DNA from: Parietichytrium sp. I65-24A
Taxonomy: Eukaryota; Sar; Bigyra; Thraustochytrida; Thraustochytriidae
Assembly: GCA_012862575.1 (NCBI GenBank)
Contig: BLSF01000008.1
Coordinates: forward strand, 124,001-188,000
Reading direction: 5' to 3'
Length of the DNA stretch: 64,000 nt
Shown here in pieces: positions 1-64,000 of this stretch. Both the position numbers and the translations under genes were made by a program. Each line of letters begins with the position of its first letter. Position 1 is the stretch's first letter. A model generated the notes under the pieces. The model searched no databases. It had not been told where the DNA came from and was given only the letters and a program-made list of their open reading frames with translations.

Positions 1-1
1 C

Positions 2-1708
2 GATGCGTGGGAGCCCATTGACAACTCAAAGAAAGAGTACACTCCGAGTGCCTCGGACGTGGGGCACTTGCTTAAGGTGGATGTTACTGTCCTTGGGCCC
101 GACGGGAACCCAAGCGGGCTTCGCAAGTCTCAAACAACGGGTCTCGTGATCGGGCCTACTAATGATAAAAGGCTCTTTGAGAGAGAGCTCGTTGTTGCGC
201 CGCCAGTGCGCAGGAAGCTCACCTACAGCAATTTCCTCAAAAGCGAAGGCGGCGGTGCTGTCATCAGGGTGGTGTCTTATAACGTGTTAGCTGAAGTGTA
301 TGCGACAACCCACCTTTACCCTTACTGCCCATTGTGGGCGCTCAACTGGGGTTACCGACGCCAGCTCATTGTTAGAGAACTCGAGAAACTCAATGCAGAC
401 GTGATCTGCTTGCAGGAAATGCAAGGCGATCACTTTGAGAGCTTCATGTTGCCTCAAATGGCAAAACGAGGCTATGATGGCATTTTCAAGGCGAAGACTC
501 GCGAGGCGATGGGCCGTAAAGGTAGGATAGACGGGTGCGCAATCTTGTACAAAAAGAACCGCCTCCGTCTTCTGGACTCCAAGCCCGTAGAGTACAACAC
601 CATCGCCCTCGAGCTCGCGCAGGCTGGAGAGTTCCACCGCCCCGACTGCTCTCCTCAGGAAAATGAGAAGCGCACTCAACGCATACTGAAGCGTCTTTGC
701 AGGGACAACATCGGTCTGATTGGGCTGTTTGAAACTATCCCAGAAGGCTTTGAAGACAACCCTGCGTTAGCTGCTGCTGCGAAAAGGGTCGGGCCACAGC
801 CATGCTGCATCGCCACGACTCACGTGTTTTGGGATCCAGAGTTCTCGGATGTCAAGTTTTGGCAAACCCACTGTCTCCTGCAGGAACTAGCCCACATTGT
901 TGGCCCCGAGATGCCGCTCATCTTGACCGGAGATTTCAACAGTACGCCAGATAGCGCGGTAGTGCAGTTCCTGGTGAACGATCACGTGGACTCAAGCTTG
1001 ATGGACCCGCAGCGCGACCCCTTTGAGCTTTTGCCAAACCTCTGCATGAGCAACCACAATCTCCAGCTCGCCAGCGCATACGAGCTCGTCATGGGCGACG
1101 AGCCTTTGCACACCAACTACACAGCGCATTATTCTGGCGTGCTTGATTACGTGATGTTGAGCACAAACAGTCTCACGGCCATGTCGGTGCTATCCATCCC
1201 GGACGAGAGCGTACTTCGCGGCGAGGAGGATACACACCTGCCCAATGCATCGTTCCCGTCCGACCACATTTCTCTCTGTGTCGACATCAATATCAATCCC
1301 CCGGAGCGAACTCAAAGCAGGCCTTCCACGCCATCGCCGCCATCTCCGTCCCTGTCTCCGCCCGTTGCAATGTCGCCTGGTTATGAGCATTACTCGCACC
1401 ACCTCCATCACCAGCAACTGCATCACCAACAGATGCACCACCACCTCTCGCAACACCACAAGCAGAGGTTGTCCATGACAAACAAAGCCGTTCACTCTCC
1501 AAACCCCGCCATGCTTGGAGGTGGCGGCGCAGGGTCTGGAGGATATCGTGTTCATGTGCAGCACCAGCAGATGGAGGGCCGCCACTCGCCGTCCATGTAC
1601 CCAATGAATCACCAGCAATTGCTTTTGCAGCAACAACAGCAGCAGCAGCAACAACAACAACAACAGATGCATCACATGCAGAGCAACCCTCAATACCGCT
1701 TGTACTGA
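2..1708 (+). CDS. CCR4: CCR4-type poly(A) deadenylase (CNOT6-like), 5' end outside the window
   Basis: This is the catalytic exonuclease subunit of the CCR4-NOT complex, which shortens mRNA poly(A) tails in the cytoplasm. The frame is open from base 2 and has no ATG before the conserved region, so the gene starts upstream of the window. The first residues (WEPIDNSKKEYTPSASDVGH) resemble the N-terminal domain of plant-type CCR4; no leucine-rich repeats are visible. The endonuclease/exonuclease/phosphatase domain follows. It has the metal and catalytic motifs SYNVLAE (about base 270), CLQE (about 408), TTHVFW (about 817), TGDFNS (about 926) and SDH (about 1259). The last ~130 residues are low complexity: proline/serine-rich, then histidine-rich, then about 13 glutamines encoded by mixed CAG/CAA (1628-1666). 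The stop is TGA, and AATAAA occurs about 180 bases downstream. The family call is secure; the full length is unknown. Confidence 0.93.
   Translation, partial: DAWEPIDNSKKEYTPSASDVGHLLKVDVTVLGPDGNPSGLRKSQTTGLVIGPTNDKRLFERELVVAPPVRRKLTYSNFLKSEGGGAVIRVVSYNVLAEVYATTHLYPYCPLWALNWGYRRQLIVRELEKLNADVICLQEMQGDHFESFMLPQMAKRGYDGIFKAKTREAMGRKGRIDGCAILYKKNRLRLLDSKPVEYNTIALELAQAGEFHRPDCSPQENEKRTQRILKRLCRDNIGLIGLFETIPEGFEDNPALAAAAKRVGPQPCCIATTHVFWDPEFSDVKFWQTHCLLQELAHIVGPEMPLILTGDFNSTPDSAVVQFLVNDHVDSSLMDPQRDPFELLPNLCMSNHNLQLASAYELVMGDEPLHTNYTAHYSGVLDYVMLSTNSLTAMSVLSIPDESVLRGEEDTHLPNASFPSDHISLCVDININPPERTQSRPSTPSPPSPSLSPPVAMSPGYEHYSHHLHHQQLHHQQMHHHLSQHHKQRLSMTNKAVHSPNPAMLGGGGAGSGGYRVHVQHQQMEGRHSPSMYPMNHQQLLLQQQQQQQQQQQQQMHHMQSNPQYRLY
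1628..1666 (+). repeat. CAG/CAA microsatellite encoding polyglutamine
   Basis: Thirteen consecutive glutamine codons, mixed CAG and CAA, lie near the C-terminus of the CCR4-like protein. The mixture of synonymous codons argues for a stable tract rather than a recently expanded pure repeat. Confidence 0.9.
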
Positions 1709-2044
1709 CCACTTCATATGGTGTCTTCTGATCTGGCCTAGTTTGCACCCAGGTCAATGCGTTTTTAGAGATAAAGAGGCTGTATTTACTTGCCACCATG
1801 AAGAGTTGTATACCCACTTCTTCTATTTGTTTATTTCCTCAATTTTTCTCTACTCAGGGCGACGAAAGAGCTGAGCTTCTTTGCAATAAAAACTTTGGTC
1901 ATTCATGGCCGCGAGGAGATATAAAGTGGAAAGTATTCTTGTCTTTTACATAAAAGTTTATCTACACCGTTTGTGACGGTTGTTCTCTGGATTCGTCTTT
2001 ACTCTTATTTCTTTTCTCTCTCTCTCTCTCTTGTCACAGGTCGA
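1709..2044. other. Convergent intergenic region with 3' UTRs
   Basis: This lies between the 3' ends of the CCR4-like gene (+) and the Nudix-like gene (-). It contains an AATAAA near 1885 that could polyadenylate CCR4, and a pure TC run at 2015-2031 just before the stop of the minus-strand gene. No gene is seen. Confidence 0.7.
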
Positions 2045-2932
2045 TTACGGGCATTGGCTCCGAGACGCTGCAAGTTGAGCTAGGATTTCAGAATCCGACT
2101 GCACTTTGGAAAGTGGTTGCCAGCTTACCAGGCGCTCCCCACCGTGTGCTTCGAAGTTGGCCGCCTTCACGTGAACAACAAAGTACATGCTCACAAAATG
2201 GCTGTCGTCACTTATCTCGTTCGTGACCTTGAAGAGCGTAGGAAGTTGCACGAGCATAGGGATCGTGACGTTTGCGATCTGCTGGAGCTGTTTGATTGCA
2301 ACGTTTTCCATATCTTGCCCGAACTGAAGACACTCCCCCCCGATCACACTAAACCCTCTTGCACCGCTTGCGCGCACGAGGACCATGTCCGGGTTCGCTT
2401 CGCTGAGTGGGACGACAAACACGCGCACTTGTACAGAAGGGTGCTCGGCAACTGACATTGTCGGGCTCCAGGCGCTAGAAACTCTTTTTCTTGCGATGGA
2501 TTTCGAGATTGGCGGAGAGCTGTGTATGGACGACGGGGCAAATGACGGAGCGAATGAATCTCGCGAGCTCTCGTACTCCGACCCGCTGCTCGTACACAGC
2601 AGCGAGTTGTCGGTCTCGTAGTACTGTCTCAAGACCGTCTTCATCCGCTTGCGCTCGGCAAGGAGAGCCCCCAGCTTCTCCCTGGCATTCTCCAGCGACT
2701 CAATCCTCGTGGTGTCCAAGTTGGACAAGTTCGATTTCGTGGACACATCCAACTCCAACTCCACCACCTCGTCTCCATCCTCCAAAGCGTCTCCATCTTT
2801 ATACCCCTGCGAGTCAGCGCTCTCGGGAAACCCAAAGTTTGTGCTCTGAAAGTACTCTTCCAAACTGTGCGCGCCGCTCTCATCCTCCAGCTTGGCGCGC
2901 TTCCGCCCCATCCACTCTTCATCCATAGGCAT
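2045..2932 (-). CDS. Nudix-fold protein with a degenerate catalytic box (NUDT15/MTH1-like fold)
   Basis: A predicted 295-residue protein, read from the ATG at 2932; the frame is open further upstream but only with non-ATG codons. Residues 1-70 are acidic and polar. Residues 75-105 (NLDTTRIESLENAREKLGAL and on) look coiled-coil. About 110-160 is serine/proline-rich. Residues ~165-290 match the Nudix fold, resembling plant and animal NUDT15: GGECLQFG in place of GG-x-x-E-x-G, then AIKQLQQI where active enzymes have A-x-REL-x-EE. Then comes FKVTNEI and a strand equivalent to HYVTIFM (here HFVSMYF), and finally VSWQPLSK in place of WxW-x-x-x-x-L. All metal-binding glutamates of the box are Gln or Ile, so hydrolase activity is unlikely. 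A binding or regulatory role is inferred. Single exon, stop TAA. Confidence 0.7.
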   Translation of the reverse strand: MPMDEEWMGRKRAKLEDESGAHSLEEYFQSTNFGFPESADSQGYKDGDALEDGDEVVELELDVSTKSNLSNLDTTRIESLENAREKLGALLAERKRMKTVLRQYYETDNSLLCTSSGSEYESSRDSFAPSFAPSSIHSSPPISKSIARKRVSSAWSPTMSVAEHPSVQVRVFVVPLSEANPDMVLVRASGARGFSVIGGECLQFGQDMENVAIKQLQQIANVTIPMLVQLPTLFKVTNEISDDSHFVSMYFVVHVKAANFEAHGGERLVSWQPLSKVQSDSEILAQLAASRSQCP

Positions 2933-4326
2933 CTTCTCGCGCGCAAATCCCAGCACTCTCCTTTCTGAGCTGACTGCTGATCGCCTCTGACTGCGAAAGC
3001 CTTCGCAAACCTTACTGCGATCAAGCGAGTGCACCACTTCGCACCACACTAGGCCTGCGCGACTGTAGCCTGCGGTGTCGATTAAGCGCAAGCGCACTGC
3101 AAGTGCAACACCAAACGTCCACGTTTTGTGACTGCCAAGGAGTCAACGCTGAGTTGCTTTGAGTCAGTCGCACTGAGAGTGAGTGCACTAGGTACTGACT
3201 GTGAGTACCGGTACACTCGCACTGCACTGTGGCACTGCGGCACTGCAAGAAGCGAACTCGCAAACTGTTAGTCGCCTTGAGTGCAGTGACTTTTTGTTAA
3301 AGATCAACAGCTTTCTTTGCTCATTGCTCAATGCTCAATGCCGATTGTCGCGCAGCCGTCTCGAGGCTTCTTTCGACCGTTAATTAGTTGGTTGGTCGGT
3401 TGGTTGACCTGCTCCAACTTTTCTTTGTTTGCGTTGTTTTCTCCATTTGTGAAGCGCTGACTGTGACTCGGACGACTGCAACGGTTTCGATCTTTGGCGG
3501 CTTGGCTTTCTCAGAGTCAAAGTTTACAAGCTTATAAGTTTATTTACGAGCGACTTTGTGAGCACTACAATAGAGCTCGTTCCTTTTCTTTTTTAATTTG
3601 TCTACTTTGTCTGATTTGTCTGTTCTGATTTTCGAATTCCTGACTGTGAATTCTGCCAATTCTAACAATTTCTGTGAATGTGAAAAGTTGTGTTTGCTGC
3701 TAGTTGCGTGAAAAATGAAGTTCAAGCAAAGTTCAATAGAATCTGGAGATGGACCGTTGGATCACATCTGAGCTTGCCTTCTCCATCTCCAATTCATTCA
3801 ACGCTTCCTGCCAACAACGTTGAGGCCTTGAATCAAAATATGTGATTGATGTCTTGTCTCTCTCTATCTTTCTTTTCTGTCTCTTTCACAGGTCAATGGC
3901 AGTACCAGTCAGTGCTGGATACATTATTCCAATCTTACTATACAGACTAAACCCAGTGGTAGCACCCCAGCATACGTCCCTGCTTATCTACTCGCCTAGC
4001 AAATTCAAAATTTCAAACTCAAACACAGAATTCAAAAATATCCCAAATATAGCGCCCTCTACCCCCTCTCCTCCTACCTCCTTCCGCCCCCCAGCCCAGC
4101 AAAGCCGAGCGGATGAACAGTGAACTGATCTCGCTCGAGAGGAGCTTCCTTTTTGTTCGGTTTTGTTCCCCCGTGGGATTGCTTGTTTTGCCGTGCACTG
4201 AATCGAGTCAAGAGAGCAAAGAAGCTCTCAAAAGTCATGTCAAAATTCAAGTGAAAGATCACTTGATAAGGCAAAGTTGGAGGCGCAAACAAACACCAAA
4301 CACCGAAAGAGTTGGAGGTTGATCAT
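2933..4326. other. Divergent promoter region between the Nudix-like gene and the GST gene
   Basis: About 1.4 kb with no convincing ORF. It holds the GTAC-rich motif at 3191-3214 and many CACTG/GCACT words (3170-3250). A long pyrimidine tract at about 3851-3890 ends in TTTCACAG|GT, which looks like a splice acceptor and could end a 5' UTR intron of the GST gene. That last point is inference; no paired donor could be fixed. Confidence 0.5.
3191..3214. promoter_or_regulatory. GTACTGAC-n-GTGAGTACCG motif, copy 1
   Basis: An imperfect palindrome about 260 bp upstream of the Nudix-like ATG. It is nearly identical to the segment at 56315-56338, with one mismatch and one indel over about 23 bases. 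Both copies lie in divergent intergenic regions. Function unknown. Confidence 0.35.
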
Positions 4327-5202
4327 ATGTTTGTGGGAGAGCGCGTACAGTTCAAGTTGGGTCGTCAATTGTTGAGATTGGGAAGTGTTTCGTCGTGCCA
4401 GCGTCTTTGGCGACCTCGTTTCGCAAGAGCAGCGTCGACGTTGACGACGATGACGACGATGGAGCAGAAAGGGTCCGAAGGAAGAGTCATTGGCGGCGTC
4501 GATGAGCTGGAGAAGGACGGCAAGGTGATCCTTTTCAACAATAGAGTGTGCCCATTTGGACACAGGGTGTGGTGGGCTTTCAAGGAGAAGGGCGTCGAGT
4601 TTGATTATGTGCATATCAACCTCGGCGAAAGCAAGCCGGAATGGTTCACAAAAGATGTGAACCCGAGCGGTACCGTGCCTTGCATTATGGACAATGGAAA
4701 CATGGTCTTCGAGTCTTTGATCTGCGCCGAGTTCGTAGAGGACAGATTCCCCGGCAAGGGCGTCTCCCTCATGCCGGAGGATGCTCTGGCGCGCGCCGCG
4801 ATTCGCCATGTGACCAAGATGTTCGAAGAAGCGATTCCATACCTTTACAAGATACTCAAAAACCAGGACGAGTCGCTCGATACTGAGCTTGTCGAGACGC
4901 TTAAGGACAAGCTCCTCAAGGTAGAGACTATGTATGAAGCGCGAAGCGAAGGACCGTACTTTCTTGGTGAAAGGTTCTCCTATGCTGATTTGGTGATCGC
5001 AACCTTCATTGACCGCTTCAAGTCTACTCTCGCGCATTACCGTGGCTTGGACATTTTAAGTTTGAAAGAGATCCCTCGCTTGCAACAGATGTATAAAGCG
5101 TGTCAGGGCCGCCCGGCGTTCCAAGAAACGAGCCAGAGCCACGAATACTACGTTCACTTTTACCTTCCGTACGGCAAGGTGCAGCGAACAATGAAGCTAT
5201 AA
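4327..5202 (+). CDS. Omega-class glutathione S-transferase, possibly mitochondrial
   Basis: A 291-residue thioredoxin-fold glutathione transferase. The first ATG is at 4327. The thioredoxin-like domain (about 60-145) carries CPFGHR, where omega enzymes have CPF(A/Y)(A/Q)R. The active-site cysteine implies thioltransferase or dehydroascorbate reductase-type chemistry rather than Tyr/Ser-type conjugation. The glutathione-binding signature NPSGTVPCI and VFESLICAEFVE follow, then an all-helical C-terminal domain with FSYADLVIATFIDR. The first ~45 residues are rich in Arg, Leu and Ser and lack acids after residue 5 (LGRQLLRLGSVSSCQRLWRP), which suggests a mitochondrial presequence. An internal ATG at MEQKGSEG could instead give a cytosolic form. 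Single exon, stop TAA. Confidence 0.88.
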   Translation: MFVGERVQFKLGRQLLRLGSVSSCQRLWRPRFARAASTLTTMTTMEQKGSEGRVIGGVDELEKDGKVILFNNRVCPFGHRVWWAFKEKGVEFDYVHINLGESKPEWFTKDVNPSGTVPCIMDNGNMVFESLICAEFVEDRFPGKGVSLMPEDALARAAIRHVTKMFEEAIPYLYKILKNQDESLDTELVETLKDKLLKVETMYEARSEGPYFLGERFSYADLVIATFIDRFKSTLAHYRGLDILSLKEIPRLQQMYKACQGRPAFQETSQSHEYYVHFYLPYGKVQRTMKL

Positions 5203-5470
5203 TCGTTGATCTCCAGGGCCTCTGTCCTTGACTTTGACGCGCAGGGCTGTCTGTCCACAGCAGCGGACGGTTTCTACAATCCATCTTCTCCAACTCGAAT
5301 GTTATCATATGAAATCATGACATACACAACAGTATTTTTCCTCATCGCTGGTTTTCACTTGCGATTTCCTCGCTTCTCTGCCGCTGGCACGGATTGTCTT
5401 GCAGCGGACGTCCGCGAACTAGTTACTAGCCGTTTTTCAAACACGCACGGTGACCGTGTCCGTGGCCATG

Positions 5471-5518
5471 GTCATGATCATGATCATGAATGATCATGAT
5501 CATGATCATGATCATGAC
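5471..5518. repeat. ATGATC tandem repeat forming an inverted repeat
   Basis: The hexamer ATGATC/TGATCA is repeated so that the arms 5471-5489 and 5500-5518 are perfect 19-bp reverse complements around a 10-base centre. It could extrude as a cruciform or fold as a hairpin in RNA. It lies in the 3' flank of the GST gene. Confidence 0.85.
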
Positions 5519-5797
5519 ATGACATAATCATAACTAGAGATCGCTCACAACTCACGCATAAACGCGCATAAACACGGCAAATCTTTGACATTGTGTTGAG
5601 TACTCAGTATCTATCCCCTCACGCTGTCGGGCCCTCCGCGACAAACTCTCTCATGTCAGTCGCGAGCACCTGTTCTCTTCGCCTCTCCAACGCGAACGAG
5701 CGCATGCTTCGGCCGCGGCGCGGCGGCTTTCCAGGTCTCCAGCTCCACAACCTCTCCAAGTCCAAGCCTTTTGAGACGCTCGAAACTTGCAACGGCG

Positions 5798-5837
5798 GAG
5801 TTGCTTGAGTTGCTTGAGTTGCTTGAGTTGCTGAGTT
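5798..5837 (+). repeat. Tandem repeat of GAGTTGCTT just 5' of a start codon
   Basis: About four copies of the 9-mer, the last one imperfect, run up to the ATG at 5839. The tract is therefore in the 5' leader of the propeller/LamG gene. Confidence 0.85.
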
Positions 5838-5838
5838 G

Positions 5839-8667
5839 ATGGAGTGGGAGGCGCAAGTCGTTCGAGCATGGAGCAGCCAAGTGCAGTGCGACGAGGACGT
5901 GGTCGTGAGCGGCCGACGACGCGTGGCATGGAAAGTGGACCTTGGCTGCGGGGCGTGGCGGCAGGCTCGGCGGTTCAAAGACGACGTGTTGTTTGTGGAG
6001 GTCGTGGCCGGCCGCTATGTGGTGTGCGCCCTCTCCAGCGGAGTGGTGGCAGTATGGGCCGCAGAGAGCCCCCATAGGACGGTGCTGGAGATAGATAGGG
6101 GCGGGAAGGCGGCAGGCGGGAAAGGCTGGCGGAAATCGGCCAAGTTTGCGGTGGGAAGGTCGCTCGGGAAAGGCACATTTGCGTTGGCATCGCTGGGATT
6201 CGCTGGACAGACGGTGATGGAGGTGGTGGAGATGGATGTTGCGAGCAAAGGCTGGAATGCGCTTTTGTTGGACGACTTTGCCGGAAATGCAGAGAGCGCT
6301 GCACTAGTGAGATGCATCAGCGCCGCGCAAGAGTCATACTTTGGTCTGGTGGCTGCCGCCACGGTGGAATCGATCATGCTATACGATCACAAGGGTTGCA
6401 TATGCACGGTGAGAGAGGTCGGCATCGGGTCCATGGTCTGGTTTGGAACGTTTCTCATCACGCTGTCGGAGCATTCTGGACAGCTGGCTCGGTGGGCGGT
6501 CGTGCCTGGGGCAAAAAAGAAAAAACTAAGGGCGGTGGAGCGCCATCGTCACTCGAAGCGGCCCAAGCTCACCTTATTCCAAGTCTCAGATGCGAGGCGC
6601 TCACTTTCGCGAGATCTGCCCTGCTCGAGCACCTCGCTCACCGTGTTTCCAGGCTACTCGCGCCTCTACGCGACCAGCGTCTGCAACGGCGTGTTCACCT
6701 TGTACAGCCTCGCGGAAGGCGGGGAGTTTATGCAGCAGATCCCACTTCCGTCATGCAACAAGATCGAGACCTGTGTCTTGACCCAGCATCCACGGTTCTC
6801 AGTGATTCCCTTCTTGACCGTTCTTGTCAATGGGAACACCCTTTACCGCTTGCACCAGCGCTCCTTGTACCTGAACACCATCTATGATGTTTGTTTGCCA
6901 TCCAGTGAAGTGCTTCCCAAGCACATTGAGAAGTTTGTTCGCGCATTGCACAGGGAGCGTTTCTGCGTAAAAATTGATGTCCACAAGGGCGATCTGGTTC
7001 TCTTGAGGATCGAGGTGGCCACGGCAAAGCAGTACGTGCAACTTCACCGGTCAGAGTCCAAGGGCTGGAAGCCCGAGGAACCTTGTAATCTGCCAACAGA
7101 TATCCACGATGTCTGTCTACTTCCTGGAAAGAATTTAGCTGTACTTCAGCTTGACCGGCGAACGGTGCAAATCTTCGACTATTCCACTGAAACCCCAGAG
7201 CTGGTCACCTCCTTCACCTTGCAGAGTCGCGCGCGTGCCCTATTTCGTTTGCCACCGACTTCGAAGTCTCAGCAACTCTTCGCACACGATATTGGTGTTC
7301 AGGAATCATCTCCGCCGCGTTTAATGCGCATTGTCGACTCGAGTGGAGTCTTGGAGCCTTTCGAGGGCGTTCGCTTTGTGTTAGACCATCGCGAAAAGAC
7401 CCTCTACAAAGTAGACGGCTATATTTCCAACGCGCGGAAGGAAATTTTTGCAGTTCTTCCATCGCCTACTGCTGGTCACCTGTCCATCGTTGCCATGACG
7501 CAAGACTCTCTCTTGTACCAATCCGTTGATCGGCCAGAGAGCATTTATATCCGATTATTCCCAGGCAAGTCAACCCCTGCATTGCAGCGATCAGTGTCCC
7601 TGGATTCTATAGGCAGGTCTGAAAATATGCTCGCGTCTAAAGCGTCAAGCACTTTGTTCCGGGTCCCCTTGTTGGGTTCCGTTGAGGGTAATCCAGGGTG
7701 GCTCAAACATGATGCCAGCCCGGAAAGTATTCTTTCCGCGACGTCGAAAAGCGGCAGCCTCTTCCAGCCAATGCAATCCCAAAACATCGATTCGGTAGCC
7801 AAGTGGTGGATGTACAACGTCGGCCACGCGAACTTCAGTACCAAGTCGCTCATTTCGATGGCTGAAGCCGATATGCCTAGCGCTCTGTCTGCGTCTGCCG
7901 ATGACATTCTTGCGACGAGTCTTCAGGGCTTTGGCGTTTCCTCAGAAACTCATGTAGTTGGCTACTGGAGATTTCAGACGGATGATGGCGCTGATGACCC
8001 GCTTCGCGACTTGAGTCACGCCAATCCACCGTCCTCAGCATTGCCAGCTCAAGCCGCCACATTGTCACCTGGCGGGGGGGGCAAGGCACACTCGGTGGTG
8101 GACACCGTCATCAAAACCTGTTTGTCCCTTGATCCTGGGGAGGAGGAGCTCGTATACCGGCCACAGGCCCATCTTGGTGGTCTGATATTGCAAATTCCGT
8201 CACTCAAAGCTCGCTCGGCTTGGTGTGTAGAATTTTGGTTCCGCCTCGTAAAAAGTAGTACTAGCGACGACGATTCGAGTGAATCCGGGCCATGCCCCTT
8301 AGTTCGTGGCTATGTGGATATTCGTCGGATGGAGTTTCTCGAGCTTGAGAGATGGCACCATCTTGCACTTGTCCTCTCCCAGCCCTCCGATCCTATCCTC
8401 ACACTGTTCCTCGACGGTGATGAATACGATACCTCTTCCAACGACGCCCCCATTCTAGTTCGGAGTGACATTCAGCCCGGCCAGGTGCCGCCAAGTGAAG
8501 TCACCTCATTTCATCTACTTCCTGAAAGCCCCAACGCGGAGATCACCGAAGTTCGAGTTTGGAACTCATCTCGGTCTCAGCTGGACATAGATCGCATGAA
8601 GGACACGTGCTTGGAGCTGGCCGAACTGAAGCGCAAAAAACTGATGGTCAAAATCTCGGGGGTTTAG
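5839..8667 (+). CDS. Large protein with probable beta-propeller and C-terminal LamG-like domain
   Basis: I do not recognise the family. A 942-residue single-exon protein, with its start at the first ATG (MEWEAQVV). Residues ~25-600 show repeating short strands, such as YVVCALSSGVVAVWAA and FLITLSEHSGQLARWAVV, spaced like WD40 or other propeller blades. A basic patch, KKKKLRAVERHRHSKRPK, lies near residue 235 and could be a nuclear signal. After a serine-rich linker, residues ~705-925 look like a concanavalin A/LamG-like sandwich: VVGYWRF, CVEFWFRLV, LERWHHLALVLS, LTLFLDG and ITEVRVWNSSRSQ. No signal peptide or membrane segment is seen, so an intracellular protein-interaction role is likely. 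It is followed by an A-rich 3' flank. Confidence 0.6.
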   Translation: MEWEAQVVRAWSSQVQCDEDVVVSGRRRVAWKVDLGCGAWRQARRFKDDVLFVEVVAGRYVVCALSSGVVAVWAAESPHRTVLEIDRGGKAAGGKGWRKSAKFAVGRSLGKGTFALASLGFAGQTVMEVVEMDVASKGWNALLLDDFAGNAESAALVRCISAAQESYFGLVAAATVESIMLYDHKGCICTVREVGIGSMVWFGTFLITLSEHSGQLARWAVVPGAKKKKLRAVERHRHSKRPKLTLFQVSDARRSLSRDLPCSSTSLTVFPGYSRLYATSVCNGVFTLYSLAEGGEFMQQIPLPSCNKIETCVLTQHPRFSVIPFLTVLVNGNTLYRLHQRSLYLNTIYDVCLPSSEVLPKHIEKFVRALHRERFCVKIDVHKGDLVLLRIEVATAKQYVQLHRSESKGWKPEEPCNLPTDIHDVCLLPGKNLAVLQLDRRTVQIFDYSTETPELVTSFTLQSRARALFRLPPTSKSQQLFAHDIGVQESSPPRLMRIVDSSGVLEPFEGVRFVLDHREKTLYKVDGYISNARKEIFAVLPSPTAGHLSIVAMTQDSLLYQSVDRPESIYIRLFPGKSTPALQRSVSLDSIGRSENMLASKASSTLFRVPLLGSVEGNPGWLKHDASPESILSATSKSGSLFQPMQSQNIDSVAKWWMYNVGHANFSTKSLISMAEADMPSALSASADDILATSLQGFGVSSETHVVGYWRFQTDDGADDPLRDLSHANPPSSALPAQAATLSPGGGGKAHSVVDTVIKTCLSLDPGEEELVYRPQAHLGGLILQIPSLKARSAWCVEFWFRLVKSSTSDDDSSESGPCPLVRGYVDIRRMEFLELERWHHLALVLSQPSDPILTLFLDGDEYDTSSNDAPILVRSDIQPGQVPPSEVTSFHLLPESPNAEITEVRVWNSSRSQLDIDRMKDTCLELAELKRKKLMVKISGV

Positions 8668-9345
8668 CCGTCTTTCCATGTAAACTAACGAGCGAGAGCA
8701 TCGTCAGTATGAGTCCACTGACAACTCTCATGTAATGTAAAACTATTCTAAAAAAAACAAAAGTGAACTGAGAGCTCCCTTCACTTCGTGCTATTCGTGC
8801 TCTTCGATTTCCCAATGAAGCAAAACATAGGAAAACGTTGCATCGCTCTCGCCACTCTCGCCCCTCAAAACACTTTCCTGAAAGCGTTCCCCTTTCAACT
8901 CCTACTGCACAACAATTACAACATATTACAACCCTCGCACCCATTCGCCCCGTAACGCGTTCCTCATTTAACTCTGTTAAAAGATGCAAGTAGCCGTCGC
9001 CTGTGGCCTCGGAGTAACCGCCACGAAAGGAGAAACAAACTAAACAAACTGCTTGACACGAAACTTCTTGGCAACTTTTGTCATTCAATTGACTTGTGAG
9101 ATTGACTGTGAAACGAAGTCAAATTGAACTTCGAATCGGAAAGAGTCAACCGACACAACTGACACGGATTAAATAGCGAAGAAAGGGGCGCGAGACGGGA
9201 GCTTAGTTCGCGAAGAAGCAGGACGTTGTTTGCAAGGGAATTTTGGCGAAGATTGGTTAAGCAGCAAGACCGAAAGGTGGTTGTTTGTTTGTTTGTTTGT
9301 TTGTTTGTGTGGTTGATTGGTGGGAACGCGGACAGTTGTGGCGAG
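8668..9345. other. Intergenic region with TTTG microsatellite in the 5' leader of the CAP-H gene
   Basis: Holds the 3' flank of the propeller/LamG gene (A-run near 8750) and the promoter of CAP-H. The TTTG repeat at 9281-9308 lies about 40 bp upstream of the CAP-H ATG. No ORF can be supported. Confidence 0.6.
9281..9308 (+). repeat. (TTTG)n microsatellite
   Basis: Seven tetranucleotide units in the probable 5' UTR of the CAP-H gene. Confidence 0.9.
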
Positions 9346-11358
9346 ATGGTGCGAAAGTCACTGGGAGGTAGAGCTGCGGCGGTCCTGTTGGAGAATGATG
9401 ACGAGATGGAGAGAGTGGAGCGGAGAAAGTCCGTGGCGGCGAATGTGCTCAGGAGCAAAGCTGAGAGCGGGGAGGGGGCGAAGCCTGTGAATTACGACTT
9501 TAGCTCCATCATCAATTTGTGCTCGGCGAACAAGGTGAATACGAAGAACACGTGGAGCCTTGATTTGATCGATCATATTGACGACGTCCTTGAGCTCCAG
9601 CAGGGGTCTTTTCAGAAGGCGAGTTGTACCTTGCAAGCATCCGTACAAATCTACGAAAAGAGAGTTGACGCAACTCACCAGGATGCCTTCAAAATGCTGG
9701 AAAATGTCAATCGCACTCGCATTGGAGCGGCCAACGATGCAGAGGAGAGCCGTGAGAACCACCGCAAAACCACGGCATCGCGTATGCAAGTCTCAAACTT
9801 CCTGGAGTCTAACCTCTCCAACATCACACACAAGAAGATCGAGCGAGAATATGAGGTAGACCCCCTCTTCCGCAAGATGTCCAAGACGTTCGACGCTGGA
9901 GGCGCTCGCGGGTTATTGCTGAATCAGCTCTTTGTGCATAGTGGCCCAACAGTGGTCTTTGACACTAGCGAAACTTCAGCTTTTGCGAAAAAGAATCCGC
10001 AGGACGACGACGAAAACCCGGCTGAAGAGATGGAGACGGTCGAAGAGGAGCAGGAGGAGCTTATCGCGCAAATTAAAATCGACCTGCCCGCCGTGAACGC
10101 TCTTCCGCTCTGCCCTTCCCTCGAGGTTCTCCACCGAACCATGAACCAAGACGGGTCGCCTGAAGAGGACGCGACGACCGTTCCTGCAAGCGTCGAGGAA
10201 GAAAACGAGCCGTCGAGTGAAGATGCACCGTTCAAAGGCTTTGTTCACGACGAATACGACTTCGAAGACGATGAGTGCGGTGGATTCGTTATGGATAATG
10301 ACGAGGAAGATGACTTCTCCATCTGCGAAGATGAACAGAGTGTATTGAGCGGTCCAGTGGGGGATAAGGATCGTCGTTCGAGCGTCGGAAGTGGCGGAGT
10401 GCACGAGTCACTTGCACGCGGAGAGATCGATTTTACCCAGTTTGACTCGTACTCCTTCTTCAAGACTTCCCAAGTGTTTGGATCGAAGAAGGCCGACTGG
10501 GCTGGCCCATCACACTGGAAGTTTGCCCAGAAGCGGTCAAAGCCAACTGGAAGCAATGCGCTGGACGCAAAGGCAGGGAGAACCAAGAAGAAAAAGGACG
10601 ACTTGCTTTTCGACCTTACCTCTGACATGGAACCAGCTAACTTTGAGCTGCCGAAGAGCCAAGCTGCCATCAACTTGAGCACGAAGAGGTCTGCAGCGTC
10701 CATTAAGGCAAACAATCTCCCTGAGGATGTCCATTACTCTGTGGAAGATCTGTGTAAGCTCTACCTGCGCCCATTTGCGATTTCTCAAGTACTCAGAAAA
10801 ATGCAAAACCCGCGAAGTCGAAATTCGGACGTGCACAGCCACGCGAACGATGACGACAACGGGTACGACGGAGCCGGATTTTTCGACTCTTACCATGACG
10901 ACGACAACGAGAGTATGGCGGGAGGTAATGGAGGTCTGGAGCAGAGCGAGGATGACGACTTTGATAATGGCTGGGTCGTGCCAAGCCACGTTGTCGAAAA
11001 GATTGATATTCAGTATGCCAAAACGGCAAAGAAAGTAGATGTGAAGCGGCTTAAGGCAACGCTCTGGCGCGAAATCTCTCATTGCAAGGATGACTCGCGA
11101 ATCAACGAATCTGCCGAAGAAAGGTCTGACGCTGGTGAGGACGAAGGGGATGGCGACGGCGACGGCGACGGCGACTGCGATGCTGAAAGGGAACATCACC
11201 CCCTATCGTTTGCCGATTCCGTTCACAAAGTCGCAACTAAAGTGGACGACAGCAAGGTCACCGTGCCGTTCTACTTTATTTGCCTTTTGCATCTTGCGAA
11301 CGAGAAAAACCTTGAGCTTGAAGGGCAAGACGATCTTGCGGATTTCATCATCCGGTAA
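9346..11358 (+). CDS. NCAPH: Condensin complex subunit 2 (CAP-H/Barren/Brn1 kleisin)
   Basis: The kleisin of condensin I, which bridges the SMC2-SMC4 heads and recruits the HEAT subunits for mitotic chromosome compaction. 670 residues from the first ATG (MVRKSLGG); the human protein is about 740. The N-terminal kleisin region has the family hallmark NYDFSSIINLCSANKVNTKN, LDLIDHIDDVL, and ASCTLQASVQIYEKRVDATH. It is followed by EYEVDPLFRKMSKTFDAGG and GLLLNQL. The middle is acidic with a run of Gly-Asp codons (about 11146-11175). The C-terminal winged-helix region ends with FICLLHLANEKNLELEG and DLADFIIR, the expected family terminus. Single exon, stop TAA. Confidence 0.95.
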   Translation: MVRKSLGGRAAAVLLENDDEMERVERRKSVAANVLRSKAESGEGAKPVNYDFSSIINLCSANKVNTKNTWSLDLIDHIDDVLELQQGSFQKASCTLQASVQIYEKRVDATHQDAFKMLENVNRTRIGAANDAEESRENHRKTTASRMQVSNFLESNLSNITHKKIEREYEVDPLFRKMSKTFDAGGARGLLLNQLFVHSGPTVVFDTSETSAFAKKNPQDDDENPAEEMETVEEEQEELIAQIKIDLPAVNALPLCPSLEVLHRTMNQDGSPEEDATTVPASVEEENEPSSEDAPFKGFVHDEYDFEDDECGGFVMDNDEEDDFSICEDEQSVLSGPVGDKDRRSSVGSGGVHESLARGEIDFTQFDSYSFFKTSQVFGSKKADWAGPSHWKFAQKRSKPTGSNALDAKAGRTKKKKDDLLFDLTSDMEPANFELPKSQAAINLSTKRSAASIKANNLPEDVHYSVEDLCKLYLRPFAISQVLRKMQNPRSRNSDVHSHANDDDNGYDGAGFFDSYHDDDNESMAGGNGGLEQSEDDDFDNGWVVPSHVVEKIDIQYAKTAKKVDVKRLKATLWREISHCKDDSRINESAEERSDAGEDEGDGDGDGDGDCDAEREHHPLSFADSVHKVATKVDDSKVTVPFYFICLLHLANEKNLELEGQDDLADFIIR

Positions 11359-11566
11359 AATAACAGAGCGACTGCACAATTTTTCTCTTCTTCCATCGTC
11401 AAGGCAAAAGCCGTGTAAAGATGCGTCCCATTTGTCGCACTTTTTTTTTAGTTTTATGGCTGCGGAGCAGGCTTTTTCTAAGATTCTGGAATGCAGTAAA
11501 GCAAAAGAAGAGAAAATGAGCTGGTTTACAATTCTTGCAAGAGATTTTTTTTAAGCGTTGTACAGA

Positions 11567-11812
11567 TTAATGATGAGAGTCATGGGATGGCATGGAGCTC
11601 TCTGGGGTCGTTCCGATCTCGCTTCTCTCAAACACTAGCTGAGTCGCATCAAAGGTGCTTCGAGGCTTGGTGATTGCTTTCACGGTCCAGTCAATCGCCA
11701 CGTAGACTGCAAAAACTGGCACCGCCTTTCTCAAGCCAGGGAACATCGAGTCAAATGTTGGCTTAAAGATCGGATGCTTTCGCCATGCGTCCTGTGCTCT
11801 CAAGCTGCTCAT
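11567..11812 (-). CDS. NDUFB3: NADH dehydrogenase beta subcomplex subunit 3 (NDUFB3/B12-like)
   Basis: An 81-residue small protein that fits the accessory B12 subunit of mitochondrial complex I. The sequence DAWRKHPIF is followed by MFPGLRKAVPVFAVYVAIDW. This matches the family layout of a WRxHP motif and then one short membrane helix beginning with PGL. No cleavable presequence is seen, as usual for this subunit. The ATG at 11812 is the first in frame and the stop is TAA. It is convergent with CAP-H, with only 208 bp between the two stop codons. The assignment rests on the short motif pattern and length. Confidence 0.72.
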   Translation of the reverse strand: MSSLRAQDAWRKHPIFKPTFDSMFPGLRKAVPVFAVYVAIDWTVKAITKPRSTFDATQLVFERSEIGTTPESSMPSHDSHH

Positions 11813-12764
11813 TTTGCCTAACCGCTTTCTCTCTTCCTCTCTTCCTCGCGCAAACCAAAAAGCTACCTACACAAACAAACACAAATACAAAAAACAAGCA
11901 GTGCACTCCGCACGCCGTCAGCAACCCGACAAAATCCCTCTCAACTCGCTCGCAAAATCCAAAAATCCAAAAATTCAACATTAAGACATCATGCATGATA
12001 CCTGATCGCCCGAGCTGCCAGAGTTTCCCACACTCAATCACTCAATCCTTCAACCACTGCTTGCGCATTACAAATCACACACAGATCACAATCTCATTTG
12101 CGCCTACGAAATTCACAGAGTTGTCTTCCCCGCGTTCGCTCACACAATTTGTCGCTCACTCATTCTCTCATTCATTCACTTACCTATACTATTCGTGTGA
12201 CACTCTTCTCCCGCGCACGACAACCCACCTCCGCGCGCACCGCAGACGCCTCCCTTCCTGACTACTACACTATTCCCTAAATTTCGCCTAAGGGGCAGCG
12301 GAATACGGGCAGGAGATATGAATCGTATTTATAAATATGACGAACAAAGAACTGGGGTTATGTGGAGGTAGCTGCGTACTAGTTTGAGTTGGATAGGAGT
12401 TGGATAGGGAGGGGGAATAGGAGGCAGTCTCCTCGATTCACGCTGGAAGGCGAGAAGCACTACTAGGTTTAGTACGAGATGATGGACTTGGGATGCACTA
12501 CAGACCAGGACTATCGAGCATCACTATCGTAATGTACTAACTAGCGTTGTAGAGATGTGTGCACTAAACATCACTAAACTTGCATTTGGCATCTTGAACG
12601 CTCATGATGAGCAGGCGCATAAAAGATGGAGGACAACGATCGTGAGATGGACGCCACAGATTGGCATGCGCATAGGCCCGCAGAGAATAACAGCCGTGAC
12701 GGTCCTTGCCAGCATGCTGAGAGCGTCAAAAGGCTGCAAACCTCGAATTATTTGACGGAGCAAG
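11813..12764. other. Divergent intergenic region
   Basis: About 0.95 kb between NDUFB3 (-) and the four-exon membrane protein gene (+). It is rich in CTCA/TTCA words (12040-12190) and has scattered ACTAG/GTACTA words near 12370 and 12535. No supported gene. Confidence 0.5.
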
Positions 12765-15575
12765 ATGGGTCCTGAACCCGGTTACGAAGAGGCAAAGAAG
12801 ATGAGGATGAGGCTCGTTGTGGTGGCCGTATGCACCCTGTGGCTGTCGAGCCTTGTCGTGGCGAAAGGAATTGTACGCGCTTGAGACAGTTTTGGAACCT
12901 GACAGGAAGCAAATTACCTCTGACTGACATGTTTTGTACTCCCCTTGTGCAGGTCGCGTTTTTTATCACTCTTCCTGATGTGCAGCGGATTGTGCAAACT
13001 GCGCGAACGGCCTACAACGTGACGGACACTGAGCGCCTTCGCCACGCCTCTTGCGTAGAACTCATGGATGAGCGTTGCAACAAAGAATCGGACAATGCAG
13101 AGAATGTAAGTTGTGTGGGTTCCGAAGTCTAGATTGCTTCCGATGTTGACATTGCTCGTCGTTCGCCGTTTGCGGTGTATTCAAGGACGAAATGCGAAGA
13201 GTGTCTGCCGTTGCCGCAAAAAGTGATTCTGTTATTTCACAGCTGTACTCGCTCACGTACAGCTGTCAGCAAAACAGGCGAGACTTGTATCAGGAGCTCT
13301 CGGCTAGTCAAAGTGAGGGGAAGGTGAATTTGTCAGACCTCATGCGAGCAAATTCGTCAAAACTTCTCCGCTGCAGCGCAATTCAGAGTATCATGAACAG
13401 AGAATCTCTTGCTGCAGACTCGGTTGAGATTGTGGCTACCTATGAACAAGTCTCGTCTACCAGGATGCAAAGCATTTATAATGTTGCTGAGCAGAGAGCA
13501 GCATACGACATGGAGTTCGTGGAGGAGCAGAAGAAAACATTTGTGGATCCGATGCTACAACAGGTTGACAGCTATGCAGCTGCGCTTGGTTCCTCGCTCG
13601 TTGACCTCAAGTCGACTTTCGAAGGCATGGAGTCCTGTTTCTCTGGAGCTGGTGGATGCCCAGTCGGGGGAGATTTTGCCACCCCTTTGCAATATCTGAC
13701 ATCCCACGCCGTGACTACGTATTCACAAGCAATATCTGCATACGAAAATCTTCAGTCCAGAGTAGAGCAGGCTGAATCTTTGCTTGAGTCCTTCGAGCTG
13801 GAATACAATGAATTCAAAGAGTCCATAGCGCTCAAACTCCTTGGATGGATGATTTCTTTTCCGTCTCTTGATCTCGCACTCATCTTGAACACACTTACTG
13901 GCGGAATCGTTTCTCTGACAGCTCAGAATGAATTCAAGGCAGCGCTCGACGCGAAAGAAAAGGAAATCAAGGACACTATCGAGCAAGTGGGCAGTGGGCA
14001 TCAAGAAGTGATTCAGACTTTTATTGAGGGTCAGACAGAGTCAAACGAAGGAAACTCTGAGTCTCAAACGCTGCTCTTGAACGGGATCCTGAAGAACTAT
14101 GACCCGCCTCAAGGCACACAGACAAAGGACGTTCTTGAGCAGCTAGCGCTCTTTGAAGCCGAACGCAACGCATTTGAGCAAGAGTTGACCGAAAACTTGA
14201 ACGAGATCCGAGGCATGGATCAAACTGACCAATTTGAGTGAGTGCTGCTTGAACGTTTACATTTGGCTTTTCATTTCTTCTTGAGGCTATCCACTAACCG
14301 CTTTTTTTAAGTGATGCGACGGAGGCCGTCGAAAACTTGACGAGTCAGTATGCAGCTGTGAGCCTTCCCGATGAGTCGGGCTTCTTTGGGATAGACCGTT
14401 CCTGGGACGTGTATACGTATGAAGGTTTTACGGTGGACGGGCTGCTTTCGGACTGGTCTAACTGCTCGTTTATGCTGGTCGTTGCAGACACCGCTTTTCG
14501 TGTGCTTCGCTCAATTCATATTATCCGAAAATTTATGAACCTAGGCAGAGTCGTCACTGCGCCTGTAGATGTTCGCTCTTCGGCGGTACAAACGGCAACG
14601 AAAGCGCGCAAACCAATGGCAACGCCGGCGCAAACTTTCGCCCATATCGTATTGCACCCAGTCGTTTTGGGAGCAGTGAGCTTGGTGTTGTGCTACTTTA
14701 CGATTGCCGCATTTGCCGCACTCTACCTGCCATTTCTGGCAAAGTATGTGGACGGCTGTGTAGATGCGGGGCACGACGGACCAGGCACATTCGCTAGTCA
14801 GAACTTGGGGATCTTGGCCTTTCAATATGCTGCACAAACGGGGGACTCGTGGTCAACTCAGAGCGCGCAGAAGCTCCAGCAGAAAAACATCGACCGCTGC
14901 ACAACTCTTGTTTCCGACACACAGGCGTCCCTTTCCTTGCAGGTTCAAAACTTGTCGCAAATCAAGCTTGAGTTTATGGAGAGCGCGGAAGACCTGGAGA
15001 CGTTTGGGCTGTGCCTCGACACTGAGAAATTGGACTACAAGTTGTGGAAATTATTTACCGATTCGCAATATGAACTGGACCTGGATGCTTTTGTCGTGGA
15101 CAACAGCGCCCAGTTCAATTGCTCCGTTTTCAAGTCTTGCACGTACACTGAAGACTGCCCCGGTCCGAACCAGCGCTTACTTAACTATTGGACTTGGCAG
15201 GTGGCGTGCGATGCCGAGCAGTATGTTCACGCGTGGGTTCTGACCTTCGCATGCTCATGGCTCTTGTTCATGCTGATGAACTTGTCCCGCATTTTGCTGG
15301 TCAAGGGCCTTCGGTTCTACTTGTGGAAACCGCTCTCACAGGGAAGATACGCATACATTGCGGATCTGTCCCTTGCGGAGATCGACAACGAGTTTGCGGA
15401 CAGCTTGAAGCACTTTGAGACCCAAGAGCGCATGCGAGAACAGCTCAAGCGATACACCAGAAAAGGCATGTATTTCTTGGCGCTCTCTGCTCTCATCCTC
15501 ATTCCAGGCTTTGCTCTTATCCCTTTTGTAGCCACGCTTTCATCCTCATCAGCGACGCAATCTTCCAGCGAATGA
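12765..15575 (+). CDS. Four-exon polytopic membrane protein with cysteine-rich ectodomains, family unknown
   Basis: I do not recognise this protein. Inferred exons are 12765-12872, 12953-13105, 13186-14237 and 14312-15575, joined by three short GT-AG introns (80, 80 and 74 nt) with phases 0, 0 and 2. They give 858 residues. An ATG follows an in-frame stop at 12753. Segment 1 (about 14-45) is a strongly hydrophobic signal-anchor. Residues ~50-300 are polar and helical with several cysteines. Residues ~302-334 are hydrophobic (LALILNTLTGGIVSLTA). Later membrane helices lie at about 546-582, 741-768 and 822-847. The 580-740 loop carries about nine cysteines, including CSVFKSCTYTEDCPG, which is typical of an extracellular or lumenal disulfide domain. 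The tail is short and serine-rich. The overall plan recalls pentaspan proteins such as prominin, but no signature confirms this. Confidence 0.65.
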
Positions 15576-17678
15576 AAGCCGCTCGTTCATTTCACAAGAC
15601 AGCTGGTAAGCATTCGCAATTCGCGCACCAATCACACTCTTCGTTTCCTCATTCATCGTTCAGACATACCCAAATCAGAAAATTTAATTCACTGTCAGAA
15701 AATACAAACTCTACTTTCAAACACAGACATTTTTCTGGACCTTTTAAGGCGATTTTATGCCATAGACATTCCCTTCTTTGCTCGTCCAATCGTTTCACAA
15801 GCCAACCCCAATCCCACGCAAGCACAACTGCCTAAATCATTTAATTTTTCCGAACTGTACAATATCCTCTACTTATATATAGTTAAACTACATCGCCTTG
15901 TCCCCAACCAACCCTAAAAGGTTGAGTGTGCGCTACTAATCCGTTGACAATATTCTGAACTTGGCAATCCAAATCACAACTCAGATAACCAAATTACTGA
16001 CTGTGGACCACTCCTTCAATCATCCATCTATCCATTCATTCATTGTTCTCAGACTCAGTCTGTTTCCATAAACAGTACAACTTTGAGGACAAATCATTCA
16101 ATCAAAAAGTCTGTTCTGGAAAATGTCAATTACCTCTATTCTTACTATTTGCGTTTTTCATTTCTTTCGTTTTTATCTTTCTTCTCCATTGCGAAGAGTG
16201 CTGAGTACTGAGCACTGAGCACCTTCGAGAAGAAACAAGCTGCCGGCACAAGACACGAAAAGACTTTGTTCGGTCCACGCTGTCCACGCTGTCCATATTC
16301 AATAGTCCATACAGTACTTACTTCATTCAGAGCTTGCGAGTCAGTAGCCACACGAATGCGCTCACACCCGCTCACGCCTGCTCCTTGCCATCCGCAATTG
16401 TTCGAGACTTGGTCAAACGAAACTCAGCGTACCTGCTTATCAAGCAGTGGCGTCAGTGAGCTAGGTGCGCCGGTTCCTCCGCTGAGATGGTTGACGTGGT
16501 TGATGTGGTTGATGTGGTTGAGATATGTGGAGATGGTTGATGTGGTTGAGATATGTGCTGATGATAAATGGGTAGAATGGGCGGCGGAGGCCGATCGCGA
16601 GCGTGTGAGAGCGCAAGGATCATCAAGGGTCGATGGTAGGAAGCCAGGGAGCGAAGGCGATGTCTTGTGCTGCAACTTGCAAGCGCGTGCGAGAACAGCT
16701 TGTCGTCGTCAAGAAGAGACGGTGGTCGTGATCATCGTGATCATCTTGATTGTCTTCATCTTGATCATCGTGTTCATGGAGATGCGAGCAACTGCACTAA
16801 TTTCGCTGTCAATACTCGAGTAACGATGACCTGTTCTGGATTGGATTGGATTGGCATAGAAATGTACCGGTGGTACCGGTGGTATGTGCGACGGCAGGCG
16901 TGTTCCTTGTCTACATCCCAAATAGACAGACGGCGAGGGAGGGAGAACGAGAGGGAGAGGAATGGAGAGGCCGTACCCGTCAAGTTAGCGAAGGCGCTAT
17001 GAATGCCGGAGAGCGGTGAGAGAAAAGTAGGTAGGTGCACAACATGAACTGTACGATCTAACTCTATGAGCAGGCCGGGTTGGCTTGACTCTCTCTCTAT
17101 CTCATTGTTGTCTCTCTGTCGATGTTGCGATGTGTTGCGAGACAAGGAGTCTATCGATCGCCAACGTCAAAGAAAAGCGAAACAGAGACAATACAACCCA
17201 CGTCCTTCGAACCTCGATCAAACCTTGCAGTCCTGCAACATTCTCGAACCGCGAGGTGCCCAGCCTGGCCCACCACTCGGCGGTTGAAGCTGAATTTTCT
17301 TTGAACAAAGTTGAAAGGAAGGGAGAGCGGCGAAAGACAGAAACAGAAACAGAAAAGAAAGGAGCGTTGACTGTGCTTTTCCAACTCTGCTGGCTAGCTG
17401 TTTGCTCGTGCTCCAAGGAGACTGAACAGTGGGTGCCTTACTTTGTCGACACGGCGCCAAACTAGTCCAGCGAAAGTGCTGGGAAGCCGTCCGAGGAGAT
17501 CAGCCCGGGGTCGTGCCCTGCATACCGAAGCAGTTCAGATCCCAAAAGCATTTGTGCAAAAGCGAAGACAGCAACAAAGAAGGTAACAAGCAGGAGAAGA
17601 GAGTAGAACAAACTTTGTTGCGTAGTGTGACTAAGGTCGTCAGTCAAAATTCTTTCGTCAAACGAACTCGTGGGAAAT
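15576..17678. other. Long intergenic region with simple repeats
   Basis: About 2.1 kb upstream of the ABCG gene. It contains GTTGATGTG repeats (16486-16560), GATCATC-type repeats (about 16725-16780), a GGATT run (about 16839-16855), two copies of GGTACCGGT near 16866-16882, and GAGTACTGAGCAC at 16203-16215. The open frames here consist of these repeats and resemble no protein I know. Confidence 0.5.
16486..16560 (+). repeat. GTTGATGTG tandem repeat
   Basis: Imperfect 9-mer and 24-mer units: GTTGATGTG is repeated, and a longer unit ending in GAGATATGTG occurs twice. Simple-sequence expansion in intergenic DNA. Confidence 0.8.
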
Positions 17679-19649
17679 ATGGAAGGCGAGCCTTCCATCA
17701 AGCTGGAGGCCGGTGACAGTGAGCTGATTTCGTCTAGACAAGAGAGCTCGTTGCTCACTAACGAAAGGACCTTCTTGGAAGCGAAGGGAGTAAGCTTTTC
17801 TGTTAAAACCAAGAAGATCCTGAACGACATCAATGCGGTGTTTCCACCAGGACGTCTCATTGCCCTCATGGGCCCAAGTGGGGCAGGCAAGACAACCCTT
17901 TTGACCGTTCTCGCCGGCCGTGGAAAAGGTAAAGTGGAGGGCGATCTCTTGATTAACGGGGAGCGCGTAACTAGGAGCATTATGAGAACCGCCTGCAAAG
18001 TAGTCCCACAGCACGACATTTTGCAGCCGGTTCTAACCGCACGTGAAACCCTAGAGTACACCGCGGAGTTGGCCTTGGCGATTCCCAAGGCAGAGCGGAA
18101 AAAGCGTGTTGAAGATGTCATGCAAGTCCTGTCCATCACGGAATGCGCAGATGTCATCTGTGGAGGGCCTGGGCTGAAAGGCCTTTCCGGTGGTCAGCTC
18201 AAAAGGGTCTCGATCGCCATGGAGCTATTGTGTAATCCAACCTGTAAGTTGACAAATTTTGAATTGGGACACTGATGTGCCGAAGCGACACTGACACCTT
18301 ACAATATCGTATCCTTCGTTGAACGCCTAGGTTTGCTGCTCGACGAACCAACCTCCGGACTGGACTCCAAGGTGGCAGCGGATGTAGTGGACATCATCAA
18401 GTCCCTTGCACATGCTGGCCGCACGGTGATTTGCACCATTCATCAGCCTTCATTTCAAGTCTTCGCCAAGTTTGATTGGCTCGTGCTCCTTGAGCGCGGC
18501 AACACGGTATACAATGGAGAGGTCTCTAAAGTGTCTGGGTACCTGGAGAGCATTGGGCACCCAGTGCCACAATTCGTCAACCCTGCGGACCACTTCTTCC
18601 AGGTTCTCAGTGAAGCTTCCGACGGTACTTCATACCCAGACGTGTTTGCAAAATCTGACCTTGGGCAGGTAGCTGTGAAGGATATGGAGCAGCTCGTTTC
18701 TCAGAGAACCACATACGTTGGGCACCGCCCGAAGGCGACGCGCTTTAAAGGCGAGTCTTACCCGACCTCGTTCTTCTCTCAATTTGGTACCATCTTTCGC
18801 CGTGCGATGTTTGTGACCATGAAAGACAAAAAGCAGCTTCGCACACGCGTCATCCAACTCACTTTCGTCGGACTCATTGTGGCAACCATCTTTTTGCGCA
18901 TGGAAAACACGCAAGGACGTGTTCAAGACCGTCTTTCAGTCCTCTTCATGGTGCTGTTGTTTCTGGGCATGTCCTCCATCATGTCCACCGCCTTGGCCGT
19001 GCCTGAAGAGAAGCACATCATGATGCGAGAATATGTGAACGGGTACTACGGCTTGATCTCGTTTTATTCGGCGAGAATTAGTGTACTTTTGATCTTCCAA
19101 ATCCTCTACGCAGTGTTCTTTGGGTCAGCCATCTACTACGTCATCGGCCTCTATGCTCCGGCGAAGAACTTCTTCATCTTTTTAATTTGCCTGGTGCTCA
19201 TCTCAATCATCTGTGGCTCGACTGGATTCACGGCTGGCGTTGTATTTCCGACTCCTCAGAGCGCGGCAGCAGTCATCCCCATGATTATCATGCCCCTCAC
19301 AATCTTTAGTGGCCTGTTCATCCCGCTCGCCAACATTCCTGACTACTGGGTGTGGCTGTACTACATCTCCTTCTTCCAGTACGGACTCCAGATCATGATG
19401 GTCAACGAGTTTCAAGATCAGACTATCGAGGCGTGCACAGATCTCACAACTGCTGGGCAATGCCCTTACGGAACCTGCTCGAACAGCAGCACAGTTGCCG
19501 AGCCCTGCTCCGGAATCGTTGTGTTGGACCACTTCGAATATGACCCATCTGACTTGGGTCGCAACTTTGGCATTCTTGCTGCCTACTGTGTCTTTGTCCT
19601 CTCGCTTGGAGGTCTCTGCCTCTCTCGCCTTGCGCGAAAGGCATCCTAA
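17679..19649 (+). CDS. ABCG-family half-transporter
   Basis: An ATP-driven exporter of the White/ABCG2 type, acting as a dimer; its substrate cannot be read from sequence, though lipids or sterols are common for the family. Exons are 17679-18243 and 18331-19649, with an 87-nt intron (donor GTAAGT, phase 1), giving 627 residues. The reverse order typical of ABCG is seen: the nucleotide-binding domain comes first, with GPSGAGKTT (Walker A), LSGGQLKR (signature), LLLDEPTSGLD (Walker B, just after the intron) and TIHQPS (H-loop). About six membrane segments follow from residue ~370. The last extracellular loop carries cysteines (ACTDLTTAGQCPYGTC), as in ABCG2. The first ATG with a plausible context is used. 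Confidence 0.93.
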
Positions 19650-20142
19650 ATATTGTATTTGCCGACCAATTACATAATAATCAATAATAATCCATTTAGA
19701 TGTGATTTTTGTACATCAATCGTTTTCTTATAATCTGCAGATCTTCCAACTGTGCGCGTCGTCGCCGGTGTTTACAGAGTTCAAAGGCACAAGCTCTCTG
19801 CAAAAGTCAGTCTTTCGAGCCGCCAAGGAATCATAGGCAAACATCCTCCTCTCGGTGCCAACTGGAAGTTCTCGATGCGCCATCGATTCACCGTCACCGT
19901 TCCGAATCCCCAGAATTCAGATGGTTGGTACTAGTCGCTGTCAACGCCAGCACTTACAGACTATAATGATCAGAACCCAGTCCGGCGCCGCGAAGGAATC
20001 GTCAATTACAGAACAGTAAGAAGCAAACCGCAGCAAGCGCCAAAAATAAAACACATTTAAAGGACAAAGACCATAAGATTTTCACGTTTCTTTAAAGTAC
20101 TCAGTACGCTCGAAGACTGTTCGTTAAATATATAAAACTCGA
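19650..20142. other. Convergent intergenic region
   Basis: Holds the 3' ends of the ABCG gene (+) and the fumarate reductase gene (-). It has AT-rich stretches (19660-19700) and an AGTACTCAGTAC word near 20096-20107. No gene is seen. Confidence 0.6.
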
Positions 20143-22092
20143 TTACAACTTGCTCTGGCCCTCAGCGAGAACACCGATCTCCATGTCTGGGCCAAACTTG
20201 GCGAGCAACTCTGGCTTGTGGAGCATGTCGAACTCCTTGGTGGCATCCTTGCCTCCGTAAAGGAGGATTGCCTTTGCACCACCAGGATGCTCCTCCAAAA
20301 AGTCAGTCACATCGTAGACCTTGTTGTGGAGGATGACCCAGCAGTCTCCCTTCTTGGTGTGCTTGGAAACCTCCTCCATGGAGTAGGACTTCGCGCCGCC
20401 AGACTTTGCAGCTGGAGCGGAGCCAGTCTCCTTCACGCCCTGAGCGTAGAAGGCAGCGTTAGGGTCCATTTCAGCTGGACCGTCATCCGCTGGGATGTCG
20501 CTTGCGCCATCTGCCTTGGAACCAGAGGATGCGCCCCAGGAGATGACCACAGACTTGTCAGATGGGTTGACCTTGATGTTGACACCAGCTGCGCTTCCTC
20601 CAGCGACAGCACCCTCTCCGTTACTGAGCTTGTCGAGCAAGTAGCGAGTAGCGCTGCGGCCAGCTACGCGGCCGTAGACGACGCAGTCCAAGAGAGAAGA
20701 TCCTCCGAGACGGTTGACTCCGTGAACTCCTCCCTGTGCCTCTCCGGCAACGTAGAGGCCAGCAATTGGGGCCTTGTCCTTGGTGATTACCTCGGCGTCC
20801 TTGCTTGCAGCGACACCTCCCATGCAGTAGTGGATCACAGGGGTGATCTCTGCAACGTGGTAGTTGTCGTTCGCCATAACTGGGGTGGCCTCAAAGAACT
20901 TCTTGTCGAACTTGTCCTTTGCCTTGCCCTCAGCAGCGAGGTTGTACTGGTCAAACTCCTTCTGGAGGTCGCTCTGGGAGACACCGCATGCCTTTGCCAG
21001 TTCTGCGCCAGTCATCTTCTTCATGAGACCACGGCCAACGTAGTGCTCGCAGTGCCACGAGATGAGGTCAGCGGCCTTGGTGTTGAGGCAGAGCCTGTAT
21101 GGTGGCTTGCCGTGGAGCCACATGCGTCCAGTAACGTAGTCACGTTTGCCGAGCTCATCGCAGAAGCGCTTGCCCTCGCGATCGAGGATCACAGCACCAG
21201 ATCCACGGAGAGCCTCAGCGGCAAGGAACTTGACCTTTGCATCTGGCTCCTCAGGGTCAATAAGACCAGTTGGATGAACCTGGACGCAGTGAAGGTCGTA
21301 GGTGTCAGCGCCTGCCTTGAGAGCGAGCTTGATACCGTCACCAGAGCAGTGAACTCCGTTGGTGGTTGGGAGGGAAAGAAGGTTTGGGCTAGGGACCTTC
21401 TTGCCGTTGCTCTGCTTTGCAGCGCGGGAAGTGGTGCTCCATGCTCCGAGCTTGTCCCACTCTGCAGAGACCTGGGAGAGCAGAGAGTCGTCAGTAAAGT
21501 CAGCACCGAATCCACCAGTGCAGATGACGACAGGTCCATACTCGGTGTAGGTCTTGCCTCCCTTCTCGAACTTGCAGCCAATGACTTCTCCCTTGTCGTT
21601 CTGCACGAGCTCGGTCACGGTTGCCTTGTTGACAACGCGAGCCTTGTCGGACTTGGCGGCGATCTCATCGAGCTTCTCCATGAGGCCGTAGGTGATAGCC
21701 ATGCCAGGGAAGCGCTCCTTGCCACGGTGGGTGCGAGGCTGTGAGTGAGCAGCGAGGCGAGCCACGATGGAGAGGTCCAAGTTGAAAGAGTCGATGAGCC
21801 ACTCGACAGCTGGGCCGGACTCGTGCGTGAGCACCTTGATCAAGTCAGGGCGTGCGAGCTCCATTGCGGATGTGGTGGTGTCATTCTCAAAGATCTCTGG
21901 TGTGTCTGGGATTCCAAGTTTACGCTGGGTGCGGGTTCCGGCGGCGTTGATTCCACTGGTTGCCTTGGTCGAGTTTCCTCCGCAGAATGGGCTCTTGTCG
22001 AGCAACAGCACGCGGCCTCCGTTCTGCAATACTGTGTGGGCTGCCGACATGCCGGACAGCCCTCCTCCAACCACGATAATCTGCTGGGTCAT
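20143..22092 (-). CDS. Soluble fumarate reductase with C-terminal cytochrome b5 domain and PTS1 signal
   Basis: A 649-residue flavoprotein resembling yeast Frd1/Osm1 and the NADH-fumarate reductases of kinetoplastids. It would reduce fumarate to succinate and so reoxidise reduced cofactor without oxygen. Residues 5-30 form the FAD dinucleotide site (IIVVGGGLSGMSAAHTVLQ). The FAD_binding_2 domain continues to ~485 with VVICTGGFGADF, VQVHPTGL, GLYVAGEAQGGVHG and RLGGSSLLDCVV. A Gly/Ser/Ala-rich linker follows. Residues ~575-645 are a cytochrome b5 domain with the haem histidine in EEHPGG and the second in DMLHKPE. The C-terminus is SKL, a canonical PTS1. There is no N-terminal presequence, because the GGG motif begins at residue 8. 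Single exon; the ATG at 22092 is the first in frame. Confidence 0.92.
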   Translation of the reverse strand: MTQQIIVVGGGLSGMSAAHTVLQNGGRVLLLDKSPFCGGNSTKATSGINAAGTRTQRKLGIPDTPEIFENDTTTSAMELARPDLIKVLTHESGPAVEWLIDSFNLDLSIVARLAAHSQPRTHRGKERFPGMAITYGLMEKLDEIAAKSDKARVVNKATVTELVQNDKGEVIGCKFEKGGKTYTEYGPVVICTGGFGADFTDDSLLSQVSAEWDKLGAWSTTSRAAKQSNGKKVPSPNLLSLPTTNGVHCSGDGIKLALKAGADTYDLHCVQVHPTGLIDPEEPDAKVKFLAAEALRGSGAVILDREGKRFCDELGKRDYVTGRMWLHGKPPYRLCLNTKAADLISWHCEHYVGRGLMKKMTGAELAKACGVSQSDLQKEFDQYNLAAEGKAKDKFDKKFFEATPVMANDNYHVAEITPVIHYCMGGVAASKDAEVITKDKAPIAGLYVAGEAQGGVHGVNRLGGSSLLDCVVYGRVAGRSATRYLLDKLSNGEGAVAGGSAAGVNIKVNPSDKSVVISWGASSGSKADGASDIPADDGPAEMDPNAAFYAQGVKETGSAPAAKSGGAKSYSMEEVSKHTKKGDCWVILHNKVYDVTDFLEEHPGGAKAILLYGGKDATKEFDMLHKPELLAKFGPDMEIGVLAEGQSKL

Positions 22093-22365
22093 CTTTCCTC
22101 GCTACTTTTGGCCTCTCGAGCTCTCTGCTGCGCTGCAACGTCTCTGCGTTTCCGCGTCTCTGCGTTTGGGGTCTGCCTGCGCCACAATCTTCTAGCATCT
22201 CCCTCCCCTCCCATCTCCGCCGTCTCCTAACTCCCAGCGCAACTCCTAATGTTTATCCCTAATAACTACACCGCCTGCTACGCTCTTTTTAAGCCAGCCG
22301 CGGTTGGAAATCCATTGCCCAAGCGAGCAACTAGGGTTAATTATGACGTACGTAAGACCACGTCG

Positions 22366-22719
22366 TGGGTGGGGTAGCGAAGAGTAGACGAAGGCTACCG
22401 AGGTGAGGTTCTCGGGTGGCACCTTAAATCCCGCAAGGTGGACGGGTCGTAGCAGGGGGTGTAGCTGTGGCAGTCGGTCCGTCCATCTGTGCTTTAAGGA
22501 GGTTGGCGCCCAATGTGGTCCCGAATCCCAGCCTCATACGCGGCTGCTAGCGGACCCGGCCGGTCAAATTGTACTTGTGAGCGAAATGCGCCGAGACCGG
22601 TGATAGATTGCCGCTCTGGATTGAAATGCAGGGAAATGTCGGTCGACACCGGGGATAAGACGATTCTACCTATAACTGTAGGAGGAAGACCCAGGTTCCC
22701 AGAGGGGGCCTGTTTTTTT
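22366..22719 (+). ncRNA. Candidate structured RNA or structured leader (weak)
   Basis: A GC-rich block in otherwise AT-leaning intergenic DNA. Perfect short stems are visible: 22373-22378 with 22394-22399 (GGTAGC/GCTACC), 22439-22445 with 22479-22485 (TGGACGG/CCGTCCA), and 22597-22602 with 22647-22652 (CCGGTG/CACCGG). It ends in seven T residues at 22713-22719, which would terminate RNA polymerase III. I could not match it to RNase P, SRP, U3 or a spliceosomal RNA. It may be only promoter DNA. Confidence 0.2.
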
Positions 22720-24123
22720 GAAGGTGATTTCTTTCCGCGTGTTTTTCTGGGGGAGGTACTACTGTTTAGTGTATTTTACAATAGTGCAAAATGTTTCACC
22801 TGCAGATTTCCACTTTTCAGTCTTTTCTGCACTCGCTCGCCGCCAACATAATGAGAGAAAGAGGTGCGGTAGCATGCCTTAGTACTATACCGGTACTTTC
22901 CCAACTCCAATCTTTCTGCTCTGATAGCTCTGAATTATTTCATTTCTCATTTCTCATTTCAGCCAATTTCTTTCTTTCTTTCTTTCTTTTCCTCTCTTTT
23001 TCACGTGCTCACTCAGCTCACTCACTCCCCAGCCCATCCTTTTCATGGGCAGATTTGAAGGTTTTCACTGTTTCGTCTTGCGCGAGGAGCAAAGATGAGC
23101 AGTTAGTTGAGCGATGAGCAATGATGATCAATGATGGATGAGCGATGATGAGCGAGTCATGCTTTCATGGTTGGAGAGGGAGTGTACGACTAGACAGACT
23201 CTGTGCAGAGAAGACAGAGAAGCGGGCGAACTTTTTCATGCCTCTGTGGTGAGTCCCGGGGACGATGCCCTCAGCGGAATACGTCGTTCGTTTCATCATT
23301 TCATCCATTTCAACCTGCTGCCTCTTCGGCCACAGCAACCATTCGAGGCCACCAGCAAGCTTTTGCCATCTTTTGCCCTGGTAAAATCGGACTCACAGTC
23401 AGTATACCAGACACAACAGAAAGGAAATCATCGAAGGACCTCAGCGAGCGGCCGTCCATGCACGGACGCGGGGTTGGTTTTGCTGAGATTACAAGATTTA
23501 CACATTATGACTTCCGTGACGAGGACTATGACGAGCCGAGTCTCTGGTCGCTGACGAAAAATTAATCACATAGCTCACCGCGTTTTGCTCGTCGTCTCGC
23601 TCTTTGGTTTCTTTGGTTGGCTTTTTGTTTGCACAAGCGAGCCGCTCTGGGAGAGTGCGTGCAACGAACGAACAAGACGAGGTTGGGATCTACGCTTTTC
23701 GCACGTAGATGTCCGCGAACCCGGGGTGCTGTCGTTCCGCGCGGGACGTCTATGCGCGAATTTGGTAACACTGCACACACCTGTCCAAGTTTTCACGAAT
23801 TGATGTTTGTGAGTTTCACAACACAGATCCCAATTTCTCGCAGTTGGTGAGGCAACCGTATCGTATCGCCGGGCTGTGGTGGTAAGTCATGGACTATTGC
23901 TCGCCAGTCACTTGACACACGCAACCAATCGACGCATTCCACTCTGGTCATCCTGGACAGAGAGCTTGTGTTGTTGTGTTCACCAAAAAAAATTCTTTCG
24001 AAAATCGATAAACTTGCCACTTGCACCACCGAGGGGTCGAAGAGCGGAATGACAATGAAGAAGCTCAAGGAGGCTCTCTTTGTTCTCCATCACTCACCTA
24101 TCATGCGGCATTAATAGCTTTTA

Positions 24124-24369
24124 ACGCCTGCAAAGTGCAGGTATTTTTTAATCATCTTGTGGCAATCTGCTTGACGCGAACGCAAAAGTCAAAAAAAATA
24201 GACAAGCGGGCCTCATGATCAGGGAACCGTTCCACCAACCACAGTTTACTACTAATTGGATCAAATTAGCAACACGTAACACCGGCAAAGTGCAGGTTTT
24301 AATTTCGACTCCATCCAAGAACATCTTGTGACATTCTGCTTGACGCGAACGCAAAAAGTCAAAAAAAAG
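24124..24369 (+). repeat. Duplicated block upstream of RRP43
   Basis: Copy A (24124-24200) and copy B (24276-24369) share GCAAAGTGCAGGT, CATCTTGTG and then TCTGCTTGACGCGAACGC, each followed by an A-run. Copy B has about 18 extra bases. The start of the unit, GTAACACCGGCAAA, appears again at about 24388. The block sits immediately upstream of the RRP43 start region, so it probably contains promoter or leader elements. Confidence 0.8.
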
Positions 24370-24635
24370 GCATAAAAAGTAATAAAAGTAACACCGGCAA
24401 AACAAGAACAATGAACTGCTCCCACCCACGTACGAACAGAGAGCTATTCGGCACCAGTCGTGCCCTCATCATACATCGCCGTCAGCCACTCGTCTCTACC
24501 TCAAACTCCTACATCAACAACGCCCCTTCCTTCTCCTCCAAGTGTCCTCGCCGCGGACAGCTCCGAGCGGAGAGTCATTCAGTCGTGCCGGGACACAGAG
24601 GCCAAGGCCCAAACAACACAGCACGAAACAACACG

Positions 24636-25499
24636 ATGGCGTCGGGATCGGGATCGGGATCGGCGGTGGATGAAGATGTGAATTTGCTGGCAGCAGCGTT
24701 CCAACGCGTACATCCGCGAGCGTTCCTGGAACGTTTCGTAGATAAAGGAGTTCGACCAGACGGTCGCGGACTGCTGGAGAGCAGGCGGAGAGTGGTGGAG
24801 AAAGGATGGGTGCGCACGGCGGACGGGTCTTGTATGGTCAAGATGGGCGGCACTGTGGTCGTGTGCGGAGTTCGTTTCATGGTGGAAGAATGCAATTTGA
24901 TTTCGCCGGTGTATGTGTCGGCCCGTCTGCTGCCGGTGTGTTCGCCAATATACGATTATCGCAACTCAGAAGGCGGCGTCGCGCTGGGATTGTCGCTGAT
25001 GGAGGCGCTGGATGGATGTGGGTTCGTGAACCCGGAGAGCCTCGAGATCGAGCACAATGTTGCGAGCTTTAAGCTCTTTGCGGACGTCGTGTGCCTCAGC
25101 GATGATGGCAACTTGTTTGATGCGTCATTTACGGCTCTCATTGCCGCTCTGGAGGATGTGCGCTTGCCGCTAATGCAAGTTGTCCGCTCGGATTCTGGTG
25201 GAGAGGGTCATGCTGGCCGCGCCTTCTCAAAGGTGGTACAAGTTGGCGAAGAATGCAACAGAAAGCTCAGTCTTCTCAGTCCTCCGGTGTCGACCACGTT
25301 TGGATTCTTCGGCGAGAAGGTCTTGATCGACCCAACTTCGGAAGAGGCGGAGGTACTTGATGGTACATGCACCATTGTGCTCACTCAAAGCGGTGACATT
25401 GTGTCAGTAATAAAATCTGATGGTCCCGCCTTGCCAGTGCCCATGCTTCACGAGTGTGTGGATATTGCGTCTTCACTCGCCGTTGCGCAACAGAAATAA
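24636..25499 (+). CDS. EXOSC8: Exosome complex component RRP43 (EXOSC8-like, RNase PH fold)
   Basis: A structural subunit of the nine-subunit RNA exosome core, which processes and degrades RNA in nucleus and cytoplasm. The RNase PH-fold domain begins with FQRVHPRAFLERF, then GVRPDGRGLLESR. VKMGGTVVVCGVRF, NSEGGVALGLSLMEAL and the late VLDGTCTIVLTQSGDIVSV follow. The ATG at 24636 (MASGSGSG) gives 287 residues, close to the usual 276. An earlier in-frame ATG at 24411 would add 75 Ser/Arg/Pro-rich residues with no family counterpart, so that stretch is treated as 5' leader. Stop TAA, followed by AATAAAAAA. Confidence 0.9.
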   Translation: MASGSGSGSAVDEDVNLLAAAFQRVHPRAFLERFVDKGVRPDGRGLLESRRRVVEKGWVRTADGSCMVKMGGTVVVCGVRFMVEECNLISPVYVSARLLPVCSPIYDYRNSEGGVALGLSLMEALDGCGFVNPESLEIEHNVASFKLFADVVCLSDDGNLFDASFTALIAALEDVRLPLMQVVRSDSGGEGHAGRAFSKVVQVGEECNRKLSLLSPPVSTTFGFFGEKVLIDPTSEEAEVLDGTCTIVLTQSGDIVSVIKSDGPALPVPMLHECVDIASSLAVAQQK

Positions 25500-25991
25500 A
25501 AAACATCTCGATTGCCTTTCTCGTATTTCGCGTCTGCTTGCTGGGTTATCTCGTTACACGCATCACGTTCTGCTCCCTTCTTTAGCGGGGGGAAAGGACA
25601 CTCCATGACTGGTTGTGGTGGCGGTCTAACGCGATCCTCTCTTTGTACTGTGACTTCCAACCTTTTTTGATAAGAAGAAAATGTATTTGTCTTGCCTTGC
25701 AATTCGAACTTTCAAACAGGCACTGAACTTTTAGTTGTATCGTCCACATTCATTTTTCATGAATGAAGGCGTACAAGGAATTGCATATGATCAGGCACAA
25801 GCCCTGTCAAAGAAGAGTTCACTTGAAACACTTTTTAATGTGGTTGTTTTAGAGATTGTTCGATGCCAACTTGGGGAGGTGCGCAAGATGTGCATTGGCA
25901 CTGTGCACCGACCCTTAAAAGCCGACACTTTAAATATGCAGTCCGGGAAGCTGCAATCGGAAGGAAGCACGCCATGCGCGCGAGCAAAAAC
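25500..25991. other. Convergent intergenic region
   Basis: Lies between the RRP43 and PAP2-like gene ends. No ORF or repeat of note. Confidence 0.6.
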
Positions 25992-27518
25992 TTAGCTTTC
26001 CGAGTCGCCATGACTTGCAATAAGTACAGGCTCAAGGAAACGAGGAAAAATATAGATTGCTGCGAAAACGCCAAGCATGTGGCCGGTAAACGGCAGGGGA
26101 ATCATGTACACCAAAATGAGAGACACGACTGCTTGCAGCATCAACGAAAACATGACTAGGCATATATCCATTCCCCACTTCTTCTTGTTGCTGTCGTTAG
26201 CATTGTAGTCATCGAAACCGTCTGAATCGTACTCGAGTTCAGTTGTACCCGACTGCTTAGCAGATGAATTGTTGCTCACCCTAACTATCGTCCCATAGCT
26301 CGGAACCGCTGGAATCCTTCCAGCCGAGGCGGGCTTGGCTGCTCCGATGGTTTTGCCCTCCGTGGGCGTTGCAGAAATTGACAGAAACGAGAGTGCGGCG
26401 ATCCACCCGACAATAACGCCGATTCCTTCATAGGCCACTTGACGTGAGCCATCGCGAGTGTCAACGTCAAGCCCGCAACCCTTCAAGGCTCTCTCCGACC
26501 AAACCGCTGGGTCACGTTCCAGGGCCTTGCTACTGAAGAGATAGAAGAGTTGCACGATGGAAAGGAGCAGCAACCCGGTTCCGCAGCAACGGAGCACAAC
26601 GCCGAGGACCCTTCGGTACATCGGTTCCCCACTTGAGGCAGAAGCAGACAGAATGACTCTGTCGGCGAGGATACTTACATTCTCCTGCGAGAGCATCTGC
26701 AGGAGTATCACCGCCATCGTGGTCCCCATCAGCAAGCTGTGCAAGAAGTGAGTGCCTAGGTACAACCTTCCCACCATATTGGCCATGTACAGGCCAAGCA
26801 GCGCAGCGCTTACAGCCCCCGCCACCACGTGGTCTCTAGTCTTCACATTTCGCCCATTTCGCCCATTTCGCCCCCCGGCCTCAAAGCCTTCCATTCCTAC
26901 ATTCGAGTTTCCCTGGTCGCGATGCAGGTCCTCGGGCAGGCTAGGAAGTCGGCTGAAGATCCTCACCCTCCTTGGATTAGACCACAAATGCTCAATAACT
27001 GGAGCGATGCAGAGCATGAGCAACAGCGCGTGGCCCGACGGGAAACCATATGCCGTGGGGCAATGCCACATCTGCACGCGTCTGCTCACCCAGAACGGTC
27101 TCCCTTGTCTGAACACCACGTTGGCGCACCACTTGCAGAGCTTTCCAACGCCCTGGAGCAGCACCATCCGCACTCCAACCATTCGCCAGCTGTTGGGCAG
27201 CGCGCACATGGCCAGCGCCGGCGCCAGGCCCCACACATTCGGCGGGAACCCGATCGCGTCGGCGACGGGAACCCATTCGGAGCCTGCTCTCTGCACCACC
27301 TCTATCATTCCCACGCCCATCTGCTCCAGCTGCACTTTCATCGTCGCCTCCGCCGCGCCCAGTAACAGCGCCACACTCCATGCGTAGAACAGCCCCAGCG
27401 ATCCGTACTTGAACGCCCGCAGTCCCGTGCGAACACCGCCGCTCGCACATCTCCCCATGTGACCGCGCGCGCCCCACGACACCAGGTCGCGTACGCTGAA
27501 CAGCTCCTCCTCCGACAT
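25992..27518 (-). CDS. PAP2/glucose-6-phosphatase-like membrane phosphatase
   Basis: A 508-residue multi-pass protein read from the ATG at 27518. It carries the three phosphatase motifs of the PAP2 superfamily in altered form. Motif 1 is NVVFRQGRPFW, where the usual Lys seven residues before Arg is Asn, though KW lies four residues earlier. Motif 2 is GFPSGHALL. Motif 3 is GRLYLGTHFLHS, keeping Arg and His but lacking the usual Ser and Asp; it resembles the glucose-6-phosphatase form (RxYLAAHFPHQ). About eight hydrophobic helices are visible. A short Gly-Arg-Asn repeat (GRNGRNGRN) and a charged loop precede motif 3, and a second charged Asp/Asn-rich loop precedes the last helices. Likely an ER sphingoid- or sugar-phosphate phosphatase; the substrate cannot be decided. 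Confidence 0.78.
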   Translation of the reverse strand: MSEEELFSVRDLVSWGARGHMGRCASGGVRTGLRAFKYGSLGLFYAWSVALLLGAAEATMKVQLEQMGVGMIEVVQRAGSEWVPVADAIGFPPNVWGLAPALAMCALPNSWRMVGVRMVLLQGVGKLCKWCANVVFRQGRPFWVSRRVQMWHCPTAYGFPSGHALLLMLCIAPVIEHLWSNPRRVRIFSRLPSLPEDLHRDQGNSNVGMEGFEAGGRNGRNGRNVKTRDHVVAGAVSAALLGLYMANMVGRLYLGTHFLHSLLMGTTMAVILLQMLSQENVSILADRVILSASASSGEPMYRRVLGVVLRCCGTGLLLLSIVQLFYLFSSKALERDPAVWSERALKGCGLDVDTRDGSRQVAYEGIGVIVGWIAALSFLSISATPTEGKTIGAAKPASAGRIPAVPSYGTIVRVSNNSSAKQSGTTELEYDSDGFDDYNANDSNKKKWGMDICLVMFSLMLQAVVSLILVYMIPLPFTGHMLGVFAAIYIFPRFLEPVLIASHGDSES

Positions 27519-28222
27519 CACGCCTCGATAGCCAGCTCTACCGCAAGATCAGCTCGCCTCCCCGCTCTGCGCGGCGACTTTGCATACGGGAACACGCGCG
27601 GCGCACTTGCAAAAAGTTCCAAATTACACAATTGAAACCCAAAACAAAAGCCCCAACCAGACAGAGGACGCAAGAGGAGCCAAGTCAAGACCAGAGGAGA
27701 AGCGTCTCGGCCTGGATTACGTCGGGTCTGTGCGAGAGAGAGAGATGGTTAGAGAGAGAGAGAAGCGGAGCGCTCACGTACCCATGTGCTGTGTGTCTGA
27801 GTGAAAGGAAGGAAATGAAAACAAGTTGGCCAGTGAAGGAGACAGAGAACACGAATAGATGAATGAAAATGAAATTGCGCGGTCGATGCAAAGCTAGCTA
27901 GTTGTGGAATTAGATTGTGTGTTTCTTCTCTCTACAAAGATTGAGCTTCTCGAGCGAGCGAGGCGTTGAACAGTTGCTGGGCATGACATCGACACCTGAA
28001 AGTGCTTCTAGTACCTTGTGAACGAACGAAAGAGGTGTGCGAACTCTCTTGCAGCATTTGGCCGCTTCGTTCTGGTCTGAGAATACGAAAGCTCAAGCTC
28101 AAGCGCGAGTGCGAGAAGAAAGAATGAATGCATGAAGGAGCAATGAAGCATCAAAACGTACAGTAAAAGATTTCAAAGGAGGGCAAATACGAAAGAGAGA
28201 AAATGAATGGAAGACACCGTGT
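27519..28222. other. Intergenic region
   Basis: Upstream of the PAP2-like gene and downstream of the kinase-FYVE gene, both on the minus strand. A purine-rich GAGAGA run lies at about 27734-27760, and a TAGTACC word near 28010. No supported gene. Confidence 0.6.
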
Positions 28223-30728
28223 TCATGAGCGCCGCTGGGACTGGTATCGCTTGAGTGCAAGCTGCGACGCACTAAGTTGCGAGTCCTTCGGCCCAAACAC
28301 CGGAGACGGCGGAGCTACAGGAGGCATGTAGTGTGCCGCACATAGAGTACAAACACGCACAGGGTGCGCAGTTTCGAGAACGCTCAGGATCATGCGGTTG
28401 TTGCAGCACGAGTCACAGAAAATGCCGCCGCAAGAGCGGCAATGGTGCTTGCGAATGAATACAGAAAAACCTTGGTCGCAAATTCGGCAACTGATAGCCT
28501 CATTGTCCTTGATCCAGTCCGGCGCAACCTCAGGGCGAACATCAAAGCTCTTCTCGCGGCGGACACGCCCAGCATGCTCCTGGGTGGGCGGGACGGCTGC
28601 CGGGTCTCTTGCAATCGCTGACGAAGACCTTCTTCGGAACCGGTCTTCGGCGTGATCTGACTGCTTTCGAGACTCCATCGCAGCGCGAACGATAGGGTCT
28701 GGGGCGTCCTCAGAATTCCCGCGCAGCTTTTCGTCTGGTGCTCGGAGAAGAATGCAACTATCCGGCGGGGGAAGATTGTCGTGAGATTCTGTCGAGACAC
28801 TCGTTGTGCTGCTCTGTACGCTGATAATGCGCTGCGACATTCCGCGCGAATCATTGTCAGCAGTGTCGACGTCATCCTCCTCCTCCTCCTCTTCATCATC
28901 GCCGTCGTCCTCATCATCATCATCTTCGTCGTCGTCGTACTCGTCATCTTTGGCGAAATAGTACTTTTCAACAGAAGACGTAAATGTCGCGAATCTGGTC
29001 GCATGCGAATCTGTTTCACTTGTTTGAGTGCTCGACTGCGTAATGGATCCTTTTTGGTCGTCTGCACTGTCGCTGCCGCCTCCCCTCGCTAAAGACAGTG
29101 TTTTCTCCACCTGCAGGTCGAGCCAGCTCTTGGAACGTGGAACTGCGCGATCATCCCCACTCGAGCTGGACATGCTCGTTGTAAGTTCGTCTACACCGTT
29201 TAAAATGTCCCTGTAGAGCATTCCTCCGGGCACGTTCTCGAATCCCTTTTTCTCCAGCTCGCGGTAGTGGTGCATGTTCCTAAGGTACCTCGTCACTCTG
29301 AGTGGAAGTGGCAGCGATCTAGAGTCCACATCGTCGTCGCGCGCGACCAATGTAGGTGCCGAAGCCGCGATATTGGAACCTATAGTGAACATCTCACCAG
29401 AATCCTCTTCTCCAGCGTCGCTTCCATCTTCAAGAGAAAGCGGAGGCATCGGGGGAATTTCTTTCGGGTCGCAATTTGCCAAGTGGCCTGTGGAATTGCC
29501 GTCTCCCGCAAGCATAGGGATTGCTTCCACGGAAACCGGACCATCAAGCGGACTTGTGTAAATGGATCGCGGAATTGCAAGACCGTCGACTGCGCGTATC
29601 CAGGGATGCTCCAAAACCTGTTCTGCAGTGAATCGCACACTCGTATCGAGCACGAGTAATCTTGAGATAAGGTCCCTCGCCATAATGGACATCTTGCGCC
29701 AATCTCGTTCTGGAAACGTGTACCGAGCATTCACGATTCTTTCTTGCAGCTCGCTCTCTTTGAATGGTGGGTATCCGCAGAGAAGTATGTATAGGATGAC
29801 GCCTAAACTCCACATGTCTGCCTGAGTTGTACAGTACCCCCGAACGTATATTTCAGGAGGAGCAAATAACGGCGCAGCCATTGTCCGCCGAATAGGGGTG
29901 TTTGGGTAACGCATCTGTTCAGCAACGCCAAAGTCGCAAAGCTTTGCAACATTATCTTGTGTACACAATACTATTTGGTTTAAATGAACATGACACACAC
30001 ACACACAAAAGTCAGTGACACTCGCCTCTATTCGACTTTTCTCCCCAAACACACTCACCGTTATCTAGTTTGACATCCATGTGCACGACGTTCATTGCGT
30101 GCACCTGCTGCAGAGCGCTGGCAATATCCCGAATGTACCCCGCTGCGACCCGCTCAGAGTACTGAGTCTTGTCATTCCGCTCGACAATCTTTTCGAGCAT
30201 GGTTTTCTGCACAAACTCCAGCACATAAAGAGCAAAATTTTGCCCCATCTCGAAATCAATCAACTTGACGACGTTTTTGTGGTCGCATATCCCTTGAAGA
30301 CGTGCCTCTTCCCTACAGTCATGGCGCCTCACTGCATCGCTGAGTCCCTGGACCCGTATCCTCACAAATTTCACTGCAACAATCTCTCCGTTGCTCCTGC
30401 GCCGGCCACGACATACAACTGCCGTCACCCCGCACGCCATTGCTTCCAAGATTTCATACTCAGCAGCCAGCTGAGGGGCTTCTTTCAAAAACAGTGCGTC
30501 AATCCCTTCCGTTCCCTTTTGCTCGCCCCACTTCCGCGCATAGTCAGCTTGGGCATCATGGAAATCACTGAAGAGCTTGCGGCCTTGCAATGCCAGCACC
30601 GCCCGAGCAGACAGATTCTTCTGTGAAGCTTCTCGAGCACCATGTTTTTGTCGCTCCCTACGGCGTCTCCGAGCAACTTCGGGCGTAGCCGCCCAGTGTT
30701 CAATCCCTCCGCTGTGTTCGTTTCCCAT
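28223..30728 (-). CDS. Protein kinase with C-terminal FYVE domain and N-myristoylation consensus
   Basis: Exons are 30728-30059 and 29970-28223, with an 88-nt intron (donor GTGAGT, phase 1) inside the catalytic loop, giving 805 residues. The ATG at 30728 starts MGNEHSGG, matching the N-myristoylation consensus MGxxxS. The kinase domain (about 90-400) has GVTAVVCRG, VAVKFV (ATP lysine), HMDVKLDN (catalytic loop with HMD for HRD), DFGVAEQ, PPEIY for APE, and WSLGVILYILLCGYPPF, so it is CAMK-like. A long acidic, serine-rich linker contains about 30 Asp/Glu residues. A FYVE finger lies at ~695-770, with WIKDN, RKHHCRSCG and RVCTLC, and would bind PI3P. This suggests a kinase held at endosomes by lipid anchor and PI3P. 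Stop TGA. Confidence 0.88.
28862..28945 (-). repeat. Trinucleotide tract encoding Asp/Glu run
   Basis: CTC/ATC/GTC-type trinucleotides on the plus strand encode an uninterrupted acidic segment in the linker of the kinase-FYVE protein. Confidence 0.8.
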
Positions 30729-32053
30729 TCGTCTCCCTCTCGAGCTCGATCTCACAGATAGACGTGCGGGACCGTCTTCGGGCTCTAAAACCGTGAAAGA
30801 CTCTAGCGTCAATGCCTTCCTCCGCGCAGATTTGCCCCGTTTTGATATATATATCAATGTCAAAAATCTTTCTCCAAGGTCTCCCCGTTGTGTCTATGGC
30901 CAAGTCTCTTCTTATTTCTTTATCTTTTACGAAAACTCACACACCTCCGCGAGCTCGAAAGTTCTACCATCAAAATCCAAAATGTCAACAAGAACAACAA
31001 CGATAGCAAACAAGAACAACAATTCGTCAAAGTGTTCTGTCAGTACGCTCTCCGGCGCCCCTTCAAGCCGCGAGTTTGGGCACCAAGTGTGTCCGTGAGT
31101 TTCGTAAGTTTCGTGAGCGACGTGCACTGTCCAGCACAGCGCTGTCTGTCCCTTCTCCCTGTCCCCACAATTGAAAAAAGTGTCCGCGGACACCTGTCTT
31201 GTGAGGGGACTGCAGCGGCGTTTCTCTTCCTATTCTTCTTCGGAATTCTAATCGATATTTTCTTCCTCCTTTTTCCCTCAGTGCTCTCTGTTTGGTGTGG
31301 CACTGACGGGACTGTACGGTTTCGTTATGGTTTAGAGTAGAAGACCTGTACTGGGAATGGAAAAGAGAAATTGTGTGCAACGCAGAGGGTAGCAGCTGCT
31401 AGAGGCTCGTTAGGAGCAGGTGGGGTGGCTTACCACGTTTCTGGACGATACGGTAGAAGTGGCGACGTGAGGGTGGGGGTGCAAAGAGGGTGTTAATGGC
31501 GCGTGGATGGGTTTTACTGTAAGAGTGATTGGCTGACTGTCTACTGTCTAATGTAGAGCGTAGAAAAGACGGTAGGGACCACTGGTTGGACTAACTAACA
31601 GAGATGCATTCAACTCGTTCGACAATGTCGAAAGCAACGTCAATCTTTTTGGGTATCATTTCAATTTGATTGACATTGCATTGCATTCACTTTGGTTTCG
31701 ATCTGATCGGCTGTGAACGGCTTTGCCCTTTCGCCATTTCGCCCTTTCGCCATTTCCTCTTCGTGCTCTCTTTTGATCCTCTCGCTTCGCGCTGGGCTGA
31801 TTAATGGCGCTGGAATGTGGTGAGGTTCTGTTTATATTTGGGGTATCCGCTTAGGTCCCGAGAGATCGGTTTGATGGGCGCAACTGGCGATTGGTATGTC
31901 TTTGCTGGTGGTGTTGTCAAATTATTTGACTGTGAATACTGTGAAAACGAACTGATGGGAGGAGGACCTCGGAATTATTATTCTCAGTAGCTATATAAAC
32001 ACAAAACTTGGCAAGAACGCGAGTCGGGGATGTCGGGGATTCCAAATTTGCTG
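30729..32053. other. Intergenic region
   Basis: About 1.3 kb between the kinase-FYVE gene start and the ferlin gene end. It has an ATATAT run near 30845, repeated CGCCATTTCGCCCTTT words at about 31728-31758, and no convincing ORF. Confidence 0.55.
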
Positions 32054-35000
32054 TTAAAGTGTAAGCATCTCCAGCTCGCTTTGGTCCGGCTTTGGGTCCA
32101 CACGCTTCGTGTTGCCTGGGGTACGAGGTTGGCAGCAAGAGCAGCAGTTTCGCACAGGCTCGTCGTCGTACTCTTCGACAGGATTTGCATGGAGATCTTG
32201 GTACTGAGCCTCAATGTCGTATTCGATGCTCTGTTGTTCGCGACGAGCCCGAATGCGGTCACTGATGGCGCAGTAACAGCACGCGCCAAGAATTACCGCA
32301 ATAGATATTCCGAGTATAGCGTACCCGAAGGCGCCCATCGAGCTTATGAACGATATGAATCCGCTGACTTGAGGGAATAAAAAGATAGTGAGGACGATGA
32401 CAATCGTCACGATAAAGCAACAACAAAACCTGACGCAAAGTTCCGGACCGAGACATTCACGCAATAGATAGAACGGGTTCCACATGAGTGACCATTTGAT
32501 TCTGCCAACAGGCTTGGGAAGCTTTGGAAAGCGATTGGGTTCGTCACGACCCTTGCCATTGGACAGCGATGTCTCTGCGACGTCCTTACGAACAAGCTCA
32601 ATTGATACCCAAAGTTCGCCCATGTCGCGCTTTTGGCCATTCTCTATACTGTAAAGCTTAAGAGCTTTAGAATTGGGCGGAGATCGAGTGCTACTCAAGA
32701 AGTCGCCTGCCCAAGGAGCATAGGTGTCAATTAATTCGTGCGCCTCCTTCTTCTTCTCAGCGGCCTCGTTGTCGGCTGCCTGCTGTTCTTCGTTCTTCTT
32801 CTTTTTCTTCTTCTTCTTCGCTTTGGTCTTTGTGTTTGCAGACCCAGTCTTGTCACTTGGCCCTGCCTTCTCTCCTGGCTTGGCCTTTGCCGCGAACTCT
32901 GTGTCGTCGGCATCGGCATTAGTCTTCGGAATGCCAGAATACGCATCCACACTTATACTTATCTCGCTCAATGTGCGAGGATTTCGAGAAGCCTGCCCAC
33001 TGCCGTTTTGCTCCCCACTCGAAGGCTGCACATGAGTCTCGGTTGTGGACATGGGACTTTGTTCTTGAACGCGCCTGTGAGGAAGACCAAAGTGTTTGCC
33101 CGAGTCAGAGAAGACCTGGTAGGTCTCTTCGTTGCGAAGAAACGCAGCTTTGAGGTGACTGTCGAGGTCCAGGATCGTTTCCGCAATGCAGTCGCTCCAC
33201 TTGGCCACATCTTTGTCCCAAATCTGCAAGGTCAAGCGAGACTTGAGCTTGGCCAGTGGAAGCTTGATATCTTTGAATTTCAGGCGGTAGTTCCACGAAC
33301 CCTGGCCTTTCTTGCAGCGCCAGTGAGTATCCGTATACTTCCACTTCTTTTCACTCCAGCCGTTGAAATTGGCCCGGACATACAAGTCGTTCTGCTTTGT
33401 AAACATGTCAAAACTTGGCACGTTGTCAGATTTCCATACAATCACGCGCATTTCGAAGACGGCGTCTTCAGGTGGCGAGATGTCCACTGGAGGATACCTT
33501 AGAGCTGTCGGCTGCTCCATCATGTCAAGCCACATCTCTAGCTTCCCTTGCTCGAGCTGCGAAGTCGGATTCCACAACGAACGAAGTTCTGCTGGCTTGC
33601 GCCAATAGGTTGGAACTTGGTCTATCGATGCGTCCAGAGTATCATCTGTGAGATTTGCAAGGGTTCGCTCTTCGTCCGTCATCTGCTCTCGCGATCTCTC
33701 CTCCGCAGAACCCTCCAAGCAAAGCTCCTGCCAGCGATCCGACAGCCAACGGTCTTCGAGGTCGATCACCGTCTCGCCGATGAGGTCGTCGCTCGAAAAA
33801 GAGTCATAGTCCATCGCACGAATCACTAACGAGGATGTCCCGGGAAGCTGGGCAGTGAGCTCGAAAGACCTGTAAAATCCAGGGTTCACAGAATTGGGAA
33901 TATAGCGCTTTCTGTCGCTCAACTTTTGCTGACCCAGCTTGAGAACCAGGTAGGGATCGCTTTTTCCTCCGCAAACGTCCATGGGAGTAAAGTTAAATCC
34001 TTTGAGAGCGTATATGCGGACTTCCACTTGGCGAGGAATCATTAATTTTTCAAGCATAGACTGGCTAAAGATACCTGTTTCCGCAGTGACTGGCTGCTCT
34101 TCAATTCCCTCTTCGATGATGACACGCATCACTGCTTTCAATGCTCCAACTTGGCGAAGGTTTGGCTTCAGTTTCCGTCCAAGAAAAGACTTGCGAATGG
34201 AAGAGCCGCGAAATACTGGATATCTTGTGAAAGGACCGTTGCCAACTACCTGTTCCAATTCCGTTGAAAGTGTTTCTCTTCCCTCCATGAATTTCGGGAG
34301 GGGAAGTGGATCATGGCGAGGCCACTCTGTGAATTCCTCGATTGACTCCTCTTCAGATTCCTCCTCCTCTTCTTCTTCTTCTTCCAGGTCGCGCTCTTCG
34401 TCACTGATATCGGTCACATATGTTTCAAGAATAGTTGGAGCCTCATCGTCGCCAATGCCGAAACCAGGACCGCCAAAACTAGAGGGCCCGGGAGACGGCA
34501 GCCAATCACCAGGATCTTCCGGTGTCTTTGGCGTGGAGACATTAGGATTCACCGTCACCGAAGAAGTTCGAGCCTTTGGCTCCTGGTCTGCCGGCGGCTG
34601 ATAGAGGGGAGAATTCGGGACTGTTGAATGCCAAAATGTTAACAACGTTGTACATACAAAGGCTGCAAAGTTGAGACCGATGGGCAAAAAGTGGAAACTT
34701 ACCGTGTCTCTGGAAATCAATCGTGCTAGTTGCTACCGTTGGAGCATCAAGCCCACCGAACCTGGAGTCCTTTACTGTGACATGCAATCGCGGCAAAAAG
34801 CACAGATCCTCCGGAAGATCGAAAGGGATCTCGATCAACTCACCAAAGTTCGGATTGGACCCCTTTCCTCGCTTGGTGCTCTTCACGTTCCTCGTTTTGC
34901 TAGCGTCCCCTAAATGGAATTCCACTCTAGGATTTGAGATTGGCACTCCACGATAAGATCGCAGAGACCGCAGGCCAAGCACAACTATTTGCAACTTGGC

Positions 35001-38000
35001 TTTGAAGGGACAGATCGGCTCGATCGATCGCAGCGGAGGAAAAGATTGCTCAGCTGGAATTATGTCCACGGATACGAGCACCTTTCCCTTCCCGCAATCG
35101 CCTGGCACGACCTGGAAAATGGACGCCCATTCAGGCTGGCCGCGAGAGTTGTAATCTCTGCCGTCCTTTGACAGAGACAAACGAGCAGTCCCCAGGTAAT
35201 CATCCGAGTCAAACTTGTCGTAGTCGTAAATATCGAGAATTACTTGGCTCGAAAAAAGCGGCGGTGGAAGAAGTACATCCTTGAATTCCAAGGTGTGATA
35301 CCACATGGGATCGCACGTCTTCAGCTTCTTCGGCACCTTCATCTTTTGCCCGCCGCACTTTACAATAGCATATGGGTCGCATAACCCGGTTGCATCTGCG
35401 GCGGGGAGATCGGCACCTTGGTAGAGATGAACCCGGACATTGTACCGCTGCCTCGTGCTGGCGCCCTCCAAAGCCAATGCGTTCCAGCTGGACTGCGTTG
35501 CATCAGCCTGCTCCTGGGATCCGAACCCGATCGCGACTTGTACATTGCCAGCAAAATCTTCGTCGTCGAGGTTATTATTTGCTTTGTCTTCTTGCAACGC
35601 GATCCACTCAATGTCGCGCACAAATCTTCGGAGGAGAAGCTCACCGGGCTTTAGGCGAACAAAGGATATTGACTCCTTGTCATCGTCTTCGAGATACAAA
35701 AAGATGTCCGGCACTTGCGAGTCATCGAGGAAGGTCAAGATCCAGTTTTTGATCAACTTTTTCTGTCGGCGCATGCGCTCGATGGTATCAGGGTTGGGGG
35801 AGTCCTCGGGACTGGACACTCGCTGCACAGAGGCTCTTGGCATACTCTGCTCCAAAAGTCGAAGCTCGCTCGAGATTTGGTCGAACCGTGCGACCATGGC
35901 CTTCATTTCAGCACTGTCCCATTTCTCTAGAAGCTCACTGGGAAGCGTGAGCTGTACCTCCAGAGCCTCGCCCCAGCTCACAAGTCCACCGCTTGGCCGC
36001 TTCACAGAGGAGCGTAGCACATGTGGCCCAATGGCGACCGCAAGAGCAACTTCGGATTTGCTCTTTATACCGATGGCGTTCTGCATCTTTGGAATCTCAC
36101 TTCCAGAAATGGCCCAGAGTCGCAAGACATACGTGGACTCCCTCGGGAGGGCGGCTCTGCGAATAGATCGCATAGCCACTTTGTGCGCAATCTCAGTATG
36201 AGAAGTGTCGTCCTTCTCTACTGCGTAATCTTGCAAGCCGATAAGTATACGACCGCGATAAGCCGAAGCAAAAGACGGGTTGGCGTTCATCTGGTGGCTG
36301 TCTTTGTTTGTGAAGAACCCGCCTTTTCCTGGTGCGCCATAGAGGTTGTACCAACGCGGGCGAATACGCTCGCGTGGTGCATGGACAACGTCTTGGTAGT
36401 TGAGAAGCAGAGTGCTCACCAAATCGTTTTGCGAACTCTTGTCGTAGTCGAATAGCGAGAGTTTGACACCTTTGGCAATGCGATGATTGAATGTTGGCAG
36501 CCAGAATTCTTCGTTGAAAACCACCTTGAGCGACTCCGTGCTTCCACGAAGTCGAGTTTTGGTGATTATCCGACTCGAAATCTCGTTGTTGGAGTCAAAC
36601 TTGACCTTGAGAAAGGCGTCGATACCAGATGTTCCAGTCAAACGATTTGAGTCAAGCGCGGGAAGGTCTTCCGCTTGGTACAATTTCAAACGGAGGAAGT
36701 GGAGAGATTGCTGTATGTTTGGCGGAAGAAGAACCTCGCCAATGTCATCCGACTCTCCGGTGACCCCATCCTTTGCCTCCCCTTCTGCTCCGCCGGTCCC
36801 GTTGTTTGAGTCATCGCGATCACCATCTGCGCTTTCGTTGTCATCGTCCGGGATAACGGCGGTGTCTCCCGGCCCGAGCACGGAGATGGAAACGCGGGCA
36901 TAACCCTGGATCCCCGTGTCTTTGACGTTCTTCTCGTCGACAAGGCCGATCCACTGTCGCTTGTGTTCTTGATAGTAGGTGTCCAAAAGATCAAAGGTAA
37001 AAGAGCCAATAAGGTCGTTCCTGGTGATAAGGTCCGCATCAAACACCGCAAAACGTACGGTGGTCGCCTCCAGGCTCTCCTGATCCATATCCTTAATGTC
37101 CAGAAATAGCTGCTCATCGAAAACGCACGATCGCACGCCCTTCTTAATCGAAGATGTCCGCTTCACTGGTTTCCGCATGGGCGTCTCCACCGAGACCACG
37201 CAAACCGGGTCCGATGTTCCCTGCAGGTCCTCCGCCTTGAGCTCACGCACCTCAATGATGTGAAACACCACCCTCCATGTCCCGCTCTTCACCGGCTTCT
37301 TCTTGGCCGCCTCGAGCTTCTCCTGTATCCTCCGCTCCTCCTCCTCCTTCCGCGCCCGCCTCGCGTCCTCTTCCTCCTTGTCCAAGGCCTCCTCTTCCTC
37401 CGCCTCTTTCGCACTAGCATTCGCGTTTATATTCGCGCTTGAGCTTGAATTACTGTTCACATTCGCTTCCACGCCTGGGTCCAGCGGGTCCTCGTCCCAG
37501 TCGTCATCCCAGTCATCATCCCAGGCGGCAGACTGCTGGCCCAGGTCTTCGGTCTCCGGAAGAACATCTAGGGCCTCGCCACGGGCCTTCTTAGTGACCC
37601 CAAGGCGCGACATGATGGCGAGGCGCGATTTCCCGGACACTTTGGCCCTGCGTTCCCAGCCGACAGTGACTCTAAGCCTCGCGCCGGAGTCCATCTCAAG
37701 CCATATCTGTCGCGTGCATCGCGCCGGGTCCTGCGCGAACTGCGCGCGCAGCTCGCGCACCGTGTTGAGCGCGACTTGGGCGCGTCCGAGGTTACGGGAC
37801 CCACGCACCACCGCGAACTCCACGGCAGTCAATGGGTTCCGCGCAGCCACGAACTTGACGCGCTCATCCCACGACGCCCGCCCGCGCGCAGGTCCGTCCC
37901 GATCCCCGTCAGCCGCGGACCCTTCCGCTGCCACCGCACGCGGAGAGAGGTGGATGGCGCGCGCCTCTGTGCGGAACTCTTGTCCGGAGAACCGCACCAC

Positions 38001-38084
38001 CACGCTGCAGGAACCGCCCGCGGAACCCGACCCAGGTTGCAGCTTCTCCGCGTCCAGCACGCACACTGCCAGCGTGTTGGCCAT
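32054..38084 (-). CDS. Ferlin-family multi-C2 membrane protein
   Basis: A tail-anchored calcium/phospholipid-binding protein implicated in membrane fusion and repair. Exons are 38084-34703 and 34620-32054, with an 82-nt intron (phase 1), giving 1982 residues; the family is usually 1700-2100. About seven C2 domains can be seen, starting near residues 1, 272, 461, 880, 1025, 1325 and 1515. Examples are VFHIIEVRELKAEDLQGTSD, VHLYQGADLPAADATGLCDP and FNFTPMDVCGGKSDPYLVL. The ferlin-typical RPRWYNLYGAPGKG lies near 580. A long acidic/Lys coiled segment lies at ~190-270, and low-complexity Lys/Glu blocks near 1750. The C-terminus has two hydrophobic stretches (about 1858-1925) rather than the usual one, then a cysteine- and Asp-rich tail. 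Confidence 0.92.
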
Positions 38085-38125
38085 CGCGAAGGCTCTTTAC
38101 GAAGCACGTTCTCTCTCGCGTTCGA

Positions 38126-38211
38126 AATCACAGAATCACAGAATCGCAGAATCGCAGAATCCCAACCTAGGTCTTGTTGTTGTTGTTGTTGTTCTTCTTC
38201 TTCTTCTTCTC
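38126..38211. repeat. CACAGAAT repeat followed by (TTG)n(TTC)n
   Basis: Four to five copies of an 8-mer (variants CACAGAAT and CGCAGAAT), then about five TTG and six TTC units. All lie within 130 bp upstream of the ferlin start codon. Confidence 0.8.
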
Positions 38212-38370
38212 TCTGTCCTTGTCTCTCTCTACTTGCGCTGCTCGTTGCTACGCGCCCACCGCGCTCTGCACTAAGACACTGCCAATGACGAACAACACGG
38301 AAAGAACACGCCTCTGACAGGCGTTCCGATGATTGATTGCACTCCGCGGTCGCGTGAACGATCGACTCAA

Positions 38371-38465
38371 GTTGGCAATTTCACAATTGGCAATTTCACA
38401 ATTGACAATTTGACAACTTGACAATTTCACAATTGACAATTTGACAATTTGACAATTTGACAACC
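38371..38465. repeat. TTGACAATT tandem repeat
   Basis: About ten degenerate copies of TTGACAATT/TTCACAATT in head-to-tail order. They lie about 290-380 bp upstream of the ferlin ATG. Confidence 0.85.
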
Positions 38466-39154
38466 TGAAGAATTGATAAATTGCTGAATTGCTTTGCGAC
38501 CGGAGAGAGTGTGAGCGAGCGTGATCTATGTGTGAGGGCGCGGCGAGGACTGTGGGAGCGCAACGGCCGTATGTATACTCCTACTGTAACTACTATTGGT
38601 AGGATAGACGGGCTATTCTAGTACCCTAGTACCCGAGGACTCGCCCTGGGCCCGCTCTGTTGGCCAGAATGTATGTGAAAGGAAAAGTGTGTGGGCGGCT
38701 GAGTGCTACGGTTGAGGCTGGCAGCGACTAGGAGTGGGGGAAAATATCTTCCCCCGCAAAGAGGACTATTCGTTCGGTATATCGGTACTATGGTGTAGAT
38801 GAGTGGGTAATAGATCGCTTAATACAAAGGGTTCCGCAAAGGTGCTGGGTGTTGGGTGGTGAAATGATGGAAGTGGAGCCACGATGCGGACGGAGGTCAC
38901 GAGTGCAGCGCAAACAAACCCTTTTGGAAGGTAGGGTGACACTGAAATACTGAAATGATGAAATCATGGTCACGTTCGCACAGAATTGCAACTTTGCAAT
39001 GCACAGCCAACAAAAGTGCTTTTAGGGGATCAAATTCTTACATCTTGGTGGACAAAATTCTCTGATTGACAGAAATTGACAGTGAGAACAAAATTTATAA
39101 AAGTTGAAGTTTACTGCTAGAAAAAAATAACGTAAAATTGAGAACGCGCAGGGC

Positions 39155-42100
39155 TCATGTTGCTCTTGACGAGGCCATGGCACGAAGTTGCGCGGCTTTA
39201 TCTGTTCCCAGCTCGTTGACCATCGCAGAGAACGTGGAGCCAGGAGCGTCGAGGAGCTCTTTTGGGCTTGCAAACTCGGCGACGTGGCCTCCGCTGAGGA
39301 CGAGGACCTTGTCGTTGTCAATGATTGTGTTGAGGCGATGAGCGATTGTGATGATTGTACACCCAGGGAACGAATTGCGGATCGTTCGCTGGATGGTCGC
39401 GTCGGTCTCGTAGTCGAGGGAACTTGTTGCCTCATCTAAAAGGAGCACTTTGGTCTGATTGATGATACTTCTCGCAAGGCACAAAAGCTGCCTCTGGCCT
39501 TGCGAAAAGTTCTCTCCGTACTCACTCACCTGACCTTGCAGACCTCCCGCCTCTTCTACTGTTCTGGTCAATTCGCATTGGCGGAGACCCGCCCAAATGT
39601 CTTCGTCACTATACAAGTCGAACGGATCCAGATTGTTACGAATGGTCCCACTAAACATAACCGGAGACTGCGGCACGATACCAAGTTTTGCCCGCAGTTC
39701 GTGTAACCCGAGTGTAGAGGTGTCCACGCCATCGATGCTGATTGGACCTTGGCCAGCTGCATCGAGCTCGGGCTCCACCAGTCTCAGAAGGCTGAGAAGC
39801 AAGGAGCTTTTGCCGCTTCCGGTTCTTCCGCAAACCCCGATTCGCTCTCCGCCCTTGATGGTGAGATTGATACCGTTGAGGACCAATGGGGTGTTCTCGC
39901 GATATCTCATCTTGAGATCTTGAATCTCAATCTTGCCTCTTTGCGGCCAGTTCTGAGGAGGGGGGTTAGGGCTCTCGAAGGGCGCCTCTTGCTCGATGTT
40001 ATTGGTGTAGTGCAAAACACGCTCCACCGAGTTCATCCCGGCCTCAAACTCCGCGAATGTGCGAACAGTTTGGTTCAGCAAGTTGGTAATCTGCAAAGCA
40101 TAAGTAATACTCAACCCGGCCACCCCCACGGCCAAAACGCCTTGGTCGGATGCGTACACTGCCAAGCAGGAGGCGAAAATGGCCACCAGAGCCCCGAGCA
40201 TCTCAAGGCGAACGGCGAGCCAGCGCTCAATTGTCTTCACTAGGTACCAAGCCTTGACATTCTCGTCAACTTTCTTCGAATTTTGTTGACGAAAGCTTCC
40301 GGAACGGTCGTAGGAACGAATTGTGGATAGCCCGCCCAGTGTCTCCGAGAAGTGTGCAAATACCGGCGACCTGGAGATCGACTCCAGACGCTTTGAGTCC
40401 CTAGCCAGCGGGCGGTACATGCTGAGCATGTAAAGGTATATCGCGGCTATAACTGGAACAGCAGCCAAGAAAATTGGAGTGGAGTAGGAGACCGTGAGAA
40501 TAGCAAAGACCAAGCCGATTGCAGTCGCCAAGAAGAAACGGGAAAATTGAGGGACGCGATTGTCCACCAAGAAGAGATCCTTCGAAAACCGCGACACGAC
40601 TCGGCCAATAGGGGTGGTGTCAAAAAAGGACATTGGTGCGTGAAGCACACTTGCGAGAAGGGACTTGTGCATTGTTCGCGACGCTTGCAATCCGAGCAGC
40701 GCCATGCTGATGTTTCGAGCAAAGTTTAGCAATGCCAACACAACCGCAGTGACGGCCCATCCGCCCAGGTAAAATTTGAAAGAGAATTTTTCATAAGCCA
40801 AGTCATTCGTCCAGAATGCAACCCAAGCCGTGTTTAGAAGCGTGGATGCCTGACTTAGGATGAAGACAATGAAAACTGCGCTGCCAGGCAAGTAGCCCCC
40901 AGCAGCACGGAGATACCCAACGTACTCGCTGCTCGACACAGCACCAGTCTGTCGTTCCTCCACTTGCATGAGCTGTCGGCCCTTTGTTCGTCGCATAATA
41001 TCTTTGGTTTTATCCTGCTGGCTACTGACGCTAAGCATCGAGGACCCCTCGCGCGTTGAATTGGAGTCGTCGCCCACCTCTCCCTGGTCAAGGTCTTCCA
41101 GGCCTTGCGGGCCACCTTCTTGATCCGGATTGCCGTCGGAAGTGGTACCGTGGAATTTTTCCATGAGTCTTGCAAAGTCAAGCCCCGACTCCAGGAGCTC
41201 GCTGTACGAACCTTGTTCGACGATGTAGCTGGGATGCTCGGCTTTGGACTCGAGAACGATGATTTTGTCGCACTGTGACAGGAAATTCAACTGATTGGTG
41301 ACCAGAATCCTAGTCCTTCCAGCCATACTGCGAAGAATGCACCTTCTGAACATCTTGTTGGCAACCTCCGGGTCAAGTGCGGAAAGCGGGTCATCAAGAA
41401 TTAAAATCTCTTTGCTAGAGTAAGCCGCCCGTGCAACGGAGATGCGCTGCTTCTGCCCGCCAGAGAGATTGATGCCCCGCTCCCCGATGATCGTCATATC
41501 ACCGTCTGCTAAAACACTGAGATCATGCTCGAGCTGGCAAACCTTTAAAATTTTGCGGTAACGCTCTTCGTCCATAGGCTCTCCGAATAGGATGTTTGCA
41601 CGTACAGTGTCATTGAAGATCCATGCTGTTTGCGCAGCGTACGCTACGCTCCCATTCAACTGAACTTCTCCGCGGGAGCGGTGGAGCTCATTCAAGATGG
41701 AGCACACCAGGCTGGTCTTCCCGCTGCCTACGGGACCAATGATGCCTACTAAGGAACCCTCCTCAATCTCGACATTCACGTCGTCTAAGGTCGGAATGCT
41801 TCCTTGTGCGGGCTGCTCAGGCTCGTCGATGCGGATGGAAATGCTGTTGTCGAGACCAGACTTTGACTTTCGAGGTTTCGAGTCGATAGCAGGCGCGGGT
41901 TCGCTGGACGGCTTGGTCCAGTGGAACTGGCCATCCCGAACTCTCACAGCTATTTTGCGATGAGCGATTTCAGAACCGGCGTCAAGCGCACTATGGTTTT
42001 CCTGTGTGACTTCTTCTAGCGCCAAAAATCCAGCAACTCGGTTCCGGCTCACCTTCGCCTGAGCCAACTGCGAGAGAGCACTTGGAAGAAGCATCAAGGG

Positions 42101-43273
42101 CATTCGAAGTTGGTTAAATGCCGCAAGGGCCGTGAACAACGTAGCGGCATCGACCTCTCCATCGTTGTACACTGCATAAGCACTCAACGCGCATAGGGCT
42201 ACTATTGCGGGCATACTGATCACCACTGACATCGACGCAGATGTGAGATAGGCAATGAACTTGAGCTGCTTGACCTCATCAAGACGGTGAACACCGATAA
42301 GTTTGACAAAGTTGAGCTCCCATCCAGCCATCTTGATGCCTTGAATACCTTGCAGAACCTCGTTGGTGACCTTCACCCTGTTGTCTGTCACTTTTGCCAT
42401 CTTTCGATTGACGACGGCAACTTTTTGAAACATTAAAGTCTGCACCGGTATGACGAGAACCATGACTCCCAATCCGATAAAAGCAGACCAGCCGATGTAG
42501 ATGTACAAAATACACATGTAGCCAACGATTTGGTAAAAGGCGTCACCAATCGAATGAAACGAGGTTCCTATGAAAAATTCGATTTTGGTGGAATCGAGTT
42601 GCATAAGGTTGACAATCTGGCCCAAGGTCATGTTCTGACGAGCAGAAGCAGACAGACGTAGTGACTTGCGATAAACATCCGTAGTAATGATACTCCTTGT
42701 TTGCCACCCACAACGGAAGGTATTGAACGAGAAAGTGTTTTCAGCAACGGCTCGGACGATAAGCAGCGCTCCCAGACCAACCGCCCAGATATAAGCATAC
42801 CATGCTGAGTACTCGCCCTCGGTGTCGCTCTGAATGTACTCCAGGATTCTGTTGACAAAAACTGGGTTAGCAATCTGAGCTGAAGCGGAGATGAACTTGA
42901 AGAACCCAGCCTTGATCATTCGCCGTTTAATGACCGCCCATAGCGACCAGGTAAGCAGCGAGCACGCGGCGTCATGAGACATGACAAACCCATCCCCAGC
43001 TGCCTGCTTCATCTTGCCCAGCTGCTGCTCCCACGCCGCAGCGAACTTTGCACACAGCACATTCGTGGTGTCTTCCTGCGTGAGCTCCCACAAGTCCTCC
43101 TGCTCCAGCTCCTTGCCCTCATTCTTCCTCTTGGCTTTGGCGAATTTAAATATCGACGTTGCCCACATAAAGTACGCACGCGAAAACCATCCTGCGCGCT
43201 CTTCTGCATTCTTCCCCGCCGGCCACGTCTCCTTGCGTGCCTTCCCCATCGGAACAGCTATGCTTTCCGACAT
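39155..43273 (-). CDS. ABCC/MRP-type full ABC transporter
   Basis: A 1372-residue single-exon exporter with the layout TMD1-NBD1-TMD2-NBD2. It lacks the extra N-terminal TMD0, so it is a short MRP (ABCC4-like architecture). Members export organic anions and glutathione conjugates. NBD1 has GPVGSGKTS, LSGGQKQR and ILILDDPLSALDP; the Asp in place of the catalytic Glu is usual for ABCC NBD1. NBD2 has GRTGSGKSS, FSQGQRQL and VLLLDEATSSLD, with IAHRLNTI. The ATG at 43273 is first in frame and starts MSESIAVP. Stop codon at 39155-39157. A GST lies elsewhere in the window, but no link is implied. A (TGAC)n repeat sits in the 5' leader. Confidence 0.93.
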   Translation of the reverse strand: MSESIAVPMGKARKETWPAGKNAEERAGWFSRAYFMWATSIFKFAKAKRKNEGKELEQEDLWELTQEDTTNVLCAKFAAAWEQQLGKMKQAAGDGFVMSHDAACSLLTWSLWAVIKRRMIKAGFFKFISASAQIANPVFVNRILEYIQSDTEGEYSAWYAYIWAVGLGALLIVRAVAENTFSFNTFRCGWQTRSIITTDVYRKSLRLSASARQNMTLGQIVNLMQLDSTKIEFFIGTSFHSIGDAFYQIVGYMCILYIYIGWSAFIGLGVMVLVIPVQTLMFQKVAVVNRKMAKVTDNRVKVTNEVLQGIQGIKMAGWELNFVKLIGVHRLDEVKQLKFIAYLTSASMSVVISMPAIVALCALSAYAVYNDGEVDAATLFTALAAFNQLRMPLMLLPSALSQLAQAKVSRNRVAGFLALEEVTQENHSALDAGSEIAHRKIAVRVRDGQFHWTKPSSEPAPAIDSKPRKSKSGLDNSISIRIDEPEQPAQGSIPTLDDVNVEIEEGSLVGIIGPVGSGKTSLVCSILNELHRSRGEVQLNGSVAYAAQTAWIFNDTVRANILFGEPMDEERYRKILKVCQLEHDLSVLADGDMTIIGERGINLSGGQKQRISVARAAYSSKEILILDDPLSALDPEVANKMFRRCILRSMAGRTRILVTNQLNFLSQCDKIIVLESKAEHPSYIVEQGSYSELLESGLDFARLMEKFHGTTSDGNPDQEGGPQGLEDLDQGEVGDDSNSTREGSSMLSVSSQQDKTKDIMRRTKGRQLMQVEERQTGAVSSSEYVGYLRAAGGYLPGSAVFIVFILSQASTLLNTAWVAFWTNDLAYEKFSFKFYLGGWAVTAVVLALLNFARNISMALLGLQASRTMHKSLLASVLHAPMSFFDTTPIGRVVSRFSKDLFLVDNRVPQFSRFFLATAIGLVFAILTVSYSTPIFLAAVPVIAAIYLYMLSMYRPLARDSKRLESISRSPVFAHFSETLGGLSTIRSYDRSGSFRQQNSKKVDENVKAWYLVKTIERWLAVRLEMLGALVAIFASCLAVYASDQGVLAVGVAGLSITYALQITNLLNQTVRTFAEFEAGMNSVERVLHYTNNIEQEAPFESPNPPPQNWPQRGKIEIQDLKMRYRENTPLVLNGINLTIKGGERIGVCGRTGSGKSSLLLSLLRLVEPELDAAGQGPISIDGVDTSTLGLHELRAKLGIVPQSPVMFSGTIRNNLDPFDLYSDEDIWAGLRQCELTRTVEEAGGLQGQVSEYGENFSQGQRQLLCLARSIINQTKVLLLDEATSSLDYETDATIQRTIRNSFPGCTIITIAHRLNTIIDNDKVLVLSGGHVAEFASPKELLDAPGSTFSAMVNELGTDKAAQLRAMASSRAT

Positions 43274-43306
43274 CTCTCGATCTTCCCTCTCTTCCCACTG
43301 TCTTCT

Positions 43307-43331
43307 GACTGACTGACTGACTGACTGACTC
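43307..43331. repeat. (TGAC)n microsatellite
   Basis: About six tetranucleotide units, 34 bp upstream of the ABCC start codon, so probably in its 5' UTR. Confidence 0.88.
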
Positions 43332-45068
43332 AGCCCTCGAGTTTTGGGACTACTTTCGCTACTTTTGCTTTCACTTCATTCACAGTCAACTCATTGTTTC
43401 CATTTCCACCAAGTCTCTCTCTCTCTCCTCTCCGTCCCTAGGGACACTTACAATCTATCATAAGGCGAATTTGCCGGTGCTAGCTAGTGTTATGTTATTA
43501 GCTAGGTACTCAGTACCCGTGCGTGGAGATGAAAAAATCGAAGAGGGTTAGGCACAGAACTGTTAGAGTTTACAGCTAAACTTATCTGATGGGGTATGGG
43601 ATGTTGTTTGGAGAGTGTAGGAGAGGGTAGGGAGTGTGGTAGATGTACGATGCAAATGACCGTGAGTGCTCGGGATCAGAATTGTGTATGATGAGTTTAT
43701 CGAGATGAGCGCTGGCTGGATCAAATTATGAATCAGTCAAAACAGTCAACCCATCAAAACGCTCGCACTAGTCGCGTTTCATGCAATTTTATTTCAACAG
43801 CCCAACAACAGCCCAACAAAATCCGCTCCAACCTCGCCCAAATTGAATTCGAGAACTCTTTTTCACGTGTGTGTTTCGTGGCATTCACATACCAGACTCA
43901 AAAATACCACAGCGTCCAAATTACTATAATTATTTAATCGTTGAATACATCAACAAGACTAATGCTATCGGTAAGTGCGCCTGGTTTTGTATCAATCGCT
44001 CGGCCAGGATTATTTCGAGCGTGGCAAGGCGTCATTTCGGAGCTGTTGGGGACCACCATATTCGACCTTCCGAGTCATAGCGACGCCTCTAGCTGCGTTA
44101 CGAGCTGTGGGAATAGATAGAGACATAGAGAGAGGAGAGAGGAGGTTGGAATTTGGAATTGTGCCCACGACTCGTTCGAGGAACGTCGCAAGATGAACCA
44201 GTTATCAGTGGCTCCTGGAAATTCTCCTGGAATGTCCTTTAAAGTCCTCGAGGATTCATGAGTACGCGAGAACATGTGTAGCAACTTACAGTTAGTCACT
44301 GTCGATACCGGTGCTCGAACTTGTTCAAGGTTCGCAGTCAAGAAGCTTAACACTTAATGTGTCCTTTTCAGTTGTTTGTGCAGGCACATGCAGGCACACT
44401 TTGGCAAGATTGGCCAGTGTCGATGGAGGATTTGGCTGGTTTGGCTTAGATGAACTCGGGAGTGGCGAAGGTGTGGTGCTCGAGTAGACTTTATTGTTAT
44501 ATTATCGCTGCATTTAAGCTGGACACAATCGACATCATGTGGCTGTGAGACAAACCAACCTCGTTACCTCGCTGGGACTGACGAAATTTCGTCGGCAGGA
44601 GAAGAAGGAGACCAGCCGACTACTAGCTAGTTGTGCGACACGTTGAACACGTCACTAGGGCATACACTGTAGCGCATATTCCTCGATGACGCACATGTGT
44701 TGACGGTTGGTCTCAAGGTCTCACTCCTCCTTGCGAAGACTTGGGTGCCGAGACATCGCGCGTTTAAAGTTCATTTTACCCTATCCGCCCGGGAATGAAT
44801 GAAGAAGACATAAGAAGACCACGCCACGATGACGAGAATTCATGAAGTGTACATTGCAGCGGCTCTCAACGCTACGGAGGCGGAGGTCGCCGTGGTGTTG
44901 CTTTGGCAAGAGTAGGAGAAAGCCTTTTTAGAAAAGTACGTCACTAAACTCTCTCGTGCTTGGCACCAAGGCTGGCGATTTCATATCCTGTATGGAAATA
45001 GCCTTCAGTCGATGCAATAAGTTGGCAAGGAAGGAGCAACCGAGATCGACCGAATGTTGGAAGATGTG

Positions 45069-45112
45069 AAGCGCAAGCACGGACAACGCCATTGTTGTCC
45101 GTGCTTGCGCTT
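45069..45112. repeat. Perfect 19-bp inverted repeat (hairpin)
   Basis: Arms 45069-45087 and 45094-45112 are exact reverse complements around a six-base loop (GCCATT). The arm begins AAGCGCAAGC. A T-run of the kind that would make a simple terminator does not follow. It may be a fold-back element, or a stem-loop in a transcript from the downstream flank of the WW/FYVE/ARM gene. Confidence 0.9.
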
Positions 45113-45535
45113 GTCAGTGGAGCATGGAAGCGACACAGTCTGCCTTCGGCGTAGTGCACTTAATCCGCGCGTCGGCATATATAAAAAGACCAATCCCGCA
45201 GACCCTCATTAATTGTTCAAATCTAGTTGGGTTTGTACCTGGAGGAAGCTTTCTGACTGTGATTTGTGCAAAGCAACTGAGACGGTCTCTTCGACATTAT
45301 ATTTCACAATTGTATACTCATTGAACAAGTCGAGAGAAAATATTCAGGGGCCTTCGTCCTCAATCTCTTTGCTTCCTTTAGACTCGCCATCATTGTCTTT
45401 GTCATCTCTTGCAACCCTTTCAGTTGATATTGAGCACGTACTTTGTATTTAAAAAAGAAATAGACTGCGAAAGAACAATTCCGTAAATATTTTTCCACTG
45501 TCAATCAGAATGCCTTAAAAATCTAAGAATTAACA

Positions 45536-48500
45536 TCATACTCGGTTCAGAGCAGTAGTAGACACGCTGTGACAGCTCATGCACCTGAACGTCTTTGAAT
45601 CGCCCGGTGCAGACAGCAGGGAATTGCAAGATGGGCATTTAACGCTCACAAGGCCTCCGCCACCGCCGCCGCCGCCTGCGCCGAAAGAGGCAGGCCGGGC
45701 GGTCTCGCACATGTCACACTTCGTATCAGACATTGAGTTCTCGTAGGTGCACGCAGCACATTTCCACACCGAAGGTTGCTGTTGTTGCGTTGGAGGAGCT
45801 GGGTACGAAGGCTGGCCATTTCCTGAATGTCTCTTCGCCTTGCGGTCCTCCTCCGCTTGAAGCTTTTGCGCTAGTTCTAGCGTGGCTCGGTCATCAGAAG
45901 CGGACGAGGAGAATGAAGACGCTCTCGAACTCTGACGAAGGCCGCCTGGAACAGCGCTGGAATACGTTGGGAGCAGAGGACCTTTGCTGAGTGGCGGAGG
46001 TTTGTGAATTCCAGGTGGCGCGGATGACGGCGCAAGCAAAGGCGATGTTGGTGGAAGCGAGTGCCCACTTGATGTTCTATTCAAACCAGAGGAAGGGGCG
46101 TTGTAGCTACTCTTCATCGGCGACGGTGGGGCACCTTGAGGTGGCGTTCGAGTTGGACTCTGGTGGTGAGTCGCGCTGGCAGCAGGTGGCGGCTGCACTG
46201 GCGCGGCTGGAGCCTTCACGGCAGGCCTTTTCGTGAGTTTCTCTCCCGTCCCGAGCATGGCGACGATTCTCGAAGCCAGATGCGCGCTGAATACCTCAGA
46301 CTCCGAGGACGTACCAATCTCCTTGATTGATCGAAGCAACCCGGAGTTGTTTCGAACCTTGGCCCGTACAGTCTCATCGACAAGCATTTGACGCAGTGCG
46401 AGCAGGCCATTATTAACAACGACGGCATTTTCTGCCTTGACCAGATCTTTACCTGTCAAGACGACCGCGCAGGTTTCCAATAACGTGGTCAATTGCTGCT
46501 GCGAGTCTTCGGACTCCCTAACGCTGTACGCCAACGAAAGAAGAATTGCACTTGCATGGCGAAGTTGAGATGAGGAGATCGGGTGCTCCATAGACGCTGC
46601 AGCAGTTTTCTCGAGGATGCCTTTCAGAATCCTAACATTTTCCAAATCCTTCGCCATGTCCATGGAAATATCTTGGGACATGGTAAAGTTTTCCAGGGCT
46701 TGCAAGGCAGCAAGCCATGAGCTACAATAGCTGGACTCGGCAAGAGCTTTACTGAAAAGAGGCTGAGACAGTTCAGGACTAGTGGAAGCCACGCACGGGC
46801 CGAGGTCTGACAGGAGCTGTACAGTAGCTTCTACGAGTTCGCAGAAACCAGGATGCTCTTTTGCTTGCTCCTTTGTTGCGGATTCAAGGATGCGTGAGCA
46901 AACCTGCATCACACCATTCTCGCTACTAACAATTTGTAGGCGATGGTCGTCAAGCGTCGCAAGGCGCGAGAGCGTGGCCATAGCATGACTTGCGCGCGTA
47001 ATATCCTCGCGCTCATCAGCCAATTCTTTCCGTGAATCGAAACGCGATGCCACCTGCGCAAGAGCAGGTAACACATCATCGCCACTAGCCATGATCGCTT
47101 TTTGCACTGCAACGCCACCCTGTGCCAAAGACGCAATCGCTTCCAAACCCGCAGTGAGGGCTTTAGTTTGGTGTTCCTCGGCATGAAACAGCTCCGATGT
47201 GCGCGTGATGAGCGCAGCAAGAGCCGGAATGGCCTTTGTCCCAATCACGGCATCATCAATCGATCGATCCTTAGAGTCTTTCACAAGGGACGCCACCAAG
47301 GACGCCGCTTGCAGAATATTGCCAGGTTCAAGCGGTTGAGCGTTATCTCCTTGCTGTGTGGTTAAAGGCTCCAGGAGTAATGAAATGGATCGAATAGTGC
47401 CTGCTGCAATTAAAATCTGCGAAAGCGAGGGGTCCTTTGCGATTCGTGACAAGGTGGAGAGGCAAGCTTTCATGAGTGTTTCAGGACATGACTCGCCCAT
47501 GATCAGATTCACAGATCGAGCTGAGCGGCCAAGCAAGGTTGCCTCGTTCGGAGTCAGGTTTTCGGGGAGGCGCGATAGTAATTCAATAGCCTCTTCGCAC
47601 AGGTCGAAACGATTGCAACCGCTCGGGGTGGGGCTTGTGTCCCGAATGTGGGCATCAAGAATCGCAATGACTGCATCGATTGTGTCTCGGCGCTTGTTAA
47701 GTTTATGAATGCGATCCCATAAACCAATTTGAGGCGGCTCATCAGGGCTCACCTCGTCCTTGTCAGTTTTGCTGAATGCGAACAATGCTTGCAGAGTATG
47801 CTCCGATGTGGCGGATCGGGGTCGCCCCAACCGTCTCTCTCTCAGAAGAAGGTTTACTAAAGCGGATACAACGTCGGCGTCTAACAAACCGGCGCGGGCA
47901 GCTGGTGCCGCTGAGAGAAGAGCGCAAGCGGCAGCAGCCTCTTTGGCAGGGGATTCCGACTTGTCAGCTCCAAAATGCTCTGGAGGGGAAAGCAATCTGA
48001 CGATAATTGGCAAAATCTCCAGAATCGTCGGCGAAGCGCATAGCGCATAGCCTGGGGAATCGCCGCACAGTGCAGCGATGGTCGAAACAGCTTGCGCCTG
48101 AACACGCGGAGGCCCAAGCTTCAGTAAAGCAATCGAGGAGTCAATGTCGGCGTTTACAACGAGCTGTTCCCAAAGGTTCTCGCTATCCTTCGCCACAGCC
48201 AAGAGTACCTGGAGGCTAAGCTCCGCGCTTTTCGGATCCGAAGACTTCATCAGACGGAGCAGCGAGTCTGTTGCCCCCGGCTCCGCAGTGATTTTTGGTC
48301 CGTTTGCAGGTTCCTTCGAGAGAATTACCAGACACTGCAGTGCAGCGCCCTGAAGCGGCTGAGGGCGCTGCTCTGCGATTGGCAGTAGCTTGCCAGCGCC
48401 ACCTTGTTCCACGATGGCAAGCCTACAGCGCTTGGAGGACTCTGCGAGGGAGTTGAGACAAGTCAAGCCAGCTTCAATTGCGCCTGCATCCTTTTCTGAG

Positions 48501-51500
48501 AGAAGTCCGAGCAGGGCAAAAACTGCGCCTGCATCCAAGACGACATCACAGTGCTTCTCCAGTTTCGCCAAATTGCTGATGATGGTAGCAATATCCATAA
48601 GCAAAGCGGGCTGAGCGGCCTCAGAAAGCAAAATTTCGATCAACTGCGGAAGAGCATCGTTCACAATGATTTCCCAGTTCCCACTATGGCGGGAAAGGTT
48701 ACAAAGAGCTCGTACAGCAGACACCTGAATAGCAACCTTGTCCTGTGCGTGAAGCGACTGAGACGACTCGTCCAGTAATTTTGCAATAGCTCGAACTCCA
48801 TATTTGATGTCGTCCACAGTTGCGTCCGTCAAAGTGTTGTTGCTTGCATTGCCGCCGCAAAGTTTGCCGAAAAGCGTCAATCCATACCAGCGCAAGTGAT
48901 ACACAAGCTGATATGACTCTCCTGTATCCCCTTCCAGGTGCAAGGTTTCATCAAGCGCTCGAACCACAGCCTTGACCCCTCCTGCTTTCGCAACTCCTTG
49001 TGCCCCGGAAGGGGATTCGCACACCGAAAGGAGCAGGCGGAAAGCAGCCAGGACAAGCGCAGGCTTGTTGTGGGCGTTCACCAACAAAGGGATCACCAAA
49101 GGTGCGCCATTGGAAGAAACAAGGTCACGAGTTTGCTGCTCTTGGTTCCGTTGCATACGCTCCTCGGGAGTCAAGTGAGATTCGTCCGCTTTTGAGCCAC
49201 CCTCTTCTCCATCTCTCGCGCCACACAGGACTGCGACAGCTAGTAATAGCATTTCAATGGTGGCGTCGTCGAGTCTAATCGCGTGACGGTTTCCAAGCAT
49301 TTGCAGCAGCTTCATCGCCATGGTAGACGGTGACACCCGCCGCGTCAGTGTCTGCAAAAGGACCGTATCCGACACGAAAGCATAAATTGCACCAATAAGC
49401 TGCCGCAACACGGCAGGATCGGAGCTGTTCTCCAGTCCGAGCAATGCTTCCACACCGCCGGCGTTTACGACTGCTTGTTTGCATTGCTGTCCGGCTTGCA
49501 GCAACTGGACTAATGCTCCTGCTGCAGGCCACCGAACATCATTCTCAGGATACCTAACCAAGTTGACGAGCAACGGAACAGCACCCCCATCTAAAATAAT
49601 GGATGCCCCTTGTTCATCGCCGGCGAAAGCCTCGCACAAGGCGGCGGCATTCGCCTTAGTACTTGGTTCCGGTGAACTCAAGAGGGAAACGCACATCGCG
49701 AGACCGCCGCTTTCCAAGATGGTTTGACTACCCGCGCGAGAACATACAGCAACATTTCTTAAAATTTGCGCAGCACTGGCTTGAGAGTCTTGATCTCTAC
49801 TCGCTAGAAGGGCTACCACTACCGGAACTGCGCCTGCAGCGCGGACCACCTCTGCCTGTCCATTGGACAGATAGCGAATAAGCTTCAAGCCTGCCCGTGC
49901 GATTGTTGGGCTGTCAGACCTTAGCAGCTTTACCGCAGTAGTAGCACCTCCGAGCTGCACCATAGCGTCCCTCACCCGCGACGCAAGATGAGCCCCTTGC
50001 GACTCATATTTGCTTTGATCTTCTAGTTCTAAACCTGAACAGATGGCGTTAGCTGCATGCTCTTGAATGCCGATGTTTGAAGAAGACAGGAGGAGAACCA
50101 GAGCTTGCATACCATTCGCATCTAACATCTCGTCAATGTTTTTTATGTTGCCCGCGACAAGGCGAGAAACAGCCATCGTGGCCCAGCTCTGCAGCTGCTC
50201 TTGGGAAGCAAGCAAGGCCTCACAGAGTGCTGGAAGCACTCGCATCGTACGCGAAGCTTCCTGGATCTCAAAGAGGTCCCCGAGCAAATACATGGCGTGG
50301 GCGAGGTGCATGTGCGCCTCCCATGGTGAGTTTGGCCTCGAGAGCATAGTGGCAATAGCCTTCATGCCAACTGATCCCTGCGAAAGCTCACTGCAAACGC
50401 TAAACCTGGACAAGGTTGCCTGACTGTCCACAGGAGAGTTAGCAGCGACGGCTGCAATAGAGGCAATGATCCGAGCGCTTTGAATCTGAACATCATTGGG
50501 ATCATTCGGGTTGAGCAACTCGCACAGCGTGGCCTCCCCACCGCATCTCTGAACGACGTCCAATGTGCGCATAGCGGTTGCTTGTTGATCCACGCTTGCA
50601 GTTTCTTGAAGAGCATCAGGCAACTTTTCAATCATGTCTGCAATACCGCGAAGTGCCAACATGCGGTCATCATTGCGAGACGATCCGGCGTCCCGCAAGA
50701 TGCCAATGTAACGAAGGTAGCAGTGGCGATCACCGGCGCTCTGGTGATCGAAACAAAGATCACATACACGGCGCTCCTGTTCCTTGAGTCCTGGAATGCT
50801 AAACTTCGCCTTTCGCGAGGAGCACTCGTGGCACAGTAACGACCCACAACATTTGCAGTGATGCCTCCGGTCCTTCCAGCTGAAAAGTTTGGCACAAAGT
50901 GTACAGACCTGCGAATGGTCGTCGGGTACCATGTGCGGACTGAGGTCTCGCGGGTCGGTGATGTGGCGCTGCTCCTCACTGCTCACATTCTTAAAGTATT
51001 CCTCGTCCTCTGCCTGCGCTGCAGCAATGGCAGCCGCGGTTGCAGGATCTATATCGTCGTGTCCATACCCGCCACCGTAATTGCCCGAGCTGCTGGTCGA
51101 CGAGGACGGATTCGTTGAGGAAGACCCTCCACCTCTTTCGGTCCCGCACATCTTACAAGCACTATCAGAAGCGCCATTTTCGAAGGTGCATGACGGGCAA
51201 CTCCACTGATTACTGCTCGAGCTCCTTTCGTAGCTATCGTAGCTTTGAGTGGAGTGCTCATGGCCAAAGTCCGGGTAAGAGACCTGATGGCCATTGGAGG
51301 ACTCTTCGTTCAGACCCAACCTAGGATCATCCCACTGGGACTTGTTTGTCGCCGTGTTGACGAAGAAAATCCGCCCTTCGGCATCTCGCTGCTGCTCCCA
51401 GCCGGCCGGCAACGGCGTTTCCACTGGCGGGGTCCAGCTAGTCTGCATAGTGTTATGATTGATATAAAACGGCCTGCCCGATTCCGGGTCCGTGGACATT

Positions 51501-51535
51501 TCCCAGCCCGGCGGAAGTCCATCATTTCCAGACAT
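45536..51535 (-). CDS. Giant WW-RanBP2 zinc finger-FYVE-armadillo repeat protein
   Basis: A 1999-residue single-exon scaffold protein. Domains in order: WW1 (5-35, LPPGWEMSTDPESGRPFYIN), WW2 (40-72, LPAGWEQQ then WDDPR), RanBP2-type zinc finger (about 108-135, WSCPSCTFENG), and FYVE-type finger (about 205-260, DRRHHCKCCG then RRVCDLC). Then come some 1300 residues of armadillo/HEAT-like helical repeats with recurring GG-x-x-x-L-x-x-LL and A-x-x-AL-x-NL patterns. A Pro/Ser-rich linker with short coiled coil follows, then a second RanBP2-type finger (about 1925-1950, WKCAACTYENS) and a last CxxC finger of LSD1 type (about 1965-1993). Predicted binding: proline motifs, ubiquitin or RNA, and PI3P. 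No catalytic domain. Start MSGNDGLPPG, stop TGA. Confidence 0.88.
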   Translation of the reverse strand: MSGNDGLPPGWEMSTDPESGRPFYINHNTMQTSWTPPVETPLPAGWEQQRDAEGRIFFVNTATNKSQWDDPRLGLNEESSNGHQVSYPDFGHEHSTQSYDSYERSSSSNQWSCPSCTFENGASDSACKMCGTERGGGSSSTNPSSSTSSSGNYGGGYGHDDIDPATAAAIAAAQAEDEEYFKNVSSEEQRHITDPRDLSPHMVPDDHSQVCTLCAKLFSWKDRRHHCKCCGSLLCHECSSRKAKFSIPGLKEQERRVCDLCFDHQSAGDRHCYLRYIGILRDAGSSRNDDRMLALRGIADMIEKLPDALQETASVDQQATAMRTLDVVQRCGGEATLCELLNPNDPNDVQIQSARIIASIAAVAANSPVDSQATLSRFSVCSELSQGSVGMKAIATMLSRPNSPWEAHMHLAHAMYLLGDLFEIQEASRTMRVLPALCEALLASQEQLQSWATMAVSRLVAGNIKNIDEMLDANGMQALVLLLSSSNIGIQEHAANAICSGLELEDQSKYESQGAHLASRVRDAMVQLGGATTAVKLLRSDSPTIARAGLKLIRYLSNGQAEVVRAAGAVPVVVALLASRDQDSQASAAQILRNVAVCSRAGSQTILESGGLAMCVSLLSSPEPSTKANAAALCEAFAGDEQGASIILDGGAVPLLVNLVRYPENDVRWPAAGALVQLLQAGQQCKQAVVNAGGVEALLGLENSSDPAVLRQLIGAIYAFVSDTVLLQTLTRRVSPSTMAMKLLQMLGNRHAIRLDDATIEMLLLAVAVLCGARDGEEGGSKADESHLTPEERMQRNQEQQTRDLVSSNGAPLVIPLLVNAHNKPALVLAAFRLLLSVCESPSGAQGVAKAGGVKAVVRALDETLHLEGDTGESYQLVYHLRWYGLTLFGKLCGGNASNNTLTDATVDDIKYGVRAIAKLLDESSQSLHAQDKVAIQVSAVRALCNLSRHSGNWEIIVNDALPQLIEILLSEAAQPALLMDIATIISNLAKLEKHCDVVLDAGAVFALLGLLSEKDAGAIEAGLTCLNSLAESSKRCRLAIVEQGGAGKLLPIAEQRPQPLQGAALQCLVILSKEPANGPKITAEPGATDSLLRLMKSSDPKSAELSLQVLLAVAKDSENLWEQLVVNADIDSSIALLKLGPPRVQAQAVSTIAALCGDSPGYALCASPTILEILPIIVRLLSPPEHFGADKSESPAKEAAAACALLSAAPAARAGLLDADVVSALVNLLLRERRLGRPRSATSEHTLQALFAFSKTDKDEVSPDEPPQIGLWDRIHKLNKRRDTIDAVIAILDAHIRDTSPTPSGCNRFDLCEEAIELLSRLPENLTPNEATLLGRSARSVNLIMGESCPETLMKACLSTLSRIAKDPSLSQILIAAGTIRSISLLLEPLTTQQGDNAQPLEPGNILQAASLVASLVKDSKDRSIDDAVIGTKAIPALAALITRTSELFHAEEHQTKALTAGLEAIASLAQGGVAVQKAIMASGDDVLPALAQVASRFDSRKELADEREDITRASHAMATLSRLATLDDHRLQIVSSENGVMQVCSRILESATKEQAKEHPGFCELVEATVQLLSDLGPCVASTSPELSQPLFSKALAESSYCSSWLAALQALENFTMSQDISMDMAKDLENVRILKGILEKTAAASMEHPISSSQLRHASAILLSLAYSVRESEDSQQQLTTLLETCAVVLTGKDLVKAENAVVVNNGLLALRQMLVDETVRAKVRNNSGLLRSIKEIGTSSESEVFSAHLASRIVAMLGTGEKLTKRPAVKAPAAPVQPPPAASATHHQSPTRTPPQGAPPSPMKSSYNAPSSGLNRTSSGHSLPPTSPLLAPSSAPPGIHKPPPLSKGPLLPTYSSAVPGGLRQSSRASSFSSSASDDRATLELAQKLQAEEDRKAKRHSGNGQPSYPAPPTQQQQPSVWKCAACTYENSMSDTKCDMCETARPASFGAGGGGGGGGLVSVKCPSCNSLLSAPGDSKTFRCMSCHSVSTTALNRV

Positions 51536-53173
51536 TCCTGCAGTCGCGGCTCCCTCAAACGTTGGTCAGTCCGTGAAATTCAAGCGCCTTCGCGTTGTTC
51601 AAAACCAAGGACACCGCCTGATCTGCGCCTCTTCTCCCGTTCCAAACCCGCACAAACCTCTCTCCAGCGCAGCTCCAGACCAACTCGATTCCAGCGTCCG
51701 CTCCCCAATCAGCCACTGCTTTCACTTCTACTTGCTCGTGCGCGAGAGTACACCTGCGCTTCCCGATCTCTCCACTCTCTTTCTGCTCGCTTCTCTCTCT
51801 GTCTGTCTGTCTGTCTGTCTCTGTCTCTGTCTCTGTCTCTCTCTGTCTCTGCTCTTGTTTCGCTTCTGAAGTAAGTACTTCTTCAATGATTTCTTTCGCA
51901 TTGTCCAAGATACATTGAACACATTGGATCATAGAAATTTATACAACGAAAATGACAGATGTTGGATTGGAGCTCGTTAAACCCCTCCGCCCATATCTCC
52001 CCCGCAATGATAAAATCCATCTATGGCGTGAGTATAGATTACGGGGGCATCGATCGCGTGGGGTTTAAGTCTCGGCTCCAAGAGTCAGATAGCGTGCGAA
52101 TGATACAAGTCCGGGGATTACGCGATGTGGTGGGAATGAAGGTAGAGTGGGATGTGGAGTGAGGAAAAGTTGAGTGGGAGAGGGCGTGAGGGATGGGTGT
52201 GGATGAAACAAGACTATTCTTCTGAAATTGAGCGAGACGTTGGATAACCGAAAAGGTAGGAACGGGAGTGACACTCCCAGGTCTTGCAAGCCCTTGTCAT
52301 TGGTGTCATTTGTCTACCTTCTCACACTTGCAGTCGTCAATGCGAGTAACGTTCTGAGTTCTGAACTGAGTTTTTCACAGCTCAAAATTCACTGAACATA
52401 ACTTTGTCCAATTGAAATGAAAACTTGGTAGAATTTAGAATTTAGATTTCAGAGTTTCATCACTCACAAGAGTTAGGCGCAAGCCAATGACAACAATGAC
52501 ACGGTTTCGAAGGGTGCAATTAGAAATAAATACAGTAATGTTGGTAATTACTGTAATTTCTGCGCTGCGTTCTCGACCGTCAGCGAAGCTACTCGTGTGG
52601 AGCTGGTCGAGCCCCTCAATCTGGTCCTGTACTGAACCTGGTACTCGAGTACTTGGTGGTGGGCTGCTCCAAGTGTGGTGTTTCTTTTCTGACTATTTTC
52701 ATTGGAGATTTGCAATGCACAGCCCCAGTTGCAGAATTCAGAAGAAGGTTGGATTTTTAATCAAACGCACAAAAATCCTCATGTGGAGTCTGGAGTCAAC
52801 ATCGTCGTGACAAGATAGCATTTCGCGGTCTTCTCCAAGTCAGACCTGTCGTCAGCGGATCAACCGGAACCCACCTGCTCCACTCCCGGTTCCTCTGACG
52901 AGAACCCGTCAGAGCGTAAATCGAGGAAACCACCCCCAGACTCTGACACTCCCACCAGCGAACCCAAGGGAAGCTCTTATGCGACCAGGGAGGAACATCG
53001 GCGAAGGCGGTTGTTGGACTCTTAACCGATGTTCTAACCGTGCTTAGCCAAGATTGAACCTGAATTCTTCTTCTGAAGAGGAGACAAGGAGAGAGAGAGA
53101 GAGTATCGAAGGCAGACGCAGCGGTGAACGTAAAGGAGAGAAAGAGAGCGAAGACAAAGTTGAGACAGGAACC
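51536..53173. other. Divergent intergenic region
   Basis: About 1.6 kb between the WW/FYVE/ARM gene (-) and proteasome beta-6 (+). It holds a TCTG/TCTCTG microsatellite (51791-51850), GGTACTCGAGTACT at 52640-52653, and a GAGAGA run just upstream of the proteasome ATG. No gene is seen. Confidence 0.55.
51791..51850. repeat. (TCTG)n and (TCTCTG)n microsatellite
   Basis: TCTG units pass into TCTCTG hexamers, about 255 bp upstream of the WW/FYVE/ARM start codon. Confidence 0.88.
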
Positions 53174-54160
53174 ATGGCGACCATCGTGTCCACGGAGGGA
53201 GACTTGGTGTTGAACAACGAGCTGGAGGCCAACGCAGGTCCAAATGCGGCCGCAGGAGGAGCGATCCAGCATAGGTTTTCACCATATGTGAGTTTTGACG
53301 CGGCGGCTGAACGGGAGATGTGTTGCGTGGACTGACTCGGTGCGTGTGATGTGCTGCATGACGTTGGCTGAATACAGGACTGGAACGGAGGTACCATCTT
53401 GGCAATCGCGGGCAAGGATTATTGCATCGTGGGTAAGTCGGCTCGTTGACGTTTGGCAAGATATGGATGTACAGACTGACCGATGGATGAGGATTCTGCA
53501 GGATGTGACACTCGCTTGGCCACTGGGTACAGTATCAAGTCTAGGAATATTCATCGCGCCTTCCAGATGTCCGAGAAAACTGTGATTGCGTGCGGTGGTT
53601 GCCATGCAGATGTGCAGGCGCTCTACAACAATCTCAAGTATCGCTCAGTTATGTACAAGTTTGATCACGGCAAGGACATGAGCACCGTCGCAGCTGCACA
53701 ACTTCTTAGTAACACACTTTACTACAAACGGTTTTTCCCATACTACGCTCTTGCTGTCGTAGCAGGTCTCGATGACGAAGGTGTTGGATACTGTGCGGGT
53801 TATGACGCAGTCGGTAAGTGAAAGAAAATGCTGCCAAGTGTCTTTGTGGAAGATGTGTCACTGACAGTCATGTCTCTTGACATTTTAGGATCATACATTC
53901 GGAGTAGGGATGGATACACAGCAAACGGATCTGGCGCCTCTCTTGCCATGCCAATTCTGGATAACTTGTTTGGTAAGGTCGGAGTTTCGTCAGGCTTGGC
54001 AGAAAAGCCAGAGTTTACTGCAGCCGAAGCGGTCGAAATTATGAAGACTGCGTTTATTGCAGTCGGCGAGCGCGATATCATGTGCGGTGATGCAGTTGAC
54101 ATTTACATCATTTCCTCAACAGGAACCAAGCACGAGGAGTTCAAGCTCAAGGAGGACTAA
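53174..54160 (+). CDS. PSMB1: 20S proteasome subunit beta type-1 (beta-6)
   Basis: A non-catalytic beta subunit of the 20S proteasome core. Inferred exons are 53174-53287, 53378-53432, 53502-53813 and 53889-54160, giving 250 residues; the introns are 90, 69 and 75 nt, with GT-AG ends. The joined protein reads RFSPY-DWNGGTILAIAG, then KDYCIVG-CDTRLATGYSI, where the family has VASDTRL. The second splice restores this block. KRFFPYYALAVVAGLDDEG is the beta-6 hallmark, and YDAVG-SYIRS spans the last splice. The propeptide is about 33 residues and lacks the catalytic Thr, as expected for beta-6. It is convergent with the SulP gene, with 116 bp between the stops. Confidence 0.92.
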
Positions 54161-54276
54161 TTTTTTGTACCTTTTTCCTTTCTTTACCTCGCCTTATCCT
54201 TCACAAAATACTACATACATTTTTACTAAAAAATACTGTTCCCTTTCTTCCTGCGAGGAGGCGTGATGAAGGACTT

Positions 54277-55743
54277 TTAGTTTCGAACTGTGCCGGGATA
54301 GAACTCGCTCCCTTTTTGAGCGACAACTCCGACGAGGAGACCCACCTCTACCCCAAGAAAAAGTGAAGCGAGAAACACTGCACTGTATATGTACACTTGG
54401 ATGTTTCCCTGATCCCGCGCGTTCTCGCCCAAGAGCTTAAGAAACTCCTTGACGTCAACGAGGTTCGACACGGCGGTGAGGACAATAGCAGAGACAGCAG
54501 CTTTAGGTAACATCGCCAAAAACGAAGTTAGAGACAAAAGCGCGACCACTACAGCCACCGCGGCTATTCCTGTGGAGAGGGCCGACTTTGCACCACTCTC
54601 CGCGTTGATAGCGGTTCTAGAAAATGAACCTGTAACCTGAGGTGCCCGATTTTGTTAGAAGTGCTGTTTCACAAACGATTAGTACTTTGATATCAAATCA
54701 CAACTTACAGGATATCCGCCCACCCACGCAGTAAAACCGTTGCAGAACGCAAGTGCAAGAAGCTCATCGTTTTCTGAAACCTGCTTTGCATCACCTCCCC
54801 GCAGCTTTGTACTTGCCTTTGCAATCGCTGTGGCTTCAGCAAACCCCACAAGAGCGATCGGCACAGACGACACAAAGAGGCTGAAACCGGTTTTCGCGTC
54901 GGGCGGAAGGGAGGGAAACCATCTTGGACTGGGTAGACCATGGGGAATGTACCCAACGACGTCAATCTTAGTGCCTTCTGGCTGCTGCATGACAAACATG
55001 ATACTGAGGGCTACAACAGTCAGCGCCCCCAGCTTGGGTACCAAATTTTTGAACAGGCCCAGATAAGAGTTAGATTTGCCATGCCCGGCATGGGTAAACC
55101 GAATGCGTCTAAAGCCGACGAGCACAATGCAGCTTACAATTCCGCACAAACAGCTTGACAAGGCTGCGTTCTGAAGGTTGCTAATGGTGTACAGTATGGT
55201 GCTCAGAAACCCGCAAGACTGCCCATCAGCGCTTTTGCACTTGGCGAGTCCAAAGAGAGCCGGGAGCTGGGTGCTTCCGATGATCAGCGCAGCAGCCGAC
55301 GAAAAGCCAGATATGGCGCTTTCCGGCAGGAACGAAGATATCTTGGATCCCCAGCCCAAGAGCCACACCATTACTTGGACGGAGCACACCAGAACAGAAA
55401 GAAAGCACACCATGTCAACCCACTCTTCTGACCCTTCCGCCAGGTCTATTTTCTCCATTGCGAATCTTGACATGAGGGACATGACCGCCACAGGACCCAC
55501 CACAAGATACCTCGAAGTGCCGAAAATAGGATAGCATATTTGCAAGTCGCTGTACAAACCATACTGCGGGGGCAGGCCTGCTATCATGGCATACGACAGA
55601 GACTGCGGAATCGCCATAACCCCGACAGTCACCCCTGCCACTGTATCGTAGATCAAATCATTCTTCCAGTCATACGTCCAGAGCCAGTTTCTGATATGAG
55701 GCCAGCGCTTTGTACGCTGCGTGGCCCCGAGAAGGTCGCCCAT
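54277..55743 (-). CDS. SulP/SLC26-type anion transporter without STAS domain
   Basis: A multi-pass sulfate/anion transporter. Exons are 55743-54709 and 54636-54277, with a 72-nt intron (phase 0) inside GGYP|VTGSFSRTA, giving 464 residues. Diagnostic motifs: DTVAGVTVGVMAIPQSLSYA, AGLPPQYGLYS, then GSTQLP and VGFAEATAIAK. About ten membrane spans. The protein stops (YPGTVRN) right after the last span, where SLC26 proteins normally continue into a ~150-residue cytosolic STAS domain. The convergent proteasome gene leaves only 116 bp, so a missing distal exon is unlikely unless the genes overlap. The start is set at the first ATG (MGDLLGATQ); codons upstream are open but lack ATG. Confidence 0.85.
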
Positions 55744-55949
55744 CCCTAATTTTCCTTTGGCGGCCTCACCAACTTTCCAGCGAGGCTTCAAGTCACCCGA
55801 TCGTAAAGTCAATCGCACTCTCCACCTGAGCGTGTACCGGAGCTCGCCAGAGCCTTGCGGAGCAGCATACGATTCGGCACCTTACCACAGCTCTCTCCGA
55901 GGTTGGACGCGGGGATGGATACTCACAGCAAGTCCTGTCCTCCAGCACC

Positions 55950-56030
55950 AGATTTCAGATCTCAGACCTCAGACCTCAGACCTCAGACCTCAGACCTCAG
56001 ACCTCAGACCTCAGATCTCAGATTTCAGAA
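55950..56030. repeat. CTCAGAC 7-mer tandem repeat
   Basis: About eight exact CTCAGAC units. They are flanked on the left by GATTTCAGATCTCAGAC and on the right by CTCAGATCTCAGATTTCAG, so the variant end units mirror each other in order. Confidence 0.9.
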
Positions 56031-56314
56031 CTCGCCAATCACAGGTCGAGACCTCTCCGCTCCCTCAAGTCGAGAAAGTGCGGCTCTCCACAATCAACTG
56101 CAAGCTCTAACTCTCTCTCTTTGTCTTTGCCTCTATAACTTGGCCTCTAAACTCTTTGGTTAAACACTCTAAACTTACCAGAATTCAGAATTCAGATGTA
56201 TCTTGCCTCTCTGTGACCACTGTGACTACTGTGACAACTGAGACATACTGAGGCCACTGTGACCGTCTCCTCTTAGTAGAGGTTATTGTTAGCAGAGGAA
56301 GTGTGGCGAGTAAT

Positions 56315-56338
56315 GAGTACTGACAGTGAGTACCGTAC
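56315..56338. promoter_or_regulatory. GTACTGAC-n-GTGAGTACCG motif, copy 2
   Basis: About 160 bp upstream of the NIPA ATG at 56497. It is nearly identical to 3191-3214. Function unknown. Confidence 0.35.
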
Positions 56339-56496
56339 TGCAGCTGGTGATGTACTGATAGGGAAAGTGTGCGCGCTGTGAGAGAGGTGTGCGCGGGCCT
56401 GTTCGTGCGGGTACTAAAAGTGCGGGGCGGAAGGGCGCCGTAGAGTGTGCAAGGGCGTAGGTTTCGTTTCACACTGAAACGAGGGAGGAGAAAGGG

Positions 56497-57699
56497 ATGG
56501 CGTCCATGGAGAAGGTGAACACGTACTTGGGGGAGCTCGGTCTGCCTGCGCTGGACTACAGAACGCTGAGCGAGGGGTTTCTTGTGGCGGTTGGCGTGAT
56601 CCTGGCCACGCTGGCATCCTTCATCACGTGTCTGGGGCTCAATCTGCAAAAGCTGTCGCTGTGCACGGTAAGTTGGGAGTCGTGTGTGTGCGCTTTGGGT
56701 GTGTGCTTGGTTGGGTGTTGCGGCTCCGCTGGCGAGGGTCTGGCTGGTCATGGTGCGCGAATTCTGACGATTGATTCTTTGGCGTCGGGATCTCAGCCGG
56801 GGAATGAAACGTTGTCGCCTTGGAAACAGCCAAAATGGGTCGCAGGATTCATGTGCGTTGTGGTGGGGTCACTGATAGACTTTCTTGCGTTTGGGCTCGC
56901 CCCGCAAAGCCTGCTTGCACCTTTGGCAGCCCTGTCGTTGGTCTGGAATCTTTTCATGGCATCCTATTTGCTGAACGAGAGATATAACAAGACGGACGTC
57001 CTTGCTGTTTTCCTCATCTTTGTCGGAACGGGTATCACCATGATCTTTGCGAACCACACCGAGAAAGAGTTCACTCTCAACCAACTCAAGGCATTGTACG
57101 GCGAGAGCAGGATGATGGTGTACGGCACTATTGTGCCGTTGTTTCTGTGTGGTCACTATGGTTTTGTGTGGCTGGCTAGTGAGCGAAGACTTCCCTTGCG
57201 CTACGCCAAAGTTCTGGAAATGGTCGGTTATGCCGGATTTGCCGGGATCGTTGGTGGGCAGTCTGTGTTGTTTGCCAAGTCTACCGTCGAGCTGATCAAG
57301 GACGCGACTCACGGCGACGACGTTTTTGCTCACGTTGAGACGTACATGATCGTGACAATGATGACAGTGTGTCTCCTTGCACAGATCACCTTCTTGAATG
57401 GTGGGCTGAAACGATTTGACAGTCTTTTTGTGGTCCCGGTCTACCAAGCATACTGGATTATCAGCGGTGTTGTCGGAGGGCTCGTGTATTTTGGAGAGTG
57501 GGAGGAGTTCACCGGGTTACAGATGGTGATGTTTCTTTTTGGGACTATGGTCACCTTGTTCGGTTTGTTGGTTCTCACTACGAAGGATCACCACGGTATG
57601 GACCCTTCCTCCACTTATTCAAAAGTCCGCCTGGACTCAGATGAAGACTCTGAGATCGAGCTTACGTCTGGCGAGCGGACAAAGGAAGAGGATGTGTGA
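56497..57699 (+). CDS. NIPA-type magnesium transporter, paralogue 1
   Basis: A nine-span transporter of the NIPA/DMT superfamily, thought to carry Mg2+. Exons are 56497-56667 and 56797-57699, giving 357 residues. The inferred intron is 129 nt, a multiple of three with no stop codon, so an unspliced message would encode 43 extra residues. Splicing is favoured because the intron has GTAAGT and CTCAG ends, and its removal restores KLSLCT-PGNETLSPWKQP, which matches the paralogue (KLSLCATENANLKPWQQP). Family blocks: GLAPQSLLAPLAALSLVWN, FVGTGITMIFANH, GGQSVLFAKSTVELIK and PVYQAYWIISGVVGGLVYFGE. The C-terminal tail is acidic. It is one half of an inverted paralogue pair around NAT10. Confidence 0.9.
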   Translation: MASMEKVNTYLGELGLPALDYRTLSEGFLVAVGVILATLASFITCLGLNLQKLSLCTVSWESCVCALGVCLVGCCGSAGEGLAGHGARILTIDSLASGSQPGNETLSPWKQPKWVAGFMCVVVGSLIDFLAFGLAPQSLLAPLAALSLVWNLFMASYLLNERYNKTDVLAVFLIFVGTGITMIFANHTEKEFTLNQLKALYGESRMMVYGTIVPLFLCGHYGFVWLASERRLPLRYAKVLEMVGYAGFAGIVGGQSVLFAKSTVELIKDATHGDDVFAHVETYMIVTMMTVCLLAQITFLNGGLKRFDSLFVVPVYQAYWIISGVVGGLVYFGEWEEFTGLQMVMFLFGTMVTLFGLLVLTTKDHHGMDPSSTYSKVRLDSDEDSEIELTSGERTKEEDV

Positions 57700-58414
57700 A
57701 GGGAGCGTCCCACTTCACGAAGAAGAATTAGTGTGTAAAAAAAAGGTATGCCCAACTTTTGAAGAAGCGATATTTTCTGCCAGCGTAGAGTAACAGAAAA
57801 GACGACTTTGACTGATTGCAAATACCGAAACCAAAGCAAGCGGCCATGAAGCAAAACTAGTACGATGTTGGAAGCGCAAAGAGCCCCACATTTCGATGAT
57901 GCCACCAAATATTCCAGGCCCCTCACCTCATCCGTCCGAACAGTCATAACCCCGAGCACACAACGCCGATTCTCATCGAAATTAATCTCCGACAATAACC
58001 ACAATCCACGGCCCCAACCAAGTAGACACGGAACAAAAACCACGAAAACAACTCAAAGCAGACAAAGCAGCCGTCATCCATAATTCACGTTTCTTCATGA
58101 ACAGTTTCTTCCCCCATTTCTGCGGAACGCTTTTCTATGGCGCCTTTCCTCTCCACTTCCCTATCCATGCTTAGCAGGTCCTACCCCTTCCAAAAGCGTT
58201 CCGCAGCCCTCCCCTGCGTGCACCCATCCACCCACCCACCCACTCATCGCGCACCCTCTGCACATCGCAGAACCGCCCAACGTCGCGAGTACGCACAGTG
58301 AACCGTCCGCGTACCTGACCGAGGACCGTGTTCGTTTGTTCGTTTGTTCGTTTGTTCGTTCGTGGGCGAAGCAAGGAGACAGAGAGAGAGAGAGAGATAG
58401 GGAGATAGGAGAAG
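57700..58414. other. Intergenic region upstream of NAT10
   Basis: The NIPA 3' flank and NAT10 promoter. It contains CCACC-rich words near 58205-58240, (GTTTGTTC)n at 58330-58361, and (GA)n at 58379-58398, ending 16 bp before the NAT10 ATG. No gene is seen. Confidence 0.6.
58330..58398 (+). repeat. (GTTTGTTC)n and (GA)n microsatellites in the NAT10 leader
   Basis: About four TTCGTTTG units, then a short spacer and about ten GA dinucleotides. Both fall in the probable 5' UTR. Confidence 0.88.
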
Positions 58415-61400
58415 ATGGTGCGTAAAAAGGTGGATGAGCGCATCAGGACGGTGCTGGAGAACTGCGTGAAGACGAACCACCGCAGCTTGGTGGTGATCGT
58501 GGGAGACAATGGTAAGGACCAAGTGGTGAATGTGCATTACATGCTGTCCAAGCTGCAGGTGAAAGCACGGCCTTCGGTGTTGTGGTGCTACAAGAAAGAG
58601 TTGGGATTCTCCTCACACAAGAAGAAGAGGATGAAGCAGATTAAAAAGATGGTGCAGAGAGGGTTGTACGACGCGGAGCGCGATGACCCTTTTGAGCTGT
58701 TCATCTCCAGCACCAACATCCGGTGGACGTACTACAAGGAGTCAGAAAAGATCCTTGGTCAGACATTCGGTATGTGCGTATTGCAAGATTTTGAGGCATT
58801 GACCCCAAACTTGCTCGCCCGTACGATTGAGACCGTAGAGGGAGGGGGCACAGTTGTGGTGCTGTTGAAGAAACTGGACTCTCTCAAGCAGTTTTACGCT
58901 CTTGCCATGGACATCCACACCCGATTTCGCACCGAGGCGCACAATGTGGTCAAGCCTCGATTCAATGAGCGCTGGCTGCTGAGCTTGAGCAGCTGCGAAA
59001 CCTGCGTGGTCGTTGACGACGAGCTCAACATTCTACCTCTGTCCAAGCACATTCGTGATGTCAAGCCGCTCGAGAGCGTGGAGGACAAGGATGGCATCGA
59101 GACCTGGAACATCGCGAAGGCTCAGACAAAGAAACTGAACGACCTCAAGGAGTCACTTGCGGGAACACAGCCTGCTTCAAACTTGGTGGGGCTTACAAAG
59201 ACAGTGGACCAGGCCAAGGCAGTCCTCACGTTTTTGGATGTCATCGCTGATAAGTCTTTGGCCTCGACTGTCACACTGACTGCCGGTCGTGGTCGTGGAA
59301 AGTCTGCAGCACTTGGAATCGCTATCGCGTCTGCGATCGCCTTTGGCTACAGCAACATCTTTGTCACTTCGCCTTCCCCGGAGAACTTGAAGACCGTCTT
59401 CGAATTTGTTTTGAAGGCCTTTGATGCTCTCGAATACAAGGAGCATCTAGACTACGAGATTTTGCAGAGCACCAATCCAGATTTTAACAAAGCTATTGTG
59501 CGTGTGAGCGTTTTCCACCAGCATCGCCAGACTATTCAATACATCGATCCACAAGACCACGAGAAGCTCGCTCAAGCTGAGCTGGTCGTTATTGACGAGG
59601 CCGCCGCAATTCCACTTCCTCTCGTCAGAAACTTGATTGGCCCCTACTTGGTGTTTCTTTCGAGTACCATCAACGGCTACGAAGGAACGGGCCGCTCGCT
59701 TTCACTAAAGCTCATTAATCAGCTTCGTCAGAGCTGCTCAAGGTCCAAATCTGCGACGGAGGGCGGATGGCGTACGAACGAGTTTATGTACAAAAAGGGA
59801 ATTCAGAAGCAAAAGGCTGCTGCCGGCGTCGAGGATGTTCCAGCTCCGGTTGCACCGGCTTCGAATGGAAGCTCTTCTCGCTCGCTGCACGAGCTTGTGC
59901 TTGAAGAGCCGATCAGGTACTCCAGCAATGACCCGGTGGAGGCTTGGATGAATCGCGTTCTCTGCTTGGATGCCACAAACGTTAAACAAATTCTCACCAA
60001 GGGCACACCACATCCCTCTGCAACGCAGCTATTTGCGGTGGATCGCGACGTGCTATTCTCACACCACTCGATCAGCGAGGCTATGCTTCAGCGCATCGTT
60101 TCGCTTTTTGTTTCCTCACACTACAAGAACTCTCCGAACGATCTTATGCTGCTCTCGGACGCCCCCGCACACCGCCTCTTTGTGCTCATCGGGCCTCAGT
60201 CCGAAGGCGACAGCGACAACGATGCGGAAAGCCCCTTGCCGGACATTTTGTGCGCTGTTCAAGTGGCTTTGGAGGGAGGCATTGCCAAAGACATTGTGAG
60301 AGAGCAACTTCGTCAAGGTAACAGGGCTTCTGGTGATCTCGTACCATGGACTGTATCTCAGCAATTCCAAGACAACGAGTTTGGCCAGCTCGATGGAGCT
60401 CGTGTGGTACGTATTGCAACAAATCCAAGTGCGACGAGAATGGGATACGGAAAGAGAGCTCTCGATCTTTTGAACAGGTTTTATCAAGGCGAATTGCTCA
60501 ATCCGGATCACGAAGACGACGAGAACACTTTCGAAAATATCGACGCATCTGCAAAGGTGTCCAGCAAAGGCCTTCAAGGCGAGAAGATCAAACCGCGCAA
60601 GAACCTCCCTCCTCTCTTGGTGCCGCTCAGCGATCTTAAGCCTCCAAGACTGCACTACTTGTCGGTCTCGTACGGTCTGACCGATGACCTTTTTAATTTC
60701 TGGGCATCTTCAGGATTTGCACCGGTGTACTTGCGTCAGACGGCAAATGAGCTGACGGGAGAGTACTCCTGCATCATGATTAAGCCACAAAATACCACAG
60801 ATTTGCCTGACGGACTGAACCCAGGCTGGGAAGACATGTAAGTTAGAAAAGGATGCTTGTGCAAACGACCGAAGAAGGTTGTTTCCGTTTGTGGAAGGTG
60901 CAGGCAGTATGGAAGGCCTTTGTCCTTTGAAAGACAACGTGTTGCACAGCGTTGTGTGCACGTTGTTACTCGTTGTCAGCTTGCTACTGGCCGTAAAGTT
61001 GTTTTACTGTCTTTTCCTTTCCACAAGCTGACAACTGGACAACCTTCAAAATTGGCACTTGAGCTCATCGTGAAGAGGTGTTGTCCAAAGTCATGGGCTC
61101 TACCACGTATAGGTGAAGTACAATCTTGAAGGTCGAGCGGTCGATGCTGTTTGCGTTTATGTTGTTGTTGTGTTTGTATACTGACCCTTTCGTGTTGTCT
61201 AATCTGCATCGCACGGAAACAGGTTCTGCAAGGACTTTTCGCGCCGCTTCATTTCGCTCTTATCTGGACCGTTCCGCGAGCTGCCATCGAAGCTTGGACT
61301 GGAAATTGTGAATGCTGCTGTCAAGAAAGGCCGCGTTACCTTGTCGGAGGACGAGATCAATGCCGGGCAGGAGGAAGCCCACGTAACGAGCCAAGAGGGT

Positions 61401-62144
61401 GGCGAAGGCGTCATCTCCAGCCGCGACCTCGGATTGTACTTTTTGCCACATGACTTTAAGCGCCTCGAATCGTATTCGCGCAATCTGGTCGATTTCCACA
61501 TGATCACGGATCTCCTGCCGCGTCTCGGCGAGCTTTTCTTCCAGCAAAGACTTCCAGATGCAATGAGCATCTCTCTTTTGCAGCGCTTGCTTCTCATCGG
61601 TATGGGTTTGCAGCACAAGACCGTAGAGACACTTTCCACAGAAATCGACCTGCCAACGTCGCAGCTTTTGGCGCATTTTAATAAAGCCGTCAGAAAAATT
61701 TCGACGACCTTGAAGAGCATTGAGACGAGCGCTGCAGAATCTGCAGTGGACCAGAACCCTGCGATGAAGGCAGCTAAACAGTTGCGGGACGAGATGCGCG
61801 ACGGAACCTCCTCGTTCAAGGCCATCTCCACGCCTATGGAGTTTGAGCAGCAAGTGGCCGGAGAAGAAGAGTTGGACAAGCTCAAGGCCTCTCAGAACGA
61901 GATGCTGAAGAATCTTGACCTTGACAAATATGCTGTCGGAGGGTCCGAGGAGCAGTGGCAGCAGGCAACCAGCAAAGGTGTAGGCAGGTCCGGGGTGGTG
62001 AGCGTGCACAAGGAGTCCAAAACCCCTTCCAAGGCAACCAACGGTGCTGAGAAGGAGACTCCCAAAGACAAGGCTCGCAAGCGCACCCAGGACGCCAAGT
62101 TCAGCGCACGTTCCGGCAAAAAGCACAGACGGAGCAAGGACTAA
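58415..62144 (+). CDS. NAT10: RNA cytidine acetyltransferase NAT10/Kre33
   Basis: A nucleolar ATP-dependent acetyltransferase that makes N4-acetylcytidine in 18S rRNA and some tRNAs. Exons are 58415-60837 and 61223-62144, giving 1114 residues; the human protein is about 1025. The N-terminal domain starts MVRKKVDERIRTVLENC. A helicase/ATPase module has GRGRGKSAALG (Walker A) and VVIDEAAAIPLPLVRNL (Walker B). The GNAT domain has VRIATNPSATRMGYGKRALD. The splice at GWEDM-FCKDFSRRF restores the conserved block where the human protein has RRFLSLL. The single intron is 385 nt, the longest inferred in the window. The C-terminal tail is Lys/Ser-rich and likely carries nucleolar targeting. Confidence 0.95.
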
Positions 62145-62264
62145 ACAATCGAGCAATAACACCTCTCTTTCTTCGTGAGAAGAGAGTCTAAAAAGAGCAC
62201 ACGTTTGTTTTCAAATTAATAAGAGTCAGACAAAAGATATTCACTCATCAGAAAAACAGTTGTG

Positions 62265-63709
62265 CTACATAGTATTTGAGTAATTTGACCCAGAGCGTCT
62301 TCTGGCATCATCAGAATCATAGCTTCCAACGGACGTCGACCGGGCGATCACTCCGTTAACTGGCGACTTCTTGCTCGTCCGGCGAGGCGTGGACAGCTCA
62401 ATGTCCCCATCGTCCTGATCAAAACCAATAAAGCTGTCTTCCGAGAGGCGTCTGCTTGGTAAAACCTCGAAGCCAACTTGGGGGCCAGCATTGTTGAGGG
62501 TGTGATTCTCTTTCCTGGTGAGCACGTAGAGTCCAGAGAGCGTGATGACTGTACCGACCAGAAACATGTTGATTTGTTTTGCGGAAAGCTCCTCCTATAA
62601 AGCCAGTTTTGAAGATGTCAGAACACATCCCAACGTGCAAAAAAAAAAGAAAAGCAGCCATTCTTAAACTCACAAATTCGCCAAAGTAAACCAAACCGCC
62701 GATAACACCGCTGATGATCCAATACGATTGGTACACTGGAAGGACGTAAAGTTGATCGTATCGCTTCATGGCACCGTTAAGAAAGCTGATCTGTGTAAGC
62801 AAGCAAATCACCATTGCGATGATGATCAAATAGGTATCCAAGTAAGCAAAAACGGCATCGCCGTGAAAGGCGTCCTTTAGCAATTCTACCGTGCTCTTCG
62901 CAAACAAAACGGAGTTCCCACCCGTGATTCCCGCGAACCCGCACCAACCGACAAGCCCGAGCAACTTGTAGATGGTCTCGTTCTTTTCTTCGCTCCATTT
63001 GATGAACGAGTAGTGCAGGCCTAGCATTAGCGGCGTTAAAAAGGCATAAATGTACATCCGCGTCTGATGATATAGTTCGCGAAGCACCTCCAGCTTGTAT
63101 TCGTGTTCGTGATGATTTGAATAGATCATGGTGATCCCAGTCCCGAGAAAGATAAGCGCGCAAGCCTGAATGTCATTTTTGTCGTACTTTTCATCTAGCA
63201 GGTACGAAGACATAAATAGGTTCCACACCAGGCTGAGCGCTGCCAACGGGGCAAGCAAACTCTGCGGCGCAAGACCGCTGTTTCCACGCCACAAACACCA
63301 CATTAAAGTTAGTGCATCATCACAATCCCACCTCCGGAATACAACCCCTGGCAAACGAAAAGTAATCCAAACAAGCCACGGAAACCTACAAAGCCAGAAA
63401 ATCAATGATGTTGCCGAGCACCATGCACGAGAAACCGACGACCCACCTGGGCTGCTGCCACGGCTTCAAGTTGGCATTTTCCGTAGCGCACAGGCTCAGC
63501 TTCTGCAATCCCAGGCCCAGGCAGATAAGAAAGGACGCCAGGATCGCCAGCACTACGCCGCAAGTGACAAGGAACGCCTCGCTGAACGACCTGTAGTCCG
63601 TCCACGCCTTCAGCCGCGCCAGGTACGACTCGTCCGACTCGCCCTCTTGACCCATATTTTGCAGCTCGCGGGCCGCAAACTCCCACACCTGCGCCGCCAC
63701 CGCCGCCAT
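62265..63709 (-). CDS. NIPA-type magnesium transporter, paralogue 2
   Basis: Exons are 63709-63390, 63277-62674 and 62594-62265, giving 417 residues. Introns are 112 and 79 nt; the first falls in DFLAF|GLAPQSLL and the second in YFGEF|EELSAKQ. The protein is clearly homologous to paralogue 1 at 56497: GLAPQSLLAPLAALSLVWNL, FLGTGITMIYSNH, GGNSVLFAKSTVELLK and PVYQSYWIISGVIGGLVYFGE. It has a longer N-terminus (MAAVAAQVWEFAARELQ) and a Ser/Arg/Asp-rich tail. Neither of its introns coincides with the one in paralogue 1. The start is the ATG at 63709; the frame is open further upstream but contains a CCAGTCCTG repeat. Convergent with NAT10, with 120 bp between stops. Confidence 0.9.
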
Positions 63710-63747
63710 TGTGTCCTCGCCAAGGTACGCGCAGAAACCCCCCTTTC

Positions 63748-63812
63748 CCAGTCCTGCCAGTCCTCCCAGTCCTGCCAGTCCTGCTTTCGCACTTGCTGCG
63801 CTTGCTGCGCTT
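63748..63812. repeat. CCAGTCCTG and CTTGCTGCG tandem repeats
   Basis: Four copies of a CCAGTCCTG/CCAGTCCTC 9-mer, followed by imperfect copies of CTTGCTGCG. They lie 40-105 bp upstream of the NIPA paralogue 2 ATG. Confidence 0.85.
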
Positions 63813-64000
63813 GCCCACTCTCGCTCGACCGCTCGACCGCTCTGCGCGCACCCTTGCCTTCTCCCGCTCAGTGTGGGCCCTAAGGGCGGCCTACTTTCGC
63901 TTACGGGACCCAGGTGTGGGAAGCCGAAACGCACGGCGTACTGCCCGCGGTGGGACGAAAGGGTTATGCGATAGCCTAAAGTGGCCTTACGACAGCGTGT

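Follow-up and report, generated by a model that had tools for sequence, protein, structure and literature searches.

A 64,000-nucleotide stretch of Parietichytrium sp. I65-24A DNA (the window) encodes a protein in which a soluble fumarate reductase (FRD), a cytochrome b5 and a C-terminal SKL tripeptide are joined in one chain, raising two questions: in which compartment does this FRD-b5 fusion work, and from where does it draw its electrons? All three elements had been claimed in the initial annotation and are borne out by Pfam matches and by the terminal codons of the gene (Table 1). The HPGG motif and His-625 were positioned by manual residue count; we take the HPGG histidine as a candidate haem ligand and His-625 as the second candidate. 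We interpret an antisense ORF of 508 residues (20218-21744, forward strand) as a shadow of the FRD-b5 coding strand. The AlphaFold model, based on seven sequences, has a mean pLDDT of 61.4, with low confidence at residues 495-585 and most of the b5 part below 65, and none of our conclusions depends on it. A Pfam scan of 17 flanking ORFs across the window (1-64000) revealed no metabolic cluster around the gene; four of them gave no match, and the neighbours with matches, namely ABC transporters, condensin subunit 2, RNase PH, a NAT10-type acetyltransferase, NIPA, a sulfate permease and C2 and FYVE proteins, appear unrelated.

Table 1. Features of the FRD-b5 gene (positions in the window) and of other genes of the genome (positions by locus).
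Feature	Position	Strand	Basis or remark
FRD-b5 whole gene: fumarate reductase-cytochrome b5 fusion, 649 aa, single ORF	20143..22092	-	Translation and Pfam; no internal stop
FAD_binding_2 (soluble fumarate reductase) domain, residues 5-467	20692..22080	-	Pfam, E 2.6e-64
Linker, residues 468-570, second half of low complexity	20383..20691	-	Gap between Pfam matches
Cyt-b5 domain, residues 571-642, with HPGG 602-605 and His-625	20167..20382	-	Pfam, E 1.6e-24
C-terminal SKL, canonical PTS1	20146..20154	-	Codons AGC AAG TTG TAA = SKL-stop
In-frame TAG, four codons 5' of the ATG	22102..22104	-	Open frame of 652 aa
C101 ApbE-FRD-b5 reductase fusion, 1162 aa counted from the presumed start Met, without PTS1	L022 2308-5796	-	
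C27 predicted ERO1-FRD-b5 fusion, 1088 aa, one 84-bp intron	L021 1628-4412 + 4497-4978	+	
Two adjacent similar b5-acyl-CoA dehydrogenase genes, AKL	L027, matches at G000:C17:93669-93881 and 96965-97177		Genome profile searches
C105 free b5, 99 aa after splicing, ends SKL	L050	-	
C12 P450-b5 fusion, ends AKL	L036 1483-3216, continued in L077	-	
Second P450-b5 fusion, without PTS1	L038 1501-3216	-	
ABM domain and weak b5 domain in one frame, ends PKL	L058 940-1890	+	
ORF resembling a short-chain dehydrogenase, ends SKL	L004 126-1256	+	Own reading
FAD_binding_2 protein ending SKI, adjoining the preceding opposite-strand ORF	L004 1432-3153	-	

The solved structure closest to the fusion is yeast Osm1 (PDB 5glg; E 4.4e-87), followed by the Shewanella flavocytochromes c, and the chain scores 218.4 bits with FAD_binding_2 (cut-off 20.4, Pfam) and 355.5 bits with the flavocytochrome c model TIGR01813 (cut-off 285.45, NCBIfam). 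His-273, Glu-293, Arg-296, Arg-317, His-421 and Arg-461 align with flavocytochrome c 1d4d and are invariant across the three soluble FRDs of the genome; we assume for them the catalytic roles assigned in work on flavocytochrome c3. Compared with the two paralogues, the fusion has an insertion at residues 209-234, and Osm1 is also shorter in this region. Among prokaryotic relatives, a contig scan with the FRD part alone as query identified five loci, the best at 33% identity. By sequence, FRD-b5 is thus probably a soluble Osm1/Frd1-type enzyme that would use fumarate as its substrate. That a peroxisomal protein with a b5 inlet instead reduces another enoate is improbable: the fold is common to urocanate reductase and further enoate reductases, which do occur among the matches, but Osm1 is far closer than urocanate reductase (E 4.4e-87 versus 1.5e-41), and the active-site stretch KFLAAEALRG is identical in Osm1 and the fusion.

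The SKL terminus falls within the canonical PTS1 pattern, defined here as C-terminal [SAC][KRH][LM]. Given the fusion's own composition, SKL would occur at its end by chance with a probability of ~4.6e-4 and any end of this pattern with ~2.9e-3. The genome searched (42.5 Mb in 172 contigs) contains three Pex2/Pex12-type matches and a PEX5 frame on C80, which was located with a peptide query and matches PEX5 chains at E ~1e-53; its top match is an engineered TPR protein, as would be expected of repeats. Acyl-CoA oxidases, included as a positive control, gave four matches, and the three ends read were SKL, SRL and CKL. Non-canonical ends were found for fumarase (SPKDK), the malate dehydrogenases (FCNK and RSSL), the C25 acyl-CoA dehydrogenase (KLD) and the other two soluble FRDs (YSQE and IGSL). 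Gene ends were generally taken from frame ends, without transcripts, and for multi-exon genes the two differ. At the N-terminus, the FRD-b5 protein begins at the Rossmann strand (MTQQIIVVGGGLSG); together with the in-frame TAG before the ATG, this start indicates that no N-terminal signal is encoded in this exon, and an unseen 5' exon may exist. A mitochondrial or ER form was rejected, as the exon lacks an N-terminal extension.

The peroxisomal version of the enzyme envisaged in the initial annotation is therefore well supported at the sequence level by the SKL, PEX5 and the tagged acyl-CoA oxidases; import by PEX5 through the PTS1 is plausible, and the fusion is probably peroxisomal. We consider it unlikely that the protein is mainly cytosolic, with a weak, hidden or accidental SKL, and acts there as a b5-dependent FRD supplied by the free b5 of C1, which has no tag. 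The latter is the nearest b5 in the genome, but a chance SKL is rare, the genome encodes a PTS1 receptor and tagged enzymes, and the untagged C101 paralogue already resembles a cytosolic NADH-type enzyme.

Comparison with known systems places the fused haem domain in context. In Shewanella flavocytochrome c (PDB 1d4d and 1qjd), the flavoprotein is fed by a fused haem domain, as would be the case in FRD-b5; the Shewanella domain is a multihaem cytochrome c at the N-terminus, in contrast to the single C-terminal b5 here. Yeast Osm1/Frd1 (5glg) has the FRD domain and active-site residues in common with FRD-b5. Osm1 is without a haem domain (PMC6242907) and is placed in the ER or mitochondria, whereas the present protein has a fused b5 and SKL; Pichia pastoris Osm1 ends in HKL, with a PTS1 score in the 'twilight zone' (PMC4580311). 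The kind of protein is not new, since the proteome of the Penicillium chrysogenum microbody matrix is reported to include an FRD-b5 fusion, Pc12g03090 (Kiel 2009, cited by PMC7348727). The two are alike in carrying FRD and b5 in one chain, FRD-b5 also having SKL and a PEX5 in the genome, and differ in that Pc12g03090 is fungal; the comparison is by description only. The kinetoplastid FRDg is likewise a fumarate reductase that ends in a PTS1 and resides in an organelle of the peroxisome type, but has ApbE and b5 reductase domains (PMC8065229), whereas FRD-b5 has neither and carries a b5 instead. That architecture is matched in our genome by the C101 paralogue, which is without PTS1. The C101 N-terminus, MADGVSKGS, is similar to the trypanosomatid flavinylation motif D3(g/s)x(s/t)(s/g)AS9 given in PMC8065229, departing from it at positions 7 and 8. 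In Diplonema, three FRDs are predicted to be mitochondrial, cytosolic and glycosomal (PMC8611851).

We propose that PEX5 imports the soluble Osm1/Frd1-type FRD-b5 into peroxisomes, where the fused C-terminal b5 would be the electron inlet: one-electron carriers would reduce the b5 haem, which would pass electrons to this chain's own FAD and from there to fumarate, yielding succinate. We judge it highly probable that the protein is a peroxisomal fumarate reductase that takes in electrons through b5. The order from haem to FAD to fumarate is suggested by analogy with flavocytochrome c and with the kinetoplastid enzyme (PMC8065229). The earlier suggestion that electrons arrive through b5 and not directly from NADH remains reasonable, as Pfam identified neither an ApbE nor a b5 reductase domain in the fusion and both in the C101 paralogue. 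Direct NADH oxidation by the FRD-b5 chain was rejected, there being no NAD-binding reductase domain of the b5 reductase type.

NADH could still supply the electrons through a partner. The fused b5 would then be reduced by an NADH-b5 reductase inside the peroxisome or at its surface, and fumarate would reoxidise NADH as in the glycosomal succinic branch, a reading that we regard as possible, if tentative. It is favoured by the fact that b5 reductases usually have b5 domains as partners. A genome search with FAD_binding_6 (PF00970) returned 17 matches, which fall at 12 gene loci, the nitrate reductase-type protein on C11 and the C101 FRD included, and a canonical PTS1 was found at none of the 12, which counts against this route. 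The C63 reductase ends in GRL, and PTS2-like strings occur in the C9 and C63 frames; a peroxisomal reductase may therefore exist. The GRL fits a relaxed PTS1 pattern similar to the one applied to kinetoplastids in PMC8611851, and in the kinetoplastid glycosomal enzyme the b5 reductase domain is required for NADH-FRD activity (PMC8065229). As to the PTS2-like strings, the one in C63 precedes the first Met and that in C9 lies 28 residues past it, again weighing against the NADH route. Neither of the two malate dehydrogenase matches carries a canonical PTS1, and no fumarate source with such a signal was seen among the fumarase and two malate dehydrogenases read; with these ends, a glycosome-like succinic branch was rejected. 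NADH reoxidation by fumarate inside peroxisomes, to which a peroxisomal version had been thought to point, thus finds no support in the 12 FAD_binding_6 loci, and the NADH route was lowered from its place as the leading reading.

A different set of partners emerged from the cytochrome b5 domains of the genome. PF00173 gave 41 matches, some genes giving two, and 30 were cut out as loci. Canonical PTS1 signals stand at six frame ends among the 30 loci read, namely those of FRD-b5 (SKL), C117 (AKL), the two C17 copies (AKL), C12 (AKL) and C105 (SKL); a seventh tagged gene, the b5-acyl-CoA dehydrogenase of C103, ends in AKL once its downstream exon is read. The b5-acyl-CoA dehydrogenases, defined as places where b5 and Acyl-CoA_dh_M both match within one frame, number four (C117, C103 and the C17 pair), and all four end in AKL. 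hmmscan was also run on C117 and C103, the C17 pair being based on two genome searches. They are four among 25 Acyl-CoA_dh_M matches, the other ends read being those of C25 and the oxidases only. Read from its first Met, the C12 P450-b5 fusion has, by our own inspection, no evident membrane anchor. A tree was built from 23 of the 41 b5 matches, three of which had been assembled by hand; in it, FRD-b5, the C1 free b5 and the four b5-acyl-CoA dehydrogenases form a clade with moderate support (SH-aLRT 91, UFBoot 84), in which the C1 protein, without PTS1, is nearest to FRD-b5 (69% over 45 residues). The C105 free b5-SKL falls outside this clade and pairs weakly with C12 (69/77), and the b5 of the ERO1 fusion is placed elsewhere, without support.

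The likeliest donors to FRD-b5 would accordingly be sought among the PTS1-tagged b5-acyl-CoA dehydrogenases, passing electrons from b5 to b5 directly or, alternatively, via a small b5 such as that of C105. Fumarate would then accept acyl-CoA electrons without H2O2, alongside the ordinary acyl-CoA oxidases. The donor is perhaps acyl-CoA: because the genome has tagged b5-acyl-CoA dehydrogenases and no b5 reductase with a canonical tag was found, we rank acyl-CoA electrons above NADH, though not by much. The acyl-CoA oxidases in the same genome argue against the dehydrogenases as main donor, since their presence means that the dehydrogenases may not be the principal route, and so do the untagged state of C1, the nearest b5, and the position of the C105 b5-SKL outside the FRD-b5 clade. 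The non-canonical ends of the fumarase and malate dehydrogenases read, as candidate fumarate sources, count against the proposal too. For a peroxisomal fumarate reductase with a b5 inlet and acyl-CoA dehydrogenases as its main donor, jointly, we estimate a probability of roughly 0.42.

The C27 paralogue may add a second compartment. Its order is a hydrophobic, signal-peptide-like N-terminal stretch (own reading), ERO1 (E 1.9e-80), FRD and then b5, so that ERO1 and FRD lie in one predicted chain; the genome search gave no ERO1 match besides this one. For the yeast proteins, Osm1 is reported to accept electrons from Ero1 (PMC6242907). Within the accessible text of the open-access literature searched, we found no description of an ERO1-FRD fusion or of a peroxisomal link from acyl-CoA dehydrogenase through b5 to FRD. 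FRD-b5 stands out for the surrounding set of PTS1-tagged b5 enzymes and the ERO1 fusion in its genome, which makes it worth following. A wider and more doubtful picture would be a peroxisomal b5 network in which the four AKL-tagged b5-acyl-CoA dehydrogenases send electrons via b5 to FRD-b5 (SKL), and perhaps also to the P450-b5 fusion (AKL), fumarate acting as a terminal acceptor for peroxisomal fatty-acid oxidation that requires no O2. The peroxisome (FRD-b5), the ER (ERO1-FRD-b5, coupling disulfide formation to fumarate in one polypeptide) and the cytosol (ApbE-FRD-b5 reductase) would each have a fumarate outlet of their own.

To our knowledge, the electron path from peroxisomal acyl-CoA dehydrogenases onward is unsettled. 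Rhodosporidium requires peroxisomal acyl-CoA dehydrogenases to grow on certain fatty acids (PMC5922974). The ERO1-FRD-b5 fusion would represent, in a single chain, a natural equivalent of the Ero1-to-Osm1 electron transfer shown for the yeast proteins (PMC6242907). For the acyl-CoA dehydrogenases, a set of b5 proteins that carry PTS1 and deliver to fumarate offers a concrete and testable answer to where their electrons go; if true, peroxisomal oxidation would not have to rely on O2 or generate H2O2.
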